NCBI RefSeq assembly: GCF_030156785.1
Contig: NZ_JASGLW010000009.1
Coordinates: 1-54,358, forward strand
Direction: 5' to 3'
DNA: 54,358 nt
From: Methanohalophilus sp.
GTDB lineage: Archaea; Halobacteriota; Methanosarcinia; Methanosarcinales; Methanosarcinaceae
Positions 1 through 54,358 of the stretch are shown in pieces. Every line of letters starts with the position of its first letter. Position 1 is the stretch's first letter. A program made the translations under genes and the position numbers. The notes beneath the pieces are model-generated. The model worked only from the letters and a program-made list of their open reading frames with translations. It did no database searches and was not told the DNA's origin.

Positions 1-701
1 TTAATTAGTTTATTTTTTATTTCATTTTTATAAATAAATCTATATTAATATTCTATACACAATTAATAGAACAAATTTAAAATTTTTTTCTAATTCCCTC
101 GGTCTATTTTTATAGCTACTTGCCATAGAAACTAATAATTTATTAATACGACAAATGGTTTAAATTTCCTTTTTTTATATCAAATCTTAATCATTTTTCC
201 ATTGAAAAATTTTTTAAAAACTTATCTGAATTTATATTCTTAAAGTTTATGTTTGTACTCATTTTTCATAATATCTAATCTATTTCAACCTCAATCTACT
301 TTCTATCTAGCTAACTTACAATAAACTTTATCCATCTAACACTACAATCTTCTCGATAATACTAAATAATAAATCCATGTCAATTTTTCATAAAGCTTAA
401 AACCCCCACCTTTAATTTAAGATGAGGGCTATTTAGAGTTTGTTCTTTTAAACTGTTGGCTTTCCGTTTCCTTTCCTCGTACATGGGAATATATACATTT
501 TTTGTAAAACCTCTGTTCTCATTGTAATTTCAACATTCCCTAGCTGTGTTTTCTTTTAATCAATACTACTGACTCCACATGACAGGTATGCTGAACTTAA
601 ATACAATGATATAGCAGATTTCTGCACCCAGATTCAAAAAAGCTTTTTTGTAGATTAAACCTGATTTTGCCCCTATGTTTTTATAAATCCAGTGAATAAG
701 T
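1..701. other. AT-rich gene-poor flank
   Basis: No convincing gene. The first 400 bases are extremely AT-rich and stops occur in all frames. Around 403-428 there is a hairpin (see separate entry), and on the minus strand about 37 codons are open between 450 and 560, ending at TAA 448-450, which may be a gene remnant. The stretch 560-701 leads into the DUF92 gene; I see no clear TATA box. Confidence 0.6.
403..428 (-). terminator. Hairpin plus U-tract, minus-strand terminator
   Basis: Read on the minus strand, CCCTCATCTT pairs over 10 positions with AAGGTGGGGG (two G-U pairs) across a six-base loop and is followed by TTTTAA. This is the form of an intrinsic terminator for transcription running leftward. 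No intact minus-strand gene lies upstream, only the possible remnant at 448-560. Confidence 0.4.
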
Positions 702-2045
702 ATGGTACAAAACATTTTGATTAATATGTCAGAAGCTACCCCTTGTCTTCAGGAAGCATTTTCAAAAAATAAAAACGTGAAAATTCTTTCATTTGCAATC
801 ATTTTGTTAATACTCTTCCCATATATAGGGAGTTTACCCCTTACATTACTGTTTCTTGCACTGACCCTGACATCCAAAACCGTATTAAGCAAAGTTATCG
901 GGGAATACTATTACCTCTTCCTTGCAATAACCATCCTTTTTGTTATAGATCTGATTTCTCAGCAATTGGAATATTCATTCCCTGATTATATCATAATTCA
1001 GTCACTGGAAATATCCTCAATTGGTTTAATGGTTGCAAAAACCATCCGTGAAAATGGGAATCTAAATAGAAATCATCACTCTCTCCCCTCAAGCATTTGT
1101 CTGCTTCTTGCCGGAGGAATTGTAGCTGCCATTGCAGGAGGATGGTCATTATACTGCAACGGAGAAAGTGGCTATGAAATAATGTTGTTTACGGCCATAA
1201 TCGGTGCGATCATGGCGGCACTTTTCGAATCGATACCGTCTGAATTTGATAAGATGCTCTCCATGACTCTCGGATCTGCTATGGCTATGTGGGTGCTTGT
1301 TTCATTTGGATATTCAATCTCTCCACTGCACTTGCTCTTTGCCTTCATTTTTTCGTTGTCTTTTGGGTATCTTGCATACATTACAAAAATAGCCGATATA
1401 TCCGCTGTTATGAGTTCAACCCTTATGGGCGTTCTTATAATCGTTTTTAGTAACATTTTATGGTATGTCCTACTGCTCACATTTTTCATACTTGGAGGCA
1501 TGTTTACAAGATACCGCTATGAATACAAACTATCAAAAGGACTCGCACAGGAAAAGGGAGGGATACGCAGTTATGAAAACGTTTTCAGCAATAGCACTGC
1601 TGCACTTGCATTTGCAATAGCTTATGGGATCTACCCACAGCATGCAGAGCTTATAAGTTATGCATACCTTGGAACAGTAGCGACAGCAACTGCAGATACA
1701 CTCGCCAGTGAAATTGGAACTACTGCAAAACAGACTCCTCGTATGATAACAAATCTGAAACCTACAAAAAGTGGTACAGACGGTGCAATTACAGTTTTAG
1801 GAGAAATGGCGGCAATCGGAGGAGCATGTGTAATTGCAATTCTTGCAACTGTGTTCGGAATGACTGAAAATATTTATTATGCTATAATTTTCACGTGTGT
1901 AGGTGGTTTTGTTGGAACAAACATCGATAGTTTGCTTGGTGGAACTTTACAAAAAAGGGGATACCTGTCAAACAGTGGGGTAAATTTCTATGCGACTTTA
2001 GCAGGTGGATTATTTTCCGGATTGGCATATCTTTTGATTGCCTAA
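702..2045 (+). CDS. DUF92/TIGR00297 family membrane protein
   Basis: 447-residue polytopic membrane protein with roughly ten hydrophobic segments. The C-terminal half carries the DUF92 signature: a TADTLASEIG segment followed by KPTKSGTDGAIT and then GGFVGTNIDSLLGGTLQKRG. DUF92 proteins are integral membrane proteins; the plant member VTE6 is a phytyl-phosphate kinase, so a role in phosphorylating an isoprenoid alcohol or phosphate is a reasonable inference for an archaeon with isoprenoid lipids, but it is not shown here. The N-terminal 130 residues are an extra hydrophobic region. ATG 726 (residue 9) is an alternative start; neither has a strong ribosome binding site. Confidence 0.8.
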   Translation: MVQNILINMSEATPCLQEAFSKNKNVKILSFAIILLILFPYIGSLPLTLLFLALTLTSKTVLSKVIGEYYYLFLAITILFVIDLISQQLEYSFPDYIIIQSLEISSIGLMVAKTIRENGNLNRNHHSLPSSICLLLAGGIVAAIAGGWSLYCNGESGYEIMLFTAIIGAIMAALFESIPSEFDKMLSMTLGSAMAMWVLVSFGYSISPLHLLFAFIFSLSFGYLAYITKIADISAVMSSTLMGVLIIVFSNILWYVLLLTFFILGGMFTRYRYEYKLSKGLAQEKGGIRSYENVFSNSTAALAFAIAYGIYPQHAELISYAYLGTVATATADTLASEIGTTAKQTPRMITNLKPTKSGTDGAITVLGEMAAIGGACVIAILATVFGMTENIYYAIIFTCVGGFVGTNIDSLLGGTLQKRGYLSNSGVNFYATLAGGLFSGLAYLLIA

Positions 2046-2057
2046 AACCTACGAACG

Positions 2058-2069
2058 TAACTATATATC
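2058..2069 (+). promoter_or_regulatory. TATA box, leaderless promoter of JAMM gene
   Basis: An ACTATATATCA-like TATA box lies about 26 bases upstream of ATG 2091, and no Shine-Dalgarno sequence precedes that ATG. This spacing puts the transcription start at or next to the start codon, so a leaderless mRNA is likely. Confidence 0.5.
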
Positions 2070-2090
2070 ATAACCATTCTTTACTAACTT

Positions 2091-2489
2091 ATGGAAATGA
2101 TCAGGGGCATTGCAAAGGCTACACTGGAATTTATACTTGGAGCTGCAAAAACCACAGCTCCAAATGAATTTGCCGGATTGCTGCGTGAAGAAAATGGGAT
2201 TATTACAGATGTACTTATTTTGCCGGGTACTGAGAGCAGTGACAGAAATGCCGTAATCAAATTATTCATGATGCCAAATGTTGAATCAGTGGGATCTGTT
2301 CATAGCCACCCCGGACCTAGTGCAAGACCATCCAAAGAAGACTTAAGACTATTCAGCAAAACAGGAAACAGACACATAATTGTGGCTGAACCTTATGATG
2401 AAGATAGCTGGGTTTGTTACAGTAGGGATGGTACAGTTATTGATCTTCCAGTATTGGATGTGGAGCTTGATGATCCAGAGTTAATTTAA
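2091..2489 (+). CDS. JAMM/MPN+ metalloprotease (Mov34/PAD-1 family)
   Basis: 132 residues, the size of a stand-alone archaeal JAMM domain. The zinc-binding JAMM motif is complete: E26, then H71-S-H73-P and S81-x-x-D84. Archaeal JAMM proteases (the HvJAMM1 type) remove ubiquitin-like SAMP proteins from their targets and may free SAMPs for sulfur transfer. There is no signal peptide, so it acts in the cytoplasm. It is transcribed alone, apparently leaderless. The specific substrate cannot be read from sequence. The thiolation enzyme at 9529, whose relatives take sulfur from SAMP-like carriers, is a possible partner but lies 7 kb away. Confidence 0.88.
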   Translation: MEMIRGIAKATLEFILGAAKTTAPNEFAGLLREENGIITDVLILPGTESSDRNAVIKLFMMPNVESVGSVHSHPGPSARPSKEDLRLFSKTGNRHIIVAEPYDEDSWVCYSRDGTVIDLPVLDVELDDPELI

Positions 2490-2619
2490 TTGGAAGACAG
2501 CTGGCTAAAACTAAATTGTCACAACTAACTCCTTTTGAAAATACAAACGCCTTTAACTGCATAACCGTAGAGTCAAAACCCCAATCGTTTTTACTCCCTG
2601 AAAATATATCTAGTTGCGA

Positions 2620-4557
2620 TCACTCCCCCGCAACATTCTGCTTCAACTTCTCCACAATATCCGGATTCTGGAGTGTTGTCACATCTCCCACATCCTGCCC
2701 GTTGGTGATGGCCTTTAGTATCCTTCGCATGATTTTACCGCTGCGGGTTTTGGGAAGGTCCTCAGTAAAGATGATATCGGCGGGTCTTGCAATGGGTCCG
2801 ATTTCATCTGCAACATGGGCTTTGAGCTCATCCTTAAGTTTATCAGAAGGTTCCACATATTCCTCAAGTATAACAAAAGCAACAATAACCTCTCCTTTGA
2901 GTTCATCGGCTTTTCCTTCAACTGCCGCTTCAGCGACTGCGGGATGTGATACAAGTGAACTTTCTATTTCCATTGTCCCGAGTCGGTGTCCTGCGACCTT
3001 GATGACATCGTCAAGCCTACCAAGCACCCATATATAACCGTCTTCATCCACACGAGCACCGTCTCCTGAAAGGTAAATATCACCACCCCACTTGCTCCAG
3101 TATGTTTTGAGGAAGCGCTCTTCATTGCCATGAATGGTACGTATCATACTTGGCCACGGGTCTTTGATAGCAAGATATCCGCCTTTTCCAACTGGTACCT
3201 CATTACCTTCTTCATCAAGAACTACCGCTTTTACACCCGGGAAAGGTTTTGATGCACTTCCCGGTTTCATGGGCGTTATGCCGGGAAGGGAAGTTATCAT
3301 GATCATGCCGGTTTCCGTCTGCCACCAGGTATCAACCACAGGGCAGCGTTTACCTCCTATTTGGCAATAATACCAGAGCCATACGCGAGGATTAATCGGT
3401 TCTCCCACACTTCCAAGCAGGCGCAGGGAGGAGAGATCATGTTTTTGTGGTAGAGTATCACCCCATTTCATAAACATGCGTATAGCTGTAGGTGCAGTGT
3501 AGAAAATAGTAACCTTGTATTTTTCCACGATCCTCCAGAATCGATCTCTTTCAGGATAATCAGGAGCTCCTTCATAGATTAGGATTGTTGCACCATTGAG
3601 TAGCGGACCATACGTAATATATGAATGACCGGTAATCCAACCAATATCAGCAGTACACCAGTAAATATCATTATCTTTCAAATCGAAAACCCAGTTGGCA
3701 GTGGCATATGCACCTACAAGGTAACCGCCGGTGGAATGTACAACTCCTTTAGGTATTCCTGTAGTTCCACTGGTGTACATAAGGAAAAGAACATCTTCGG
3801 AATCCATAGGTTCAGCCAGGCAATCGGAATTTACTTTATGAAGCAGATGGTCAAGCCACACATCTCTCCCGTCTTTCATATCAACTTCATTTCCCGCATG
3901 TCGGACAACCAGAACCTGTTTAACACCTGAAACCTTTTCCAGGCCTTTGTCGGTTTTTGCCTTCTGGGCCTGGAGTTTACCCCGGTAATGATATCCATCA
4001 CAGGTGATAACGTATTCACTCCTGGCATCATTAATCCTCTGAGCAAGCGCCTCGTGAGAAAAACCTGCAAAGACTACACTGTGAGGGGCTCCAATTCGGG
4101 CGCAAGCCAGCATTGCAATAATTGCCTCAGGTATCATAGGAAGATAAATGGTAACAATATCCCCTTTTTGAACACCTATTTTTTTGAGAACATTAGAAAA
4201 GCGACAGGTTGCATCATATAACTCTTCATAAGTGTATGTCTTCTCAGCACCCTCTTCCCCTTCCCATATTATAGCAAGTTTGTCTCTTTTAGACTCCAGA
4301 TGTCTATCAAGACAATTGTAAGATGCGTTTAACTTGCCATTGACAAACCATTTACTATGCGGAGGTTTCCATTCAAGTACTTCATCCCAATCTTCAAACC
4401 AATCTATATTTCGGGCAAGTTCTTCCCAAAACGTTTTGGGATCTTCTTCTGCCCTCCTGTAGATTTCAGGATCGTTGATATTTGCATATTTGGAAAATTC
4501 TTCAGGTGGATTTACAACCAGTTGTTCTTTTAAAGAAGATTCTATCATTTCATCCAT
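2620..4557 (-). CDS. acs: Acetyl-CoA synthetase, AMP-forming
   Basis: 645 residues, full length for the family. It activates acetate with ATP to acetyl-AMP and then acetyl-CoA, releasing AMP and pyrophosphate. The phosphate-binding motif [11 protein letters not shown] is at 261-271, the DTWWQTETG segment follows, and the C-terminal PKTRSGK with catalytic Lys608 (the usual site of regulatory acetylation) is intact. Start ATG 4557 has GAGGGT about 8 bases upstream. It is a single-gene unit with a TATA box near 4690. The pyrophosphate it makes could feed the membrane pyrophosphatase hppA encoded divergently 1 kb away; that link is inference. A relaxed-substrate acyl-CoA synthetase cannot be excluded. 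Confidence 0.95.
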
Positions 4558-4685
4558 GTGATTGTACCCTCACATACTCCATGTTCCCGTATGATCCAGT
4601 TCTTTTAAGCCCTATGAAAGGCAGGAAATACTTCCTTTTATGAATGTGGAAGATTGTTAGCGTCCATTAGAAATCAGTAAGTGAT

Positions 4686-4697
4686 GGTATATATAGT
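4686..4697 (-). promoter_or_regulatory. TATA box upstream of acs
   Basis: On the minus strand the sequence reads ACTATATATACC, a good archaeal TATA element. The start site would fall near 4660, giving an acs leader of about 100 bases. A second TATA-like stretch is at 4722-4733. Confidence 0.45.
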
Positions 4698-4746
4698 TAA
4701 TGAATAACCATTACAAATCGAGACTATATATGTCGTTTCTAAAAGA

Positions 4747-5190
4747 TTATGAAACTTCATAAAAGAGGGGCGGTATCTCGGACACATCATTAAAACGCAT
4801 GTTAGGACCGGAAGGATATAGAATAATGAGTTCTTCGACCTCAGTACCGAGCTCTCTTTCATCAAACAGATAATAACTATCCGTTTGTCGCGATACATTA
4901 GCTAGCTCTATTACAGCATTATCCATTCCTATTTTCCGAATCTCTAAATCATCAAAAATCGAAAATATCTTTATAAGTTCAGGCTCAAGATGACGACTTC
5001 CAAAAGCAAATACGTAAAGGTCTCCAAATAAATCCATATCAAAATAGATAGTTACAGTAGCATCATCACCGTCAAATCTCAGGTACATCTCCTTAATATG
5101 AATACAGGCACTTTCTTCCTGAGCTACCGCCGGAGTAAGAAATAATGAGGTAATAATTATGCATATAAAGATGATTGCCACCTGTCTCAT
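4747..5190 (-). CDS. Small secreted protein of unknown function
   Basis: 147 residues. A clear signal peptide occupies residues 1-23 (hydrophobic IFICIIITSLFLTPAVAQ core with AQ cleavage context). The mature part is acidic, soluble and predicted to be mainly beta, with one cysteine near the new N-terminus (the C of SACIHIK). I recognise no family. A TATA box (5213-5222) lies 27 bases upstream of the ATG and there is no ribosome binding site, which suggests a leaderless message. It is divergent from hppA and not obviously linked to acs, from which a 189-base gap separates it. Confidence 0.65.
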   Translation of the reverse strand: MRQVAIIFICIIITSLFLTPAVAQEESACIHIKEMYLRFDGDDATVTIYFDMDLFGDLYVFAFGSRHLEPELIKIFSIFDDLEIRKIGMDNAVIELANVSRQTDSYYLFDERELGTEVEELIILYPSGPNMRFNDVSEIPPLFYEVS

Positions 5191-5212
5191 AAAGTTACTA
5201 TAAATACTAATT

Positions 5213-5222
5213 GTTTATAAGC
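5213..5222 (-). promoter_or_regulatory. TATA box, leaderless promoter
   Basis: Minus-strand GCTTATAAAC centred 27 bases upstream of the start codon of the small secreted protein; spacing fits a leaderless transcript. Confidence 0.4.
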
Positions 5223-5473
5223 AATATGGGATTTTATATGCATTATAATTATTTTTACTTAATATTCAAAACATAAGTATGACCCAAAATCATAAATCAA
5301 TTTATTGATTGGGAAAAGGCAACAACTTTAAGATTGATTTTAAATCTTATTTAAGTCTCTCTTCAGCTCCAATTCCACATTAAAATAGAAGCTATCATTA
5401 CAAAACATAATTGATATGTACAGGTTAAAAAATTTTCAAGCGATACATTCATATCTGGTGTATACTATTTCAA

Positions 5474-5489
5474 CCTGCCTTCTGGCAGG
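5474..5489 (+). promoter_or_regulatory. Leader hairpin upstream of hppA
   Basis: CCTGCC and GGCAGG form a perfect 6-bp GC-rich stem closed by a TTCT tetraloop about 120 bases before the hppA start. It is the only GC-rich patch in an AT-rich leader. It could be part of an mRNA leader structure or a terminator-like element; no U-tract follows. Confidence 0.35.
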
Positions 5490-5543
5490 AATATAAATTA
5501 TTTGCAAATATTACTGCCTGTTATTTGTAATCGAATAACTTTG

Positions 5544-5555
5544 ATTTGATCAAAT
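5544..5555. promoter_or_regulatory. 12-bp palindrome, possible operator for hppA
   Basis: ATTTGATCAAAT is a perfect 12-base palindrome located 53 bases upstream of the hppA ATG. Its form and position fit a dimeric regulator site near the transcription start, but AT-rich palindromes also occur by chance. Confidence 0.3.
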
Positions 5556-5608
5556 AATACACTATACACTAATAAAATCAAACAACAAAAGACCAGAGGA
5601 GTGTTGTA

Positions 5609-7627
5609 ATGGAGAATATAATATATCTTGCCCCCCTGGCAGGTATTATTAGTCTTGTATTTTCCGCATTCTTTGCAAGCCGTGTTCTTAAAGAAGGAAC
5701 CGGAAATGAGAAGATGCAGGAAATATCCAAGGCAATCCAGGAAGGGGCAATGGCATATCTGAATCGTCAATATAAAACAATAGCAATAGTAGCCGTCATT
5801 TTGACGTTCCTGATATACTTCCTGATTGCTGAACACAGTGGCAGGGTAGCTATCGGTTTCATTGTAGGTGCCGTAAGTTCTGCACTTGCAGGTTATATAG
5901 GAATGAATGTTTCTGTACGTGCTAATGTCAGGACTGCTAATGCTGCATCCCGCAGCCTTCAGGACGCAATGAGCGTTGCAGTAAAAGGAGGTGCAGTTAC
6001 CGGTTTTGCAGTTGTAGGATTAGCTCTTCTCGGCACCAGTATCTTCTACATCCTCTTCGGAGACGTAGATCAAGTCGTAGGATTCGGATTCGGTGCAAGT
6101 CTCATCAGCCTGTTCGCAAGGGTTGGGGGTGGTATTTTCACAAAGGCTGCTGATGTGGGCGCAGACCTTGTAGGTAAGATAGAAGCCGGAATTCCTGAAG
6201 ATGATCCGCGTAATGCAGGTGTTATTGCTGACAACGTCGGCGACAATGTAGGTGACTGTGCAGGAATGGGTGCAGACCTGTTCGAGACCTATGTTGTAAC
6301 CGTCCTTGCTTCCATGTTGCTGGGTAGCCAGTTAATTGAAGCTTATCCAAACGCTATTCTTTACCCGCTTATTCTCGGTGCAGTCGCTATTTTAGCATCA
6401 ATCATATCAATCTTCTTTGTGAAAGTCGGGGATGATCGTAAGATTATGAAAGCGCTTTACAAAGGGGTTGCCGTATCTGCAGGCCTCTGTCTTGTTGCAT
6501 TCTACTTTGTAACAGACATGTTAATGGGCAACATGAACCTCTATTATGCATCTCTTATAGGGATTGCAATAATGGTTCTGATTGTGGTATTCACAGAATA
6601 TTATACTTCCACCAGTTTCCGCCCTGTCAAAACGATAGCAAAAGCTTCGGAAACCGGTGCAGGTACTAACGTTATTGAAGGACTTGCAATAGGGTTTGAA
6701 AGTACAGCTCTTCCTGTGGCAATCATTGTAATTGGTATTCTCGCTTCTTTCTTCATTACCGGAGGAGCCACGGATCCTGCAATGGGTCTTTACGGGATTG
6801 CTATTGCCGCAGCTGCAATGCTTTCTGTGACCGGTATGATTGTAACACTTGACTCATACGGACCAATAACTGACAATGCAGGTGGGATTGCCGAGATGGC
6901 CGGCCTACCTGAGGAGGTTCGTAACACAACTGATGCCCTTGACGCTGTAGGTAATACCACAAAAGCCGTCACAAAGGGATATGCAATCGGTTCTGCGGCC
7001 CTTGGTGCGCTTGCACTCTTCGCAGACTACCGCCTTAAAGTTAATCTTGAGTCTGGATCCCTGAGTCTTGATAACCCCGTGGTTCTTGTGGGATTATTTA
7101 TTGGTGCCCTTTTGCCATTCATTTTCAGTGCAGTAACCATGCAGGCAGTCGGAAAAGCTGCTTTTAGTATTGTAAATGAAGTACGTCGCCAGTTCCGTGA
7201 AATCCCCGGAATCATGGAAGGAACTGCAAAACCGGAATACGGAAAATGTGTGGACATTGTTACCGCAGCAGCTATCCGTGAGATGTCAATTCCCGGTATC
7301 CTTGCAGTGGTAACCCCCTTGCTCGTTGGAGTCATACTCGGTCCACTTGCACTCGGAGGACTTCTTATAGGAATTATTGCATCCGGTCTTCTGCTTGCTC
7401 TCACAATGGATAACGGCGGTGGAGCATGGGATAACGCAAAGAAACTTATTGAAGACGGATATCACGGCGGAAAAGGCTCTGATGCACACAAAGCAGCAGT
7501 AGTCGGTGACACCGTTGGTGACCCATTCAAAGACACAGCCGGTCCCGCACTGAACTCCCTTATAAAGGTAGTCAACATGGTGGCCATTCTGTTTGCATCC
7601 CTGTTCATCGGAGCAGGTATTTTCTGA
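5609..7627 (+). CDS. hppA: Membrane-bound ion-pumping pyrophosphatase
   Basis: 672 residues with about 16 transmembrane helices. It hydrolyses pyrophosphate and pumps ions outward across the membrane. Diagnostic motifs are present: DVGADLVGK, then [19 protein letters not shown], and the C-terminal [13 protein letters not shown]. At the position that sets potassium dependence the sequence reads GNTTK with Lys452, the K+-independent form; K+-dependent enzymes have Ala there. Known K+-independent members pump protons, so proton pumping is inferred. Start ATG 5609 is preceded by AGAGGAG. It is monocistronic, with its own terminator overlapping the stop codon. Confidence 0.95.
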
Positions 7628-7660
7628 AGGTCATTGGACGACCTTCAGTTACTCTTTTTA
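7624..7660 (+). terminator. hppA intrinsic terminator
   Basis: A perfect 9-bp stem (CTGAAGGTC 7624-7632 with GACCTTCAG 7640-7648) overlaps the hppA stop codon and is followed by a T-rich tract. Loop is seven bases. Confidence 0.7.
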
Positions 7661-7922
7661 AATATAAATTACTGTATTAAGAAAAATATTTCAATTATCT
7701 TAGTTTTGTTATTCCGGGCGTTACTTTTGAATGCAGGAGTTGAGGATAATCATTTCTTTATCCGTATTCAACAAGAGTAATCGTTTGAAAAATCAGCCAC
7801 TTTTGGTATTTAAGATTCAAGCTTGTTCCAAATATAAAAAATCCGCAAAAGTGACCCCCTTCTAAGCATATAATACAGACTTCAATTGGAATTAACAATT
7901 CAAAAAAAAGTATGATAAGAAA

Positions 7923-7997
7923 GCTAGCGGGCTTAATGGGGGGTTTGGTGTATTTGGGGAGTGGGGTTTGAAGAAAATTAGAGTTTTACCCGCTAGC
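7923..7997. repeat. Inverted repeat enclosing a G-rich tract
   Basis: GCTAGCGGG (7923-7931) and CCCGCTAGC (7989-7997) are exact inverted repeats. Between them the plus strand carries four runs of three or more G (GGG, GGGGGG, GGGG, GGGG) within about 40 bases, which could form a G-quadruplex. The surroundings are otherwise AT-rich. Function unknown. Confidence 0.45.
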
Positions 7998-8017
7998 ACG
8001 ACTCTAAGATCGTGCTA
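7994..8017 (-). terminator. Perfect hairpin 3' of TudS-like gene
   Basis: TAGCACGA (7994-8001) pairs perfectly with TCGTGCTA (8010-8017) over an eight-base loop. It lies just beyond the 3' end of the minus-strand gene that ends at 8053, so it may terminate or stabilise that message; no strong U-tract follows. It overlaps the right arm of the 7923/7989 inverted repeat, so the two folds would compete. Confidence 0.4.
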
Positions 8018-8052
8018 TCCTATATAAATGTTTCTAAATGAATCGTTCCTTT

Positions 8053-8511
8053 TTAATGTTCACACATATGAAATGAAACCCCTCTCTCAAAAAGTTCTTT
8101 TTCGATTTCTTCAAAAAATACACCTTTACCCGCCACATGATAATGAGTGAACTCCGAAACCTTGCCTTTTTGTCCTCCCACGGTAGTGCATTTAACTGCA
8201 CAGGAAGGACTTTTCCTTACACCAGCAATCTTGATCTCCATTCCCTTGTTGTAAAGCTCTTCTATCATATCAGCAAAGGGCACAAAAAGATCATGGCAGA
8301 AACGCCTATAAGAAGGATGTTGTAATTGGTCTTTCGTAATTTCTCTTCTGTTTGCACCAAAGAAGATCAATTCAGGACATGGTAGCTGCATAATATTTGC
8401 ATCCCCGGTACTAATCCGGGAAGGAGGTTTAATTCCCAAAAGCCTTGAAGAAGGATTTAAGTGGCAATGCGATACAACTACCAAAGTCTGTTTTTCAGAT
8501 TCCATGGTCAT
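8053..8511 (-). CDS. TudS-related (DUF523-like) putative desulfidase
   Basis: About 152 residues, cytoplasmic. It has the three-cysteine pattern of the TudS/DUF523 families: SHCHLN with Cys17, LPCPE with Cys46 and KSPSC with Cys105 (numbered from the GTG at 8514), plus a further Cys109. In TudS these cysteines hold a [4Fe-4S] cluster that removes sulfur from thiolated bases such as thiouracil. The HCxLN start is that of the divergent CD3072-type branch, so the substrate is unknown. GTG 8514, ATG 8511 and ATG 8505 are possible starts. A TATA-like element at 8525-8536 is so close that the message is probably leaderless. Confidence 0.75.
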   Translation of the reverse strand: MTMESEKQTLVVVSHCHLNPSSRLLGIKPPSRISTGDANIMQLPCPELIFFGANRREITKDQLQHPSYRRFCHDLFVPFADMIEELYNKGMEIKIAGVRKSPSCAVKCTTVGGQKGKVSEFTHYHVAGKGVFFEEIEKELFERGVSFHMCEH

Positions 8512-8524
8512 CACAGCTTTTACA

Positions 8525-8536
8525 CTATTTTTATAG
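8525..8536 (-). promoter_or_regulatory. TATA box of TudS-like gene
   Basis: Minus-strand CTATAAAAATAG, itself nearly palindromic, about 20-25 bases upstream of the candidate start codons at 8511 and 8505. Confidence 0.4.
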
Positions 8537-8620
8537 TATAAGAACGCATTAAGTACAATATTCCCATTAGGCTGAAAAAGGATATAACAATCGCGATAAT
8601 AAATAGGAGAGATTTTTCAA

Positions 8621-9520
8621 ATGGAAAGCATAAGCCTGACGTTAAGAAAAGGCTTTCAGACATGGACACATAACTTAAACATTTGCATTCCATTTTTTCT
8701 GAATGTTTTTTTTGGAATGTTTGTCATTTTTGGTGCGTTAACAGTTGCTATTGCATTGCTTGTTGTGCCGGCAATGCCTTCTCTACCGAAAAACCCTGAT
8801 GCAATTGAACCTGAAATGGTAATGAAAATTTTAAACACCTCTTTCTATGACAATTTTCTGCTGGTGGGAGCTATTGTTTTGCTCGCAATAATTATTATGA
8901 CAATAATTGGATCATATTTTGAGGCTGGAGCCATAGGAATGGCAAAATCGGCTTCTGAAAAAGGATTTTCTACAATCGGGGACATGCTCACATATGGAAA
9001 AGAGAATTTTGTAAATCTTTTCCTTATCAAATTCATACTTCTTTTAATAATGCTCACAGGCATTGTTTTTATCTTACCGGGAATCCTTAGCATAAGGGAT
9101 CTGGACAGTTTCCTGTTATATCCGGAAGAAGCCGTGTCAGGAGCACTTATACTGGCTTTGGGAATGCTCTTATGGACACTCTACATAATGGCAGTAGATT
9201 TGATTTTCACCTACTCCGAATATGCAGTTGTTATCGAAAATCTTGATCCTGTCGGCGCCCTTGAGAAAGGTTTCAGTGTTTTCATGCAAAACAAGCTTGA
9301 TACTTTCCTTCTCTGGTTATTCATATTCAGTATTTCAATCCTGGTTGCACTTATTGGTCAGATGATGGGAACAATTGAAGCTCTTGGTACATTCTGGTCT
9401 TTTGCAGATTTCGTTATTTCCTTCGCAGTAATACAACCACTTACGGTCATTTGGTGGACACGAATGTTTATGCGAAGAACAGGAAAAGAAATCTATGATA
9501 TCGACGATTACCTGACATAA
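8621..9520 (+). CDS. Six-helix integral membrane protein, unknown function
   Basis: 299 residues with about six long hydrophobic segments (near 24-50, 76-98, 130-152, 170-195, 222-245 and 255-280) and short polar loops. The pattern, with amphipathic stretches such as GAIGMAKSASEKG and ENLDPVGALEKGFSVF, resembles the DUF7847 / glycerophosphodiester phosphodiesterase membrane-domain group found in archaea and Firmicutes, whose function is not known. GGAGAG lies 11 bases before the ATG. It ends 8 bases from the convergent thiolation gene. No partner gene is evident. Confidence 0.6.
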   Translation: MESISLTLRKGFQTWTHNLNICIPFFLNVFFGMFVIFGALTVAIALLVVPAMPSLPKNPDAIEPEMVMKILNTSFYDNFLLVGAIVLLAIIIMTIIGSYFEAGAIGMAKSASEKGFSTIGDMLTYGKENFVNLFLIKFILLLIMLTGIVFILPGILSIRDLDSFLLYPEEAVSGALILALGMLLWTLYIMAVDLIFTYSEYAVVIENLDPVGALEKGFSVFMQNKLDTFLLWLFIFSISILVALIGQMMGTIEALGTFWSFADFVISFAVIQPLTVIWWTRMFMRRTGKEIYDIDDYLT

Positions 9521-9528
9521 GTTTGAGA

Positions 9529-10449
9529 TCAGATTTTTTCAAGCAAACGACATGCCTGACAAACTTCAGCATTGCATGCCTGCCCACATACCCTACACTT
9601 GCTGATTGTTGCCGGAGGAAAATCAGCGGCCAGTAGTTTAACCATCTTGTCAAAACCCCTCAGAAGAGAGTATTTTGTACCTGGGTGTCTTGATTCAAAA
9701 CCGTTAAGCATATCGCGAACTTCCCCTCGAAGTGCTTCATGTGCATAGGGACAAACTTCCAAATCTACGGGGATATCGTTCACAAGAGCATAAAGTGCTA
9801 CTTCTTTTTCCGGAATTTTCCGCAGCGGTTTAGCCCTGAGGACCATGCCTTCGATCTCCCTGGGAGGGTCAAGCCTGACCATTCGATCCACATCCCCGCT
9901 AAGGTGATTCATAAGTATCGTCTGGGCTTCATCATCCAGATTATGCCCGGTAATTAACCTGTTTGCACCTATTTCCAATGCTACTTTGTTGAGGATGGAT
10001 TTTCTCAATACGCCACAATAGCTGCATGCTCCAAGAACACGGTTTTTTGCTGTGAGTCCGTCAAGGGTAGTGCCATATTCGTCTTCAAATGAACGTATAA
10101 TGTGTTTTATTCCAAGGGTTGAAGCAAGTTCTTTTGCATATTCTAGGGAGTGCTCCCTGTAGCCTTTGATACCTTCATCAACACTTATTGCCACGATATT
10201 AAGGTCCCGCCGCTCATGGAAAATCTTATGGAGAACATAGAGTACAACACAGCTATCTTTTCCACCACTTAATGCAACAGCCAGTGTTTCATTTTTCCCT
10301 ATATTGAAATGCTTGCGTATCGTGAGCTTGACCTTGCGCTCCACATCCTCAATGAAATGTTTGCGACACAGGTGCATGCCGGAATACTTCTGGAAAATAA
10401 TAGCGTCAGCATTGCATTTCATGCATTTTTTGGAGGTGGATTGTGGCAT
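9529..10449 (-). CDS. tRNA 2-thiolation ATPase, TtuA/NcsA (TIGR00269) family
   Basis: About 306 residues from ATG 10449. Order: N-terminal zinc ribbon (KKCMKCNAD, then CRKH), PP-loop SGGKDS at 61-66, catalytic cysteine segment ACSYCGVLR, TGHNLDDEAQT, CPYAHEA, and C-terminal zinc ribbon CRVCGQAC...CQAC. Members adenylate a uridine in tRNA and replace oxygen with sulfur using an Fe-S cluster and a ubiquitin-like sulfur carrier. The frame is open to 10509, but the conserved N-terminus starts at MPQSTSKK, and choosing 10449 leaves room for a promoter towards the divergent permease. TtuA (U54) versus NcsA (U34) cannot be settled by eye. Confidence 0.88.
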   Translation of the reverse strand: MPQSTSKKCMKCNADAIIFQKYSGMHLCRKHFIEDVERKVKLTIRKHFNIGKNETLAVALSGGKDSCVVLYVLHKIFHERRDLNIVAISVDEGIKGYREHSLEYAKELASTLGIKHIIRSFEDEYGTTLDGLTAKNRVLGACSYCGVLRKSILNKVALEIGANRLITGHNLDDEAQTILMNHLSGDVDRMVRLDPPREIEGMVLRAKPLRKIPEKEVALYALVNDIPVDLEVCPYAHEALRGEVRDMLNGFESRHPGTKYSLLRGFDKMVKLLAADFPPATISKCRVCGQACNAEVCQACRLLEKI

Positions 10450-10566
10450 TAAATCATTCCATTGGAGTTCTGGTATAAAGTAGTAACCTTTGTCCAGTCC
10501 AAATAACACAAGCTATAAGTAAAAATAATTAAATTGGATTTGAGAAATAACACATTTCCTCTAAAC

Positions 10567-11892
10567 ATGTTTGAAACCATAACAATTACTTATCTCATCA
10601 TTTCTATACTCATTGGCTACTTACTTGGAGTGGTATCTGGCCTTATCCCGGGAATACATACCAATAATTTTGCATTAATTCTCCTGTCCCTCTCACCAAT
10701 TTTTATTGATTTTGGTATATCACCGATATATATTGCCTTAGTAATCCTCTCCAACTCGATTTCACATACTTTCCATGATATAATTCCGGCGATATTCCTG
10801 GGAGCACCAAATGATGATGTAGCATTGGCAGTATTGCCGGGACATCGGCTGCTTCTCGATGGCTACGGTGCGGAAGCGGTCAGGCTTTCAGCACTTGGAA
10901 GTGCAGGTTCTGTTATATTCTCCCTTGTTCTTGCACCTCCAATCATCTTCATTTTTGCAAATAACTACTCCCTTATTCAGGAAAATATGGCTCTTATTCT
11001 GATTTTGATATCAATCATATTGATCCTCACTGAAAAGGGAGAATTTGTACCCGGACAGGGCTCACTGTCTCGGCTTCGCTTCTGCTTTTATGCAATGCTA
11101 ATTTTCCTGGCAAGCGGATTTTTGGGATATATGGCTTTTAAAACAGACTATCTGGTAAAGCCACTTATTGATCTGGGAGAACCAACTGTATTGCTTCCGC
11201 TCCTTAGTGGCTTATTTGGATCCTCACAGCTGATCATTAGCATGATGTCGGGTGCCCATATTCCTATCAAAAACATTTCGCAGATGAAACTCCCCACCAA
11301 AAACATTGCCAGAGGAATTCTTACCGGCAGTTTTGCAGGTTCTCTTGTGGCATGGCTACCTGGAGTCTCTTCATCCACTGCAACTGTAATAACCAGACTC
11401 TTGATTCCGGATAACTTTTCAAAGGAACAAAATGGCAACCATGTGCTTGAAAAAGCAAAAGAATTCATAGTTTCGATTTCAGGTGTGAACACAAGTAACG
11501 CTATTTTTGGTTTATTTGCACTGGTAATTATCGAAAAAACACGCAATGGTGCGATGGTTGCAGTGGACAAGCTTCTTCAGGATACAGGAATCAACAACAT
11601 GTTTATAGTTATATGCATTATCACCATTCTGATAGCTTCATTATTTTCGTATTTCTCAACTGTGATTATAGGAAACAATGTCCATAAAGTGCTTACAAGA
11701 ATAGAGTATAAAAAGATCTGTAAAGCTGTTCTTGCATTCCTATGTGTAACTGTAACACTATTAACAGGCTTTTATGGTTTCATCCTGTTTATAATTGCCA
11801 CTACCATTGGATTGCTGCCACCCTTTATGAAAGTAAGACGAGCCCATGCAATGGGAGTGATTTTGTTGCCGGTGATAATCTATTTCCTCTAA
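10567..11892 (+). CDS. TctA-like (tripartite tricarboxylate family) permease
   Basis: Integral membrane protein of 441 residues from ATG 10567, with about ten or more helices. The opening segment GVVSGLIPGIHTNNFA and the HDIIPAIFLGAPNDD loop match the archaeal DUF112/COG1784 branch of TctA, as does the internal repeat WLPGVSSSTATVITR. No TctB or periplasmic TctC gene is adjacent, which is usual for the archaeal branch. TTG 10534 in frame is an alternative start but lies only 24 bases from the longest reading of the divergent gene. Substrate is unknown. Confidence 0.75.
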   Translation: MFETITITYLIISILIGYLLGVVSGLIPGIHTNNFALILLSLSPIFIDFGISPIYIALVILSNSISHTFHDIIPAIFLGAPNDDVALAVLPGHRLLLDGYGAEAVRLSALGSAGSVIFSLVLAPPIIFIFANNYSLIQENMALILILISIILILTEKGEFVPGQGSLSRLRFCFYAMLIFLASGFLGYMAFKTDYLVKPLIDLGEPTVLLPLLSGLFGSSQLIISMMSGAHIPIKNISQMKLPTKNIARGILTGSFAGSLVAWLPGVSSSTATVITRLLIPDNFSKEQNGNHVLEKAKEFIVSISGVNTSNAIFGLFALVIIEKTRNGAMVAVDKLLQDTGINNMFIVICIITILIASLFSYFSTVIIGNNVHKVLTRIEYKKICKAVLAFLCVTVTLLTGFYGFILFIIATTIGLLPPFMKVRRAHAMGVILLPVIIYFL

Positions 11893-12249
11893 TTTATTTT
11901 TCGATGCCAAGGGCATTTAAAACAACGGATGCACTAATGATCGTTTACAGTCTTTTGTATGTAAAATCCAATAAACATCCTATATACCCTGACATATGTC
12001 ACGCATGAACTAAAAGCGATTCGTCACGCTTCTTCTTTTTAGCCAACTTTTTCAGGGAAGTAACACCCGTCATCCTTGTAAAACATACCTTCATGCACCC
12101 TTTATCCACAAAAAAAGAATATATCCTTTAGATATTACTCAATACAGAAAACACAATGAGGATAATTGAGGATCAGAAGGTATAGAAATTAATTTTAAAA
12201 CTAAAATTCAAGGTCTTAATACACAACCTTGATAGTTAAAATTGTATGT
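11893..12249. other. Intergenic, one possible very small ORF
   Basis: 357 bases between convergent genes. The only coding candidate is a minus-strand 31-codon frame at 11999-12094 (listed separately). No hairpin with a U-tract was seen. Confidence 0.5.
11999..12094 (-). CDS. Candidate 31-residue basic peptide
   Basis: ATG 12094 is preceded by AAAGGGTGC, a plausible ribosome binding site, and the frame runs to TGA at 11999-12001. The product would be strongly basic, with a KKLAKKKKR stretch, and has no recognisable family. It may be a real small protein or a chance frame downstream of the regulator gene transcribed in the same direction. Confidence 0.2.
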   Translation of the reverse strand: MKVCFTRMTGVTSLKKLAKKKKRDESLLVHA

Positions 12250-13041
12250 TTAGTCTGGTTGGGAAATTCCACAAAGCTTAGGTTCGTTATCATTAATACT
12301 CAGTGTTTTCATAAGTTCCAGCATAGAATTAAGTATATGATAACCTTGCAAGCTGATCTGATATTCACCACGTTCCTCACGCTGCCTGATTAATCCTTTG
12401 TCCAGCAGTTTTTCCAGATGGAATAGGAGATTGCCACCACGAAGCTTTGTTATTTTTGAAAGTTCAGTAAATGATTTTCCTTCGTCATATAAGGCTTTCA
12501 AAATCTGCACCCTTACAGCGCTGCTTAATGACTCTCCTATCAGGCTGGATACTTGATCTTCACGAAGATCCTGAATTTGTAATCCTCTGCTACTTTCGTT
12601 TTGATAAATTCCCATCTTCTGTAATATTTCAACCTGCCGATCAAAATAGGCTTCTACATATCTGAAGCATTTTGAACATTGATCAAATTCGGCTGCCTGT
12701 TTCTTAATTTTGTCAAATTGACTCCTCATAATTGCAATGTTGTTCTCTGATAGCTGACCGTTCTTGGCATAGCCTATTAACTCATCAAAAAAATTAATAA
12801 ACGTGGGCTTACATTGCGTCCACATAGGGCAGTCTTTCCCTTCGCTTCCAATGAGATCAAAAGCATTATCTACAGATTCGCTGATAACTGTTGCAGCACA
12901 TTGATTCCTAAATTCATTAAACAGTGATTTTGTTTTATTTGTGCTAACTTCACTTCTGAACCGATTAAGATCCGAGCGAAGGGCAGTAATTTCCTTGCAT
13001 AAAATAGAAACAGCATCTGATGTTAATTCTAATTCTCTCAT
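12250..13041 (-). CDS. ArsR-type winged-helix regulator with Cys-rich sensor domain
   Basis: 263 residues. Residues 1-165 are mostly helical and contain five cysteines: Cys48, the pair C71-x5-C77, and the pair C122-x2-C125. Residues about 170-240 form a winged helix (AVRVQILKALYDEGKSFTELSK, RGGNLLFHLEKLLDKGLI) of the ArsR type. The cysteine pairs could bind a metal or Fe-S cluster or form a redox switch, so it is likely a ligand- or redox-responsive DNA-binding regulator. That is inference. It is a single gene. Its target may be the small Cys-rich protein encoded divergently at 13165, or itself. Confidence 0.75.
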   Translation of the reverse strand: MRELELTSDAVSILCKEITALRSDLNRFRSEVSTNKTKSLFNEFRNQCAATVISESVDNAFDLIGSEGKDCPMWTQCKPTFINFFDELIGYAKNGQLSENNIAIMRSQFDKIKKQAAEFDQCSKCFRYVEAYFDRQVEILQKMGIYQNESSRGLQIQDLREDQVSSLIGESLSSAVRVQILKALYDEGKSFTELSKITKLRGGNLLFHLEKLLDKGLIRQREERGEYQISLQGYHILNSMLELMKTLSINDNEPKLCGISQPD

Positions 13042-13164
13042 AATACCATGATCCGGATGAATTGATTTTTTGGTTAGAAATATGTATCAAATAGTTTTTT
13101 TGTACATTTTAATGATAAAATACTATATTAATATGTACGTGCAAAGTACTTTTGGTGATCAATC

Positions 13165-13362
13165 ATGGAATTGGATGACATAAATGACTACGTAGAGAAT
13201 GCCAGCCCTGAGGAACTCAAAGCTTTTGGATTCCTTGGTCAATGGATGATGGAAAATACACCAAAATACTGCACATGCCCCTCAAAGTGTGCTGAAAACT
13301 GTGAGATTGCAAAAACCCTTGGCAGTGCTTTACAGAGAGCAGGACAGAGGCTGCAGGGATAA
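13165..13362 (+). CDS. Small Cys-rich protein, unknown function
   Basis: 65 residues, acidic N-terminal half followed by C36-x-C38-x3-C42-x3-C46, which could hold zinc or an Fe-S cluster. No signal peptide or membrane segment, so cytoplasmic. The ATG is preceded by GGTGATCAATC, matching the GGTGATC ribosome binding site used by many genes here. It is divergent from the Cys-rich regulator at 12250, with 123 bases between starts. I do not recognise a family; small proteins of this type are common in methanogens. Confidence 0.7.
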   Translation: MELDDINDYVENASPEELKAFGFLGQWMMENTPKYCTCPSKCAENCEIAKTLGSALQRAGQRLQG

Positions 13363-13410
13363 CAAACTGGATCCAATTGGATTCAGTTTTCTCTTTTTAT
13401 ATAATTTATA

Positions 13411-13451
13411 TTAGTTTAGCTGGAGTTAGAGAAGAGGATTTATAGATAGCC
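13411..13451 (-). repeat. Degenerate copy of mobile-element end upstream of dinB
   Basis: The minus strand begins GGCTATCTATAAATCCT and continues CTTCTCTAACTCC. Aligned with 44919-44960 I count about 33 identical positions over roughly 40, with three single-base gaps. It supplies the upstream region of dinB. Confidence 0.45.
13439..13447 (+). promoter_or_regulatory. TATA-like element upstream of dinB
   Basis: TTTATAGAT about 26-30 bases upstream of ATG 13473, which is out of frame with dinB. The element lies inside a degenerate repeat (13411-13451) related to the mobile-element ends described elsewhere. Confidence 0.3.
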
Positions 13452-13515
13452 AATTTTCGATTTTTAATTAAAATGTCCACAAACAATAAAACCCCTGCAA
13501 ACAATTCCCTTTTCA

Positions 13516-14607
13516 ATGTTCCGCATTGTCGCCCACGTTGACATGGATTACTTCTACGCAGCAGTAGAGGAACGAGAAAATCCATCGCTGCATGGCAAAC
13601 CCGTGGTGGTCTGCATGTATTCTGGCAGGGGTGATGGCGGCTCTGTGAGCACCTGTAACTATGTGGCTCGCAATATTGGAATTCATTCAGGCATGCCCTG
13701 CTCGCGTGCCAGGCAGCTCAACCCGGATGCGATCTATCTTCCTGTGCGCAAGGATTTCTATACGAAAGTATCTGATCGAATTATGAGGATAATTGAAAGC
13801 CATGCGGATTCACCGGACTCCTTTGAGCAGGTGAGCATTGACGAGGCATTCATTGAGATATCGAAAACCTGTAAGGGTGATTTCGATTGTGCCGTAAGGA
13901 TTGCAAAACAGATCAAGCAGGAAATACTTGAACAAGAAAAACTGACTTGCTCTGTGGGAATAGGTCCCAATAAACTGGTTGCCAAAATGGCATCCTCTGA
14001 GCAGAAGCCTGATGGACTGACTGTTATTACCACGCCTGATGAAGTAGCTGCTTTCCTGAGAGACAAACCTGTAGGGAAGTTGTGGGGTGTCGGAAAAGTC
14101 ACGGCTTTAAAACTTGAGGAAATGAACATCCATACCATAGGCGAACTGGCTCGACATGATGCTGTGGAACTGGTATCGACTTTCGGCAAGAAACGTGGTG
14201 CATGGCTCAAGGCTTCGGCACAGGGCATCGATGAATCTCCAGTGATCCCGAGGGGCAGGGCAGACCAGATCGGTAGAATTGTCACATTGCCTCACAATTC
14301 GTCTGATGTTGAAGAAATTATGGGGGAAATTGATATGCTTGCAGACGATGTAATTGAGAAGCTTCATGAGCGTAAACTGTCATTCAAACAAGTTTCCATA
14401 ACCATAATAACTTCACATTTCAAAGCCTACAGCAGGAACAGAACATTGAATCTACCGTGTTCGGAAAAAGAGACAATTCTAACTACAGCATATTCCCTGC
14501 TATCACAATTTCTCGAAGATAATAATGTCATAGTCCGCCGGGTGGGGATCATGGTTTCAGGTTTGCAGGAAACCTCGTCCCAGACAACACTATCAAGTTA
14601 CTTTTAA
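13516..14607 (+). CDS. dinB: DNA polymerase IV (Y family, DinB/Dbh)
   Basis: 363 residues, full length. Translesion polymerase that copies damaged DNA. Catalytic acidic residues are present (D9 in HVDMDYFY and D109-E110 in SIDEAF), the aromatic steric gate is Tyr14, and thumb and little-finger domains follow. The extreme C-terminus QTTLSSYF is a PCNA-interacting peptide, as in archaeal Y-family enzymes. No ribosome binding site precedes ATG 13516, and an out-of-frame ATG at 13473 sits where a leaderless transcript might begin, so the true N-terminus or translation mechanism is uncertain. No in-frame start lies further upstream before a stop. Confidence 0.93.
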   Translation: MFRIVAHVDMDYFYAAVEERENPSLHGKPVVVCMYSGRGDGGSVSTCNYVARNIGIHSGMPCSRARQLNPDAIYLPVRKDFYTKVSDRIMRIIESHADSPDSFEQVSIDEAFIEISKTCKGDFDCAVRIAKQIKQEILEQEKLTCSVGIGPNKLVAKMASSEQKPDGLTVITTPDEVAAFLRDKPVGKLWGVGKVTALKLEEMNIHTIGELARHDAVELVSTFGKKRGAWLKASAQGIDESPVIPRGRADQIGRIVTLPHNSSDVEEIMGEIDMLADDVIEKLHERKLSFKQVSITIITSHFKAYSRNRTLNLPCSEKETILTTAYSLLSQFLEDNNVIVRRVGIMVSGLQETSSQTTLSSYF

Positions 14608-14825
14608 AAAATCCGCCTATAATTTCGTCAATAATAACATTATCGACGGTGATATAACGTTCTCTGGAGGATATTTATCAGGAGATCATGTGTCAAAGGT
14701 CGTGAAGCCATCTGGTTATTGAATGCCTGATTGATTGAAAGGACTTCCATATATCCAACATAGATAGAAACAAGGTTATCAATGTCATTTTCCAGCGCAA
14801 TCTCAGTATGCAGATTCTCGGAGTG
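14608..14825 (-). pseudogene. Decayed bifunctional nuclease (DUF151) gene
   Basis: On the minus strand the frame open from 14825 reads ...DNLVSIYVGYMEVLS then SRPLTHDLLINILQ, which matches the core of DUF151 bifunctional nucleases (pattern LPIxIG...RPLTHDLL). After ILQ this frame hits a stop at 14640-14642, but a one-base shift near 14660 restores ITVDNVIIDEIIGGFF, the expected next segment. The N-terminal part and the C-terminal half are missing, and the 3' end runs into the 3' end of dinB. This is therefore a truncated, frameshifted remnant. Confidence 0.65.
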
Positions 14826-14991
14826 CTATATCACATTATGTTGCATCGGTTACTTAAAATCACATTCAGCAGTTCTTCTTTTTAGTGTATTTTTCCAACA
14901 AATGATAACTTCAATCTTACTCGTAGCTTAAGGCAAGAATATAAGCTTGTGGCGTCTAGTATAACTCAATAAAATATATGAGGTGTAAGAT
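14826..14991. other. SIMPL gene upstream region
   Basis: Together with the pseudogene at 14608-14825 this makes up the 384-base gap after dinB. Near the gene, GAGGTG lies 10 bases before ATG 14992, and AT-rich TATA-like sequence is present around 14965-14978. Nothing else is recognised. Confidence 0.4.
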
Positions 14992-15738
14992 ATGGTACAA
15001 GAAAATTCAAACAACAAATTACTCTATGTTGTATTTGCTCTGTCAATAGCTCTTGTTATAATGGCCGCAGCTTTGTTTGTAGGTACAAACACTTCTGTGC
15101 AGGGAGTTTCAGAAAATACAATCCAGATGAATGGCTATGCCGAACAAAAAGTAGTTCCCGATACTGCAACAATCAGTATAGGTGTAGTAATCGAAGCAGA
15201 TACTTCCACAGCAGCATCTGCAAAAAATGCAGATGTCATGACGGCGGTTTTGGAGGAACTCAAAGGTCTCGGTCTGGAGGATAAGGACATAAGGACATCC
15301 TATGTTTCTGTTTATCCTGTCTATAATTACGATGGTGTGCGCACAATAGAGGGTTATTCTGCTTCCAATACTGTGGAGGTCACGACTACTGATCTTGACC
15401 TTCTGAGCGATATTGTGGACAGGGCCACAGCAGCCGGAGCGAACCAGATAGGAAGTGTATCGTTCTCAGTCTCCGATAAAATGCAAAAGGAGCTTCGTGA
15501 AGAACTGATTACAGAGGCAGTAGCAGACGCATCCTCAAAAGCCATGATGCTTGCTGATAGTCTGGGTGTCAAAATAATTGGTGTACAGACATCATCTATT
15601 AGTGATGGTTTCAGTCCCCGCTTTTACTACGATGTAGCAGAAGCAGCTTTTGATGAGAAAGTCGAAAGTTCCACCCCGATTATGCCTGGGGAATCAACTA
15701 TTTCAATGTCCGTGCATGTTACTTATCTTATTAAGTGA
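14992..15738 (+). CDS. SIMPL-domain (DUF541) surface protein
   Basis: 248 residues: short polar N-terminus, one hydrophobic segment (about residues 11-30) acting as a signal anchor, then a SIMPL/DUF541 domain. Family features are the opening GYAEQKVVPDTATISIGV, the YSASNTVEVTTTDLD segment and the C-terminal STISMSVHVTYLI strand. Bacterial relatives such as BP26 form oligomeric channel-like rings; the archaeal role is unknown. It lies outside the cytoplasmic membrane by topology. It is monocistronic with a good ribosome binding site (GAGGTG). Confidence 0.85.
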   Translation: MVQENSNNKLLYVVFALSIALVIMAAALFVGTNTSVQGVSENTIQMNGYAEQKVVPDTATISIGVVIEADTSTAASAKNADVMTAVLEELKGLGLEDKDIRTSYVSVYPVYNYDGVRTIEGYSASNTVEVTTTDLDLLSDIVDRATAAGANQIGSVSFSVSDKMQKELREELITEAVADASSKAMMLADSLGVKIIGVQTSSISDGFSPRFYYDVAEAAFDEKVESSTPIMPGESTISMSVHVTYLIK

Positions 15739-15853
15739 TTTATACTGGACTTTGGGGATAAGCGGGGTTTAGAAGATTAGCAAGCAGGATATGAAAAGTT
15801 TCAATTTACTTTTTCAGGGGATTTCTTGGTATTGCATTATTGATGTTATGTTA

Positions 15854-16045
15854 GAAAAAAGGGCTTTGTAGAAAACCTATACTTCACATATGAACCACAG
15901 AGCACACTCACCTCCTGCGGAGTTGAGTGCCTGCTACGCCTGTGAAGCGTGCAGGTCACAGAGAACACAGAGAAGAAGAAAATCCTCTGTGAACTCTGTG
16001 GTTACATTTGTATTCTTGTGAGGATTTCTACAGAGCCGAAAAAAG
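15854..16045. mobile_element. MITE-like element (15862-16037) with 8-bp target duplication
   Basis: The 176-bp element begins GGCTTTGTAGAAAACCT and ends with the inverted form of GGCTCTGTAGAAATCCT: 17-bp terminal repeats with two differences. It is flanked on both sides by the exact 8-mer GAAAAAAG (15854-15861 and 16038-16045), a target-site duplication. There is no coding capacity. Inside are stacked palindromes: ACTCACCTCC/GGAGTTGAGT, CCTGCTACGC/GCGTGCAGG and CACAGAG-rich arms (15957-15972 with 15985-16000), with AACCACAGAG/CTCTGTGGTT enclosing them. GG-starting ends and an 8-bp duplication fit mobilisation by an IS6-family transposase, which is inference. Confidence 0.8.
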
Positions 16046-16080
16046 GACAAGATGGAGTTATGAAATGGGTCCATAAAATT

Positions 16081-16123
16081 TATAGCAGCTTATCTAGAGT
16101 TAGGGAATAGATATCTACAGGGC
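16081..16123 (-). repeat. Degenerate copy of mobile-element end
   Basis: The minus strand reads CCCTGTAGATATC and continues with TTCCCTAACTC, resembling the sequence at 44919-44960 (CTCTGTAGAAATC, then TTCTCTGAACTC) with about two-thirds identity by eye. It lies 36 bases beyond the target duplication of the element at 15862-16037. Confidence 0.35.
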
Positions 16124-16213
16124 ATCAAAAAGTGTAAGTATAGTTATAAAAATGGAAAGGAAACCAAAATCCTTTCCAAAAATAATAAACGCAAATCCAT
16201 TTTACTGAAAAAC

Positions 16214-16504
16214 TTAGAGTTTATCAAGTTTAATGATTTTCTCTTTCTTGACAAATGGTTTATTGATTGTGTCAGGCATCCAGTCGGGTTTGTTCTTTGG
16301 AGCTGCAACTTTTTCCTTCCATCCAAGGAATACATGAACCTTCTTGGTACCCCTTTCACGAAGCATGATTTTCTGTGGCTTGCTCTTGGTACCGTTTCCA
16401 CGGTTTGCAACTTTCAATGCAGCTTGACGTGGCTGCTTTCCAGTAAACACTCCATGCTCGTTACCCTCTTCATCCCTTAATACAAAATTCCTCGTGTTAG
16501 TCAT
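16214..16504 (-). CDS. Chromosomal protein MC1
   Basis: 96 residues, matching the 93-residue methanosarcinal MC1 over its whole length (TRNFVLRDEEGNEHGVFTG, RQAALKVANRGNGTKS, LRERGTKKVHVF, PKNKPDWMP). It is an abundant monomeric DNA-bending protein that packs the chromosome and prefers four-way junctions and distorted DNA. High Lys/Arg content. GGTGATC precedes the ATG, and a strong TATA box lies at 16556-16572. Single gene. MC1 is typical of Methanosarcinales and haloarchaea, which supports the taxonomic reading. Confidence 0.95.
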   Translation of the reverse strand: MTNTRNFVLRDEEGNEHGVFTGKQPRQAALKVANRGNGTKSKPQKIMLRERGTKKVHVFLGWKEKVAAPKNKPDWMPDTINKPFVKKEKIIKLDKL

Positions 16505-16555
16505 CCGATCACCTTGTTTACCGTTGCCGGTTATTATTAGTGTTGCTCGTATAAA

Positions 16556-16572
16556 GTATAAATATTTTTCTT
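16556..16572 (-). promoter_or_regulatory. Strong BRE/TATA promoter of MC1
   Basis: The minus strand reads GAAAAATATTTATACT: an A-rich BRE followed by a TATA element. The start site would be near 16535, giving a leader of about 30 bases. This fits an abundant protein. Confidence 0.55.
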
Positions 16573-16746
16573 TGAATGTTGCCTAAGGGTAATGATTTCA
16601 AAAAAAACAAAAAAATGAAGATTTATAACATCTTAAAATATAATTTTCCTGCCACTGGTTCACTTTTGGCGGGAAAACTTTACATGTAATGAACATATTT
16701 CAATTATAGTTTCTTTATTTCTCATATTATTGTGAGGTTAATTATT

Positions 16747-17700
16747 ATGGAACTTCCAGTACTAGAATTACCTGACGTTCAGGCAACCAAACCAAAGATC
16801 CCTATCAACCTCACCCGTGTCGGTGTGACTGATGTCAAAAAACTCGTAGAAATAAAAAGAAAGGACAAACGTCCCATTGTGCTTATCTCCATTTTTGACA
16901 TTTTTGTGGATCTACCTTCAGATAGGAAAGGTGCAAACCTTTCCAGAAACTTTGAGGCAATTGATGAAGTCCTTGAAAAAGCTGTAAATCTACCAGTTTA
17001 TGAAATTGAAGAACTTTGTAGTGATGTTGCAAAAAACCTTCTTACACGGCATGAATATGCCACACAGGCAGAAGTTCGCATGAAAAGTGAATATGTGATA
17101 AAAAGGGAATCTCCTGTGAAAAAGATGGAGTGCCAGGAAGTAGTGGATATTTTTGCAGAAGCTATTGCAATGCGTAACAAAGATGACTCAATTGATGTGG
17201 AAAAACTAATCGGTTCCGAGGTTTTGGGTATAACCGCCTGCCCATGCGCCCAGGAAATTATGCGTGAAAAAGCAGCAAAAATTCTTAAGGAGTTGGAAGT
17301 TGATCCAGATAGAATTTCCAAATTCCTGAAAACAATGCCCATGCCAACACATAATCAGCGAGGGCGTGGAATTATTTCAATAAAGACGCGTGGAGACGTT
17401 AAAGTCTCACTTGATGAAATAATTACAATCATTGAGAAATCCCTGAGTTCAAGTATCTTTGAACTTTTGAAGCGTGAAGATGAAGCATTTGTTGTGGAAA
17501 GCGCTCACAGAAATCCAAAATTTGTTGAAGATTGCGTTCGTACAATGGCCCAGAATATTGTTAATAAATTTGGCTATCTTCCTGATGACGCAATCATCAC
17601 AATCAAACAAATTAACGAGGAAAGTATACACCGCCACAATGCATTCGCGGAAAGGGTTGCAGAATTTGGCGATCTGAAAAACGAAATAGCACAGAGATAA
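16747..17700 (+). CDS. mptA: GTP cyclohydrolase MptA (Fe(II)-dependent)
   Basis: 317 residues. It converts GTP to 7,8-dihydroneopterin 2',3'-cyclic phosphate, the first step of tetrahydromethanopterin synthesis. The family signature runs from [19 protein letters not shown] through ACPCAQEIM and the [12 protein letters not shown] segment, which holds metal and active-site residues. The frame opens at GTG 16732, but that GTG is part of TGTGAGGT, which is itself a good ribosome binding site for ATG 16747; I therefore start there. The following DUF2098 gene is 15 bases downstream and probably co-transcribed. Confidence 0.95.
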
Positions 17701-17715
17701 TCAGAGGGTTTTGTA

Positions 17716-18030
17716 ATGGGAGAAAGTCCAGATGTGTGGGATGCAAATGATGAACCTATTGAACTCGGAGCTAAGCTAAAATACCTTAAAACTGGGACAT
17801 TGGGAAAAGCAGCCGAAATAATGGAAGATGGCGAAGGCGTCTGGGTTTTACTCGATACTACAAACCTTTACTACAAACCCGAAACACTCATACTTACAAC
17901 TGAAGAAGCTACCATTGAGCACGAAAAAGAAGCTACAACCAAGGATGTCAAGGAATACTTGAAACATCTGGAAGAAGAAGCGGAAGCACATGATCTGAAT
18001 GCAGTCAGGCAGTTCACAGGGGGAGGCTGA
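17716..18030 (+). CDS. DUF2098 family protein
   Basis: 104 residues. The first 60 form a small beta domain with the DUF2098 pattern LGAKLKYLKTGTLGKAAEI...GVWVLLDTTNLYYKPETL; the rest is a highly charged helix. DUF2098 proteins occur in methanogens and have no assigned function. GAGGG lies 9 bases before the ATG. It is 15 bases downstream of mptA, so a link to methanopterin synthesis is possible. Its stop codon directly abuts the stop codon of the convergent gene (18030/18031), leaving no space for a terminator between them. Confidence 0.8.
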   Translation: MGESPDVWDANDEPIELGAKLKYLKTGTLGKAAEIMEDGEGVWVLLDTTNLYYKPETLILTTEEATIEHEKEATTKDVKEYLKHLEEEAEAHDLNAVRQFTGGG

Positions 18031-18975
18031 TTACAGGAGATTCTTTTCTTCAAGCAATGTCAGGGAGCGCATCCATTCACCTTTTGGCTCCCGCGACGTA
18101 CCTATCACAAGTCTTTTTTTATCCCCCAGATCTTCAACTATTCCTCTTGCCTGAATAATTTCACCTTCAGTTGCCTGACCCGAATAAGTATGAGTGTAAG
18201 AAAGAATGTGATCAATTTCATCGTGCTCTATTTTGTAAAATGCGGGATTGTCAAATGCAAAGGTCGCATCTGTGACCAGCGCTTCAATCTGCATAACATC
18301 ACCATCCTTTCCACGAAGAAGAGGATTATGGATTTGATCCCAGTTCCTTACGAAAAGAAGGTCAAAATAAGTCCCGTCCACCATACCTCGGTTTCCTTTC
18401 CGAAGTTCATGTGCAACAAATTCTTCGTAGGAGAGCTCAGGCATTCGTTTTGCGTAGATTCTTTGCCACATGCTTTCATCAAGTGGTTTGATTGGAATAT
18501 CAGGGTCTGCCTTTGCTTTTTCAATTGCATCCCTTGCACGGAACCAAGCATTTCCATAAACTACAAAATCAATATCAGATTTATCATTCTGTAAACCCGG
18601 TAGCAAGGAACCGGTAACTCCCATCATGGATAATGGAATATCAGCTCTTTTAAGGACATCCACAATGTGGAAGATCCGTTTATCTGATATTGCCAATTCA
18701 GCTATCCTGTCCGGAGGATGTAAAATCTCTCTGATGTGGTTCTCGGGAACAATGTGAACATCGTCAACCCATTCAGGATGAACATTGTGCATGAAATTAA
18801 AAGCAACATCAAAATCACATTTTCTGAATCTGGTATCATACCTAATTCTATCCCCTTCCTTATCAGGAACATATCTCAAAATAGAGCGAATACCATGTTG
18901 GGGATGGAAATAATCTACTACCGCAAAAATGAAATTCTCATCTGTAATAAGAAAATCCCGCAGCCTGACTTTCAT
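18031..18975 (-). CDS. Predicted nucleotidyltransferase (COG1665-like)
   Basis: About 314 residues from ATG 18975. The central segment GVTGSLLPGLQNDKSDIDFVVYG is the minimal nucleotidyltransferase motif (GS followed by DxD), so it should transfer a nucleotidyl group to a protein, RNA or small molecule; the target is unknown. The N-terminal part (about 140 residues) is a separate domain. The frame is open to 19125, but that would overlap the upstream gene by 122 bases, whereas ATG 18975 has GAGGAA six bases upstream and leaves a 28-base gap. It forms an operon with the acetyltransferase. Confidence 0.75.
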   Translation of the reverse strand: MKVRLRDFLITDENFIFAVVDYFHPQHGIRSILRYVPDKEGDRIRYDTRFRKCDFDVAFNFMHNVHPEWVDDVHIVPENHIREILHPPDRIAELAISDKRIFHIVDVLKRADIPLSMMGVTGSLLPGLQNDKSDIDFVVYGNAWFRARDAIEKAKADPDIPIKPLDESMWQRIYAKRMPELSYEEFVAHELRKGNRGMVDGTYFDLLFVRNWDQIHNPLLRGKDGDVMQIEALVTDATFAFDNPAFYKIEHDEIDHILSYTHTYSGQATEGEIIQARGIVEDLGDKKRLVIGTSREPKGEWMRSLTLLEEKNLL

Positions 18976-19003
18976 ATAATTCCTCGTAAGCCAAAGTCCG
19001 ATA

Positions 19004-19474
19004 TCAAATGTCCCTTGAGAGAGCCACTTCATTACAATCCGGGAATTTCGGGCACTTAATGCATCCAACCCATACTTTGTGAGGAAGCTCCCTTTTACTA
19101 ATACGCTTAAAGCCTTTTTTCTCAAAAAATTCCGGGACGTATGTCAAAGTGAAAACTTTTCGAATACATAATGCTTTTCCGTCTTCAATAGTTGCCTGAA
19201 GCAGAAGGGAACCGATGCCTTCATTCCTGTGATCAGATGCGACCGCAAATGATAGTATTTCACCAAGATCTTCCCAGACCACCTGCAAAGCGCAGCAACC
19301 TAAAACTTCGCCATTTTTCTCATATACATAAAAGTTCCGTATGCATTCATATAGTTCTCCCAGAGAACGTGGGAGCATCATTTCTTTTTTGGCATATCCG
19401 TTAATGAGATTCTTGATTGATTCAACATCATTGATTGTTGCCTTACGTATTGAGCCAGTCTGCAAATTTACCAT
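19004..19474 (-). CDS. GNAT-family N-acetyltransferase (ArgA-like)
   Basis: 156 residues from ATG 19474, which has GGAGG eight bases upstream; the frame opens earlier at 19507 but without support. GNAT features: IRKATINDVESIKNLI at the start, the acetyl-CoA loop SDHRNEGIGSLLLQ, and FFEKKGFKRISKRELP near the end. It resembles the short archaeal amino-acid N-acetyltransferases assigned to arginine synthesis (COG1246). The C-terminal CIKCPKFPDC adds three cysteines that may bind a metal. It is first in a two-gene operon with the nucleotidyltransferase. Confidence 0.8.
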   Translation of the reverse strand: MVNLQTGSIRKATINDVESIKNLINGYAKKEMMLPRSLGELYECIRNFYVYEKNGEVLGCCALQVVWEDLGEILSFAVASDHRNEGIGSLLLQATIEDGKALCIRKVFTLTYVPEFFEKKGFKRISKRELPHKVWVGCIKCPKFPDCNEVALSRDI

Positions 19475-19807
19475 TATTCCTCCAATGATAATGCAGGAAT
19501 GATGCACAGGTGGTAGATAAAAATATCGTATAATTATCTATTACAGAAATAAACAAATTATTAAAATAATTATATAATACATATATGATACTAATATTAT
19601 TTGTTAATATTATTTGTTTTGTAATTTACCAGATATATGAGGTTGTTTCAAAATATAAATACTATTTCTCCTAATTTAATGAGATTGGTAGTTGCAGTGC
19701 AGTTTGATCATGATAAAAACTGGCTTACGGGAAATAGATATTTAAAGATGAAAAACTAAACTTTAAGAGGTACAGGATAAAGTTGCAGCAAAATAAGGGA
19801 TACTACC
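19475..19807. other. AT-rich divergent promoter region
   Basis: 333 bases. The direct repeat AATATTATTTGTT occurs twice close together near 19590-19618. TATA-like ATATTTAAAG is at about 19738-19748 for the rightward genes. No gene is seen. Confidence 0.4.
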
Positions 19808-20431
19808 ATGTCGGATCGAGAACCAATAAAAATTCTGGGGATTTCGGGAAGTCCCCGCAGAAAGTCCACTGATTATGCAGTAAAATATGCTCTTCAGCAT
19901 GCCGAAGAAAAGTTTGGTGCAGAAACCCAATATTTTTCTGCAAGCGGAAAGGATCTAAAATTCTGTATCCATTGTGATCATTGTATAAAGACAAGGCAGG
20001 GTTGCATTCACAAAGATGATATTGTTTCCCTTTACGACATGATGTTATGGGCAGACGCATGGATTATCGGGACTCCTGTTTATCAGGGTACTCTGAGTGC
20101 GCAGACCAAGACCATCATGGATCGATGTCGTGCTGTTGTGGCAAAGGATCCAAAGTCATTCCATAACAAGGTAGGTTCTGCTCTTGCGGTTGGCGGTGAT
20201 CGCATAGGAGGACAGGAACCGGCCATCCAGACTATCCTTAACTTCTATGTTATAAGTGAAATGATTCCGGTTTCAGGGGGTTCATTTGGCTCAAATCTTG
20301 GAGGAACTATCTGGTCGCGGGATAAAGGTGCTCAGGGGGTTTCCGAGGACGATGAAGGACTGCGCAGTCTCAGGAAAACCGTGAACAAAATGGTTACTTT
20401 GGCTCAGAACTTTAAATGTATTACAAAATGA
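19808..20431 (+). CDS. Iron-sulfur flavoprotein (Isf) family
   Basis: 207 residues. Flavodoxin-like fold with the FMN-phosphate loop ISGSPRRKSTDYAV at the start and GTPVYQGTLSAQTK. The compact cluster motif C53-x2-C56-x2-C59-x6-C66 is the Isf type, which binds a [4Fe-4S] cluster next to FMN. In methanogens Isf accepts electrons from ferredoxin and has been linked to reduction of O2 and peroxide. It heads a three-gene cluster with an FNR-like protein and AfpA; its stop codon is 8 bases before the next start. ATG follows AAGGGATACTACC. Confidence 0.9.
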   Translation: MSDREPIKILGISGSPRRKSTDYAVKYALQHAEEKFGAETQYFSASGKDLKFCIHCDHCIKTRQGCIHKDDIVSLYDMMLWADAWIIGTPVYQGTLSAQTKTIMDRCRAVVAKDPKSFHNKVGSALAVGGDRIGGQEPAIQTILNFYVISEMIPVSGGSFGSNLGGTIWSRDKGAQGVSEDDEGLRSLRKTVNKMVTLAQNFKCITK

Positions 20432-20439
20432 GGTATTTG

Positions 20440-21135
20440 ATGAAATTTGATGCAACCCTCATTGATGTTATCACTCAAACCCATGATGTGAAGACCTTCC
20501 GTTTCAACAAACCGGAAGGGTTTTATTACCTGGCAGGGCAATACATAATGGTTTCAGTTTGTGCAGATGGAAATATCCTGAAAAAACCTTTAACGATTTC
20601 CAGTAGCCCATTGGATGATTTCCTTGAGTTTACAAAAAAACTAACAGGGCATGAGTTTTCCAATGCTCTTAACTCTCTGGAGATAGGTGATTCTTTCACA
20701 ATTGAAGGACCTTACGGGAATTTGACTTTTGACGGTGAATATGACAAAATAGCTTTGATAAGCGGTGGAATCGGGATAACTCCCATGATTAGCATTTGTA
20801 AATATTGCACTGCTAAAAAAATTCCTTCCGATATTGTTCTCATTGCAAGCAATAAAACGGAAGACGACATTGCTTTCCGCGCTGAACTTGAAGAAATGGA
20901 ATCCAGGAATCCTCATCTTCGTGTGGTTCATACTCTTACAAGGGCAGATGAAAGCTGGAAGGGTCACAGGGAGCATATTTGCGAAAGCATGATATTAAAA
21001 GAAATCCCAGATTATATGGAAAGAGTATTCTATCTTTGCGGGCCTCCAGGGATGATTAAATCCGTAAAGGAACTTCTGGATGAAATGCACGTGCCAAAAT
21101 CAATGATGAAAATTGAATTATTTGCAGGATATTAA
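20440..21135 (+). CDS. FAD/NAD(P)-binding ferredoxin reductase-like protein
   Basis: 231 residues. FNR fold: FAD-binding barrel with KKPLTISSSP, then a nucleotide-binding domain with SGGIGITPMIS and YLCGPPGMI. There is no C-terminal 2Fe-2S domain, so it must exchange electrons with a separate partner, most likely the neighbouring flavoproteins. The frame opens at 20416 inside the upstream gene, but GAGGT at 20431-20435 serves ATG 20440. It may pass electrons between NAD(P)H and the Isf/AfpA proteins; this is inferred from context. Confidence 0.85.
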   Translation: MKFDATLIDVITQTHDVKTFRFNKPEGFYYLAGQYIMVSVCADGNILKKPLTISSSPLDDFLEFTKKLTGHEFSNALNSLEIGDSFTIEGPYGNLTFDGEYDKIALISGGIGITPMISICKYCTAKKIPSDIVLIASNKTEDDIAFRAELEEMESRNPHLRVVHTLTRADESWKGHREHICESMILKEIPDYMERVFYLCGPPGMIKSVKELLDEMHVPKSMMKIELFAGY

Positions 21136-21154
21136 TAATCAGGAGGGATTGTGT

Positions 21155-21694
21155 ATGAAACGAATTGCATGGGGAATTACGGGTTCGGGTGACCTGATTA
21201 AGGAAACCTATGAGATAATGGTAGATATCAGCAAAAGAACAGATATAGAATTTATGGTTTTTCTTTCAAAAGAAGGGGAAACCGTCATGAAATGGTACAG
21301 GATGTGGGATAGTATTCAGCATGACTTCCCAAACTTTAAGACAGATGCCGGCCCAAATTCACCTTTCATTGCCGGTCCATTACAGGTTGGTCATTATGAT
21401 GCACTAATAATTGCACCTGCTACAGCAAACAGTGTTGCTAAAATAGTCCATGGGATTGCCGATACACTTGTGACCAATGTTGTTGCACAGACTGCAAAAG
21501 GGCAGACCCCTATCTATATCCTGCCGGTTGATCAGTTTAGGGGAGAAGTTACTACCTACGCTCCAAACGGGAAGGAAATGAAGCTCAAAATGCGTGAAGT
21601 GGATGTTCGGAATTCAGAAAAGCTGGCAGAGATGGAAAACATTACTGTTCTGAAAAGCCCGAATGATATTTACAAACTCGTAGGGCTTGAATAA
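21155..21694 (+). CDS. afpA: Archaeoflavoprotein AfpA
   Basis: 179 residues from ATG 21155, which has a strong AGGAGG. It has the AfpA signature: MKRIAWGITGSGDL, APATANSVAKIVHGIADTLVTNV and YILPVDQFRG. AfpA is an FMN protein of the flavoprotein/decarboxylase fold, shown in Archaeoglobus to accept electrons from ferredoxin. It is third in the Isf-FNR-AfpA cluster, 19 bases after the previous stop. The frame extends upstream to 21113 within the FNR gene, but the family N-terminus is at MKRIAWG. Confidence 0.92.
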   Translation: MKRIAWGITGSGDLIKETYEIMVDISKRTDIEFMVFLSKEGETVMKWYRMWDSIQHDFPNFKTDAGPNSPFIAGPLQVGHYDALIIAPATANSVAKIVHGIADTLVTNVVAQTAKGQTPIYILPVDQFRGEVTTYAPNGKEMKLKMREVDVRNSEKLAEMENITVLKSPNDIYKLVGLE

Positions 21695-21740
21695 GCCTTA
21701 TATCTTTTCTTCAAGTGAAGTACATATTATAAATTAAAAA

Positions 21741-21767
21741 AAGCCATGGAATTAAACCCCATGGCTT
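21741..21767 (-). terminator. Terminator of inositol-phosphate synthase gene
   Basis: A perfect 9-bp stem (AAGCCATGG with CCATGGCTT, loop nine bases) followed on the minus strand by TTTTTTT. It ends the minus-strand gene at 21847 and could also stop rightward transcription from afpA. Confidence 0.75.
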
Positions 21768-21846
21768 ATCCAGACTTTATGGCTTGCATCTTTTGCGCCA
21801 CAAAAATCCACTTCTGAACAAAAGAGGACCATCCCCTTGTAACAGC

Positions 21847-22950
21847 TTATCGCTCCCTGGTGCCTTCAATGAACTCATTTGTCATCCTGAAGGCATCGTC
21901 ATCCGCATATTGCTGAGGGGGATGTTTCATAAAGTAAGCAGATGGAGAATAAAGAATTCCACCGGTCTTTCTTTGGAGTGCCAGCTTGCAGCAGCGAATT
22001 GCATCAATAACAACTCCAGCAGAGTTAGGTGAATCTTCTACTGAAAGGCGGAGTTCGAGGTTCATGGGCACGTCGCCGAATAGTTTGCCTTCCATCCGGA
22101 GGAAGCAGACTTTGTTGTCTTTTTGCCATGGGACATAGTCACTTGGTCCAACGTGTATATTTTCATCTGGCAGTCTTTCATCCAGAACCGACTGGACGGC
22201 TTCTGTCTTGGATGTCTTTTTTGAAGAGAGTCTGCTGCGGTTAAGCATATTGAGGAAGTCTGTATTGCCGCCGGTATTAAGCTGATATGTTCTTTCAAGT
22301 TTGACACCACGTTTGCGGAATAAGTCAGCCAGTGTCCTGTGAGTAATTGTGGCACCAAGCTGAGCCTTAATATCATCACCAATGATTGGTAGTCCTTTTT
22401 CAGCAAATTTCTCTGCCCATTCGGGATTGCTTGCAATAAAAACAGGCATATTGTTAATAAATCCAATATTAGCTTCAAGAGCACATTCTGCATAGAAACG
22501 TGAGGCTTTTTCGGATCCCACAGGCATGTAATTGAGAAGCATCTCTGCTCCAGATTCTTTGAGGATTTTTACAATGTCTTCTTTTGTGGAATTATTCTCA
22601 TCGCTGATTATAAACTTATATTTGTCGTCATAATCCTTCATATGTTCGGAGACACCATCAAGCACATTCCCCATAGTCACTTTTACGCCTTTTTTTGGGA
22701 TATCCGAACAGAAAACGGTAGTACAGTTTGGTTCTGCAAAAATAGCTTCAGATATGTCCTTTCCCACTTTTCTTTTATCAATGTCAAAAGCAGCTACAAC
22801 TTCGATATCTGAGGGCTTGTATCCTCCTATGTCCCAGTGCATGAGACCGATAGAATCATTTTCAGTTTTATCCTTATAATATTCCATGCCCTGAATGAGG
22901 GAGCTTGCGCAGTTGCCTATTCCTGCAATTGCGATTTTTATTTTATCTAT
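21847..22950 (-). CDS. myo-Inositol-1-phosphate synthase with apparent AUA start
   Basis: It converts glucose-6-phosphate to inositol-1-phosphate for phosphoinositide lipids. The first ATG (22887) would give 346 residues without the NAD-binding loop. Upstream in the same frame lies DKIKIAIAGIGNCASSLIQG, the family's conserved nucleotide-binding N-terminus. The only initiation site for this 367-residue form is ATA at 22950-22948, preceded by GGAGGAAGTGCT. No ATG, GTG or TTG occurs in frame back to a TGA, and a TATA box at 22997-23006 puts the transcript start near 22975. The rest is intact (SDENNSTKED, NYMPVGSE, NTGGNTDFLNM). Single gene with a strong terminator. Confidence 0.9.
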   Translation of the reverse strand: MDKIKIAIAGIGNCASSLIQGMEYYKDKTENDSIGLMHWDIGGYKPSDIEVVAAFDIDKRKVGKDISEAIFAEPNCTTVFCSDIPKKGVKVTMGNVLDGVSEHMKDYDDKYKFIISDENNSTKEDIVKILKESGAEMLLNYMPVGSEKASRFYAECALEANIGFINNMPVFIASNPEWAEKFAEKGLPIIGDDIKAQLGATITHRTLADLFRKRGVKLERTYQLNTGGNTDFLNMLNRSRLSSKKTSKTEAVQSVLDERLPDENIHVGPSDYVPWQKDNKVCFLRMEGKLFGDVPMNLELRLSVEDSPNSAGVVIDAIRCCKLALQRKTGGILYSPSAYFMKHPPQQYADDDAFRMTNEFIEGTRER

Positions 22951-23628
22951 AGCACTTCCTCCTTTTAATATGAATGCAGTAAATTGCTGTATATGTCATA
23001 TATAATTAATCATTATTTAATTAACAGACTATAACGTAGATAGCCAACAATAAAAATATTTCTGAGATATGATGTCCAGTATCCATTTCGATTTTTTTCA
23101 AATAACTTTCTAACCATCAAAAGCTGAAAAATGTAGTTTCTTGTATACAAGGCAAACCGCATAACAAATGGGAATAATACAGCCCTTCCGATAGCATAGA
23201 TATATAAGATTACTCTTGCTTGCGAAGGATGTGAATTTAAACTGCAGTCTTCTACAATTCTCAATCGGTGTGACCATAATGAGTGCAATAAAAAGCAATG
23301 GCTCATGGGTGCACAATATGTAAAAAATCAAATACATTCAGGGCATGATCAAGAGAAGATTTGAAAATGATAATATCCCAAAAACGTATTTATGAAAAAG
23401 TATCCCCTACTTTTATTTTCCTCGGATTTAGAAAGTACTGTTTTTCTATGTTTAATCATTTTACATATTGTTGCATTGTCTTTTTAGAAGCACTGTTTGG
23501 ATGCCACTTTATAAGTTAAATTATCAGGTGAGATAATACGTTTATTTTTCATATTCTCTCTGAAAACCTATTTAAGCATTGACATACACAAGATCCTAAT
23601 ATAAAACCAGTTTCGGTGTGGGGGTAGT
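22951..23628. other. Intergenic, no supported gene
   Basis: 678 bases. Apart from the promoter at 22997 and a TATA-like TATTTAAG at 23569-23576 for the nitroreductase operon, I see nothing firm. Two overlapping minus-strand frames (97 codons at 23013-23306 and 75 codons at 23110-23337) lack ribosome binding sites and family resemblance; the region could contain a decayed gene. Confidence 0.4.
22997..23006 (-). promoter_or_regulatory. TATA box of inositol-phosphate synthase
   Basis: Minus-strand ATTATATATG. A start site about 24 bases downstream leaves a short leader holding only the GGAGG sequence and the AUA codon. Confidence 0.55.
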
Positions 23629-24129
23629 ATGGAAGTCCTTGAGGCAATTAAAAAGCGGACTAGTATTCGAAAATTTACTGATGAGGATCTCCCTGATGAC
23701 GCTCTTGACAAAATTCTTTATGCAGGGACACAGGCTCCAAATGCTTTTAATCGTGAGCCATGGGAATTCATATTGATAAGAGAGGGGCGTGTAAAGGATG
23801 AGCTTGTTTCAATGCGGCAAAAAGTGCCACCACAGAAAGAAGCTCTTAAAACCGCTCCTGTTGTAATTGTTGTTTGCTATAACAATGAATTGGGAAATGA
23901 AGCATTAAGTTCTACTTATGCATGTGTGGAAAATATGCTTCTTGCTGCCACATCATTGGGTTTAGGTGCGGTTACATTAACTTTTCATGGCGGAAAAATC
24001 AAGGATTTGCTCGGATTACCGGAAGGATTTGAAATTGCATCAGTAATTCCATTTGGTTATCCTGCCGAGTTCCCTGAAAAGCCAATAAGGAAGCCAGTTT
24101 CTGAAAAGTTGCATGTTGGTAAATTTTAA
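23629..24129 (+). CDS. Nitroreductase-family flavoprotein
   Basis: 166 residues, a short member of the family. FMN-binding features are RTSIRKF near residue 11, APNAFNREPWEF, and GLGAVTLTF before LGLPEGFEI..IPFGYPAE. These dimeric enzymes use NAD(P)H (or in methanogens possibly F420H2) to reduce diverse substrates; the substrate here is unknown. It leads a five-gene set with the ferritin-like protein, FprA, ferredoxin:thioredoxin reductase and a DUF4405 protein, all spaced 18-42 bases apart, so a role in oxidative-stress defence is inferred. GGGGGT precedes the ATG. Confidence 0.9.
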   Translation: MEVLEAIKKRTSIRKFTDEDLPDDALDKILYAGTQAPNAFNREPWEFILIREGRVKDELVSMRQKVPPQKEALKTAPVVIVVCYNNELGNEALSSTYACVENMLLAATSLGLGAVTLTFHGGKIKDLLGLPEGFEIASVIPFGYPAEFPEKPIRKPVSEKLHVGKF

Positions 24130-24171
24130 TTAACTTCGCTTTAATAGAGTGTTTATTTTGGAGTTAAAACA

Positions 24172-24657
24172 ATGAATATGTTGGAAGATGTTATAGGAGA
24201 AATTGAAAATCTGAACTCAATTGAAGAAGCTGTTGAAATGGCCATCTCTCTTGAGGATCAGGGCCGCGACTTTTATCTTGAAAAAGCAGAAGCCACTAAA
24301 GAAGTAGCTATTCAGGAAATGTTCAATTTCCTTGCAGAGGAAGAAATTAAGCATGCCGAATACCTACGCAATTTCCTCAAGGAAAACAATATGGAAGTTA
24401 CGGTTTCTGCAATACCGAATTTAACAAAAACCCTGTCTGAAGAGTTTTCAGGTGAAAGGATGGAAGAAGTCGGTATTCTCCTTGCTGCTCTGCGCTTTGA
24501 AAGAAAAAGTGAGGATTTCTATGCAGTACTTGCAAAAAGGACTGATGACCCGCAGCAAAAAGAGTTCTTTGAGAAACTTTCAATGGTTGAACGCGGTCAC
24601 TATGAACTCATAGACGGGCTTCTCAGCGAATCAACCCAGTTTAGGATGCAGACATAA
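24172..24657 (+). CDS. Ferritin-like / rubrerythrin-type diiron protein
   Basis: 161 residues, all helical. Two halves each carry the diiron pattern: E-D-Q-G-R-D-F-Y with EEEIKHAEYL, and ALRFERKSEDFY with VERGHYELI. There is no rubredoxin domain at either end, so it needs an external electron donor to act as a peroxidase. GGAG lies before the ATG. It is second in the oxygen-defence operon, directly before FprA, which supports removal of peroxide or oxygen. Confidence 0.88.
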   Translation: MNMLEDVIGEIENLNSIEEAVEMAISLEDQGRDFYLEKAEATKEVAIQEMFNFLAEEEIKHAEYLRNFLKENNMEVTVSAIPNLTKTLSEEFSGERMEEVGILLAALRFERKSEDFYAVLAKRTDDPQQKEFFEKLSMVERGHYELIDGLLSESTQFRMQT

Positions 24658-24675
24658 TTTGTGGAGGGCAAGTTT

Positions 24676-25902
24676 GTGAATACTATTAATGATCCTCTTG
24701 AGTTGGCAGAAGGTGTCTATTGGGTAGGTGTTATTGACTGGAACCTGCGTGATTTTCATGGGTATGAAACTCCTCGTGGCGGTACATACAACGCTTATCT
24801 GATAGTGGACGAAAAGGTAACCCTTATTGATACTGTAAAGGATCAGTTTGCTGATGAGTTGATTGAGAATATCGGTAGGATTATTGATCCCTCAAAGATT
24901 GATTATGTGGTATCCAATCATGTTGAAAGGGATCACTCGAGTTCCCTTCCGGCAATTATGAAAATATGTCAGAATGCTACTGTTATTACAACAGAAAGGG
25001 GCAAAAGCGGTCTTTTTGGATATTATGAAGAGGAGGGTTGTGGGGAGTGGAATTTTGAAACCGTAACTACAGGTTCGGAAATTTGCATCGGGAAAAGGAC
25101 CCTTATGTTCATTGAAACAGTGATGCTTCATTGGCCGGACAACATGCAGACGTACCTCAAGGAAGAAAAAATCCTTTTTTCCAACGATGCATTTGGACAA
25201 CATCTGGCAACATCCCATCGCTTTGATGATGAAGTAGGACCGGATGCCATAGAAGAGGCGGAAATCTATTACGCCAATATCCTCATGCCTTTTGGATCAA
25301 GAATCCTCAAGTACGTGGAATTGTTACATAAACTTGATATTCCCATCGACATGATTGCACCTTCGCATGGTGTTATTTGGCGCAGTTCTCCGGATAAGAT
25401 AATTAATGCTTATATTAACTGGGCATCAGGGAAAACGATTCCAAAGGTTCTTGTGATTTACGACAGCATGTGGGGCAGCACTGAACTCATGGCACGTGCC
25501 ATTGTTGAGGGGGTGCGCTTTACTGGGGTTGAGGCACATCTGTTCCATCTTCGTAAGAATGACTGGAGTTTGCTGGTTAAGGAAATGATGGAAACACCAG
25601 TTTTTGCTTTGGGTTCACCTACAATGCACAACAGTATGTTTTATACAATTGGAGGCTTTTTGACTTATCTTAAAGGTCTTCATCCCAAAGGGAAAAAGGC
25701 AGTCGTCTTTGGTTCATACGGATGGGGCGGTGGCGCCACAAAGCAGATAGAAGAAAATCTTGAAAAATTCAAGGTTGAACTTATGGAAGATGCCTTTCAG
25801 ATTAAGTTCAGGCCGACATCTGATGATTTGCAGGCTTGCCGTGAACTGGGCATAAGGCTTGCGGAAATTGCAAAAAGCGAATCTAACGATACATTAAATT
25901 GA
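24676..25902 (+). CDS. fprA: A-type flavoprotein FprA, F420H2 oxidase
   Basis: 408 residues from GTG 24676. N-terminal beta-lactamase-like diiron domain with HVERDH (H82-x-E84-x-D86-H87) followed by an FMN-binding flavodoxin domain (SMWGSTELMA, SPTMHNS, YGWGGGA). In methanogens it reduces O2 to water with F420H2. The frame opens at GTG 24661, but its GTGGAGGGC is a ribosome binding site for GTG 24676, which gives the family-length N-terminus. It begins 18 bases after the ferritin-like gene's stop and is the core enzyme of the operon. Confidence 0.93.
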   Translation: MNTINDPLELAEGVYWVGVIDWNLRDFHGYETPRGGTYNAYLIVDEKVTLIDTVKDQFADELIENIGRIIDPSKIDYVVSNHVERDHSSSLPAIMKICQNATVITTERGKSGLFGYYEEEGCGEWNFETVTTGSEICIGKRTLMFIETVMLHWPDNMQTYLKEEKILFSNDAFGQHLATSHRFDDEVGPDAIEEAEIYYANILMPFGSRILKYVELLHKLDIPIDMIAPSHGVIWRSSPDKIINAYINWASGKTIPKVLVIYDSMWGSTELMARAIVEGVRFTGVEAHLFHLRKNDWSLLVKEMMETPVFALGSPTMHNSMFYTIGGFLTYLKGLHPKGKKAVVFGSYGWGGGATKQIEENLEKFKVELMEDAFQIKFRPTSDDLQACRELGIRLAEIAKSESNDTLN

Positions 25903-25934
25903 TATTAACGCATTTTGTTTAACGGAGAATAAAT

Positions 25935-26210
25935 ATGCAATTTTATGACGACCTTGAAACCGAGTTTTATGAGCGTTCCAAAAAGAACGCAGAGACTACC
26001 GGATACAGGTTAAATACCGAGTACGATATTATTTCCACTGCTGTTAAGAATATCGCAAAAAACAAGCGTGAGTTCGGTGAATGGTATTGCTTCTGCCAGA
26101 AAAGAACCGGTGATGTTGAAAAAGACAAGAAGATCATTTGTCCGTGTGCTGCAAGGGCGAGAGACGTTGAAACCACAGGTTCCTGCAAGTGTGGTCTCTA
26201 TATTAAATAA
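25935..26210 (+). CDS. Ferredoxin:thioredoxin reductase catalytic subunit-type protein
   Basis: 91 residues. All six conserved cysteines are present: C52-x-C54, C69-P-C71 and C84-K-C86, with the QKRTGD and RxRDVETTG elements. These hold a [4Fe-4S] cluster beside a redox-active disulfide and reduce disulfides with ferredoxin electrons. No variable (alpha) subunit is adjacent, as is usual in methanogens, where such proteins act as ferredoxin:disulfide reductases. It lies between FprA and the DUF4405 gene. The thioredoxin-like protein at 51578 faces outward and is an unlikely partner. Confidence 0.93.
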   Translation: MQFYDDLETEFYERSKKNAETTGYRLNTEYDIISTAVKNIAKNKREFGEWYCFCQKRTGDVEKDKKIICPCAARARDVETTGSCKCGLYIK

Positions 26211-26229
26211 TGTCTTTAGGGGGTTGCAA

Positions 26230-26517
26230 ATGGTGAACCGGGCAAAATTGAATTATCTGGTTGACATTGCAATCCTTCTTCTTTTTATAATAGTGGCTAT
26301 AACAGGCTTTTATATGTACTTATTTATACCTTCAGGCGTTCCGCAGGGCCGCTATCAGGTATATATGGGACTGACAAAAGCAACGTGGACATTGATACAT
26401 AACAGAACGTCTATAATGCTTACAATTGCTGTTTTTGTACATATTGTACTCCATTACAAGTGGATGATGTGCATGACAGGTGTTTATTTTGGGAAATCAA
26501 GGGAATGCGATAAATAA
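26230..26517 (+). CDS. DUF4405-type small membrane protein, possible b-heme
   Basis: 95 residues from ATG 26230, which has AGGGGGTT upstream; the frame runs back into the previous gene without support. Two strong transmembrane segments (about 8-28 and 62-82). Histidines at HNRTSIMLTIAVFVHIVLHYKW lie in and at the ends of the second helix in an arrangement that could bind b-type heme, as proposed for DUF4405 proteins, which resemble half of a cytochrome b561. Last gene of the operon; a membrane electron link for the FprA/FTR proteins is inference. Confidence 0.7.
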   Translation: MVNRAKLNYLVDIAILLLFIIVAITGFYMYLFIPSGVPQGRYQVYMGLTKATWTLIHNRTSIMLTIAVFVHIVLHYKWMMCMTGVYFGKSRECDK

Positions 26518-26535
26518 TTCGGTTTGTTAGTGGTT

Positions 26536-26602
26536 AGATATATTTATTGGATGGTTCAATCTAAAGTCAGTGTTCACCGGGACTATCCATAAACTTCACC
26601 GG
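26536..26602 (+). promoter_or_regulatory. serA promoter with paired direct repeats
   Basis: TATA element AGATATATTTA at 26536-26546. Just past the expected start site the octamer TTCACCGG occurs twice (26573-26580 and 26595-26602), 22 bases apart, about two helical turns. The second copy is part of the palindrome CACCGGTG. The layout fits an operator overlapping the leader. Confidence 0.35.
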
Positions 26603-26633
26603 TGTATCACATCATATTATGGAGACTTTTATC

Positions 26634-28205
26634 ATGAAGGTGCTGGTCAGCGATTCATTATCTGAAGAAGGTATTTCAATACTCAAAGAGCATTTTGATG
26701 TTGAGATTTCAACAGGTCTTTCCGAAGACGAATTGGTTGAGAAAATAGGCGAATTCGATGCCATTGTAATCCGCAGTGGTACGCAGTTAACCGCCCGGGT
26801 GATCCATGCTGCCGATAATCTAAAGATTATTGGCCGTGCGGGGGTAGGTGTTGACAATATTGATGTGGAAGCAGCAACTGAAAAAGGTATTATTGTTGTA
26901 AATGCCCCCGAAGGAAACATGCTTTCAGCAGCAGAACATACTATTGCTATGATGCTTTCCATGGCACGCAACATACCCCGCGCAGATGCTTCCCTTAAGG
27001 CAGGGAAATGGGAGCGTAAGAAGTTCATGGGTGTTGAAGTCAACGGAAAAACCCTTGGTATAATTGGACTAGGCCGTATAGGTGCTGAAGTTGCAAAAAG
27101 GGCTCAGGGTCTTGAAATGAACATCTTGGCTTATGATCCTTTCATCACCGAAGATCGCGCAAAAGAATTGGGTGTTGAACTTACCACCGTGGATGATATT
27201 GCAAAACGTGCAGATTTCATTACCGTTCATACTCCCCTCACAAAGGAGACAAGAAACATTCTTGATGCAGATCAGTTTGCATTGATGAAACCGACTGCAA
27301 GGGTTATCAATTGTGCCCGGGGAGGTATAATTAATGAGGACGCCCTCGCAGATGCACTAAAAAGTGGAATGATTGCCGGTGCTGCAGTGGACGTTTTCAC
27401 GAGTGAACCACCTACGGATTGTCCCTTCATAAACTTTGATAATGTGGTTGTGACCCCTCACCTTGGTGCCTCCACCGAAGAAGCACAAGTAAACGTTGCG
27501 GTTGCAGTTGCAGAGGAAGTTATATCCGTTTTAAGTGGAGGTCAGGCACGCAATACCATTAATATTCCACCCCTGAAGCCGGAACTCGCGTCAGTTCTCA
27601 CACCTTACATTAATCTTGCAGAAACCCTTGGTAGTGCAGTGTCGCAGCTAATGGATGGTAATTATGGAAAAGTTGAGATATACTATAACGGGGATATTGC
27701 TGAAAAGGATTGCCGTTATCTTACACTTGCCGCACTGAAAGGTATTCTTGGAACCATAATGGGTTCTTCTGTCAATTATGTAAATGCTCCTGCAATTGCA
27801 AAGAGTCGGGATATTGAGGTTGTTGAGACCAAGTCTGAGAAGTCTGAGGAATATGCATCAAGTATTAAAATTAAGCTCAGCCAGGATTCAGTCTCAAAAT
27901 CAATTACCGGTGCTGTTGTGGCAGGTGAACCAAGAATTATCATGATAGACGGGCAAAGAGTTGATCTGGCTCCTACTGGTTACATGGTTGTTTCCACACA
28001 TATCAACAGACCGAATGTCATTGGGCCATGTTGTATTGTCCTTGGTGAAAATAATATCAATATTTCCGGGATGCAGGTAGGTCGTGTACCAATTGGTGAA
28101 AAGACTATTATGGCATTAAATGTTGATTCTGAATTGACAGAAGATATTTTGGAGAAAATAAGGCATATTGACGGCATTATTGACGCAAAACTTATTTCTC
28201 TCTAA
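26634..28205 (+). CDS. serA: D-3-phosphoglycerate dehydrogenase
   Basis: 523 residues from ATG 26634 (GGAG nine bases upstream; ATG 26619 is also in frame). First step of serine synthesis from 3-phosphoglycerate. Order: substrate domain, NAD-binding domain with GIIGLGRIGAEVAK, catalytic Arg (NCARGG), Glu and His (TPHLGAST), then the intervening ASB domain and a C-terminal ACT domain (VIGPCCIVLGENNINISGMQVGR) of the long, serine-regulated type. It is followed 30 bases later by an unknown gene and the DUF2240 gene. Confidence 0.95.
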   Translation: MKVLVSDSLSEEGISILKEHFDVEISTGLSEDELVEKIGEFDAIVIRSGTQLTARVIHAADNLKIIGRAGVGVDNIDVEAATEKGIIVVNAPEGNMLSAAEHTIAMMLSMARNIPRADASLKAGKWERKKFMGVEVNGKTLGIIGLGRIGAEVAKRAQGLEMNILAYDPFITEDRAKELGVELTTVDDIAKRADFITVHTPLTKETRNILDADQFALMKPTARVINCARGGIINEDALADALKSGMIAGAAVDVFTSEPPTDCPFINFDNVVVTPHLGASTEEAQVNVAVAVAEEVISVLSGGQARNTINIPPLKPELASVLTPYINLAETLGSAVSQLMDGNYGKVEIYYNGDIAEKDCRYLTLAALKGILGTIMGSSVNYVNAPAIAKSRDIEVVETKSEKSEEYASSIKIKLSQDSVSKSITGAVVAGEPRIIMIDGQRVDLAPTGYMVVSTHINRPNVIGPCCIVLGENNINISGMQVGRVPIGEKTIMALNVDSELTEDILEKIRHIDGIIDAKLISL

Positions 28206-28235
28206 TACCCGCACAAATTACGGATTCGGGGTACA

Positions 28236-28715
28236 ATGAAGAAAAGGATATACCATCGGTTTCCGCATAGGGAAGTAGAGTTCGAGCAGAGGAATCGCTA
28301 CTATGCGGATCTTCCTTTTCTTGTGAAAGTAATGGCTGGTATTGATGGTAAATTCGGGATGTTCGTAACGGAATCTGTGTCCCGGAAAGGTTCGCGTATT
28401 CAGGCCCGTCGTGAAATTGAAGTGGAAATTGTCACAAATGGACTTGACTTTTCTCGCCTGAATTATCGCAATGTTGGCTCTATTATAGATACTATCGAAT
28501 TTCAGGGAACCATTGACTTCCGTATATCACTGAAATATAGTTACCTTGATGGCAAGTATGACCGTGTTCCTCTTAGGGGAGATATTTTCCTTGTGCGTGC
28601 AATTCTTGAAGAGGATATTCTGACATTGCGTATTAATCACGTTGATGGTCCTGGACGTACCGAATGCGGAAGAATTGCAGATACTATTATTGATGAGCTC
28701 CGGCGTGGATCATGA
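28236..28715 (+). CDS. Conserved-looking hypothetical protein
   Basis: 159 residues, soluble, rich in beta strands and in Arg. It opens MKKRIYHRFPHREVEFEQRNRYYADLP-like basic/aromatic sequence and ends with a short helix. No cysteines in a motif, no membrane segment, no signal. GGGGT precedes the ATG. It lies between serA and the DUF2240 gene, overlapping the latter by four bases (ATGA), so the two are translationally coupled. I do not recognise a family. Confidence 0.6.
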   Translation: MKKRIYHRFPHREVEFEQRNRYYADLPFLVKVMAGIDGKFGMFVTESVSRKGSRIQARREIEVEIVTNGLDFSRLNYRNVGSIIDTIEFQGTIDFRISLKYSYLDGKYDRVPLRGDIFLVRAILEEDILTLRINHVDGPGRTECGRIADTIIDELRRGS

Positions 28716-29176
28716 TGGACGAATTGATGTATGTTGTGGCGGCGCCATTTAAGCGTAATGATAGTACTTCCATTTCTGTTAGAGATTTTGATTATTCTCT
28801 CTCTTTTGATCTAAAGTGGATATCTCCGCAGCAAGCTGCTGCATTGCGGGATCTGGCAGTAGAATCAGGTCTCCTCCGTGAAGAAGATAAGCTGTTGTAT
28901 CCTTCTTTTGATCCTTCTACACTAACAATTCCTAGGGATTTCCATCCATCTGGTGATTTGCTTAAGCAAACACTTCTGATTGATAAAATGCTTCAGTATA
29001 TAGCAGTTTGCAGTAATCTGGAAATCAGAGATATCGCTTCTAAAGTAAATCAAATTCAGGAACATTTTTCATAGATGATAGATCCGGAGATCGCCGCATT
29101 TCTTGTAGGGAAGGAATTAGGTTGTAACATGGATATTTTTTATGAATCGGTTCAGCAAAAGATTTCAAGTGACTAA
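28712..29176 (+). CDS. DUF2240 family protein with in-frame TAG (possible pyrrolysine)
   Basis: The frame starting at ATG 28712 meets TAG at 29072-29074 after 120 codons, then continues in the same frame for 33 codons (MIDPEIAAFLVGKELG...) to TAA 29174-29176. The continuation matches the C-terminal end expected for DUF2240 proteins (pattern E-I/V-A-A-x-L-V-A/G-K/R-E). The full product is 154 residues with residue 121 encoded by TAG. This is the only one of the 54 CDS annotated here that reaches a TAG; the others end in TAA or TGA. In Methanosarcinaceae TAG can be read as pyrrolysine. Function of DUF2240 is unknown; the upstream part reads FKRNDSTSISVRDFDYSLSF. Confidence 0.75.
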
Positions 29177-29190
29177 TCATTTGCACATAA

Positions 29191-29264
29191 TCTTTATGTA
29201 TTAGTAATGTAATTACAACCCACTCTATATTCAGTATTACCTATGTTCGAACGCAGATTTGCGT
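29191..29264 (+). promoter_or_regulatory. Upstream region of ribosomal operon
   Basis: TATA-like TTTATGTA near 29191-29199 and a small hairpin ACGCA-GATT-TGCGT at 29251-29264 lie between the DUF2240 gene and rpl18e. The hairpin would fall in the leader and might serve autoregulation, which is speculative. Confidence 0.3.
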
Positions 29265-29294
29265 GAGTAAGATCAACTCTTGCGGAGGAGCATA

Positions 29295-29675
29295 ATGAGC
29301 AAAAAAATTCAAAAAATTGTATATAAGAAGACCGATCCAAGGATGCCGGCATTAATTTCTGCATTAAGAAAGCAGTCATTTCAGGAAGATGCACCAATCT
29401 GGAAAGATATTGCACGGAGATTTGAGTCTCCAAGGAAGAATTATGCGGAAGTAAATATCAGCAAGCTTAATCGCCATTCTGCAGCTGATGATGTTATACT
29501 TGTTCCAGGGAAAGTATTGGGTGCCGGGAAAATATCTCACTCTGTTGTAGTTGGAGCACTTGGTTTTAGTGCTTCAGCAAAGGAAAAGATCGCAGATGCC
29601 GGTGGTAAAGTCATGACCATTGAACAAATGATGGCTGAGTATCCAAAGGGTTCTGGTATAAGGATTCTGAGATAA
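29295..29675 (+). CDS. rpl18e: 50S ribosomal protein L18e
   Basis: 126 residues from ATG 29295, with GCGGAGGAG upstream; the open frame begins at TTG 29280 inside that site. Family features include WKDIARRFESPRKNYAEVNISKL, VLGAGKISHSVVVGALGFS and the basic C-terminus. A large-subunit protein found in archaea and eukaryotes. It heads the conserved archaeal order L18e-L13-S9-rpoN-rpoK-S2, which is complete here. Confidence 0.95.
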   Translation: MSKKIQKIVYKKTDPRMPALISALRKQSFQEDAPIWKDIARRFESPRKNYAEVNISKLNRHSAADDVILVPGKVLGAGKISHSVVVGALGFSASAKEKIADAGGKVMTIEQMMAEYPKGSGIRILR

Positions 29676-29687
29676 AAGGTGATCTTA

Positions 29688-30107
29688 ATGACTGTTATTA
29701 ACGCTGATGGACTTATCATGGGCAGGCTTGCCAGCTCAGTTGCAAAAAGATTGCTTGCCGGAGAAACTATTTATATAGTTAATGCTGAAAATGCAGTTAT
29801 ATCCGGTACCAAAGAAGCAACATTTGGTGAATACAAGGAGAGAAGAGATATTGGTTCCAAGGAATTTGGTCCGTATTTCCCAAAAAGACCCGACCGTATT
29901 CTTAAGAGGACTGTAAGGGGAATGCTTCCTTACAAGAGAGCAAGGGGCAGGGATGCTTTAGGACGCCTTAAGGTATATGTTGGCGTTCCTGATGAGTTGC
30001 AGGGAAAAGAATTCACAACACTTGAAGAAGCAAGCATAGAACGTCTCAGCACAGGCAAATACATGACTGTTGGAACTTTAAGCCACAAGTTAGGGTCGAA
30101 ATTCTAA
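29688..30107 (+). CDS. rpl13: 50S ribosomal protein L13
   Basis: 139 residues from ATG 29688 (AGGTGATC upstream). L13 core: [54 protein letters not shown]. 12 bases after L18e. Confidence 0.96.
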
Positions 30108-30120
30108 AGGAGATTAATAC

Positions 30121-30525
30121 ATGTCCACCAAAGTTTGTAATACATCGGGTAAGAAAAAGACTGCAATTGCTCGTGCAACAGTTCGTAAGGGAAATGGTAA
30201 AATTCGTGTAAACAAGAAGCCCATAGAAATCTTCGAACCTCTCTATGCAAAACTCAAAATTATGGAGCCTCTCATCCTTGCAGGCGACATCGCATCTGAT
30301 ATCGACATTGATATAAAGGTGCAGGGTGGCGGCATAATGGGACAGGCAAACGCAGTTCGTACTGCAATTGCCAGAGGCATTATTGAATGGACGAACGATA
30401 CATCCCTGCGAGACACATTCATGTCTTATGATCGTAACCTTCTTGTAAACGATTCCAGACAGAAGGAAACCAAGAAAGCAGGCGGTCCGGGTGCACGTGC
30501 AAAGTACCAGAAATCTTATAGGTGA
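30121..30525 (+). CDS. rps9: 30S ribosomal protein S9
   Basis: 134 residues. S9 core with the [25 protein letters not shown] start and the basic C-terminal tail [14 protein letters not shown], which contacts tRNA in the P site. AAAGGAG precedes the ATG; 13 bases after L13. Confidence 0.97.
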
Positions 30526-30534
30526 GGCTTTTAC

Positions 30535-30723
30535 ATGATTCCTGTTCGCTGTTTCACATGTGGCAAAGTCATAGCAAACAGCTGGGAAGAGTACAAACGC
30601 CGCGTAGATGGAGGCGAAGACCCTGCATCAGTACTTGATGATCTTGGCATCAATAGGTATTGCTGCAGGCGAATGTTACTCACTCATGTTGAGCTCGTGG
30701 AAGTTGTTTCGCCATACCAGTAA
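30535..30723 (+). CDS. rpoN: RNA polymerase subunit N (Rpb10 homologue)
   Basis: 62 residues. Zinc bundle with CFTCG at the N-terminus and CCRRM later; matches archaeal RpoN over its whole length. It helps assemble the Rpo3/Rpo11 platform. The stop codon ends one base before tRNA-Pro. Confidence 0.97.
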
Positions 30724-30724
30724 A

Positions 30725-30799
30725 GGGACCGTAGGGTAGCCTGGACCATCCTTCGGCGTTCGGGACGCCGGTACCTGAGTTCGAATCTCAGCGGTCCCA
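30725..30799 (+). tRNA. tRNA-Pro (anticodon CGG)
   Basis: 75 bases forming a full cloverleaf: acceptor GGGACCG/CGGTCCC with discriminator A, anticodon stem CGGCG/CGCCG with loop TTCGGGA, and T arm CTGAG-TTCGAAT-CTCAG. CCA is not encoded. It starts one base after the rpoN stop codon and lies within the ribosomal-protein/RNA polymerase operon, so it is probably cut from the polycistronic transcript. Confidence 0.95.
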
Positions 30800-30849
30800 T
30801 ACCCTTTATGGGAAAACTGGAATAAGGCAATATTTCGCATGAAGACCAC

Positions 30850-30868
30850 ATTCGGAGGGATTCCGAAT
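30850..30868 (+). other. Small hairpin between tRNA-Pro and rpoK
   Basis: ATTCGGA and TCCGAAT pair over a five-base loop. No U-tract follows, so it is not a clear terminator. It may mark the 3' side of the tRNA trailer or be incidental. Confidence 0.25.
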
Positions 30869-30975
30869 AACCCCATCATTGTTTCAAAGAAAATAAGTAA
30901 ATTCCGGACTTTTCTTGTAATGCATTACGTAAACGTATACATTTTTCGAAGATTTATTTCTTTAAGGGTGATCAT

Positions 30976-31161
30976 TTGAGCAAACTGAAATATACAAGAT
31001 ATGAACGTGCGAGGATTATTGGATCAAGATCCCTTCAGATATCAATGGGGGCACCAATACTCCTTGATGATGTAGAGACTAATGATCCCTTAAAAATTGC
31101 CACACTTGAGTATGAGGAAGGTGTGATCCCTATTACCGTTAAACGTGACTATTTCCAATAA
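30976..31161 (+). CDS. rpoK: RNA polymerase subunit K (Rpb6/omega homologue)
   Basis: 61 residues, start codon TTG 30976 with GGTGATC immediately upstream; there is no earlier ATG or GTG. Core motif [22 protein letters not shown] then [20 protein letters not shown] is diagnostic. Separated from rpoN by the tRNA and about 175 bases, which may hold its own promoter. Confidence 0.96.
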
Positions 31162-31174
31162 TGAGGTGAACTAA

Positions 31175-31861
31175 ATGGAAGAAACACAGGATCAAGATAT
31201 TGAACAAACAATTGAAGAAGTAGAACAGCCCGTACAGGAAGCAGTGGCTGAAGACGAGGAAAGCAAGTCCGCCTCAGTTGACTCCACATCCCTTGTTCCT
31301 ATCGATGAATATCTGGCAGCAGGTGTCCACATCGGTACACAGCAGAAAACTAAGGACATGATGAAATTCGTCTACAGGGTACGCACAGATGGTCTTTATG
31401 TCCTTGATATCCAGTCAACTGACAAAAGGATTAAGGAAGTTGCGCAATTCCTGGCAAAATACGATCCTTCCAAGATACTTGTTGTATCTGCAAGACAGTA
31501 TGGCCAGTTCCCTGCAAAAATGTTCTCCAAGGCAATAGGTGCAAAGGCAATGGTCGGACGCTTTATCCCAGGAAGACTTACCAACCCGGCTGTAGAAGGA
31601 TTCTTTGAACCAGATGTTGTAGTAGTAACAGATCCTACCGGAGATGCGCAGGTTATCAAGGAAGCTGTTGATATTGGAATTCCTGTAGTGGGTCTTTGTG
31701 ATACCAACAACCTAACTTCAAATGTAGATCTGGTAATTCCAACAAACAACAAAGGAAGAAAAGCCCTCTCTCTTGTTTACTGGTTGCTTGCAAGGGAAGT
31801 TGCAGCTGAGAGGAACATTCCTTTCAACTATGAGATGAGTGACTTTGAGGCAGGCCTCTGA
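31175..31861 (+). CDS. rps2: 30S ribosomal protein S2
   Basis: 228 residues. An acidic N-terminal extension of about 40 residues (many Glu/Asp) precedes the S2 domain: [48 protein letters not shown] and [11 protein letters not shown]. 13 bases after rpoK. A T-rich tract after the stop (31866-31882) is a likely termination site. Confidence 0.96.
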
Positions 31862-31865
31862 AGTC

Positions 31866-31882
31866 TCTTTTTCATCTTTTTC
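31866..31882 (+). terminator. U-rich terminator after rps2
   Basis: CTCTTTTTCATCTTTTTCC directly after the rps2 stop codon has two runs of five T, a form sufficient for archaeal termination. A new TATA box follows at 31903. Confidence 0.45.
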
Positions 31883-31902
31883 CCATGAATCCTTTGCACA
31901 CT

Positions 31903-31912
31903 ACTTATATAA
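31903..31912 (+). promoter_or_regulatory. TATA box upstream of Memo gene
   Basis: ACTTATATAA, about 40 bases before ATG 31944, would start the second half of the block (Memo, isoprenoid genes, RNase J). Confidence 0.5.
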
Positions 31913-31943
31913 TAGAGTCTATCTCTTATAGGGGATAGATACT

Positions 31944-32741
31944 ATGAGACAACCAACAGTAGCCGGACAGTTTTATCCATTAACTCCACATTCTCTAAAG
32001 AAAGAGCTTAGGCGTTGTTTTAGAGGATTGGAATTGAAAGAGACTTCTGCAAAAGGGGCTGTAGTACCTCATGCAGGATATGTTTATTCAGGTACAGTAG
32101 CAGCTAATTCATATTCCCGTCTTCCAAAAGCGGATACGTTTGTGATTTTTGGACCAAATCATACTGGATATGGTTCGCCTGTAGCTCTTTCCTGTGATAA
32201 CTGGTCAACTCCCCTCGGGGATGTGGCAAATGATTCTGAGTTTTGCAAAAAACTCGCTGGAAGCATTGTTGACATGGATGAAATTGCACACCGTTATGAA
32301 CATTCAATTGAAGTGCAGATTCCTTTCCTTCAATACAGATTTGGATCTGATTTTAAAATAGTTCCAATCTGCCTTGGCATGCAGGACATGGATACTGCTA
32401 TGGAAGTTGGCAGGGAAGTGGCAAAAGCTGCCAAAGAACTTGGAAGAAATGTCGTATTCATAGCTTCCAGCGATTTTACTCACTATGAACCTCAGGAAGT
32501 GGCACTGGAGAAAGATGAAGCCCTTATTGAAGCGATTCTTGAGATGGATATTGAGGAATTCTACAAACGGATTGTTGAGGTCAATGCATCAGCATGTGGT
32601 TACGGTCCAATTGCAGCTATGCTTGCAGCATCAAAGGAAATGGGTGCAACATCTGCAGAACTTCTGAAATATGCAACAAGCGGAGACGTATCCGGCGACT
32701 ATTCTGCAGTAGTTGGATATGCGGCAATAGTGATTCATTGA
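31944..32741 (+). CDS. MEMO1 family protein (AmmeMemoRadiSam system B)
   Basis: 265 residues matching the MEMO family: MRQPTVAGQFYPLTPHSLKKEL, AVVPHAGYVYSG, FGPNHTGYG, EHSIEVQIPFLQYRF and ASSDFTHYEP. The fold is related to extradiol dioxygenases, and the His residues form a metal site; the archaeal role is unknown. It sits between rps2 and mvk, a conserved archaeal order. The radical SAM member of the same three-part system is at 42665, but the AMMECR1 component is not in this window. Confidence 0.93.
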   Translation: MRQPTVAGQFYPLTPHSLKKELRRCFRGLELKETSAKGAVVPHAGYVYSGTVAANSYSRLPKADTFVIFGPNHTGYGSPVALSCDNWSTPLGDVANDSEFCKKLAGSIVDMDEIAHRYEHSIEVQIPFLQYRFGSDFKIVPICLGMQDMDTAMEVGREVAKAAKELGRNVVFIASSDFTHYEPQEVALEKDEALIEAILEMDIEEFYKRIVEVNASACGYGPIAAMLAASKEMGATSAELLKYATSGDVSGDYSAVVGYAAIVIH

Positions 32742-32770
32742 GATATTTGCAATAGGCAGGATGTATTAGG

Positions 32771-33676
32771 ATGGTTACCTGTTCAGCACCGGGCAAAATC
32801 TATCTTTTTGGGGAACATGCAGTTGTTTATGGCGAAAGTGCCATTTGCTGTGCTATAGATATAAGGGCAAGGATCACCGTAGAGGAATACGATTCTGTCT
32901 TAATTGAGTCGTCTCTTGGATCAACAGGAATTGATTATTCAATTCATCCTTATGTTTCGGAAGTCTTGGATAAGGTGTACACAATGTCCTCTTTTGAGGG
33001 TGTTAAAGTTCATGTGGAATCAGATATTCCAATTGGTTCAGGTCTTGGTTCATCCGCAGCAGTTACGGTAGCCACACTCAAAGGGCTTGACAGTTTACTC
33101 GGATTGAATCTTTCCCTTGAAGATATAGCTTCAATCGGGCATGAAATTGAAATAAAGGTTCAGGGTGCGGCAAGTCCGACTGATACATATGTTTGCACGA
33201 TGGGCGGGACTGTAATGTTACCCCAACGTAAACACCTTGATCTGCTTGATTGTGGTGTTGTTATAGGGAACACCAACATTTTTTCCTCGACAAAAGAGCT
33301 TGTATCAAATGTATCTACACTCAAGAATAACTACCCCGAATTGATACTGCCAATTTTTTCCACGATAGGGAAAGCTGCACTTCGTGGTGAACTTCTTCTC
33401 GCTGAAAAGGATTATGAAGAGGTTGGAAAACTGATGGATATTAATCAGGGTCTTCTGGATTCCATTGGAGTCAATTGTTCTGAACTTTCCCGTTTGATCT
33501 ATGCAGCACGTGATGCAGGGGCATTCGGAGCAAAAATTACAGGTGCCGGTGGTGGAGGTTGCATGGTTGCAATTGCAGATACAGATAAAGTTGATGATGT
33601 AAGTCTGGCGATTTCTGAAGCGGGTGGTGTACCTCTTGTCACAAAATCTACAGGTCAGGGTGTAAGAATTGAATAA
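32771..33676 (+). CDS. mvk: Mevalonate kinase
   Basis: 301 residues, GHMP kinase family. Phosphorylates mevalonate at C5. Features: N-terminal SAPGKIYLFGEHAVVYG, the ATP loop PIGSGLGSSAAVT, and C-terminal KITGAGGGGCMVAI. It is followed at once by ipk (one base between stop and ATG 33678), so they are co-transcribed with idi2 as a lipid precursor unit. Confidence 0.96.
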   Translation: MVTCSAPGKIYLFGEHAVVYGESAICCAIDIRARITVEEYDSVLIESSLGSTGIDYSIHPYVSEVLDKVYTMSSFEGVKVHVESDIPIGSGLGSSAAVTVATLKGLDSLLGLNLSLEDIASIGHEIEIKVQGAASPTDTYVCTMGGTVMLPQRKHLDLLDCGVVIGNTNIFSSTKELVSNVSTLKNNYPELILPIFSTIGKAALRGELLLAEKDYEEVGKLMDINQGLLDSIGVNCSELSRLIYAARDAGAFGAKITGAGGGGCMVAIADTDKVDDVSLAISEAGGVPLVTKSTGQGVRIE

Positions 33677-33677
33677 G

Positions 33678-34451
33678 ATGAGCGGCAATTTAACGATTTT
33701 AAAACTGGGTGGCAGTGTAATTACCGACAAGAATGCAGATGAAGGTGTTGCCCTGAAAGAGGAAATCAGCAGGCTTGCAAAGGAAATAAGTTCTTATAAA
33801 GGACAAATGATAATAGTGCATGGAGCAGGTTCTTTTGGTCACCCTCTTGCACACCGTTATTCCCTTGTGGATAATTTCGATGCGGAAGGGCTTGTTTTGA
33901 CTCACCGTTCAGTAAAGATACTTAACTCTATTGTTGTGGATGCTCTTAATGAATCTGGAGTAAAATCTGTGGGAGTACATTCCATGGACTGCTTTACCAC
34001 AACTGATGGACGTATTTCGTCATCTTTTCTTGATCCAATTCGAATTATGATTGAGAAAGGCATAGTTCCTGTGCTCCATGGCGATGTTGTAATGGACAGT
34101 ACTAAAGGTGTTTCTATCGTATCAGGAGATCAGGTTCTTCCATATCTGGCTCTTGCTTTTGGTGCTGGCAGGATTGGTCTTGGAAGTGCAGAGGACGGGG
34201 TACTGGATGAAAACGGAAATCCAATTCCACTTATAACAAACGACAATTTTGATTATATTAAAGCTTGTCTGGGAGGATCTGCCTGCACCGACGTTACTGG
34301 TGGGATGTTGGGGAAGGTGCGTGAACTCCTTGATATGTGTCATGGGAGATCCATGACTTCATATATTTTCAATGCTAAAGTTGCTGGAAACGTCCTTAAC
34401 TTTTTAAATGGTGAAGAAATAGGTACAGCTATATCTGACAGTCTCGAATGA
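33678..34451 (+). CDS. ipk: Isopentenyl phosphate kinase
   Basis: 257 residues from ATG 33678, amino-acid kinase fold. It phosphorylates isopentenyl phosphate to isopentenyl diphosphate, the last step of the archaeal mevalonate route. Motifs: LKLGGSVITDK, IIVHGAGSFGHPLAHRY with the catalytic His, VLHGDVVMD and DVTGGMLGKV. TTG 33669 in frame would overlap mvk and is less likely. No phosphomevalonate kinase is nearby, in keeping with the archaeal pathway. Confidence 0.96.
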   Translation: MSGNLTILKLGGSVITDKNADEGVALKEEISRLAKEISSYKGQMIIVHGAGSFGHPLAHRYSLVDNFDAEGLVLTHRSVKILNSIVVDALNESGVKSVGVHSMDCFTTTDGRISSSFLDPIRIMIEKGIVPVLHGDVVMDSTKGVSIVSGDQVLPYLALAFGAGRIGLGSAEDGVLDENGNPIPLITNDNFDYIKACLGGSACTDVTGGMLGKVRELLDMCHGRSMTSYIFNAKVAGNVLNFLNGEEIGTAISDSLE

Positions 34452-34469
34452 ATTTTAGTTGGGGTTAGC

Positions 34470-35531
34470 ATGAGCACTTCTCAGAGAAAAATTGAACACA
34501 TGAAACTTTGTGCTGAAAAACCGGTGGAGGCAAGAAATAATAAACCAGGTTTTGATGATATTGTACTCGTACATCGTGCTATCCCAGAAATTGATATGGA
34601 TAAGATTGATCTTTCAACCAAATTCCTTAGCAAGGATTTGAGTGCTCCTTTTTTGATTGCATCAATAACAGGTGGACATCCTGCTACAACATCTGTGAAT
34701 GCAGCTCTTGCAAAAGCTGCAGGTGAGCTGGGAATAGGTATTGGTGTTGGAAGCCAGAGAGCTGCTATTGATGACTCTTCCCAGAGAGAATCATTTACAG
34801 TTGTCAGAGAAGAAGCGCCGGATGCTTTTGTTTACGGAAATGTGGGTGCTGCTCAGATTAAGGAATATGGAATTGAAATTGCCGAATCACTTGTTGATAT
34901 GCTGGATGCGGATGCTCTGGCGGTTCATCTGAATTTCCTACAGGAAGCAATCCAGCCAGAAGGCGATAGGGATGCGACAGGATGCCTTGAAGCAATCGAA
35001 AATGTCTGTTCACTGGATGTTCCAGTCATTGTAAAAGAAACAGGTGCTGGAATATCAAGGGAAGATGCCGTTCTTCTCAAAAAGGCAGGTGTATCAGCGA
35101 TTGATGTAGGAGGCGTAGGGGGCACAAGCTGGGCAGGTGTGGAGGTTTATCGTGCAAGACAACGCAATGATACAATGTTTGAGAGTCTGGGTGAGTTATT
35201 CTGGGATTTTGGGATCCCAACAGTATCAAGTCTCGTTGAATGTCGTGTAGGTCTTCCTCTGATTGCAACAGGTGGCGTACGTACAGGGCTTGACATAGCC
35301 AGATCCATAGCAATGGGTGCGGATGTTGCAAGTGCAGCCCTTCCGTTTGTTGCACCGGCTCTTAATGACGCAACAGCTGTAAAAGAGCGTCTTAAAAAAA
35401 TGTTTGAAGAACTTAAGGTTGCCATGTTCCTCTGTGGATGTGAAAACATTGATACACTAAAAACGAATTGTTCGGTTGTAGTCACGGGAAAAACACTGGA
35501 ATATCTAACACAACGTGGTTTCGATATATGA
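34470..35531 (+). CDS. fni: Isopentenyl-diphosphate delta-isomerase, type 2
   Basis: 353 residues. FMN-dependent TIM barrel that interconverts isopentenyl and dimethylallyl diphosphate. Motifs: ITGGHPATTSVN, GIGVGSQRAAI, HLNFLQEAIQPEGDRD, VKETGAGIS, GVGGTSWAGVE and ATGGVRTGLDIA. GGGGTTAGC precedes the ATG. Third gene of the mvk-ipk-fni run; 84-96 bases then separate it from RNase J. Confidence 0.97.
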   Translation: MSTSQRKIEHMKLCAEKPVEARNNKPGFDDIVLVHRAIPEIDMDKIDLSTKFLSKDLSAPFLIASITGGHPATTSVNAALAKAAGELGIGIGVGSQRAAIDDSSQRESFTVVREEAPDAFVYGNVGAAQIKEYGIEIAESLVDMLDADALAVHLNFLQEAIQPEGDRDATGCLEAIENVCSLDVPVIVKETGAGISREDAVLLKKAGVSAIDVGGVGGTSWAGVEVYRARQRNDTMFESLGELFWDFGIPTVSSLVECRVGLPLIATGGVRTGLDIARSIAMGADVASAALPFVAPALNDATAVKERLKKMFEELKVAMFLCGCENIDTLKTNCSVVVTGKTLEYLTQRGFDI

Positions 35532-35627
35532 AACACAATATCATATTCATGAATTTGGAAACAGCGGTAGAAAGATACTGCAGGGCTTTGGATTTTTGAA
35601 AAGAAAAATTGTTAATTGAGGTATTTA

Positions 35628-36971
35628 ATGACAGAAATAAGCATAATTGCAGTTGGCGGCTATAATGAAATGGGCCGTAACATGACTGCCATCAGAGTTG
35701 ATGACAGGATTATTATTCTTGATATGGGTTTGCGCCTTGACAGGGTGCAAATTCATGAGGATGTAGAAATAGATAAAATGCATTCCCTTGAACTGATTGA
35801 GATGGGAGCGATCCCAGATGATACTATTATGAAGGAGATTAATGGGAATGTCTGTGCAATAGTTTGTACACATGGGCATCTTGATCATATCGGGGCTATA
35901 TCCAAACTTGCACACAGATATACTGCGCCAATTATAGGTACTCCTTACACGGCAGCACTTATCCAGCACCAGATTGATTCAGAGAGGAAATTTGGTGTGA
36001 GAAACAAGATAATCCCCATTGAAGCAGGTGGAACCTACCAGATCAGTGATGATCTTTACATTGAATTGATACGAATGCAGCACAGTATTGTTGATTCTAT
36101 ATTTGTAGCAGTACACACTCCAAGAGGTGCTATTCTTTATGCATGTGACTTCAAACTGGATCGCACTCCTACAATTGGATTGCCACCAGATTTTGATAGG
36201 CTCAGGGAACTTGGCAAGGAAGGTGTCCTGGCTATGATTACTGAAAGTACCAATGCCACACGTGCCGGTAAAACTCCTTCTGAGAGGATAGCCCATGACA
36301 TGGTCAAGGATGTGTTGCTAGGTACCGAGGAATCGGATGTAGGAATGATTATTACAACCTTTGCATCCCATATTGCAAGAATTAATTCCATTGTACATTT
36401 TGCGAAAGAAATGGACAGGATTCCTATGCTTCTTGGTCGTTCTATGGATCGTTATCTCACTACTGCCAAAGAACTTGGCTACATTACCCTTCCGGATAAT
36501 GTTGAAATCTATGGTCATCGCAGGGATGTTGACCGCGCCCTGAAGAAAATAATGGAAAAAGGAAAGGATAAGTACCTCCCGATCGTCACCGGACATCAGG
36601 GAGAACCTGGAGCCATTCTTTCAAGGATAGCAAACGGAGAAACTCCTTATCAGGTTGAATCAGGGGATCGCATAATATTCTCTGCCAATGTTATTCCTAC
36701 TCCAATGACACAGGCAAACAGATATGCACTGGAAACGAAACTCAAGATGAAAGGTGCTCGCATTTATGACAATGTTCATGTTTCGGGACATGCATACAGA
36801 GAAGATCATTGGGAATTGCTCAGGCTGATCAATCCGGAGCATGTTATACCAGCCCATGGAACACTTAACATGCACAGTGCTTATCTTGAGATGGCGGAAG
36901 ATGCGGGTTATGAACTCGGTCATAATACTCATCTCCTGAGAAATGGTGAAGAATTATATATTGAAGAATAA
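35628..36971 (+). CDS. rnj: Archaeal RNase J (beta-CASP exoribonuclease)
   Basis: 447 residues from ATG 35628 (GAGGT eight bases upstream; the frame opens at TTG 35616). Metallo-beta-lactamase motif THGHLDHIG, downstream HTPRGAILYACDFKLD, beta-CASP motifs including TESTNATRAGKTPSE and TGHQGEPGA, and the C-terminal VSGHAYREDHWELL and IPAHGT. Degrades RNA 5' to 3'. Its place between isoprenoid genes is a conserved archaeal arrangement. Cytoplasmic. Confidence 0.94.
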   Translation: MTEISIIAVGGYNEMGRNMTAIRVDDRIIILDMGLRLDRVQIHEDVEIDKMHSLELIEMGAIPDDTIMKEINGNVCAIVCTHGHLDHIGAISKLAHRYTAPIIGTPYTAALIQHQIDSERKFGVRNKIIPIEAGGTYQISDDLYIELIRMQHSIVDSIFVAVHTPRGAILYACDFKLDRTPTIGLPPDFDRLRELGKEGVLAMITESTNATRAGKTPSERIAHDMVKDVLLGTEESDVGMIITTFASHIARINSIVHFAKEMDRIPMLLGRSMDRYLTTAKELGYITLPDNVEIYGHRRDVDRALKKIMEKGKDKYLPIVTGHQGEPGAILSRIANGETPYQVESGDRIIFSANVIPTPMTQANRYALETKLKMKGARIYDNVHVSGHAYREDHWELLRLINPEHVIPAHGTLNMHSAYLEMAEDAGYELGHNTHLLRNGEELYIEE

Positions 36972-36992
36972 TAGACTCTGAAAGGGACTAAC

Positions 36993-37958
36993 ATGGATTT
37001 ATTCGCTGAAATCGAAAAAAAAAGCAAACTTGTGGATGAAGGTATAGAAACTTATCTCCCTGTAACCCATCCAGAGGAACTCTATAAAGCTACCCGTTAC
37101 CTTCCGGATGCAGGAGGAAAACGTCTTAGACCCTCGGTTCTTATGTTTGCTGCAGAGGCTGTAGGAGGAGATTCCAAATCCGTCATTCCGGCTGCTGTTG
37201 CTGTAGAACTTGTTCATAATTTTACCTTGATTCATGATGATATCATGGACAGTGATGACATTCGCAGAGGAATGCCTGCGCTTCATGTGAAATGGGGAGA
37301 TGCTGGTGCCATTCTTGCCGGTGACACCCTGTACTCAAGGGCTTTTGAAATCCTTTCCGGGATGGATGTGGATAAAGAACGCCTTATCAAATGCATCCAG
37401 TTGTTATCCCGTACATGTACGGAAATTTGTGAAGGTCAATGGCTTGATATTGAGTTTGAAGACCGTGATGATGTAACTGAGGATGAATACCTTGAAATGA
37501 TCACGAAGAAAACCTCTGTGCTCTACGGAGCAGCTGCCAAAATGGGTGGATTGCTTGGAGGTGCTTCCGAAGAGGTTACAAGTGCGCTTTATGATTTTGG
37601 ATTACTTATAGGTGTAAGTTTCCAGATACATGATGATGTTCTTGATCTGATCACTCCAGAAGATGTTCTAGGTAAAGTACGGGGCAGTGATCTGATGGAA
37701 GGCAAAAAGACACTGATTGCCATTCATGCTCTTAATAATGGTGTAAAGCTTGATATTTTCGGGAAAGGAAACGCCACAAAGGAGCAAATCGATAAAGCAG
37801 TTTCAGTGCTGGAAGAATCCGGTTCTCTTCCTTATGCAAGGAATCTTGCAGAGTCTTATCTCAAAGAAGGTAAAGATCGACTTAATGTTCTCGAAGATTC
37901 TGAAGCAAAACAGGCTCTTCTTGAAATTACTGATTATATGCTAAGTAGGAAATACTGA
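36993..37958 (+). CDS. idsA: Geranylgeranyl/farnesyl diphosphate synthase
   Basis: 321 residues, trans-prenyltransferase. First Asp-rich motif DDIMDSDDIRRG, second HDDVLD, plus GGKRLRP near the N-terminus. It condenses isopentenyl units to C20 (and C15) chains for ether lipids. The stop is followed by CTCTATTTTTTTC, a likely U-rich terminator. Last gene of the translation/isoprenoid block, 21 bases after RNase J. Confidence 0.95.
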   Translation: MDLFAEIEKKSKLVDEGIETYLPVTHPEELYKATRYLPDAGGKRLRPSVLMFAAEAVGGDSKSVIPAAVAVELVHNFTLIHDDIMDSDDIRRGMPALHVKWGDAGAILAGDTLYSRAFEILSGMDVDKERLIKCIQLLSRTCTEICEGQWLDIEFEDRDDVTEDEYLEMITKKTSVLYGAAAKMGGLLGGASEEVTSALYDFGLLIGVSFQIHDDVLDLITPEDVLGKVRGSDLMEGKKTLIAIHALNNGVKLDIFGKGNATKEQIDKAVSVLEESGSLPYARNLAESYLKEGKDRLNVLEDSEAKQALLEITDYMLSRKY

Positions 37959-37965
37959 CTCCTTC

Positions 37966-37979
37966 TCTATTTTTTTCTG
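37966..37979 (+). terminator. U-rich terminator after idsA
   Basis: A run of seven T (CTATTTTTTTC) lies just past the idsA stop and before the TATA box of the next transcription unit. Confidence 0.4.
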
Positions 37980-37997
37980 TCAGCAACATGCCAAGTC

Positions 37998-38008
37998 TTT
38001 TATATATT
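37998..38008 (+). promoter_or_regulatory. TATA box of pilus/secretion operon
   Basis: TTTTATATATTC about 50 bases upstream of ATG 38055; a canonical archaeal TATA element. Confidence 0.5.
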
Positions 38009-38054
38009 CCCGCACATTTATATTTTAGACAAATTTTTGTTGAAAGGGTTTTTT

Positions 38055-39698
38055 ATGAATGATTTTGATGAAAAGATCCGTGACTATAATGCGAGATGTT
38101 ATCAGAAATCCGGATTTACTCACAAATTGACATTTTGGAAAGACTCTTTTGATTCCATACCGGTTTATGACCCTGAAAAAAATGGTCATATGGTAAGTTT
38201 CGATGTTCCAGAAGGATTTAGTCAGGTTGAATGGTATTGGGTCGACGAACCCTATGTCTATATCAATATCCTTGAAAAAAGCGGCTTGAAATACTACCAT
38301 GTAGTGGAACCCACCCTTTCAGCTTATGAAAAAGAAATCCTTGAGCGTACTTACAACGATCTAAAAGATATTCTCACATTAAATGATATACAAGAAGATT
38401 GTGATCGTGAGGTAATTCTTGTTATAAAGGCACTAAATCTCTTCAAAAGGTATCATGTGCCACTTGACGTACGTTCCAAATATAAGATATTGTATTTCCT
38501 GAGGCGCAATTTTCTGGGTTTTGGAAGAATCAATGCTTTAATGATGGATCCTTATATAGAGGATATCTCATGTGACGGGGTTGATATTCCAATTTATCTT
38601 TATCATATGAAGTATTTGAATATTAAAACTAATATATCCTTTAATGAAGAGAAACTAAACTCATTTGTTATTACTCTCTGCCAGCGTTCAGGAAAGCACA
38701 TTTCAATAAGCGAGCCTCTGGTTGATGCAACGCTTCCGGATGGTTCCAGGCTTCAGGCAACACTTGGTCGTGAAATCACTACGCGTGGAAGTTCCTTTAA
38801 TGTAAGGAAATTCCGTGGGGATCCTATTACTCCAATTGACTTGATTAAATTTGGAACATGCAGTCTTGAAATGATGGTTTATTTCTGGATGGCTATTGAA
38901 AATGGTTTTAGTGCTATATTTGCAGGAGGTACTGCATCCGGAAAAACCAGTATGCTTAATGCAGTCTCTCTTTTCATCCCGCCCCTTTCAAAGATTGTCT
39001 CAATTGAGGATACTCGGGAGATTATGCTTTACCATGATAACTGGATTGCAGGAGTCACACGATCCCCTATTTCAAAAACAGGTATGGGAGAGGTTTCAAT
39101 GTATGATCTCTTGAAATCCGCACTCCGACAGAGGCCAGAAACAATCATAGTTGGTGAAGTAAGGGGAAAGGAGGCATTAACTCTTTTCCAGGCACTTTCC
39201 ACAGGCCATACTACATATTCAACAATGCATGCAGGCGATGTCCAGACGGCGGTAAACAGACTGCAGAATGAGCCCATCAATGTTCCTCGTGTTATGCTCC
39301 AGTCACTTGATATTCTCTGTATCCAGAAGCAGGTTTTTGTTGGTGATAAACGGGTGAGAAGAACCGGTTCAATAGTTGAATTTTCAGGTATTGATCCAAA
39401 ATCAGGGGATTTGATAATAAATGAATTGTATCAGTGGGACCCTGCTAAGGATTTTTTTAATCGAAATGGTTATTCATACGTTTTGAAAAGAATTGTTCAG
39501 AAACGTGGATGGACCGAAGAAATGTTACAGAACGAAATCGAAAACCGCTTAAAAATACTTGAATATCTGCTAAAGAATAACATAAGGGGTTGCGTTCAGA
39601 TCTCTACCCTTGTGAAACAATATTCTACTTCTCCTGATGCTGTAATGGATTCTATTGAACACGAAACTTTGGAAGATCTCCTTGAAAGCAGTTTATGA
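38055..39698 (+). CDS. Type II/IV secretion ATPase (archaeal pilus, GspE/TadA-like)
   Basis: 547 residues from ATG 38055 (AAAGGG upstream; frame open to TTG 38037). N-terminal domain of about 200 residues, then the hexameric ATPase core: Walker A GGTASGKTSML, an Asp box SIEDTREIML, Walker B/His box RQRPETIIVGEVRG...TGHTTYSTMHAG. It powers assembly of type IV pilus-like fibres or secretion. It is followed 11 bases later by the membrane platform gene. No archaellum genes (flaCDEFGH) are present, so a pilus-like system is more likely than an archaellum. Confidence 0.92.
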   Translation: MNDFDEKIRDYNARCYQKSGFTHKLTFWKDSFDSIPVYDPEKNGHMVSFDVPEGFSQVEWYWVDEPYVYINILEKSGLKYYHVVEPTLSAYEKEILERTYNDLKDILTLNDIQEDCDREVILVIKALNLFKRYHVPLDVRSKYKILYFLRRNFLGFGRINALMMDPYIEDISCDGVDIPIYLYHMKYLNIKTNISFNEEKLNSFVITLCQRSGKHISISEPLVDATLPDGSRLQATLGREITTRGSSFNVRKFRGDPITPIDLIKFGTCSLEMMVYFWMAIENGFSAIFAGGTASGKTSMLNAVSLFIPPLSKIVSIEDTREIMLYHDNWIAGVTRSPISKTGMGEVSMYDLLKSALRQRPETIIVGEVRGKEALTLFQALSTGHTTYSTMHAGDVQTAVNRLQNEPINVPRVMLQSLDILCIQKQVFVGDKRVRRTGSIVEFSGIDPKSGDLIINELYQWDPAKDFFNRNGYSYVLKRIVQKRGWTEEMLQNEIENRLKILEYLLKNNIRGCVQISTLVKQYSTSPDAVMDSIEHETLEDLLESSL

Positions 39699-39709
39699 AA
39701 GGTGCATGA

Positions 39710-41635
39710 ATGAATTTTCTGAAGAACATTGCTTACAAGTTGTTTGGAACATACATACTAAACCACAGGCGTGGCTATGATTCCTTAGAAGTTCTCCTTA
39801 GGAGCGCCAGAATTCCTGTTCCGGTTGCAGAATATGTTGCAGTAGCTTATTTTCTGTCCATTGTTGTCGGTTTGATTTTATGTTTTTTTGGCTCGATAGT
39901 ATCGAATTTGATTGTATCCTGGAATCCAAATATTCCTGAGAACCTGCATTTCTGGATATCTATGGTTATTTCCATCATATTCCTTTTTGGTGGGATTAAG
40001 GCAACATATTTCTTGATTATACGATATCCTAGAATTGTATCAAGTACAAGAAGCGCCCATCTGGATATGTCCCTCAACCATTCCGTCTCTTATCTTTATG
40101 CTTTAAGTCGTGGAGGTGGGATGAATCTCATGGAAATGATACGCTCATTGAGCAAACAGCAGCATATATACGGTGTTTCAGCGGAGGAATTTGGTTACAT
40201 AATCCGTGATGTCGAGTATTTCGGGATGGATTTGATTAATGCCCTGAAAAATGCGAGCCTTGTTTCTCCTTCTGAGAAATTTAAGATTTTTATTGATGGA
40301 CTGATATCAATTATTTCAAGTGGTGGAGACCTTACTGCATATCTAAAAAATAAGTCTTACGAGTACAGGTCAATCGCTGCGCGTGAACAGAAGTTATTTT
40401 TAGAAACATTAGGCATCCTCGCAGAAGTTTATATTACCGTATTTGTTGTAGGGCCTGTATCCCTTATGACAATTCTTGTAGTATTGGGATTTCTGGGATC
40501 AAACTCAATATCCGTACTCTATATACTTGTTTATCTACTGATTCCAATTGGAACTGTTCTCTTCATAGTTTTTCTTTCCACAATTTCAGACGAATTAAAA
40601 TCTCCCAAGCTGTACGTTTTATCAGAGGTGCTTGATGAGTTTGATGATGTCACCGTTGCCCCTGCAAAATCAACAGATAAGAAAATACTGAAGAAAATAA
40701 GATTCCATCATCGTATTTCCAGAATCAAAAACAGGATTTTAAATCCCCTTGATTTGTTAAAAACCAATCCACATTATTCATTTTACATTACAATTCCTGT
40801 AGCCTTATTATATTTCCTGTATTCGGCATGGGGTTTTTGGGACATGCTTTTTCAGTTGGATTTCAGAACTTTCCAACCTGAGAACATGAATCTTGAAGTT
40901 GCTTCAATGATCGACGATCACATTATTTTTTCTTTTTTCATAATTGCAATTCCGTTTATTGTATTTTATGAGATGCACGCTCACTGGTTACGAAAGGTTG
41001 AAGATGAACTGCCCGATTTCCTCAAACGTCTGGCTAGTATCAATGAAGCAGGTATTTTGCTCATAGATGCAATTGTTCTGGTTTCAAAATCGAAAATAGG
41101 CGTTTTACATTCAGAAGTCAAAAGAATGGTGGAGTATATCTCATGGGGATCGAACCTTGTTGAAGTACTCAGGAAATTCGAATACAGAGTGCGCACAGAT
41201 CTTAACAGTAGGATAATTACTCTCATCATAAAAGCCAGTGAATCTACAAGTGATGTCATAAGTGTATTGAACATTGCCTCTTCGGAAGCAGATATGGATA
41301 ATCAGCTTAAGAAAGAGCGCGCTTCTGAGATGCTTGTTTATGTTTTCGTTGTTTACGTATCTTTTTTTGTATTCCTTTTCATTGTGTATGTGCTGGCAGC
41401 AATTTTTCTCCCTGCTTTACCTGCCGGTACGGAAGAAGTCGGATCAGGAATGCCTCTTAATTTTGGTTTCAATATGGAGGCTTTCAGTTTACTCTTTTTC
41501 CATGCAACCCTTATCCAAGGTTTCTGTTCGGGATTGGTTGCAGGAAAAATGGGTTCAGGCTCCATATCATCCGGCTTAAAGCATTCTGCATTTATGGTTT
41601 TGGTATCATATATTGTATTTACCCAGTTCCTCTAA
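39710..41635 (+). CDS. TadC/GspF-type membrane platform protein with two T2SF domains
   Basis: 641 residues with about nine transmembrane helices. Two type II secretion F domains in tandem: the first around 115-290 (SLNHSVSYLYALSRGGGMNLMEM), the second around 425-600 (LPDFLKRLASINEAGILLIDAI). This double arrangement is typical of archaeal pilus platform proteins of euryarchaea. AAAGGTGC precedes the ATG. It should bind the ATPase encoded upstream and the pilin-like subunit. The 3' end overlaps no other gene, and the pilin-like gene follows after 79 bases. Confidence 0.9.
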   Translation: MNFLKNIAYKLFGTYILNHRRGYDSLEVLLRSARIPVPVAEYVAVAYFLSIVVGLILCFFGSIVSNLIVSWNPNIPENLHFWISMVISIIFLFGGIKATYFLIIRYPRIVSSTRSAHLDMSLNHSVSYLYALSRGGGMNLMEMIRSLSKQQHIYGVSAEEFGYIIRDVEYFGMDLINALKNASLVSPSEKFKIFIDGLISIISSGGDLTAYLKNKSYEYRSIAAREQKLFLETLGILAEVYITVFVVGPVSLMTILVVLGFLGSNSISVLYILVYLLIPIGTVLFIVFLSTISDELKSPKLYVLSEVLDEFDDVTVAPAKSTDKKILKKIRFHHRISRIKNRILNPLDLLKTNPHYSFYITIPVALLYFLYSAWGFWDMLFQLDFRTFQPENMNLEVASMIDDHIIFSFFIIAIPFIVFYEMHAHWLRKVEDELPDFLKRLASINEAGILLIDAIVLVSKSKIGVLHSEVKRMVEYISWGSNLVEVLRKFEYRVRTDLNSRIITLIIKASESTSDVISVLNIASSEADMDNQLKKERASEMLVYVFVVYVSFFVFLFIVYVLAAIFLPALPAGTEEVGSGMPLNFGFNMEAFSLLFFHATLIQGFCSGLVAGKMGSGSISSGLKHSAFMVLVSYIVFTQFL

Positions 41636-41714
41636 GAATAATCAGTAACTTAAACAAATATCAAGATGGCACATAAAAGTAAATTTAACACAAACTTATC
41701 AAGGAATAAATAGC

Positions 41715-42596
41715 ATGTCAGGGCAATTTTTTCGAGTTTCAGATTCAGGTATTTCTACAGTTCTTTCTGCAGTCCTTTTGCTGGGGTTGTTTGTTTCAGT
41801 AGTGACTGTTTTCAATGTTCATTATGTTCCTGAATGGAAAGCGGATGCCGAAAGAGCTCATATGGATGAGGTTTATGATGATATGTCCCGGCTAAAAACA
41901 GGTGGGGATTTAATAGCTCTTTCCACATCAGTTGATCCGGATACAATTACTTCCCTGAGTGTTCCAATAACAATGGGTGGAGGTTATATTCCGATAGTTG
42001 GTGCAAGTAAGTCAAGTGGAAGTCTTTCCATAAACGATAATATTTGCAGCATGCAAATTGTTGCCAGCAATAGCACAAGTGGCAATACTTATAATTTCAA
42101 TATGGATAACAGAGGTTCTATCATCTATAGTTCAAACAATAACTATTATGTTGATCAGGTTTTAATTTATGAGAATGGTGCCTTGCTGCTTTCCCAGAAT
42201 AACCGTTCAATCATGAAACTCTCTCCCTCTATTTACATAAGACATCTCTGCGGGAACAACTACAGCGTAAATGTGAATTCGATATCGCTCAGAGGTGATA
42301 CCAGATCAGTTAGCAGCAGCGGTACTCAGGATGTAAGGCTTGATTCACAGAGTTCTGTCTGGCTATTCAGAAATAATGAAAGCCTGACGGATGTGACTAT
42401 TTCAGTTAATTCAAACTATCCATCTTCATGGGCTGAATATTTCAATACTTCCGCATTTTCGGCAGGTCTGACCTATTCAACAGATTTCACAGTGGTTGAA
42501 GGTGATGATTATGCGAGGATCAGTATTTCCCCTGCAGGTCATTTGGAACTTTATCTTAAGGAAAGTACGATTGAAATATCAACCGGTATTTTCTAA
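41715..42596 (+). CDS. Pilin-like / DUF7289-type envelope protein
   Basis: 293 residues. A short basic N-terminus (MSGQFFRVSDSG) is followed by a single hydrophobic helix (ISTVLSAVLLLGLFVSVVTVF), like an archaeal class III (pilin) signal, then an acidic heptad region and a long Ser/Asn-rich extracellular beta domain with many potential N-glycosylation sites. It is larger than a usual pilin and may be a minor pilin or tip protein. Association with the two preceding genes supports this. No prepilin peptidase gene is in the window. Confidence 0.65.
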   Translation: MSGQFFRVSDSGISTVLSAVLLLGLFVSVVTVFNVHYVPEWKADAERAHMDEVYDDMSRLKTGGDLIALSTSVDPDTITSLSVPITMGGGYIPIVGASKSSGSLSINDNICSMQIVASNSTSGNTYNFNMDNRGSIIYSSNNNYYVDQVLIYENGALLLSQNNRSIMKLSPSIYIRHLCGNNYSVNVNSISLRGDTRSVSSSGTQDVRLDSQSSVWLFRNNESLTDVTISVNSNYPSSWAEYFNTSAFSAGLTYSTDFTVVEGDDYARISISPAGHLELYLKESTIEISTGIF

Positions 42597-42664
42597 AATA
42601 TTGTTTTTTACATTTCAGGTATATTTTTAAGGTATCTATGATTTATTATTATGGGGACACTGAA

Positions 42665-43705
42665 ATGCTTAAAGAGGCAATGTTCTATGAGAAACTTGAT
42701 GATTTGAAAGTCCGCTGTAATCTTTGCAACCACAGATGTAAGATTGCAGAAGGGAAGACCGGTATTTGTAGGGTGCGACAGAACCGTGAAGGTGTGTTAT
42801 ACAGTTTGATATACAATACGGTTTCAAGTGAAGCGATAGACCCGATTGAGAAGAAACCGCTGTTTCATTTTTATCCAGGCACCCTTGCATATTCTCTTGG
42901 AACAATCGGATGTAACTTCAGATGCAAACATTGTCAGAACTGGAGCATTTCACAGGTGAGCCTTGATGAGGCAATGTCTGTGGAAATTACACCTGAGCAG
43001 GCGATTGAGAGGGCTATTGCAACCGGTTGCAGGAGCATTGCCTGGACGTATAACGAACCTACAATCTGGTATGAATATACATATGATTCTGCGAAACTTG
43101 CAAAAGAAGCCGGGTTGGCCACGGTTTACGTAACCAATGGTTATATTACTCCCGAAGCTCTGCGCCACATTGCTCCTTATCTTGATGCTTTCAGGGTGGA
43201 TATCAAGGCATTCACCGAAGAATTTTATCATGAAGTTGCAAGCGCCAAATTGCATCCGGTTCTTGATTCTGCTAAACTGGCGCGTGAATTAGGTATGCAT
43301 GTGGAAGTTGTTAACCTTGTAATTCCTACACTCAATGATTCACGAGGGGAACTCGAAATGTTGAGCAAATGGGTCTATGAAAAACTTGGGGAGAATACGC
43401 CTATTCATTTTACTCGCTTTCATCCATATTACAAGTTGCAAAACCTTCCTTCAACACCGGTGGAAACACTGGAGATGGCGCATGAGATTGCCACTGAAGT
43501 GGGCTTGAAATTTGTGTATATAGGAAACGTCTTCGGTCACATCTACGAGAATACGTTCTGTCCGAATTGTAAAAGTTTGCTCATCAAAAGGGGCGGTTTT
43601 GATGTGGAAGAAAATCACATTACATCTGACAAGAAGTGTGAATACTGCGGGGAACCTATTCCTATATTCGGGAACTCAGGATCTCCTTCTTCCCGGGTTC
43701 CTTAA
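42665..43705 (+). CDS. amrS: AmmeMemoRadiSam system radical SAM enzyme
   Basis: 346 residues from ATG 42665, with GGGGA eight bases upstream; ATG 42638 is an in-frame alternative. N-terminal cysteine region CNLCNHRC...GICRVR, radical SAM motif CNFRCKHCQNWSIS (C-x3-C-x2-C), glycine and NEPTIW segments, and a C-terminal zinc ribbon CPNC...CEYCG. It generates a 5'-deoxyadenosyl radical; its substrate is unknown. The family is defined by co-occurrence with MEMO (present here at 31944) and AMMECR1 (not in the window). Confidence 0.93.
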   Translation: MLKEAMFYEKLDDLKVRCNLCNHRCKIAEGKTGICRVRQNREGVLYSLIYNTVSSEAIDPIEKKPLFHFYPGTLAYSLGTIGCNFRCKHCQNWSISQVSLDEAMSVEITPEQAIERAIATGCRSIAWTYNEPTIWYEYTYDSAKLAKEAGLATVYVTNGYITPEALRHIAPYLDAFRVDIKAFTEEFYHEVASAKLHPVLDSAKLARELGMHVEVVNLVIPTLNDSRGELEMLSKWVYEKLGENTPIHFTRFHPYYKLQNLPSTPVETLEMAHEIATEVGLKFVYIGNVFGHIYENTFCPNCKSLLIKRGGFDVEENHITSDKKCEYCGEPIPIFGNSGSPSSRVP

Positions 43706-43799
43706 ATCTTTTAAATGGATGGCTGGAACCGCTTTCCAATCAAAAAGTTTAAGTTTGATTAGTACATTAAGGAAGTCCGCGACATGACTCGCACGCAAT

Positions 43800-43872
43800 G
43801 CCGCCATAACTCAGTTGGTAGAGTGTCTGGCTGTTAACCAGAATGTCACAGGTTCGAGCCCTGTTGGCGGCG
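43800..43872 (+). tRNA. tRNA-Asn (anticodon GTT)
   Basis: 73 bases. Acceptor GCCGCCA/TGGCGGC, discriminator G, anticodon stem TCTGG/CCAGA with loop CTGTTAA (anticodon GTT), and T loop GTTCGAG. CCA is not encoded. It lies 22 bases before the next tRNA, so the two form a unit. Upstream AAGTTTAAG near 43745 may be the TATA region. Confidence 0.95.
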
Positions 43873-43894
43873 CTCTTCCTTTTGATATCAGTGA

Positions 43895-43969
43895 GGGCCT
43901 ATAGCTTAGTCTGGTTAGAGCGCCCGGCTCATAACCGGGCGATCACCGGTTCAAATCCGGTTAGGCCCA
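43895..43969 (+). tRNA. tRNA-CAU, probably tRNA-Ile2
   Basis: 75 bases. Acceptor GGGCCTA/TAGGCCC, discriminator A, anticodon stem CCCGG/CCGGG with loop CTCATAA (anticodon CAT), T arm CCGGT-TCAAAT-CCGG. The acceptor and the GGGC...ATAGCTTAG body resemble archaeal tRNA-Ile rather than elongator tRNA-Met (usually GCCGGGG...), so the C34 is probably changed to agmatidine to read AUA. CCA not encoded. Confidence 0.75.
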
Positions 43970-44396
43970 TGAGATAATTTTTGATAGTTTTGGGTTTGGG
44001 TTATTTTTGGAGTTGTTCGATTTTTAATCTTCACACATAAATCGGGTTTATAGCTCCTCTTAAAAACGCCACGATTATAAAAAATAGTGCAAATATTTTA
44101 AAAAAATTTCTGTGTACGAATCCAAAGTTCAGGCTTTTTAGAAACTCTATCTTCAAAAAAATCATCCTTGTCCCTTTAAAAAGTTATCTAAAGGATAGTA
44201 AAGCAATTTTACTCAAAATAAAGCATTAAAGGATTTATTTTACCTGTTATTGCACATAAAAAGCTTCATGAAATAAAGTATGTTTATATTTCCCTCAGGA
44301 ATATGGAAATTGCAGGTTCAGGCTGGATTACCACCACAAAAACAAGAAGCCAGAGCCTTGCGATAGCCAAATAGGAATATAAAAAGAGGTTAAATA
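43970..44396. other. AT-rich intergenic after the tRNAs
   Basis: 427 bases without a supported gene. TTTTT runs just after the tRNA (43977-44020) may end its transcription. Near the next gene, GAGGT lies 9 bases before ATG 44397. Confidence 0.4.
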
Positions 44397-44732
44397 ATGA
44401 AAATAAAAACATTTAGTTTGATTGCTGTGGCATTCATGCTGGTAAGTCTTCTGGCAGTATCTGCTATGGCTGCAGGCCAAGAAAGAGGGGCAGGTATGAC
44501 TTCTTTCATCGACGCAGATGGCGACGGCATATGTGATAACTTCGCAGATGCAAACGGTGACCGCGCATATAACAACTTCATAGACGAAGATGGTGATGGC
44601 GTATGTGATAACTTCGTAGACGAAGATGGTGATGGTATCAATGACAATTCCCTTAGGCTTGGACATGGGTCTGGGGATGGGGACGGATACCAGAAGCAGT
44701 ACCGAAATGGAGACAGGTCGTGTATTCAGTAA
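44397..44732 (+). CDS. Secreted protein with four Ca-binding-like repeats
   Basis: 111 residues. Signal peptide 1-26 (LIAVAFMLVSLLAVSAMA|A). Residues 37-84 are four perfect 12-residue units of the form F-I/V/A-D-x-D/N-G-D-G/R-x-x-x-N, resembling thrombospondin type 3 or EF-hand-like Dx(D/N)xDG calcium loops. The second unit is degraded (ADANGDRAYNN). The tail is Gly/Asp rich. At the DNA level the unit is 36 bp (44505-44648). Good ribosome binding site. Likely exported and calcium-binding; function unknown. Confidence 0.75.
   Translation: MKIKTFSLIAVAFMLVSLLAVSAMAAGQERGAGMTSFIDADGDGICDNFADANGDRAYNNFIDEDGDGVCDNFVDEDGDGINDNSLRLGHGSGDGDGYQKQYRNGDRSCIQ
44505..44648 (+). repeat. Four 36-bp tandem repeats within a coding region
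   Basis: Four in-register 36-bp units (44505, 44541, 44577, 44613) that encode 12 residues each. Units 3 and 4 are nearly identical at the DNA level (GACGAAGATGGTGATGG shared), which suggests recent expansion. Confidence 0.7.
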
Positions 44733-45115
44733 TGACACGATGAAATAAATGAGACGAAAAACCGTATTGTACAATTAAAAGCAGGGTTCAGCCAATAATG
44801 CTGGCCCCTTCTATATTCAATTTTGATTTCTCAGAAGACTCAACAATAAAAATATCATATGGTTAAACTCAAGAGAAATTCCAACTAATTGTTGATTTCC
44901 TCCCTTATTGAGGAATTCGGCTCTGTAGAAATCCTTTTCTCTGAACTCACTAAACTGTTATTTATCTTATAATTCCCAACCTCTCATTCATAACTCAACA
45001 TTTTTCACATTCATCTGGTCGATTGGTAAAACCTATATTGAATACGAATAGATTACAATATTGATTCCAAACAAGATGTTTTTGCTATGTCTTTGTTTCA
45101 GATGGGGTGATATTG
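44733..45115. other. Intergenic with a solitary mobile-element end
   Basis: 383 bases without a gene. It contains the 44916-44960 terminal-repeat copy listed separately. GGGGTGAT near 45102-45109 is the ribosome binding site of the next gene. Confidence 0.5.
44916..44960 (+). repeat. Solitary copy of mobile-element end
   Basis: 44916-44935 (TTCGGCTCTGTAGAAATCCT) is an exact 20-base inverse match to 16021-16040, the right end of the element at 15862-16037. Beyond it the sequence resembles 13411-13451 and 16081-16123 on the minus strand. I find no partner end or target duplication, so it is probably a remnant. Confidence 0.6.
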
Positions 45116-46036
45116 GTGGATTCTAAATCAAGGGAAACAATCTGTATTTTAGTTATCCTTTTTTTCTTGTTGACCACTACTTCTACAGTTTTTGCATCCA
45201 CACTTAAAGTGGATGAAAATGGGGACGAAAAGTACTCAACAATACAGGAAGCTGTAAACAATGCCAGCAGAGGAGATACAATTCTCGTATCTCCCGGAAC
45301 TTACGTTGAGAACATCTATATTGATAAGAAACTGGCAATAAAAGCTAATTCCGAGTATCCATCCGATGTTATCATTCAAGCTGCCAGAATGGAAGAACAT
45401 GTCTTACACATAAAAGCAGATGGGGTGACAATCAGTGGATTTACTGTAAAGGATGCCGGAGGTCCTGAAAAAACAGGAATTTACCTTGATAGTGTCAAAA
45501 ATTGTAATATTAGCAACAATGTTCTATCGGATAATCAAAATGGTATAGGGGTGTCATCTTCAACAGGAAATATTCTGATTGGCAATAATATTAATTCAAG
45601 TCGCTGGGTTGGTATTTATCTTGAGCGTTCAAATGATAATTTGCTGGATAACAATTCCATTGTCTTGAATGACCGGGATGGTATAGACTTTGAAGCTTCC
45701 AATAATAATTTGCTGAAAAATAATACTATAAATTTGAATAAGCAGAATGGTATTTCTTTGATTTCTTCTAATAGTAACAGAATTAGCAATAATACAATAA
45801 ATTCAAACGACCAGTTAGGAATATTGCTGGAAGAGTCTTCAAACAATACCCTGAATGACAATTCCATATTGAATAACAGCAAGGGGATCAATATAGAAGG
45901 TTATGCGGATAATCACGTTTATGACAATTACATTGTTGATAAGGAAGCACCAGAGATTCCTTTTATAAATTACGAATCGACGTTATTTATACTTGGAATT
46001 GTATTTGTTTCACTCAGAATCAGACGAAAAATATGA
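45116..46036 (+). CDS. NosD-like right-handed beta-helix surface protein
   Basis: About 306 residues from GTG 45116 (GGGGTGAT upstream; GTG 45107 and TTG 45113 are in frame). Signal peptide near the N-terminus (ILVILFFLLTTTSTVFAS), then YSTIQEAVNNASRGDTILVSPGTYVENI, the start of NosD/CASH beta-helix proteins, and about eight Asn-rich coils of the form N-x-I-x-x-N. Many N-x-S/T sites suggest glycosylation. The C-terminus has APEIPF, one hydrophobic helix and RIRRKI, like an archaeosortase-type sorting signal or simple membrane anchor. Cell-surface location is likely; ligand unknown. Confidence 0.8.
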   Translation: MDSKSRETICILVILFFLLTTTSTVFASTLKVDENGDEKYSTIQEAVNNASRGDTILVSPGTYVENIYIDKKLAIKANSEYPSDVIIQAARMEEHVLHIKADGVTISGFTVKDAGGPEKTGIYLDSVKNCNISNNVLSDNQNGIGVSSSTGNILIGNNINSSRWVGIYLERSNDNLLDNNSIVLNDRDGIDFEASNNNLLKNNTINLNKQNGISLISSNSNRISNNTINSNDQLGILLEESSNNTLNDNSILNNSKGINIEGYADNHVYDNYIVDKEAPEIPFINYESTLFILGIVFVSLRIRRKI

Positions 46037-46063
46037 GGCGAAATTTATTGTGTGGATTATTTG

Positions 46064-47374
46064 ATGGATAAAAACAAGTCAATGGGGCTATGGTCGGCCA
46101 CTTCCATCGGTGTTGGCGCGATGGTTGGGGCAGGGATATTTTCGATATTTGGAACTGCAACTCAGATATCGGGGAATGCGGTTTACATATCATTTGTGAT
46201 TGCGGGTTTCATTGCCCTGTTAAGTACATATTCCTATGCAAAACTGGGTGTTACGTATCCTTCTGCAGGTGGTCCTGTCGAGTTTCTTGTAAGGGGTTTT
46301 GGGGATGGAGTATTAACTGGTGGATTGAATATCCTCCTCTGGACCGGTTACATATTTGGACTTGCTCTTTATGCAAAGGGTTTTTCCCTTTATGCAATGA
46401 CATTTATGCCGGCTGGTTCGGCGGCAATTTGGCCAAATATATTTGCCACAGCAATAATTGTCATCTTCACAGCCATCAATTTTATAGGTTCAAAAGCTGT
46501 GGGCAGGTCGGAAATCTTTATTGTTTCAATAAAAGTAAGCATTCTCATGCTTTTTGCTGTTGCAGGCATGTTTTTTATTAATCCGGTTAATATTTCCACA
46601 TCACATTTCCCAAACACACCGCATATACTTTTTGGAGCAGGAATTGTATTTCTTGCCTATCAGGGTTTTGGATTGATAACCAATGCTGCAGAAGATATGG
46701 ATGATCCCGAAAAAACACTTCCTAAAGCTCTGTACCTGAGTGTATTAATTGTCATATGCATTTATGTTCTTGTAAGTCTGGCAGTAATCGGAAACCTTTC
46801 GATTTCTGAAATCGGCAACTACAAGGACTATGCTCTGGCAGCAGCAGCACAACCGTTCCTTGGTAGTATAGGATTTAAGATCATGGCAATAGCTGCCCTA
46901 TTCTCAACTTCTTCAGCAATAAACGCGTCTCTTTACGGCGGTGCAAATGTCAGTTATCTTATTGCCAAGGACGGTGAATTGCCTGAATTTTTTGAAAGGA
47001 AAGTCTGGAAAAAAGGAACTGAAGGCTTATTTATCACGTCAGGTTTGGTCATCCTGTGTACAAACTTCCTCAATTTAGAAGGAATTGGTATGCTGGCAAG
47101 TGCTTCCTTGTTGGTAATATATGTAGCCGTTAATGCAGCTCACTTGCGTTTGTCCGGGGAAACAGGTGCAAAAACTTATTTGATATGGACATCCCTTTTC
47201 AGCAGTCTTATCTTCTTTGGGATTCTTACATATTATGAATTCACAAACTCAACAAAAACCTTAGTGCTATTTGCTGCTGTTCTGATATTCTGTTTTATTG
47301 TAGAGTGGGTTTATAGGAAATACTCCAGAAGATCATTAAAGACCAGAACGCTGACAGATGAGGGTATTTTATGA
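46064..47374 (+). CDS. APC-family amino-acid permease
   Basis: 436 residues from ATG 46064 (GTG 46052 is in frame and has GAGGCGA upstream), with about 12 transmembrane helices. Helix 1 has the APC substrate loop SIGVGAMVGAGIFSIFG; further marks are FLAYQGFGLITNAAEDMDDPEKTLP and SSAINASLYGGA. Probably an amino-acid or polyamine transporter; the direction and substrate cannot be read. It overlaps the next gene, its close paralogue, by four bases (ATGA), so the pair is translationally coupled. Confidence 0.9.
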   Translation: MDKNKSMGLWSATSIGVGAMVGAGIFSIFGTATQISGNAVYISFVIAGFIALLSTYSYAKLGVTYPSAGGPVEFLVRGFGDGVLTGGLNILLWTGYIFGLALYAKGFSLYAMTFMPAGSAAIWPNIFATAIIVIFTAINFIGSKAVGRSEIFIVSIKVSILMLFAVAGMFFINPVNISTSHFPNTPHILFGAGIVFLAYQGFGLITNAAEDMDDPEKTLPKALYLSVLIVICIYVLVSLAVIGNLSISEIGNYKDYALAAAAQPFLGSIGFKIMAIAALFSTSSAINASLYGGANVSYLIAKDGELPEFFERKVWKKGTEGLFITSGLVILCTNFLNLEGIGMLASASLLVIYVAVNAAHLRLSGETGAKTYLIWTSLFSSLIFFGILTYYEFTNSTKTLVLFAAVLIFCFIVEWVYRKYSRRSLKTRTLTDEGIL

Positions 47375-48672
47375 ATGAGACATCTTCCAGGAAATCTATA
47401 GGATATTGGTCAGCAGTTTCCATAGGCATTGGCGGCATGGTTGGTGGAGGTATCTTTGCAGTTCTCGGTCTTGCCGTTGAACTTGGGCAGGGAGAAACAC
47501 CGATAGCATTTATGTTTGCCGGCATAGTCGCATTGATAACATCATATTCCTATGCAAAATTGTCTGTCAGGTATCCTTCAGAAGGAGGAACAGTTGAATT
47601 CCTGAACCAGGCGTTTGGTTCAGGCCTGGTTACAGGAGGGCTGAATGTTCTCTTATGGTTAAGTTATGTTGTGATGTTATCCCTTTATGCCTATGCTTTC
47701 GGAAGCTATGGATCTACATTTTTTCCTGAATCCCATCAGGCAATTTTAAGGCATGTATTCACCAGCATTATTATAGTCTTATTAACTGTGGTAAATATCG
47801 TTGGTGCAAAGGTAGTTGGAAAATCCGAAGAATGGATTGTAGGTTTTAAGGTTGCTATTTTATTGACATTCATAGGAGTAGGTATCTGGAGCGTTAAAAT
47901 CCAGCAGTTCCAGCCAACAGTTGTTTCTAATCCATTGCAATTGATATCGGCGGGAATGATTATTTTTCTGGCTTATGAGGGGTTTGAACTGATAGCAAAC
48001 ACGGCAAATGATGTGAAAAATCCGGAAAAAACACTTCCACGAGCTTATTATTCAGCAGTCATCTTTGTCATTTTACTTTATGTATTAATTGCTCTTGTTA
48101 CTGTTGGAAATGTATCAATAGATACCATAGTCCAGTCCAAGGATTATGCTCTTGCTGTAGCTGCAAAACCCTTTTTAGGTAATTTTGGCTTCAATCTCAT
48201 TGCGGTTGCAGCTCTCTTATCAACAGCTTCCGCAATTAATGCAACTTTATACGGTGCTTCACGGGTGAGTTACATAATCGCCAAGGACGGAGAATTGCCT
48301 GAAATACTAGAAGAAAAAATATGGAATCGACCAATTGAGGGTTTACTGATTACCTCGGCTTTCACACTCTTTGTAGCAAATATATTTGATCTGTCCAGTA
48401 TTTCAATAATGGGAAGTGCCGGATTTCTAATACTCTTTGGAGCCGTAAACGCTTCGAATGCCCGCCTGCATCAGAAAACCGGAAGTCAAAGGTGGATTTC
48501 AATATTAGGTACGATTGTCTGCTCGACTGCTCTTTTTGCATTGATCTGGTACACAGTGAACAATTCACCTAAAGATCTTTTCATTCTGGCTTTTATGCTT
48601 TGTTCAGCTTTTGGTGTAGAATTTGTTTACAGAAAATTTACAGGCAGAAGCATAACGAAGATTCATAATTAA
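47371..48672 (+). CDS. APC-family amino-acid permease, second copy
   Basis: 433 residues, 12 helices, closely similar to the preceding protein throughout (SIGIGGMVGGGIFAVLG; FLAYEGFELIANTANDVKNPEKTLP; SAINATLYGASRVSYIIAKDGELPEI), so the two arose by tandem duplication and may work as a pair or differ in substrate. GAGGG lies in the end of the upstream gene. It is followed by the P-type proton ATPase, which could supply the gradient used by such permeases; this is inference from context. Confidence 0.9.
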   Translation: MNETSSRKSIGYWSAVSIGIGGMVGGGIFAVLGLAVELGQGETPIAFMFAGIVALITSYSYAKLSVRYPSEGGTVEFLNQAFGSGLVTGGLNVLLWLSYVVMLSLYAYAFGSYGSTFFPESHQAILRHVFTSIIIVLLTVVNIVGAKVVGKSEEWIVGFKVAILLTFIGVGIWSVKIQQFQPTVVSNPLQLISAGMIIFLAYEGFELIANTANDVKNPEKTLPRAYYSAVIFVILLYVLIALVTVGNVSIDTIVQSKDYALAVAAKPFLGNFGFNLIAVAALLSTASAINATLYGASRVSYIIAKDGELPEILEEKIWNRPIEGLLITSAFTLFVANIFDLSSISIMGSAGFLILFGAVNASNARLHQKTGSQRWISILGTIVCSTALFALIWYTVNNSPKDLFILAFMLCSAFGVEFVYRKFTGRSITKIHN

Positions 48673-48843
48673 TTTACCTTTCCTTGAATTCAACTTTTCA
48701 TATGTCTGTTGTCACAATTTAGACCTGTCTCTGGTAAACATGTTAAGAGCCTTTCCGGAACCGGGTTTCAGGATTTCTATTGTCTTCTTGAGCTATTTAT
48801 TTGTACAATAAACCTGCTTTGTATATTGGGGAGTGGAAGTCCG

Positions 48844-51291
48844 ATGGGGCAGAATATTCTTGATATTAATAAAAGTAAAGAAACTTCTGTAACAGAATTG
48901 TTAGAAACACTATCTTCCAGTGAAAACGGTCTTTCTGCCTCCGAAGCGCAAAGAAGGCTTGAAGAATATGGTTATAACGAGATACTGGAAGAAAAAACAA
49001 GCCCCTTGAGAAAATTCCTTGGTTATTTTTGGGGTCCGATTCCCTGGATGATTGAAGCTGCCGTAATTCTATCTGCGATTATACAGCGTTGGGAGGATTT
49101 CCTAATAATTTCTGTTCTTTTGCTTTTGAATGCTGTGGTGGGATTCTGGCAGGAAAATAAAGCTGACAATGCTATCGAATTATTAAAAAAGAGAATGGCA
49201 CTCAAGGCGAGAGTATTGAGGGATAATAAATGGGTTGAAGTGAATGCTCGTGATCTTGTCCCCGGGGATGTTGTCCGGATACGCCTGGGAGAGGTTGTCC
49301 CTGCTGATGTCAAGCTCATGGAAGGAGGTTATCTGATGGTGGATGAGTCTGCGTTGACAGGTGAATCCCTTCCGGTGGAAAAACATTCTTCAGATATCGC
49401 CTATTCCGGCTCGATAATACAAAAAGGGGAAATGAATGCATTGGTTGTTGCCACAGGCATGAACAGCTATCTTGGCAAAACCACAAAACTTGTTGCAGGA
49501 GTCGAGAAAAAGAGCCATTTCCAGAAAGCCATAGTCAAGATCGGAGATTACCTTATAGTCCTTGCTGTCCTGCTGGTTACCCTGATATTTGTGGTGGCTT
49601 TATTCCGTCATACCGATCTTCTGGAGACGCTTCAATTTGCCCTTGTTCTTACCGTTGCTGCAATACCGGCTGCACTGCCTGCCGTGCTCTCGGTGTCTAT
49701 GGCAGTAGGTGCCATAGATCTTGCCAGAAAAGGAGCAATTGTCAGTAAACTGGTATCCATAGAGGAAATGGCTGGAATGGACATACTCTGTTCTGATAAA
49801 ACCGGTACCATAACCCGGAATAAGTTGACACTTGCTGATGCAGTGCCGATGAAAGGTTCTGATGAAAAAGATGTGATTTTGTATGCTGCATTAGCATCCC
49901 GTGAGGAAGATCAGGATCCCATTGATATTGCCGTGATGGCCGGGGTCAGGGAATCAGAAGATATTTTGAAATCCATGCAAAATTACAGGATAACCGAATT
50001 CAAACCCTTTGATCCAGTTATAAAACGTGCAGAAGCGACAATAAAGGATTCGGAAGGAAAACAGTTTAAAGTGGCAAAAGGAGCACCGCAGGTAATCCTT
50101 GAGATGGTTAAAAATAAAGAGAATATAGCTAAAGAGGTTGAAGATTCTGTAAATGCATTTGCAGAGAAGGGATATCGTGCACTTGGGGTTGCCAGGAGTG
50201 ATGTTGAAGATGAATGGAGTTTACTTGGACTTATAGCCCTTTACGACCCACCTTATGAAGATTCTGCAGAGACAATTAAGAGTGCAAAGGCAATGAATGT
50301 GGATATCAAGATGGTCACGGGAGATCACGTTGCTATTGCCAGAGAGATATCCAGACAGGTGGATCTCGGAACAAACATTGCTCCCGCTTCTTCTTTTGTT
50401 GACGTTCCGGATAGCAGCTCTTATGATGTCGTGGAAACAGCTGATGGGTTTGCTCAGGTATTTCCAGAGCACAAATATTGTATTGTTAAACTGCTTCAGA
50501 ACAAGGGACATATTGTGGGCATGACCGGGGATGGTGTCAACGACGCTCCTGCCCTGAAGAAGGCGGACGCAGGTATTGCAGTTGCCGGTGCCACAGATGC
50601 TGCAAAATCCGCTGCGGATATAGTGTTCACGACACCGGGGCTTTCAACCATAATTGATGCAATCAAGGAAAGCCGTATAATCTTCCAGAGGATGAAAAGT
50701 TATTCCACCTATCGTATTGCTGAAACCATTCGCATACTGTTTTTCATAACTCTCTCTATCATCGTATTTCAGTTCTATCCGGTTACTGCATTAATGATAG
50801 TTTTGCTGGCACTTCTAAATGATGCACCAATCATGACCATTGCTTACGATAATGTCAAATATTCCAATATGCCGGAAAAATGGGATATGAGAACTTTATT
50901 GAGTATGGCTACTATGCTTGGGATTATTGGAGTTATCACATCTTTTGGAATTCTTTACATAGGCTTGCATACTTTTCATCTTACGCATGAAATTCTCCAG
51001 TCATTTATATATCTGAAGCTTTCCGTAGCAGGCCATTTAACAATACTTGTGGCAAGAACACATGGTCCCTTTTGGTCAGTAAAACCGGCAAGGCCATTAT
51101 TTATAGCAATCATAGTCACACAACTAATAGCCACTTTGATAACCGTCTATGGAATTTTGCTTCCTGCGATGGGTTGGAATCTGGCACTTTTCGTCTGGGG
51201 ATACGCATTGATAGCTTTTGTCGTAACAGATTTCATAAAAGTTCGTGCCTACAAGTTATTTGATCATACGGGGATAATATTCAACAGATAA
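48844..51291 (+). CDS. Plasma-membrane type P-type H+-ATPase (P3A)
   Basis: 815 residues from ATG 48844 (GGGGAGTGGAAG upstream); the open frame reaches back to 48709, but the added 45 residues do not resemble the family. Order: cation-ATPase N-terminal domain, TGES (residues 172-175), the PAALPAVLSVSMAVGA helix, phosphorylation site CSDKTGTIT with Asp318, hinge MTGDGVNDAPALKKADAGIAV, and ten membrane helices in all. Family P3A members pump protons out at the cost of ATP. No C-terminal regulatory tail. A fragment of a second copy of the same C-terminus is at 52771-52890. Confidence 0.93.
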   Translation: MGQNILDINKSKETSVTELLETLSSSENGLSASEAQRRLEEYGYNEILEEKTSPLRKFLGYFWGPIPWMIEAAVILSAIIQRWEDFLIISVLLLLNAVVGFWQENKADNAIELLKKRMALKARVLRDNKWVEVNARDLVPGDVVRIRLGEVVPADVKLMEGGYLMVDESALTGESLPVEKHSSDIAYSGSIIQKGEMNALVVATGMNSYLGKTTKLVAGVEKKSHFQKAIVKIGDYLIVLAVLLVTLIFVVALFRHTDLLETLQFALVLTVAAIPAALPAVLSVSMAVGAIDLARKGAIVSKLVSIEEMAGMDILCSDKTGTITRNKLTLADAVPMKGSDEKDVILYAALASREEDQDPIDIAVMAGVRESEDILKSMQNYRITEFKPFDPVIKRAEATIKDSEGKQFKVAKGAPQVILEMVKNKENIAKEVEDSVNAFAEKGYRALGVARSDVEDEWSLLGLIALYDPPYEDSAETIKSAKAMNVDIKMVTGDHVAIAREISRQVDLGTNIAPASSFVDVPDSSSYDVVETADGFAQVFPEHKYCIVKLLQNKGHIVGMTGDGVNDAPALKKADAGIAVAGATDAAKSAADIVFTTPGLSTIIDAIKESRIIFQRMKSYSTYRIAETIRILFFITLSIIVFQFYPVTALMIVLLALLNDAPIMTIAYDNVKYSNMPEKWDMRTLLSMATMLGIIGVITSFGILYIGLHTFHLTHEILQSFIYLKLSVAGHLTILVARTHGPFWSVKPARPLFIAIIVTQLIATLITVYGILLPAMGWNLALFVWGYALIAFVVTDFIKVRAYKLFDHTGIIFNR

Positions 51292-51299
51292 AAATAAGG

Positions 51300-51482
51300 G
51301 GCTGGTATCAGATCTTTTGACCTGCTCTAGCAGCATGAAGATCCGGCCTACTTCGCGCTGACTTCTCAAAGCATTACGGATTTCGACTGGCTGGCCATCT
51401 TTGCTTCCATGACATACAGCCACGGTGGACCACCGTTGCAGCAGGTTTCCAGTACCTCGTAAAATTCCCTCACGAATATGGA
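51300..51482 (-). pseudogene. GC-richer decayed coding remnant
   Basis: This patch is visibly richer in G+C than its neighbours. On the minus strand one frame gives VREFYEVLETCCNGG then PPWLYVMEAKMASQSKS before a stop, and another gives PVEIRNALRSQREVGRIFM downstream; both read like real protein and are joined by a frameshift. No family is recognised. It lies between the ATPase and the thioredoxin-like gene. Confidence 0.35.
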
Positions 51483-51577
51483 TTACATATCTAAAATCGT
51501 TGTATTTATAACAAACATAAAGTCTGTAGCAGTTGTTTCAAATAAGGTGAATGATATCTTTTACAGGGGTTTAAGTT

Positions 51578-52084
51578 ATGGAAAATCAGAATAAACGCGC
51601 CTTTCTCCTGTTATTCGGAATTCCGTTAGCAATTCTGGTATTGATTCTTTTGGCTCAATCTTCAGGATTGATTCAAACCGATTTTTTAGCGTCCGAAGAT
51701 GAAAACACGGTTGAAGGCGATACCGTACAGCTCGGTAAAATTGATTTCTACATATCTATGGATACTGTTCTTATGGCTGCAGAGGAGAGCGGGAAGCCTG
51801 TTTATGTGTATGTTGATTCTGACTACTGTAGCTGGTGTAAGAAGTTTGAGGCCGAATCATTCCATGACGAACGTGTTGTTGAAATGCTAAACAGTGATTT
51901 TGAGCGGCTTTCAGTTAACAATGCCAGAAATCCATCGGTTGCCAGCGGGCTGAACATTCGCGGCACACCTACAGGCGTCTTTCTCAGAGCTGACGGCAGC
52001 GAGATTGCAGGGATGAGGGTAGTCGGATATGTAGACACTGATGCCTTTCTGAGCAGATTGGATGATGTGGCCAATAGTGAATGA
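51578..52084 (+). CDS. Membrane-anchored thioredoxin-like protein
   Basis: 168 residues. One N-terminal hydrophobic segment (about 9-27) anchors or exports it; the rest is a thioredoxin-like domain with C84-S-W-C87-K in DYCSWCKKFE and the cis-Pro loop IRGTPTGVF. It resembles the periplasmic thioredoxin domain of DsbD or thiol-disulfide proteins, so it probably acts outside the membrane in disulfide exchange or protein maturation. AGGGG precedes the ATG. The AHSA1 gene follows after 39 bases. Confidence 0.85.
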   Translation: MENQNKRAFLLLFGIPLAILVLILLAQSSGLIQTDFLASEDENTVEGDTVQLGKIDFYISMDTVLMAAEESGKPVYVYVDSDYCSWCKKFEAESFHDERVVEMLNSDFERLSVNNARNPSVASGLNIRGTPTGVFLRADGSEIAGMRVVGYVDTDAFLSRLDDVANSE

Positions 52085-52123
52085 AACCAACAAAACCGGA
52101 TCTTTTATGTCTGGGAAGAAAAA

Positions 52124-52774
52124 GTGATTTCAAAACCCCCCCAAATCTTGAATATGAAAGAAAATCCAGATCTGGAATCCCTTTCAGGGATTTCTAATGA
52201 GGCAATCATTAAAGCCACCGAACACGATTGGCCTGAGTGGATGGATTATCTGGAAAACAAGAAAGCTTCTGATTTGTCTCATAAGGAAATAGTGGTTTTG
52301 CTTCATGAAGACGGAGGGTTGGAGAATGCCTGGTGGGGGCAAACTATTACCAATACCTATGAAAAGTACATTGGTAGAAGGAAAACCGGGGAAATGGAAA
52401 CAGGTTTTCAGATTGGAGTCCAGAAATCTTTCCCGATTCCACTGGAAGATGCATGGGAATTGATTACCTCTGCAGATGGCATGCAAATCTGGCTTGGTGA
52501 TGCTGTCGAACTGAAAGAAAAATCCGGCTATGAAACCAGGGATGGAATCACCGGTGAAATTCGCGTAATTAAACCGGAATCCCATATCAGAATGACATGG
52601 AAACTTCAGGATTGGGACAAGGAATCAACTTTACAAATCCGTGTAACTCCCCGGGCAAATGGCACGGCGATTAATTTCCATCAGGAAGGCCTGAAAAAAG
52701 AAAGCATGAGAGAAGAAATGCGCTACTTCTGGAAAGATAAACTCAAATTATTAATCGAATTTGCAAGTCAATGA
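52124..52774 (+). CDS. AHSA1/START-like (SRPBCC) protein with DUF4287-type N-terminus
   Basis: 216 residues. The N-terminal 80 residues (TEHDWPEWMDYLENKKASDLSHKEI, GLENAWWGQTITNTYEKYIGR) match the DUF4287 type, and the rest is an SRPBCC cavity domain with IPLEDAWELITSADGMQIWLG and SHIRMTWK. Such proteins bind hydrophobic ligands or act on chaperones; the function here is unknown. Cytoplasmic. GTG 52124 is the widest start; ATG 52154 is an alternative. The TGA stop overlaps the ATG of the pseudogene fragment that follows. Confidence 0.8.
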   Translation: MISKPPQILNMKENPDLESLSGISNEAIIKATEHDWPEWMDYLENKKASDLSHKEIVVLLHEDGGLENAWWGQTITNTYEKYIGRRKTGEMETGFQIGVQKSFPIPLEDAWELITSADGMQIWLGDAVELKEKSGYETRDGITGEIRVIKPESHIRMTWKLQDWDKESTLQIRVTPRANGTAINFHQEGLKKESMREEMRYFWKDKLKLLIEFASQ

Positions 52775-52890
52775 TTGGAATTTTGATAACTGTTTATGGA
52801 ATTTTACTTCCTGCTATGGGTTGGCGTCTAGCAATTTTTTGGGGATATTCATTGATAGCCTTTGTAGGAACAGATTTTAGAAAAGTTTGA
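52771..52890 (+). pseudogene. C-terminal fragment of a second P-type H+-ATPase
   Basis: The 39-codon frame ILITVYGILLPAMGW then RLAIFWGYSLIAFVGTDFR is nearly the same as residues near the end of the ATPase at 48844 (LITVYGILLPAMGWNLALF, WGYALIAFVVTDF), with one codon deleted and a premature TGA. Only the last membrane helices are kept. It is a relic of a duplicated or replaced ATPase gene. Confidence 0.85.
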
Positions 52891-52917
52891 GCCATTCACC
52901 AGATGACCAAAAGAAAA

Positions 52918-52951
52918 AAAATTAAAAAATGATGGTGCCGAGGGTGGCACC
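52918..52951 (-). terminator. Terminator of subtilisin gene
   Basis: On the minus strand GGTGCC and GGCACC pair over a six-base loop (52934-52951) and are followed by ATCATTTTTTAATTTTTTTT. A clear intrinsic-type terminator for the protease gene. Confidence 0.75.
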
Positions 52952-52962
52952 AACTAGTTTGT

Positions 52963-54358
52963 TTAATAATTTATACTATCGCCATTTTCAACATTCGCAG
53001 TGGCGTTGTATGTCCAGCCTGCAAGCACAACATCAGTTACTGTGAATGTGTATTCCCCACCGCTTGCAGGATTCTTGATACTGTTGGATTTTAAGGTAAC
53101 TGCACCGTCAGTTCCGGTTATGCCAGTATCGCTGTCGGAAGTCATACCACTCCAGACTCCGTATACCTCGGCGTCCTGCAGGGGATTTTCGTCCCCATCA
53201 ACAACCGTCACAGTAGCTGTAGCCCAGATAAAGGTATTTGGTCCCCCTGTCTTTGTGCCTATAGCCATTGATATGTCCTTTATGTACATGTCACTTCCCG
53301 GTGGTTCAGGTTCAGGTTCAGGCTCAGGCTCAGGCTCAGTTGTCCCAACGTCAACGGCTGCAGCAGCACTGACAAGCCCGTAACCATAGAAATTGTCCTT
53401 TCCGGCATCTCCCAGATCAGTGGCAGTATCATGCAGTCTTTCCCTTACTTCAGCCGGATCCCAATAACCGTTCCCGTTGGTATCATAGTTTGCAGGTACA
53501 GGCGTGTTCAGCAACAATGCCACAGTGCCCGTCACATGAGGTGTGGCCATACTGGTTCCACTCCATGTATTGCCACTGTATCCTCCGTATAATGTGGTGG
53601 AATTAATTCTTACTCCGGGGGCTGCAAGTTCGACCTGTGAGCCAACGTTTGAGAATGATGCTATGTTATCATTCTCGTCGGTGGCTGACACTGCAATCAC
53701 AGAAGTATATGCGGCAGGATAGCTTACGCGTCCTCCATAATCATTCCCGGCGGCAGCAACCAAAACCACACCGTCTTTATAAGCGTTGTCACATGCTTTC
53801 CTGAGCCAGACAGAATTAAGACTGCCTCCCAGGCTCATGGATGCAATATCCATATCATTGTCAGCTGCCCATTGCACAGCAGATATTATGTCGCTGTAGG
53901 AACCGGATCCGGTAGAATCCAACACTTTCAGTGCATATATATCAACATCAGGAGCTGTTCCAATAACACCAATCTCGTTGTCCATTGCTGCCACAGTACC
54001 GGCCACGTGGGTCCCGTGTCCTGCGTCATCCATTGGGTCCGTATCATCGTTAACGTAGTCGTAGCCACCTTTGTAGTTAGCCACGAGATCATTGTGGGTA
54101 TAATCAACACCGGTGTCAATTATTGCAACCTTGATTCCATCTCCCGAATATGTTGAATGAACCTGTGTTGCTCCTACTCTCTCAATGCCCCACGGAGTAG
54201 TCTGCCCCATGACATGGACTTCTGCATCATACTCTATAATCTCGATATTGGGATTATTTGAGAGCCCACGCAGCGCTTTTACAGGAACTTCAGCCGCGAT
54301 TGCGGGAATTATGGTGTATTCTTGTTTAATTTCCCCACCGAATGCCTTAACCAAGGTT
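52963..54358 (-). CDS. Secreted subtilisin-like serine protease (S8), 5' end cut off
   Basis: At least 464 residues; the N-terminus (signal and part of the propeptide) is beyond the window edge. Visible order, numbering from the codon at 54354: I9-type propeptide end (1-48), catalytic domain with Asp80 (AIIDTGVDYTH), His113 (GHGTHVAGT), oxyanion Asn204 (AAAGND) and Ser268 (SGTSMATPH), a Ca-binding-like DTNGNGYWDPAEV loop, a repeated Glu-Pro linker (340-350) and a beta C-terminal domain (354-463). Acidic composition fits a salt-tolerant exoenzyme. Single gene with strong terminator. Confidence 0.93.
   Translation of the reverse strand, partial: TLVKAFGGEIKQEYTIIPAIAAEVPVKALRGLSNNPNIEIIEYDAEVHVMGQTTPWGIERVGATQVHSTYSGDGIKVAIIDTGVDYTHNDLVANYKGGYDYVNDDTDPMDDAGHGTHVAGTVAAMDNEIGVIGTAPDVDIYALKVLDSTGSGSYSDIISAVQWAADNDMDIASMSLGGSLNSVWLRKACDNAYKDGVVLVAAAGNDYGGRVSYPAAYTSVIAVSATDENDNIASFSNVGSQVELAAPGVRINSTTLYGGYSGNTWSGTSMATPHVTGTVALLLNTPVPANYDTNGNGYWDPAEVRERLHDTATDLGDAGKDNFYGYGLVSAAAAVDVGTTEPEPEPEPEPEPPGSDMYIKDISMAIGTKTGGPNTFIWATATVTVVDGDENPLQDAEVYGVWSGMTSDSDTGITGTDGAVTLKSNSIKNPASGGEYTFTVTDVVLAGWTYNATANVENGDSINY

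Follow-up and report, generated by a model that had tools for sequence, protein, structure and literature searches.

Does an in-frame TAG in a conserved archaeal gene end translation, or is it read as pyrrolysine (Pyl)? This question is raised by a DUF2240 (PF09999) gene of a Methanohalophilus genome, which we analysed within a window of 54,358 nucleotides, i.e. the whole stretch of DNA under study. The window's genome (G000) was compared with seven other genus members (G001-G007), of which G005 is the closest relative. The gene lies on the forward strand at 28712-29176 and, with the TAG read as pyrrolysine, comprises 154 codons followed by TAA. Retranslation yielded 120 residues, the TAG at codon 121 (29072-29074, forward strand) and a 33-codon tail (29075-29173, forward strand) starting MIDPEIAAFLVGKELG before the TAA at 29174-29176, which agrees with the initial annotation of a TAG at this place followed in the same frame by 33 codons up to a TAA. 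The gene gave the sole DUF2240 match in this genome. It is preceded by an open reading frame (ORF) of 159 aa (28236-28715, forward strand), whose stop overlaps the DUF2240 start and for which Pfam and NCBIfam were searched with no match at E 0.001, and it is followed by the gene for ribosomal protein L18e (29280-29675, forward strand).

The segment behind the TAG had been taken for the normal C-terminal end of the family, and both the profile and the homologues confirmed this. The 120-residue piece scored 103.7 bits against PF09999 and the read-through protein 124.4 bits, above the curated cut-off of 22.3; the tail thus adds 21 bits, and with read-through the end of the profile match moves from position 117 to position 140 of 144. 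A search of 99 genomes including that of the window found DUF2240 in 88, and a stop lay inside the match in only one of these, the window's genome. Of these 88 genomes, 41 were used for an alignment, in which all 40 other homologues continue past the position of the TAG and occupy 20 or more of the 33 tail columns; a family ending naturally at this position would have argued against read-through. The initial annotation had proposed to look for conservation of the tail as well as of the residue opposite the TAG. The former was found, whereas the latter was not, as this residue is G in 16 homologues, K in 10, D in five, E in four, Y in four and Q in one, and the column ranks as the 54th most variable of 154 by entropy. 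Within the genus, the codon is GAG in G005 and GGT or GGC in the six other members. In the predicted structure (mean pLDDT 88, pTM 0.57, with Lys modelled at the TAG position), residue 121 falls into the loop that joins helices 105-118 and 125-135, and termination at the TAG would delete the last two helices, to which the tail corresponds.

An early pseudogene would have a true nonsense TAG and would just have lost these two helices before further decay, which would fit with the restriction of the TAG to one genome and with the observation that TAG genes can decay in this genus, as indicated by the citrate synthase fragment of G003 and by the TAG of aconitase in G000 and G003 described below. 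We consider this explanation unlikely, however, as there is no second lesion, frame and tail are intact and dN is low relative to dS. Compared with G005, 26 of 32 tail residues are identical (dN 0.097, dS 1.38), as are 91 of the 120 residues before the TAG (dN 0.125, dS 0.97), so that the tail is conserved as well as the front part; since this comparison also spans the time before the TAG arose, it bounds the decay and gives no date. Moreover, DUF2240 is present in 64 of the 65 searched genomes that are at least 90% complete and no more than 5% contaminated, and where a conserved gene of the window's genome is convincingly interrupted once, the codon is TAG.

A Pyl reading depends on the machinery for making and inserting pyrrolysine, and the complete set pylTSBCD was found in the window's genome. 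It comprises pylS and a tRNA-Pyl gene (pylT) with the anticodon CTA; PylS, PylB, PylC and PylD scored above their NCBIfam cut-offs, and pylB, pylC and pylD form one cluster. The mtmB and mttB genes of this genome carry one in-frame TAG each; MtmB scored 766.9 bits in Pfam with no NCBIfam match, and MttB was matched by the NCBIfam model trimeth_pyl. The organism therefore has all features of a pyrrolysine decoder, namely pylT (CUA), pylS, pylBCD and TAG-bearing methyltransferase genes. In MttB of Methanohalophilus portucalensis, Pyl is described as seen by mass spectrometry (PMC4928046). On the strength of the genes, the pyl set together with the homologues continuing past the TAG supports the initial suggestion of a candidate pyrrolysine codon. 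A change of the release factor was rejected as an explanation, as aRF1 retains its usual NIKS motif in an alignment from which the row of genome G008 was left out, and UAG termination has therefore probably not been lost. In Methanosarcina acetivorans, a reporter with an introduced amber codon is reported to have given mostly terminated product and 20-30% read-through (PMC2933860). Given this read-through and the NIKS motif, full-length Pyl protein plus some truncated product would be expected. The RNA fold 3' of the DUF2240 TAG was ordinary (z 0.21 against mononucleotide shuffles) and thus gave no sign of an insertion element; the Pyl signal proposed in mtmB is described as not essential (PMC2933860).

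The initial annotation had also pointed to an avoidance of TAG as a gene end. A separate count bore this out for the window: its coding-filtered ORFs with a length of at least 80 aa numbered 46, and only one of them, the DUF2240 ORF itself, ended in TAG (TAA 26, TGA 19). We extended this count to a sample of 530,056 of the 1,550,882 bases (34%) of the window's genome, where 461 ORFs filtered in the same way ended in TAA (236), TGA (209) or TAG (16). Searches covering 1.2 Mb of G002 and 0.4 Mb of G005 gave a homologue for nine of the 16 TAG ORFs. In six of these nine, one of which is MtmB, matched via a distant relative, the homologue extended at least 15 aa beyond the end, as against eight of 170 TAA and five of 149 TGA ORFs with a homologue (13 of 319 pooled; Fisher p=1.2e-6). 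With MtmB and MttB excluded, five of seven TAG ends were outrun (Fisher p=5.6e-6). The other three TAG ORFs were CrcB, whose homologue is 7 aa longer, MttB, whose homologue is likewise interrupted by a TAG, and a gene in which three codons follow the TAG. Five of the 16 TAG ends came without read-through homology and are possible real stops (pylB, C9 172499, C10 41037, C7 78208 and C7 28325).

Taken together, homologues or Pfam domains span one TAG in 12 genes outside the methylamine methyltransferases in the 530 kb sample, two of them weak. These are the genes for DUF2240, a PHP-domain protein, a radical SAM/SPASM protein, a PrmA-like methyltransferase, a corrinoid protein, a hydantoinase, CrcB, a 409-residue protein, aconitase, CNNM, Cse1 and a ModE-like regulator. 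That Pyl in DUF2240 would lie outside the usual methyltransferase set, as noted initially, was borne out; the gene is not special, however, being one of about a dozen of this kind in the sampled third of the genome. Pfam domains cross the TAG in aconitase, CNNM, Cse1, the PrmA-like methyltransferase, the B12-binding protein, the hydantoinase (Hydant_A_N) and the ModE-like helix-turn-helix domain. Aconitase and CrcB are the weakest of the 12, CrcB because only six codons follow its TAG, and the hydantoinase has only 38% identity just past the TAG. For eight TAG genes with a homologue in the genus, the best homologue codon was one step from TAG in five (GAG, TTG, AAG, CAG and CAG) and two steps away in the remaining three (AAA, GAA and GAA). 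Judged by the sequences compared, the DUF2240 pattern is beyond chance, as the tail occurs in every aligned homologue and the pattern recurs throughout the genome sample for TAG and not convincingly for TAA or TGA.

We therefore regard it as highly probable that the TAG is tolerated as a Pyl codon after a one-base change and that full-length DUF2240 is made via Pyl-tRNA, and the same would seem to hold for the products of the eleven other genes. In one Methanohalophilus lineage, the TAG would have arisen by a single G-to-T change from GAG, the codon of G005, or from a similar codon, at a tolerant position within a loop. PylBCD would make pyrrolysine, PylRS would charge tRNA-Pyl (anticodon CUA), and Pyl-tRNA would compete with aRF1 at UAG. 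The product would be 154 residues long and carry Pyl at position 121, and some truncated protein of 120 residues might be made as well. The TAG would be kept because Pyl is tolerated at residue 121 and not for any chemistry by Pyl. The same gain would have occurred in the eleven other non-methylamine genes (two weak) of the sampled third, which suggests that TAG is mainly a rare sense codon in this organism. Our computations show that the frame continues intact after the TAG, that the pyl cassette is complete and that the pattern recurs across the genome sample but not convincingly in the TAA and TGA controls; from these results we infer Pyl insertion, its efficiency and its neutrality. The initial annotation had named tolerated read-through as an alternative; tolerated decoding describes the site better than a functional pyrrolysine, because it is variable in the 40 homologues. 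According to the alignment and the structural model, Pyl at residue 121 is probably tolerated and not catalytic. A recent gain of the TAG is the best reading.

Two further explanations have to be weighed against tolerated decoding. Termination followed by re-initiation is a known mechanism, and in DUF2240 the codon right after the TAG is an ATG (29075), so that translation might stop, restart there and give two associating polypeptides. However, the seven genus members compared, whose genes are uninterrupted, all have a methionine at this place too; the ATG is thus inherited and not new. Besides, the residue after the TAG is not methionine in ten of the eleven other non-methylamine TAG genes, CrcB being the exception, and we consider re-initiation very improbable. 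Since the TAG occurs in one genome only, a read or assembly error at position 29072, i.e. at a single base of the contig, is conceivable as well; the assembly consists of 19 contigs, and no second copy turned up among the named genome contigs scanned, although near records may be missing from that scan. Errors would, however, be expected to produce TAA and TGA as well, whereas the convincing interruptions are TAG, and such an error thus appears extremely unlikely.

In the sampled part of the window's genome, 9 TAG, 18 TAA and 10 TGA sites looked coding on both sides; coding potential failed to separate TAG, since adjacent genes in the same frame produce this signal too, and homology was therefore used. 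A homology run with all ORFs as references was discarded, as it was swamped by shadow frames (TAG 187, TAA 226, TGA 348), and so was one with called genes, in which shadow ORFs and edge cases were mixed in (TAG 9, TAA 10, TGA 13). When the references were coding-filtered and a coverage of at least 75% was required, nine read-through cases remained for TAG and three each for TAA and TGA. Inspection removed three of the nine TAG cases and kept six: C10 71797 is near a probable start, MtmB is a canonical Pyl gene matched to a distant relative, and in a HerA-like gene (C12 59807) the sequence before the TAG is not protein-like. The three TAA cases were rejected as well, since they are found at the start of a gene (with 15 and 11 residues aligned upstream) or at a gap, and so were the three TGA cases with 15-38% identity before the stop. 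Moreover, 11 of 18 TAA and 9 of 10 TGA sites flanked by coding sequence on either side (20 of 28 in total) were scanned against Pfam, and no best-scoring domain stretch crossed the stop, except that the L18e match overhung by one residue at its end; the Pfam-tested TAG genes had been picked for looking interrupted, whereas this TAA and TGA set was drawn differently.

In the same test with at least 75% coverage, G005 gave three TAG, seven TAA and two TGA cases and G002 five TAG, four TAA and two TGA cases, so that both look more conventional than the window's genome. TAG ends 6 of 370 ORFs in G005, three of which have a homologue and one of which is outrun, and 13 of 1068 ORFs in G002, four with a homologue and two outrun. 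In some of these TAG ORFs the frame stays open far beyond the TAG, and TAG decoding outside the methyltransferases may therefore be genus-wide and clearer in the window's genome.

A comparable case was described for Thg1, the tRNA-His guanylyltransferase of Methanosarcina acetivorans, which has an amber codon in one species and in which Pyl is reported to be inessential for activity (PMC2933860). Both Thg1 and DUF2240 are ordinary genes of Pyl-decoding methanogens in which an in-frame TAG arose in a single species; Pyl, however, is described as observed in the Thg1 protein, whereas in DUF2240, a different gene in a different genus, it is predicted. As in a neutral gain of this type, the DUF2240 TAG occurs in one genome only, at a tolerant position and with a codon one step away in G005, and such a gain is thus the simplest origin. 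The TAG of MtmB, MtbB and MttB is decoded by the same pyl machinery, but in these methylamine methyltransferases Pyl is conserved, with a presumed role in catalysis (PMC2933860), whereas the DUF2240 column is variable and Pyl at one functional position was not found to be conserved (TAG in one of 88 genomes). For 'Candidatus Methanomethylophilus alvus', 16 predicted non-methyltransferase Pyl genes and TAG stops in only 1.6% of genes were listed (PMC4153887). The window's genome likewise has many non-methyltransferase genes with an in-frame TAG; however, 'Ca. M. alvus' belongs to another methanogen order, and the gene lists share only kinds of genes (a CRISPR cas gene, a methyltransferase). In the literature library searched, DUF2240 brought up a single paper, on RPA (PMC10122647), and none on Pyl in this family. 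The DUF2240 case itself is thus a known phenomenon in a new gene, and its value lies in the genome-wide TAG pattern. This pattern offers about a dozen concrete proteins with a UAG gained at tolerant sites, and it makes the progress of a stop codon towards a sense codon measurable in a living lineage, with the close relatives G005 and G007 as the states before. Methyltransferase genes with TAG are described as easily cut short or called pseudogenes (PMC3639795), and the proteomes of Pyl-using methanogens are therefore probably mis-annotated more widely.

Not every TAG gene of the genus need be intact. For the citrate synthase of Methanohalophilus mahii, a member of the same genus, Pyl was proposed at an amber codon (PMC3017947). 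The gene is fragmentary in G004, G001, G006 and G003 (L194, L195, L196 and L197): the fragment of G003 contains TAG, TAA and TGA, that of G004 at least two kinds of stop and that of G001 one TAG, and G006 has a short piece. Judged from these sequences, the citrate synthase of other genus members may be decaying, which weakens the published idea for M. mahii as far as it can be judged from the genes of other members. In the window's genome, citrate synthase gave no match, and the TAG of aconitase, which is present in G000 and G003, may therefore belong to a decaying gene; aconitase was counted with this caveat.

Reportedly, TAG stands for pyrrolysine genome-wide in some archaea, an archaeal 'Pyl code' that Kivenson et al. 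are said to have described in Science in 2025. Many TAG genes were found here too, but a code without TAG stops is not established by our data because of pylB. This gene ends in TAG in all nine genomes examined, namely at L046:9362-9364 (contig C9) in the window's genome, where the start of pylC follows one base later, and at L163-L170 in the others. A terminal TAG of pylB is also described for M. mazei, M. acetivorans and M. burtonii, where it was read as a stop (PMC2933860), and the conserved TAG is best read as a stop. A bolder version of our reading, which we put forward tentatively and as possible rather than probable, would be that UAG is essentially always Pyl in this lineage. The DUF2240, corrinoid, PHP-domain, radical SAM and QxxSLFDF (PIP-box-like) proteins would then be obligate Pyl proteins, the pyl cassette would be needed even without methylamines, and the conserved TAG of pylB alone would be kept as an ambiguous stop or sense codon, possibly for feedback on Pyl supply. 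As a separate observation, the eight genus members examined all have an extension of 39 codons between the pylB TAG and the following TAA or TGA, and this constant length might point to a feedback by Pyl supply.

Regarding the function of DUF2240, a Foldseek search with the predicted structure gave no match under E 0.001. The AROD domain of Rpa1 (8aa9) was matched with probability 1.00 over 52 columns at E 0.57, which agrees with the naming of AROD as DUF2240 in the RPA paper (PMC10122647). This link was without support from profile searches of solved structures, in which the full-length protein had no match up to E 1 and the C-terminal part two weak, apparently unrelated matches up to E 10. 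A plasmid search found nothing.

Two of the other TAG genes deserve mention. From G000:C7:26746 onwards (L186), an ORF of 386 residues runs to the TAG and continues for 22 more residues ending in KKQQSSLFDF, where the homologue ends in KKQQKSLFDF; the final residues of this 409-residue protein after the TAG thus match those of its homologue (KKQQ.SLFDF). We take this tail to resemble a PCNA-binding PIP box. Moreover, the CRISPR gene cse1 (L177:195-1781) has its in-frame TAG within the Pfam domain, and for 'Ca. M. alvus' another cas gene, cas1, is listed as encoding a predicted Pyl protein (PMC4153887).
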